Below are positions 1 to 7,644 of a stretch of 7,644 nucleotides of DNA, one piece after another (the stretch's first letter is position 1; every line of letters begins with the position of its first letter). The notes under the pieces were generated by a model. The model was not told where the DNA came from and searched no databases. It saw nothing but the letters and a program-made list of their open reading frames with translations. The translations under genes were made by a program, and so were the position numbers. The DNA is taken from contig CAKZLA010000370.1 in the NCBI GenBank assembly GCA_937124525.1, positions 1 through 7,644 on the forward strand. The letters are read 5' to 3'. The stretch comes from an uncultured Desulfobacterium sp. (GTDB lineage Bacteria; Desulfobacterota; Desulfobacteria; Desulfobacterales; Desulfobacteraceae).

Positions 1-779
1 CCCTTACCACCCGCTTCCACACCGATAATCCGCACGGGTTTGTCATCCAGAAACGGATAGAACAGGCCCATCGCGTTTGAGCCGCCACCGATACAGGCGA
101 TCACACTGTCGGGCAGGCGCCCTTCCTGTTCATGCAGCTGTTCCTTGGTTTCCTTGCCAATGATGGATTGAAAATAGGTCACCATCTCCGGAAAGGGGTG
201 GGGACCACAGGCGGTTCCCAGTACATAATGGGTGGTTTCCATATTTGTCACCCAGTCCCGGAAGGCTTCGTTGATGGCATCCTTTAATATCCGGGTACCG
301 TCGGTGACTGGGACCACCGTAGCCCCCATCTGCTCCATCCAGAACACGTTGGGTCGCTGGCGTTTTACATCCACCTCTCCCATGTAAATGGTACAATCAA
401 ACCCGAATTTGGCTGCCATGGTGGCCGTGGCCACCCCGTGCTGGCCCGCCCCGGTCTCTGCAATTACCCGGGTTTTACCCATTTTTTTCACCAGAAGTCC
501 CTGGCCCATGACATTATTGGCCTTGTGGGCCCCGGTGTGGTTGAGATCTTCCCGTTTGATGTAAATTTTTGCCCCGCCAAAATGTTTTGTCAAATTTTCT
601 GCATAGGTAAGCGGGGTGGCCCGGCAGGAGTAAGTGGACATGAGATCCACATAGGACTCCCAAAAGGTGGGATCATTTTTTATCTCATTGAAATGGCCCA
701 CCAGGTCATCAAAGGTGGCTGTCAGGATTTCGGGGATGAATGCACCGCCGAACTCCCCGTAATATCCACGTTTATTCAT
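1..779 (-). CDS. trpB: Tryptophan synthase beta chain, N-terminal two thirds (runs off left edge)
   Basis: TrpB condenses indole with L-serine to give L-tryptophan using pyridoxal phosphate, in the cytosol with TrpA. I translated the whole minus-strand frame: 259 intact codons of the usual 390-400, no stop or frameshift. Visible family features: start [12 protein letters not shown], the PLP-lysine motif H-T-G-A-H-K-A-N-N with the Schiff-base lysine at residue 86, the catalytic glutamate in E-T-G-A-G-Q-H-G (E108), R-Q-R-P-N-V-F-W-M near 140-148, and the phosphate-binding loop G-G-G-S-N-A at 231-236. The start is supported by a GGAGG site 10 bases upstream, which lies inside the preceding regulator gene. 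The start codon overlaps the regulator's stop (ATGAATAA, 772-779), so the two are probably translated in a coupled way. The C-terminus, and perhaps trpA, lie outside the window. Confidence 0.97.
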
Positions 780-1503
780 GTGTATTGCCTCCAAGGGTCT
801 GTGAAAAAACAAATTGGTCTGTGCGACATAATAGTTCTGAGTAAACCGCATTTTTTGCCTGGGGAAAATCCAGAAATCGTTTCACCAACAAAACAGGCTC
901 ATCCATGCCAAGGCCGAGGATATCGGCCTGGAATGGAGAGAGACAAGTCACCCGGAAATTTTGTCTCCCACAATCCGGTACCATATAAAATTTATCAGAC
1001 ACCACCAGGGCCAGGGATTTTCCCGTGAGATCCATGTGCTCAATGCCCTTGAACAAGGTGGGATGAAGATAAATATTTTCCAGCACCACCGGCGCTTTCC
1101 TGGCTATGGTTAATCGGGTGACGCAATAGGCATCTCCCCCGGAAAAAGGATTTTCATCATCACCTGAAATTGGCTTCAGACATATGGGGTTGACTATTTG
1201 AATCTCAATGTCAATGCCCTTACGATGAAAGGCAGATGAAGTGCCTGCAAGGGAAAAAAGATCCACATCATCCCTTAGTTCTGCAACAAAAGTCCCGGCC
1301 CCCCGTCGTCTTTTGACCAACCCTTTTCTCGCCAGAATATCCACTGCCTGACGGGCTGTGGGACGTCCAATGCCATAGGTCTGTGCAAGGCCCACTTCTG
1401 CTGGGATACGGGTTCCGGGAGCATATTCTCCGGATCTTATTTTTGATGTTAAAATCTCTGCCAGCTGATGGTACAGCGGCAGGGGAGACTCAGTATTCAG
1501 CAT
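772..1503 (-). CDS. GntR-family (HutC/UTRA type) transcriptional regulator, overlapping trpB
   Basis: A 243-residue ligand-responsive DNA-binding protein, the normal length for the HutC subfamily. Residues 5-75 form the winged helix-turn-helix: P-L-Y-H-Q-L near 9-14, I-R-S-G-E-Y near 22-27, the recognition helix around R-P-T-A-R-Q-A at 47-53 and the wing R-R-R-G-A-G-T-F-V at 65-73. Residues about 95-240 fit a UTRA effector-binding domain, with A-Y-C-V-T-R-L near 125-131, L-E-N-I-Y-L near 141-146 and the closing Y-S-E-L-L-C-R-T-D segment near 221-229. The start ATG at 1503 has a weak AGGT-type site upstream. Its last 8 bases overlap trpB, so I infer it controls trpB and itself; the effector may be tryptophan or a precursor, but the sequence does not show which. 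A good promoter and a 14-bp inverted repeat lie upstream. Confidence 0.92.
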
Positions 1504-1614
1504 TTTTTACCTAATACCTGAAATTTGCATTCATGGTTTTAATTGTTAAATAAATGCCATGCCATCCAACGGCACAACAAATAATGAAAATGGATTTTAA
1601 AAATATCGTGCAAA

Positions 1615-1628
1615 TGTGGATTCCCACA
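1615..1628. promoter_or_regulatory. Inverted repeat at the gntR start site, candidate operator
   Basis: TGTGG-ATTC-CCACA, two perfect 5-bp arms around 4 bases, fits the loose GT...AC pattern of GntR-family operators. It lies about 5 to 18 bases downstream of the start of transcription predicted from the -10 at 1640-1645, a position suited to repression. Autoregulation by the neighbouring GntR protein is an inference. Confidence 0.4.
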
Positions 1629-1639
1629 AATCCAGAACC

Positions 1640-1668
1640 AATATGCAATAAATATGTTAAGTTGTCAA
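1640..1668 (-). promoter_or_regulatory. Sigma70-like promoter for gntR-trpB
   Basis: On the minus strand a consensus -35 TTGACA (1668-1663) is followed after exactly 17 bases by CATATT (1645-1640), a 4-of-6 match to TATAAT. Transcription would start near 1633, leaving a leader of about 130 bases before the gntR start codon at 1503. The strand, the perfect -35 and the spacing all fit; the -10 is ordinary. Confidence 0.55.
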
Positions 1669-1680
1669 GACATTCTGTCT
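1668..1680. promoter_or_regulatory. Inverted repeat AGACA-TTC-TGTCT abutting the -35 box
   Basis: Perfect 5-bp arms around 3 bases, immediately upstream of the minus-strand TTGACA and sharing one base with it. The position would suit an activator or a second regulator contact. No protein can be assigned from the sequence. Confidence 0.35.
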
Positions 1681-1724
1681 AAAAAAATCATACCTGATCA
1701 CCAACACCAATGAATAATTTTCAT

Positions 1725-1811
1725 TTATTTTATTTATTACAGTTATTTTATTTAAAATAAATATATTTTCAGACTTGACAGTAAATAAAAAATATAATAA
1801 ATAAAATAACT
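1725..1811. repeat. A+T-rich repeat cluster: two direct and one inverted copy of TTATTTTATTTA
   Basis: TTATTTTATTTA occurs at 1725-1736 and 1743-1754 in the same orientation, 18 bases apart, and inverted at 1798-1809. The inverted pairings are longer than the core: 1741-1754 with 1798-1811 is a perfect 14-bp inverted repeat, and 1725-1739 with 1795-1809 a perfect 15-bp one. The surrounding DNA is almost all A/T, so part of this could be chance, but the lengths are notable. It may be a binding platform for a nucleoid or regulator protein between divergent promoters. Confidence 0.45.
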
Positions 1812-2129
1812 ATACAATACTTATGTCCTGTATTCATATTCTCTCTCCCTCTTTTTGTTCGCGTTTTTTTTTGACCACATATCACCCACCGACATCCAGC
1901 TCATGCTTCGGGGATCATTCATCCCCCACAGTATTTAAAAAATCAGGATCAAGTCCTTTTAGGCCGTTTCTGCCAAAGGATATACCAGTCTGCTTGTCTT
2001 TTTATCCGTCTTCTGCGACCAGCTAAGGCACAAAAAGGTCACCTTGAAGACGAATACAATCATGGGCATCCCAGTATATTTTTTTCCGGCAATGGCCTTA
2101 CGTTACCCCCTTAATCAGAGGTGTTATAG

Positions 2130-2143
2130 TTAAGATATCTTAA
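2130..2143. promoter_or_regulatory. Perfect 14-bp palindrome TTAAG-ATAT-CTTAA
   Basis: A perfect palindrome 138 bases upstream of the response-regulator start codon. The same TTAAG/CTTAA arms recur with a 2-base spacer at 4025-4036, upstream of the Hdr-type gene. It could be an operator for the regulator it precedes; this is inference. Confidence 0.35.
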
Positions 2144-2164
2144 ACCCATTGAAAATCATCATTC

Positions 2165-2207
2165 TGACCCTTCTTTTGTAAAGTGAAGGTCAAAATGAAA
2201 ATTTTTT
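2165..2207 (+). terminator. Hairpin with following T-run, possible terminator or leader structure
   Basis: TGACCCTTC (2165-2173) pairs with GAAGGTCA (2185-2192) through 8 pairs with one bulged C, and a run of six T (2202-2207) follows about 9 bases later. The gap between stem and T-run makes it a weak intrinsic terminator. As no gene is supported just upstream, it may instead be a leader structure in the transcript of the downstream regulator. Confidence 0.25.
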
Positions 2208-2281
2208 AACCCATTCAGACCTGTGAATTTTTGCACCACTGCCCCAAGGTTAAATTCATCAATAAAAAGGAGGGTCGATTC

Positions 2282-2857
2282 ATGGAAGACACCATGACCG
2301 TATTTACTGCAAGTAAACATTGCAATGTATCGTCAAAAACCATCATTAACTGGGTTGAGGCCGGTCACATCAAGGCTTACAAAACAGTGGGGGGCCACCG
2401 CAGAATCAAAAAAACAGATCTTGAAGAATTCATGGAAATTCAGGGCATTCCCATCCCCCATGCCCGGGAAAAGGGAGGTGGCAAAAAAATTCTGGTGGTG
2501 GATGACGATATGATCATCGTAGAGTCCATTGTTCAGTCCCTGGAGGAGGACGAATATGATTATGAAGTGATCTCGGCCTCGGACGGATTTGAAGCAGGAC
2601 TCCAGGTCAACCATTTTAAACCGGATCTACTCATCCTGGATATCATGATGCCGGACATCAAGGGGTATGAGGTGTGTAAAAAAATAAAATCCACAGAGGA
2701 GACCGCCCACATCAAAATCATCGTCCTCTCCGCCTATCTTGACGATGAAAAATTCCAGCAAATGAAGGATAACGGTGCGGACATGTGCCTGTCAAAACCC
2801 CTGCCCCTGTCCCAGTTAAAAAATGAAGTGGCAAGACTGCTTGGACTTAAAGAATAG
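2282..2857 (+). CDS. Response regulator with N-terminal MerR/excisionase-like HTH and C-terminal receiver domain
   Basis: A 191-residue cytosolic regulator. Residues 5-52 form a MerR/excisionase-like helix-turn-helix (V-F-T-A-S-K-H-C-N-V-S at 7-17, then I-N-W-V-E-A-G-H-I and the wing T-V-G-G-H-R-R-I at 35-42). A glycine/lysine linker at about 61-69 leads to a CheY-like receiver at 69-190, with acidic pair D74/D75, phospho-acceptor D120 in L-L-I-L-D-I-M-M-P-D, the Ser/Thr switch at S150 and the conserved K172 in S-K-P. The order, DNA-binding domain first, is the reverse of most response regulators. I chose the ATG at 2282 over the upstream one at 2231 because AAGGAGGG (2267-2274) is well placed and the HTH starts right after it. 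No histidine kinase is adjacent. metF begins 10 bases later, so they are very likely cotranscribed. Confidence 0.92.
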   Translation: MEDTMTVFTASKHCNVSSKTIINWVEAGHIKAYKTVGGHRRIKKTDLEEFMEIQGIPIPHAREKGGGKKILVVDDDMIIVESIVQSLEEDEYDYEVISASDGFEAGLQVNHFKPDLLILDIMMPDIKGYEVCKKIKSTEETAHIKIIVLSAYLDDEKFQQMKDNGADMCLSKPLPLSQLKNEVARLLGLKE

Positions 2858-2867
2858 GAGGCCTATC

Positions 2868-3746
2868 ATGAGCTTGAAAGACTCACTGGAAAAAAAGAAA
2901 TTTGTCGTAACCTCAGAGATACAGGCCCCCATGGGGGATGATGATCCCCAGGAACTGATCAAAAGTTTGAACAGGGTCAAGGGACGGGTGGACGGTGTCT
3001 CACTATCTGAAGTGGAACTTGAAGGGGTGGTGGGAGATAGCATCCAGACCTGCGATCTGCTTCGCCAGAATCGTTTTAATGCCATTTATCAGACCACCAC
3101 CAGGGATAAAAACCGATTTCAACTCCAGCGGGATCTCACCCTGGCCCATGAGGCCGGTGTTGAAAATATCCTGGTATTCACCGAAGACTATCGCATTTCC
3201 GGGGACAGTCTCCAGGAGTCCATGTTTTTCCATGTGGATTCAGGAAAATTGTCATCGGTGCTGGAGCACATGAAACAGGGGCAAACCATTGACGGCAGTC
3301 CTCTGGAGCAAAAGGTGGAATTCATTATGGGCTCCGGCGTGGAAACACCCTGGGGAAAAAATCTTCCCAAACGGGGCATGGAAGAGATGGAGGACATGAT
3401 CAATGTGGGAACCGGTTATTTTCTCACCACCCCCATATTTGACCTGGATCAGTTTGAAAAATTCATGAAACAGGCGAACACCTTTGGGGTACCCGTCATC
3501 GCCGAAGTGATGATCCTTCGCACCGGAGGCATGGCGAAATTTCTTAACCGCCATTTTAAGTCTGGACTGGTACCGGAATGGGCCGTGCAAAAACTGTTAA
3601 AGGCCCCGGATAAAACCCGGGCCAGCATTGAACTCTTTGCCGATACCATCAAAGGACTTAAGGATCTGTGCCAGGGGGTACACATCATCACCATTGGCGG
3701 CGAAGACAAGCTTGGCGAATATCTTGATGCAGCCAAACTGCGATAA
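2868..3746 (+). CDS. metF: Methylenetetrahydrofolate reductase family protein (MetF type)
   Basis: A 292-residue protein, full length for bacterial MetF. The family binds FAD in a TIM barrel and interconverts methylene- and methyl-tetrahydrofolate in the cytosol. In sulfate reducers this is the last tetrahydrofolate-bound step of the Wood-Ljungdahl methyl branch, run reductively for CO2 fixation or oxidatively for acetate oxidation. Supporting features: the strand V-T-S-E-I-Q-A-P near 14-21 with the likely catalytic glutamate E17, the segment Y-Q-T-T-T-R-D-K-N-R-F-Q-L-Q-R-D-L near 72-88 and the C-terminal H-I-I-T-I-G-G-E-D stretch. The ATG at 2868 is preferred over an in-frame ATG at 2823 because AGGAG (2856-2860) precedes it and the earlier start would overlap the regulator. 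No adjacent MetV-like zinc protein is visible. With Hdr-type genes downstream, it may take or give electrons through them. Confidence 0.88.
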   Translation: MSLKDSLEKKKFVVTSEIQAPMGDDDPQELIKSLNRVKGRVDGVSLSEVELEGVVGDSIQTCDLLRQNRFNAIYQTTTRDKNRFQLQRDLTLAHEAGVENILVFTEDYRISGDSLQESMFFHVDSGKLSSVLEHMKQGQTIDGSPLEQKVEFIMGSGVETPWGKNLPKRGMEEMEDMINVGTGYFLTTPIFDLDQFEKFMKQANTFGVPVIAEVMILRTGGMAKFLNRHFKSGLVPEWAVQKLLKAPDKTRASIELFADTIKGLKDLCQGVHIITIGGEDKLGEYLDAAKLR

Positions 3747-3902
3747 AACCCCGCGCATGGCATTCTTTATTTTTATTAAGGAACCGGTCTTAAATAGTTT
3801 GCCCACTTCAGAGCAAGATACCGTTAAAGGATAGTGTTCCCCAATTTTTAAATGGGTATGTTATTTCGGACTCATTCCTAAATATATGTCTCAATAACGA
3901 TC

Positions 3903-3922
3903 ATGGCAGAACCATCTGCCAT
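3903..3922. promoter_or_regulatory. Perfect 8-bp inverted repeat with 4-base loop
   Basis: ATGGCAGA-acca-TCTGCCAT. No T-run follows on either strand, so it is not a standard intrinsic terminator. It could be an operator or an RNA hairpin in the leader of the Hdr-type gene. Confidence 0.35.
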
Positions 3923-3955
3923 AACAACCAATGAAAAAAGAAGGTTCCCTAAAAT

Positions 3956-3985
3956 CCAGTACCCCCTGCCTGGTACCTGCTTTTT
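3956..3985 (+). terminator. Candidate intrinsic terminator or attenuator before the Hdr-type gene
   Basis: CAGTACC (3957-3963) pairs with GGTACCTG (3972-3979) through 7 pairs and one bulged C, with loop CCCTGCCT. After a single C it is followed by TTTTT (3981-3985). The stem is short for a strong terminator. The outer pairing AATGAAAAA/TTTTTCATT (3930-3938 with 3981-3989) uses the same T-run, so two alternative folds are possible. It could end the metF transcript or control read-through into the Hdr-type genes. Confidence 0.4.
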
Positions 3986-4024
3986 CATTAAAATAAAAGA
4001 TGCAAAAATAGAATAATGATTGCC

Positions 4025-4036
4025 TTAAGCACTTAA
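4025..4036. promoter_or_regulatory. Inverted repeat TTAAG-CA-CTTAA upstream of the Hdr-type gene
   Basis: The arms are identical to those of the palindrome at 2130-2143, but the spacer is 2 bases instead of 4. It lies 31 bases before the start codon at 4068. It may be a shared regulator site, although the different spacing weakens this. Confidence 0.3.
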
Positions 4037-4037
4037 A

Positions 4038-4060
4038 TATCCTGGTTTTTAAGGAGGATA
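4038..4060 (+). promoter_or_regulatory. Inverted repeat covering the ribosome site of the Hdr-type gene
   Basis: TATCCT (4038-4043) can pair with AGGATA (4055-4060), which contains the 3' part of the strong ribosome site AAGGAGG (4051-4057). The loop is 11 bases. If it forms, it would partly mask the site and restrain translation of the selenoprotein. The stem is only 6 bp and mostly A-U, so the effect may be small. Confidence 0.3.
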
Positions 4061-4067
4061 ACAAAAA

Positions 4068-5372
4068 ATGACTGATTCAATTGCGCTTGATGAGCTCACC
4101 TGCGAATTAAAAAATGAGGTGGCAAGCCGTGTCCCCGATGCAAACCTTGATCTATGCCTCACCTGCGGGGCCTGCACCGGCGGATGCCCGGCCAGCGGAC
4201 AGTTTGACATGGACCCCAGAAAATTTTTACGCATGCTGCTCTTGGGCATGGATGATGAAATTGTTAAAAATCCCTGGGCCTGGGTGTGCACCATGTGCGG
4301 TCGCTGTGTCACGGCCTGTCCCATGAAAATTAATATCCCCAAATTTATTTTTAATGTCAGGGCCGCCTGGTCCCGGGAAAAAAGACCCAAAGGTATCAGG
4401 GGCTCCTGCGACCAGCACATCCGATCGGGAAATGCCATGGGCGTTCCCAAGGAAGATTTTGTATTTACCATTGAAGATGTGGCCGAAGAAATCAAGGAGG
4501 AACAACCCGATTTTGGCGGCTTAAATATCACCGCAGACCGTGTCGGTGCCCACATGGTGTTAAACCAGAACTCCCGGGAACCTGTCACCGAACCCGATGA
4601 GATGAGTCCCTTATGGAAGGTGCTCCACCTCACCGGTGTGGATTGGACCTATCCCACGGTTATGTGGGGGGGGGAAAATTATTGCATGTTTCTGGCCGAT
4701 GACGAAGGGTGGAGATATATCATGGAGGAGTTTGCCCACCACATCGAACACACCATTAAGGCCAAGGTGGTGGTCAACACCGAGTGAGGACATTCCTACT
4801 ATTCAATCCTGGAAGGATTGAGAAAATTCAATATCCCCCACACCTTTGAACTGAAAAGTATCATTGAACTCTTTGCCCAGTGGATCAAAGAAGGCACGTT
4901 AAAGGTCAACGCCGACTGGAACAAAGATCTTAAGATAAAATTCACAGTACAGGACCCATGCAATATCGCCAGAAAAATTGAATCTGACCACATCGTGGAT
5001 GACCTCAGATTTGTCATCAAAACCATTGTGGGGGAAGAAAATTTCATGGACATGATTCCCAATAGGTCTAACAATTTTTGCTGCGGGGGCGGGGGCGGTG
5101 CCCTCCAGGCCGGACACACCGAACAGCGGCGGGCCTATGGAAAAATAAAATTTGACCAGATCATTGAAACCGGGGCAGATTATGTCATCACCCCCTGTCA
5201 CAACTGCCATGCACAGATTGAAGATATTGGCCACCATTACGGCGGTTCTTATCACACGGTCCACCTCTGGACCATCATCTGTCTTGCCATGGGCATCCTG
5301 GGCGAAAATGAGAGAACCTATCTCGGCCCGGACCTGGCAGAACATGGACTTGAAAAGGAGGAGACATCATGA
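4068..5372 (+). CDS. Hdr/DsrK-like iron-sulfur selenoprotein (HdrC-HdrB type fusion), TGA at 4785-4787 read as selenocysteine 240
   Basis: One frame of 435 codons runs from an ATG with AAGGAGG 10 bases upstream to TGA at 5370-5372, broken only by a TGA at codon 240. Read through, it gives a 434-residue cytosolic electron-transfer protein. Residues 30-84 hold two [4Fe-4S] motifs of HdrC type (C30, C33, C36, C40; C74, C77, C80, C84). Residues about 190-385 form the HdrB/HdrD-like part with a CCG motif: C298 in D-P-C, C338-C339 in C-C-G-G-G-G-G and C377/C380 in C-H-N-C. The TGA falls in V-V-V-N-T-E-[TGA]-G-H-S-Y-Y, where DsrK-like relatives carry E-C-G-H-A-Y. A SECIS-like hairpin follows. The first half-site is reduced (C206 alone, then Sec240), so probably one non-cubane cluster is kept. 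The stop overlaps the hdrA-like start (ATGA). A routine gene caller would split it, giving a false start at TTG 4818. Confidence 0.85.
4785..4822 (+). promoter_or_regulatory. Bacterial SECIS element: UGA codon plus downstream hairpin
   Basis: After the UGA (4785-4787), TCAATCC (4803-4809) pairs perfectly with GGATTGA (4815-4821), extended by a U-G wobble (4802/4822). The apical loop is UGGAA, with a G among its first two bases. The loop begins 22 bases after the UGA. Known bacterial SECIS elements lie inside the coding region just 3' of the UGA, with a short stem, a small loop with an early G and a similar distance; SelB binds them to deliver selenocysteyl-tRNA. The hairpin encodes S-I-L-E-G-L-R without a frame break. 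Confidence 0.75.
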
Positions 5373-6529
5373 CCGGAAACCCAACGGGATCTGTAATGGT
5401 TGTCGGCGCTGGCATTGCAGGGATTCAAGCCTCCCTGGACCTTGCCGATGCGGGTTATCTTGTATATCTTGTGGAAAAGGATACCGCCATTGGAGGTGTC
5501 ATGGCCCAGCTGGATAAAACCTTTCCCACCAATGACTGCTCCATGTGCATAATATCTCCCAAACTTGTGGAGGCGGGACGTCATCTCAACATTGAACTGA
5601 TGCCCATGACCACGGTGAATGCCGTAAATGGCAGTGCCGGTGATTTCACGGTGGGCCTCACAAAGGCCCCCCGGTTCATTGACATGGAAAAATGCACCGC
5701 CTGTGGCGAATGTCATACCGTGTGCCCGGTGGAGCTGCCCAACCCCTTTGATGAAGGATTATCTTCCAAAAGAGCTGCTTTTAAACTCTATCCCCAGGCC
5801 ATGCCCAGCGCCTTTTCCATTGACAAGGGGGACCGGGCACCGTGCAAACTCACCTGCCCTGCCGGCCTCAATGTCCAGGGCTATGTGCAGATGGTGAAAC
5901 AGGGTAATTACAAAAAAGCCCTGGAGATCATCATGGAACAGCTCCCGCGTGTCCGGCGCGACGGGATGGCCCCCGAGGGCTTTGTCGATGAGGTGCTCCG
6001 CCCCGAGGCCGCGCGGCGGGTCGGGGAGGAAGCGCTCGCCGCAAGCCTCGATTCACCGTGGGTCACTAGCCGCCTGACCACCTCGGCCGAGGTCTACCAC
6101 CGCACCCCCAACCCGCACACCGCCGTTGATGCGGGACACGACAAACCCGTGCCCGCCAAACGTTATGTGCGTGCGCAGGTCAAAAGCCCCTTCGGGAAGT
6201 GTGGTGTTATATCCACGTTCGGTTTCCAACGGAATGTAGTCACCCAAAGTACGCGCCAGACGATGGGACCAAGCACCAGCCGCAATGACAACACGGTCAG
6301 CGTGCAAATCACTGTTTTGCGTTGTCAGCCTGACGCCGTCGCCGTCTTTTTCCAGGGTCAGGACTTCGACCTGTTCGATGACGCCACCACGAGCCTGAAA
6401 GACCTGCGCCAAGTGCTCTGCCCACAGGCGCGGGTCAATGGTGTTCATCCAGTCTGGTGTGAAAGCGGCGTGAGTGAAGCGTGCGTCAATACCTGGTTGG
6501 ATATCTGCAATGGCACCTGGGCTTTCTAG
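5369..6529 (+). CDS. HdrA-like FAD/iron-sulfur protein, N-terminal 193 residues only; remainder of the frame is chimeric
   Basis: HdrA-type proteins carry FAD and iron-sulfur clusters and pass or bifurcate electrons between Hdr partners, ferredoxin and other carriers. The start at 5369 has AAGGAGG (5355-5361) and overlaps the previous stop. Residues 8-37 are an FAD-binding fold (V-G-A-G-I-A-G at 12-18). The HdrA signature L-D-K-T-F-P-T-N-D-C-S-M-C lies at 48-60, and a [4Fe-4S] motif at C109, C112, C115, C119. Then a GltD-like Fer4_20 segment begins (A-P-C-K-L-T-C-P-A-G at 157-166), as in long HdrA fusions. Family similarity stops after E-Q-L-P (residue 193, base 5947). Residues 194-243 are G+C-rich and unrecognised, and from about 6098 the frame is antisense to a DadA-like gene. 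The stop at 6529 therefore has no meaning for this protein, which should be far longer. Confidence 0.75.
   Translation: MTGNPTGSVMVVGAGIAGIQASLDLADAGYLVYLVEKDTAIGGVMAQLDKTFPTNDCSMCIISPKLVEAGRHLNIELMPMTTVNAVNGSAGDFTVGLTKAPRFIDMEKCTACGECHTVCPVELPNPFDEGLSSKRAAFKLYPQAMPSAFSIDKGDRAPCKLTCPAGLNVQGYVQMVKQGNYKKALEIIMEQLPRVRRDGMAPEGFVDEVLRPEAARRVGEEALAASLDSPWVTSRLTTSAEVYHRTPNPHTAVDAGHDKPVPAKRYVRAQVKSPFGKCGVISTFGFQRNVVTQSTRQTMGPSTSRNDNTVSVQITVLRCQPDAVAVFFQGQDFDLFDDATTSLKDLRQVLCPQARVNGVHPVWCESGVSEACVNTWLDICNGTWAF
5948..6097 (+). other. Unassigned G+C-rich segment between two broken genes
   Basis: By hand count, 5941-6100 is about 73% G+C, against about 50% in the HdrA-like gene and about 55% in the sampled DadA-like lines. 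The plus-strand frame continuing from hdrA is open here and nearly every third codon position is G or C, as in a real gene of a G+C-rich genome. Its roughly 50 residues (e.g. R-V-G-E-E-A-L-A-A-S-L-D-S-P-W) match no family I recognise. A perfect 14-bp palindrome, ACCTCGGCCGAGGT, lies at 6080-6093 next to the right junction. It may be a fragment of a third gene captured between two breakpoints. Confidence 0.5.
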
Positions 6530-7033
6530 ATGCTCGAACCCCACACCAAGCCTGCGCCGCAGTTCCCAACCTTCGAGACTTGCGTGAAATTCCCGCGCGC
6601 CTTCATAAAGTTGCAACTGCCCGTCCCGCTGCATCAACGGTTCGCCATCAACGTCCTTTATCTGGCGTTCTAGCGCATTTCGAGACAGCGCATTGAGTTC
6701 TGCCTGCGCCGTGAGCGCCGCATTGAAACGATCACGCCAGCTTGCGCGCCAAAACCGCAGCATCCAAGGCGCAATCTTGAGGGCGTAAGCAGGCGGTATC
6801 GACAGCGGGCCGAGGGGGTCCAGCAACCATTTCGGAGCCTTTAGCATGATCCCCGGCGTGGCGAGCGGCACGATATCGGAAAAGGCAAATGCTCCGGCAC
6901 TGCTCGCCGACGCTTCGCTTGCCACGCCGGCGCGATCAAGAACGCAAACTTTGTATCCATGACGTTGCAGTTCCAGCGCGATACTGATGCCGATGATACC
7001 GGCGCCAACGATCTTGATATCGCTCTGCTCCAT
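6053..7033 (-). CDS. DadA-like FAD-dependent amino-acid oxidoreductase, C-terminus lost at a junction
   Basis: The first 312 residues fit the DAO/DadA family, which oxidises D-amino acids or other secondary amines with FAD and passes electrons to a quinone or oxygen. The start shows the FAD fold, V-G-A-G-I-I-G at 9-15 and the ribose-binding acid D33. S-S-A-G-A-F near 54-59 and the stretch leading to G-G-V-R-V-G-G-A-V at 304-312 are typical. Relatives are about 410-430 residues, so about 100 residues with the FAD-closing end are missing. After V312 (base 6098) come 14 foreign residues and a stop at 6055-6053. I chose ATG 7033 over the upstream ATG at 7063 because the FAD motif follows it directly and it overlaps the transporter stop (TAATG). 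The substrate is unknown, probably linked to the TRAP-imported compound. As present, the protein is unlikely to work. Confidence 0.85.
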   Translation of the reverse strand: MEQSDIKIVGAGIIGISIALELQRHGYKVCVLDRAGVASEASASSAGAFAFSDIVPLATPGIMLKAPKWLLDPLGPLSIPPAYALKIAPWMLRFWRASWRDRFNAALTAQAELNALSRNALERQIKDVDGEPLMQRDGQLQLYEGAREFHASLEGWELRRRLGVGFEHLESPGAIADIQPGIDARFTHAAFTPDWMNTIDPRLWAEHLAQVFQARGGVIEQVEVLTLEKDGDGVRLTTQNSDLHADRVVIAAGAWSHRLARTLGDYIPLETERGYNTTLPEGAFDLRTHITFGGHGFVVSRINGGVRVGGAVVDLGRGGQAASDPR

Positions 7034-7644
7034 TAGAGGCCCACAAGTACTGAGGGCAGCCATGTCACGACAGCAGGGAATAGGATAATCACAATCAGCA
7101 CCAGCATCTGTGCGCCAACGAAGGGCATCACGCCGCGATACATCTGCCCGTAGGTCATGCTTCGTGGAGCAATCGAGCGCAGATAGAAGATCGAAGGTGC
7201 CATAGGCGGCGTCAGATATGAGGTTTGGATCACGACCAACACCATCATCGCGAACCAGATCGGATCAATGCCGAGCGACAGGATCACCGGCATGAAGATC
7301 GGCAGCGTCAGCATCATGATCGAGAGCTGGTCCATGAACATGCCCATCACCAGCAGGGCGAGGATCATGATCAGCAGGATCAACTCGCGCGGCATTTCCG
7401 TTGTCGAAACGAATTCCAGCAATGCATGGGTGATCCGGGTAAAGGCGAGATAGTTCGAAAAGATCGCCGAACATGTCACGATGGTCACGATCATCACGGT
7501 CGCACGGATCGAACTGGAGACCGATTTGTTCAGAGCCACGAAGCTGAGCGTGCGTTGCCCCAGAACGATGACCAGAGACCCCATGACCCCCAGCGCCGCC
7601 GCCTCGGATGGCGAGGCAAGCCCGCCGTAGATGGCCCCGATCAC
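7033..7644 (-). CDS. dctM: TRAP transporter large permease subunit (DctM type), C-terminal half (runs off right edge)
   Basis: DctM is the large inner-membrane subunit of TRAP transporters, which use a sodium or proton gradient and a periplasmic binding protein to import organic acids or related solutes. The 203 residues present match the C-terminal half of a protein of about 430 residues. They include G-L-A-S-P-S-E-A-A-A-L-G near the beginning of the fragment, strongly hydrophobic helices throughout, the M-G-M-F-M-D motif in the middle and Q-T-S-Y-L-T-P-P-M-A-P near 140-150. The GTG at the window edge is an internal codon, not a start. The stop TAA (7035-7033) shares one base with the start of the FAD oxidoreductase, so the two form an operon. 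The ligand cannot be read from this subunit. Confidence 0.93.
   Translation of the reverse strand: MIGAIYGGLASPSEAAALGVMGSLVIVLGQRTLSFVALNKSVSSSIRATVMIVTIVTCSAIFSNYLAFTRITHALLEFVSTTEMPRELILLIMILALLVMGMFMDQLSIMMLTLPIFMPVILSLGIDPIWFAMMVLVVIQTSYLTPPMAPSIFYLRSIAPRSMTYGQMYRGVMPFVGAQMLVLIVIILFPAVVTWLPSVLVGL

Follow-up and report, generated by a model that had tools for sequence, protein, structure and literature searches.

An in-frame UGA codon in the window, as we call the whole stretch of 7,644 nucleotides analysed here, is almost certainly read as selenocysteine (Sec), as judged by comparison with related genes. The codon lies in a gene for an electron-transferring HdrC–HdrB fusion of a sulfate reducer, an HdrD-type Fe-S oxidoreductase (4068..5372, plus strand), whose product of 434 amino acids carries the Sec at residue 240. 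The best overall explanation, to which we assign a probability of roughly 0.75, is that this Sec-decoded HdrCB works within an Hdr-type methylenetetrahydrofolate reductase (MTHFR), with Sec240 as a selenolate at a noncubane cluster. A lone Sec that is swapped only for Cys among the relatives examined suggests a chemically special site in an HdrB-like subunit, and the location of the gene within a cluster of folate-reductase genes hints at a role for the Sec protein that can be tested.

The UGA codon and its decoding

The frame contains one in-frame TGA only, at 4785..4787 of the plus strand (codon 240), and is open on both sides of it, as the original prediction had noted. A ribosome-binding site, AAGGAGG, is seen in the sequence at 4051..4057 (plus strand), and the terminator TGA of the gene at 5370..5372 (plus strand) overlaps the ATG of hdrA. 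Gene calling with table 11 returns two ORFs, 4068-4787 (239 aa) and the TTG-started 4818-5372 (184 aa), just as had been expected of standard annotation. This is also what would be seen if the TGA were a true stop, that is, if the gene were split, broken or affected by a base error and its product ended after 239 aa; the contig, moreover, looks chimeric further right, so the quality of the assembly is imperfect. Such a reading is nevertheless hard to reconcile with the relatives. Among the best 80 of 398 confirmed genome relatives, the codon aligned to 240 is TGA in 51, TGC or TGT in 29 and anything else in none, which places the TGA in a Cys column, as had been claimed. A second survey, covering 148 genomes of the phylum (49 with a match), found TGA in 25 of 30 loci and Cys in the other five, some of these loci repeating the first set, and the in-frame stops listed in its relatives are TGA without exception. 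Records of Desulfocicer vacuolatum DSM 3385 and Desulfatitalea alkaliphila are among the TGA carriers. Furthermore, all five cluster cysteines are kept in frame past the TGA. The true-stop or pseudogene reading, which we consider very improbable, was rejected on the codon column, the hairpin comparison and the conserved downstream frame.

Decoding of the TGA as another residue, through a Trp code or a suppressor and without selenium, is more improbable still. A frame that stays open when TGA is read as a residue is, in general, no proof of Sec by itself. However, the column is never Trp and is Cys in 29/29 non-TGA relatives; the relatives have a SECIS-like hairpin and sel genes; and TGA is the terminal stop of 11 of the 52 Sec genes (window counted), so that context decides what it means. 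We rejected this decoding because of the Cys-only alternatives, the use of TGA as a terminator and the hairpin comparison.

The perfect 7-bp hairpin with loop UGGAA pointed out in the original prediction is present at 4803..4821 (plus strand); once the inner U-A is counted, it becomes a SECIS-like hairpin of 8 bp with the 3-nt loop GGA, whose apical loop begins at the 24th base after the UGA. Taken alone, the window's 51-nt fold does not reach significance (z -1.44, with 17 of 200 shuffles doing equally well); support for the hairpin comes from comparison across genes. An Rfam scan of the window gave no family at threshold and a tRNA scan no match. In 51 distinct Sec rows, the hairpin columns (19-26/30-37 after the UGA) are paired in 95.6% of cells, with compensatory changes that altered both sides at three pairs. 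Pairing percentage, cells changed on both sides and covariation score were each reached by 0/500 shuffles, while two further covariation measures, pairs changed on both sides (343/500) and further pair types (500/500), showed no excess over shuffles. When the partner strand is slid along, pairing in the Sec rows falls to 20-50%, and the same columns in the 29 Cys rows are 55.2% paired, which is shuffle level (attained by 396/500).

Most of the relatives' genomes searched carry selA, selB, selD and tRNA-Sec. In 50 genomes picked from the first-listed 69 loci, selB was above cut-off in 47, versus two of 14 control genomes. The other searches were confined to the 24 genomes of the window clade, where selA was above cut-off in 22 (controls 1/14), selD in 22 (controls 2/14) and tRNA-Sec in 19 (72-77 bits, threshold 47), the tRNA-Sec model being not strictly specific since it also passes in 5/14 controls; an above-cut-off match is thus missing for tRNA-Sec in five, for selA in two and for selD in two of these genomes. 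The comparative evidence points to a route in which SelA, SelB and SelD with tRNA-Sec would translate the TGA as Sec, directed by the hairpin at 4803-4821. Because the Cys/Sec column, the hairpin comparison and the sel genes in relatives agree, Sec240 is very likely real, and the Sec reading first proposed from the window is now strongly supported. One genome, that of D. vacuolatum (G001, loci L081-L085), encodes five closely related paralogues of the protein, of which three carry Sec and two carry Cys, possibly for differing selenium supply.

A quick tree was built from 112 rows after masking the Sec/Cys codon. It requires seven Sec/Cys changes, against a shuffled mean of 29.4, and the window's clade comprises 26 rows, all Sec, with an SH-aLRT of 100. 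The tree has no bootstraps and contains some genes more than once; L086, L092 and L093 were excluded from it (L093 repeats L001). DNA relatives of 95% identity exist, while the listed 120 protein-database matches reach only 71%. The motif TECGH stands in 114 of these 120 matches, although the tool may print U as C; one match (P0026) bears the source name 'oxidoreductase, selenocysteine-containing', yet is printed with Cys. For the clade of the window's gene, this suggests that routine gene calling cuts proteins at the Sec codon.

Protein family and the Sec240 site

The protein matches PF13183 (4Fe-4S dicluster, 39.3 bits) and PF02754 (CCG, 44.7 bits), both above their cut-offs, and is an HdrC–HdrB (HdrD-type) fusion, not DsrK. 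Its product is predicted to be soluble, with a 4Fe-4S dicluster part followed by two CCG domains. The best NCBIfam scores fall to HmcF (NF045711, 183.1 bits against a cut-off of 750), TmcB (NF045724, 165.9 against 735) and DsrK (NF045796, 115.6 against 400), and all three assignments were rejected; the label 'DsrK-like' in the original prediction was too loose. The HdrB and HdrC equivalogs were not reached either (TIGR03288, 32.1 bits against 345.15; TIGR03290, 63.8 against 160).

The two CCG domains differ in what they retain. In the C-terminal one, which aligns to HdrB 5odc_B with 44 bits in a profile alignment, C298, C338, C339, C377 and C380 are present in 112/112 rows. In the N-terminal one, the CC pair (residues 201-202) is Cys in 0/112 rows, and only U/C240 is left of the CxxC, residue 243 not being Cys. 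Residue 240 itself is Sec or Cys in all 112 rows. His242 (codon 4791..4793, plus strand) is likewise found in 112/112, although the invariance of G241 and H242 is partly built in for 81 rows, the window and the 80 loci, whose motif column was found through patterns ending in GH or similar; the other 31 rows were placed by tblastn alignment. A profile alignment sets U240-G241-H242-S243 over Cys581-Pro582-His583-Cys584 of EtfD. In a comparison with HdrB, U240 falls over the first Cys of an N-terminal HdrB CxxC with 6.9 bits, which is not significant; aligning with L087, a paralogue that has two CCG domains, in MAFFT gives the same position. A predicted model built with 36 aligned sequences (pLDDT 81.8) matches EtfD (PDB 9ojn) over 364 residues at 2.7 Å rmsd.

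By these alignments, Sec240 sits in a degenerate N-terminal CCG domain. The original prediction had placed it at a substrate- or cluster-side cysteine of the CCG domain; the domain is not the cluster-binding C-terminal one. Only the latter keeps the five cysteines of a noncubane [4Fe-4S] cluster, and Sec240 would replace the Cys that opens the N-terminal CxxC. In EtfD, according to the available portion of the structural report, the noncubane cluster is held by Cys637, 672, 673, 709 and 712 and has His583 as a further ligand (PMC13083937). His242 may stand in for His583, although EtfD sits in the membrane and serves a different function, so that the analogy may fail. Since the five cysteines, H242 and U/C240 are all kept, one noncubane cluster is expected, with one His reaching it and a Sec or Cys two residues away conserved together with them. 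Sec240 is thus probably a single selenolate next to this cluster, where a low-pKa selenolate could tune the cluster or join its chemistry.

We put at even odds that Sec240 is chemically active rather than only structural. A close rival, falling somewhat short of even odds, is that Sec240 merely tunes or supports the cluster: it would be a structural or ligand replacement in a plain electron wire, where Se adjusts the potential or oxygen tolerance and touches no substrate. EtfD, the closest solved structure, is a proposed wire with shielded clusters, and its His583 is said in the portion available to render the noncubane cluster non-catalytic (PMC13083937). H242 aligns with this residue and is present in 112/112 rows, and the seven changes on the tree show that Sec and Cys interchange. 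On the other hand, the other N-terminal ligands are lost, and the linear cluster of EtfD cannot explain why Sec or Cys is kept in every row. Replacement of Cys by Sec is, besides, usually a sign of a chemically reactive Cys, which speaks against a plain wire. A Sec240–Cys206 selenenyl-sulfide was rejected as a general mechanism, since Cys206 is absent in 11 of the 112 rows, nine of them Sec forms.

Gene neighbourhood and the folate-reductase cluster

On the plus strand, hdrCB is preceded by a gene for a helix-turn-helix and response-regulator protein (2282..2857; PF00072, PF12728) and by a metF-like methylenetetrahydrofolate reductase gene (2868..3746; PF02219, 64.6 bits against a cut-off of 24), and is followed by the 5' part of an hdrA of the HdrL type (5369..5956), broken off by a junction at about 5956. 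Before the junction, the window itself holds metF, hdrCB and the start of hdrA. Further upstream (1-1503, minus strand) lie a gene that we take from its sequence to be trpB-like and a GntR/UTRA regulator, in the same order as similar ORFs of the related locus L001.

Similarity to L001 ends at 5956, inside hdrA. From about 6099, the plasmid records that match come from Ruegeria pomeroyi and other marine sources of Rhodobacterales type, the best of these reaching 74.4% identity over 70% of the piece (8 listed of 217); the 142 bases in between (5957-6098) lie outside the matches of the eight records listed. In 5956-7644, the Desulfocicer-like DNA stops at 5956, and from about 6099 Rhodobacterales-like DNA follows, with an FAD oxidoreductase and a TRAP transporter gene on the minus strand. 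The contig looks chimeric past 5956, for which an assembly chimera is the likeliest cause and a real rearrangement the alternative. The junction leaves the hdrCB gene (4068-5372) untouched.

Loci of the window clade (L001-L025) share the order response-regulator/HTH, metF, hdrCB(Sec), hdrA: metF and the regulator lie upstream in 24/24 loci whose left flank is long enough, and hdrA lies downstream in 24/24 whose right flank is long enough. Matches to mvhD were obtained in 17 of the 25 loci and to metV in 13, several others having too little flank for metV; L017, L018, L020 and L021 show no mvhD or metV match after hdrA within their flank. The second Cys of the mvhD CxxC is Sec in 13 of the 17 matches, Cys in three and uncovered in one. 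The MvhD of L001 (11750-12160), with FCCQY-U-AYAAGD, is a probable second selenoprotein of the cluster. Pfam domains for MTHFR, FlpD (MvhD) and MetV (PF12225) were all found in L001, whose whole HdrA of 1478 aa bears Fer4_20 and Pyr_redox_2 parts. The Hdr-type MTHFR set (metF, metV, hdrC, hdrB, hdrA, mvhD) is complete in L001 and incomplete in some window-clade loci. Over all 80 loci, metF or metV matches occur in 34/51 Sec loci versus 0/29 Cys loci, and in 24/31 versus 0/20 where at least 4 kb is available on both sides; the remaining 17 of the 51 Sec loci have no such match in their available flanks. Because the clades are related, these counts are not independent, and common descent confounds the link between Sec and MTHFR.

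From gene content and order, we judge it likely that the MTHFR gene cluster works as a functional unit. The protein would then serve as the HdrBC arm in a methylene-THF reductase of the Hdr type (MetF-HdrCB-HdrA-MvhD-MetV) in the Wood-Ljungdahl pathway, and HdrCB would pass electrons between the flavin of HdrA and either MetVF or a partner with thiol/disulfide chemistry.

An unlikely alternative is that HdrCB(Sec) reduces a protein disulfide, for example the DsrC trisulfide, and that its adjacency to metF is regulatory only. DsrC trisulfide reduction is reportedly a task of DsrK. DsrK, HmcF and TmcB are the top-scoring NCBIfam models, the relatives belong by record name to sulfate-reducer groups, and such a role is discussed for TmcB in the accessible part of one study (PMC10553843). 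However, these scores are far below their cut-offs, every window-clade locus with sufficient flank has metF on one side of the gene and hdrA on the other, and no membrane or cytochrome protein was seen among the Pfam-scanned neighbours (some ORFs of L001 and of the window on the near side of the junction).

Returning to the MTHFR reading, a dithiol co-reductant is described as possible and unproven for Hdr-type MTHFRs in the portion of PMC9430772 available. It is conceivable, if rather improbable, that in a Sec-dependent enzyme Sec240, the single noncubane [4Fe-4S] cluster and His242 form a reactive site that swaps electrons with a disulfide- or persulfide-like partner, which would be the missing second electron acceptor or donor of Hdr-type MTHFRs.

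Comparison with known systems

Sec in the protein family of hdrCB has already been described and is not a new kind, so the 'new or little-described' selenoprotein of the original prediction did not hold up. In the parts of the sources accessible, Sec was reported in the 'Fe-S oxidoreductase (GlpC)' family in 2006 (PMC1794560), a Sec-containing HdrD (HdrD4) in Desulfobacterium autotrophicum in 2009 (PMC2702500), and GlpC-type Fe-S oxidoreductase selenoproteins with the motif UGH were tabulated in 2026 (PMC13188914). The window's protein resembles the latter in its VNTE-U-GH motif with Cys homologues (29/80) and, as far as their available description goes, in its Fe-S oxidoreductase type, a bacterial SECIS just after the UGA, and an adjoining hdrA with a frhD/mvhD-type partner (mvhD in L001); likeness to this GlpC family (reference WP_174406253.1) was judged by motif, SECIS and the 4Fe-4S dicluster and CCG domains that we take its name to imply. 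The published GlpC operon, in the same partial description, is glpC-hdrA-frhD-frhG-frhA with hydrogenase genes, while the partners seen here are metF, hdrA, mvhD and metV. A distant Sec branch (L122, at 6294-7580, L123 and L124) has LLPE-U-GHAYYA and another gene set, with hdrA and mvhD matches in L122 and L124 and none in L123, and may be nearer to that operon. Compared by description in the available text, HdrD4 of D. autotrophicum is likewise an HdrC–HdrB fusion with Sec and without a membrane part (PMC2702500).

With EtfD of M. smegmatis (PDB 9ojn), the accessible part of whose report was used, the protein shares the C-terminal noncubane ligands and an alignment of CxHC with UGH (PMC13083937); unlike EtfD, it has no membrane part, and its N-terminal linear-cluster ligands are absent except for Sec240. 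Similarly, it has the C-terminal CCG with five cysteine ligands found in HdrB of HdrABC and lacks the second, N-terminal set of five.

The gene set metF, metV, hdrCBA and mvhD is like that of the Hdr-type methylene-THF reductases of Moorella and Sporomusa, and the L001-type HdrA, with its extra Fer4_20 and Pyr_redox_2, resembles the GltD-bearing HdrA of Moorella (PMC9430772, available portion). In Seep-SRB1g, metF stands beside HdrABC (PMC10553843, available portion). The accessible text of these two papers makes no mention of Sec in HdrB for the Moorella, Sporomusa or Seep-SRB1g clusters, and in open-access PMC text we found no published description of an HdrB-like subunit with Sec in an MTHFR cluster. 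Unlike those clusters, as far as the available descriptions go, the one studied here has HdrC and HdrB fused, with Sec in HdrCB and often in MvhD as well.
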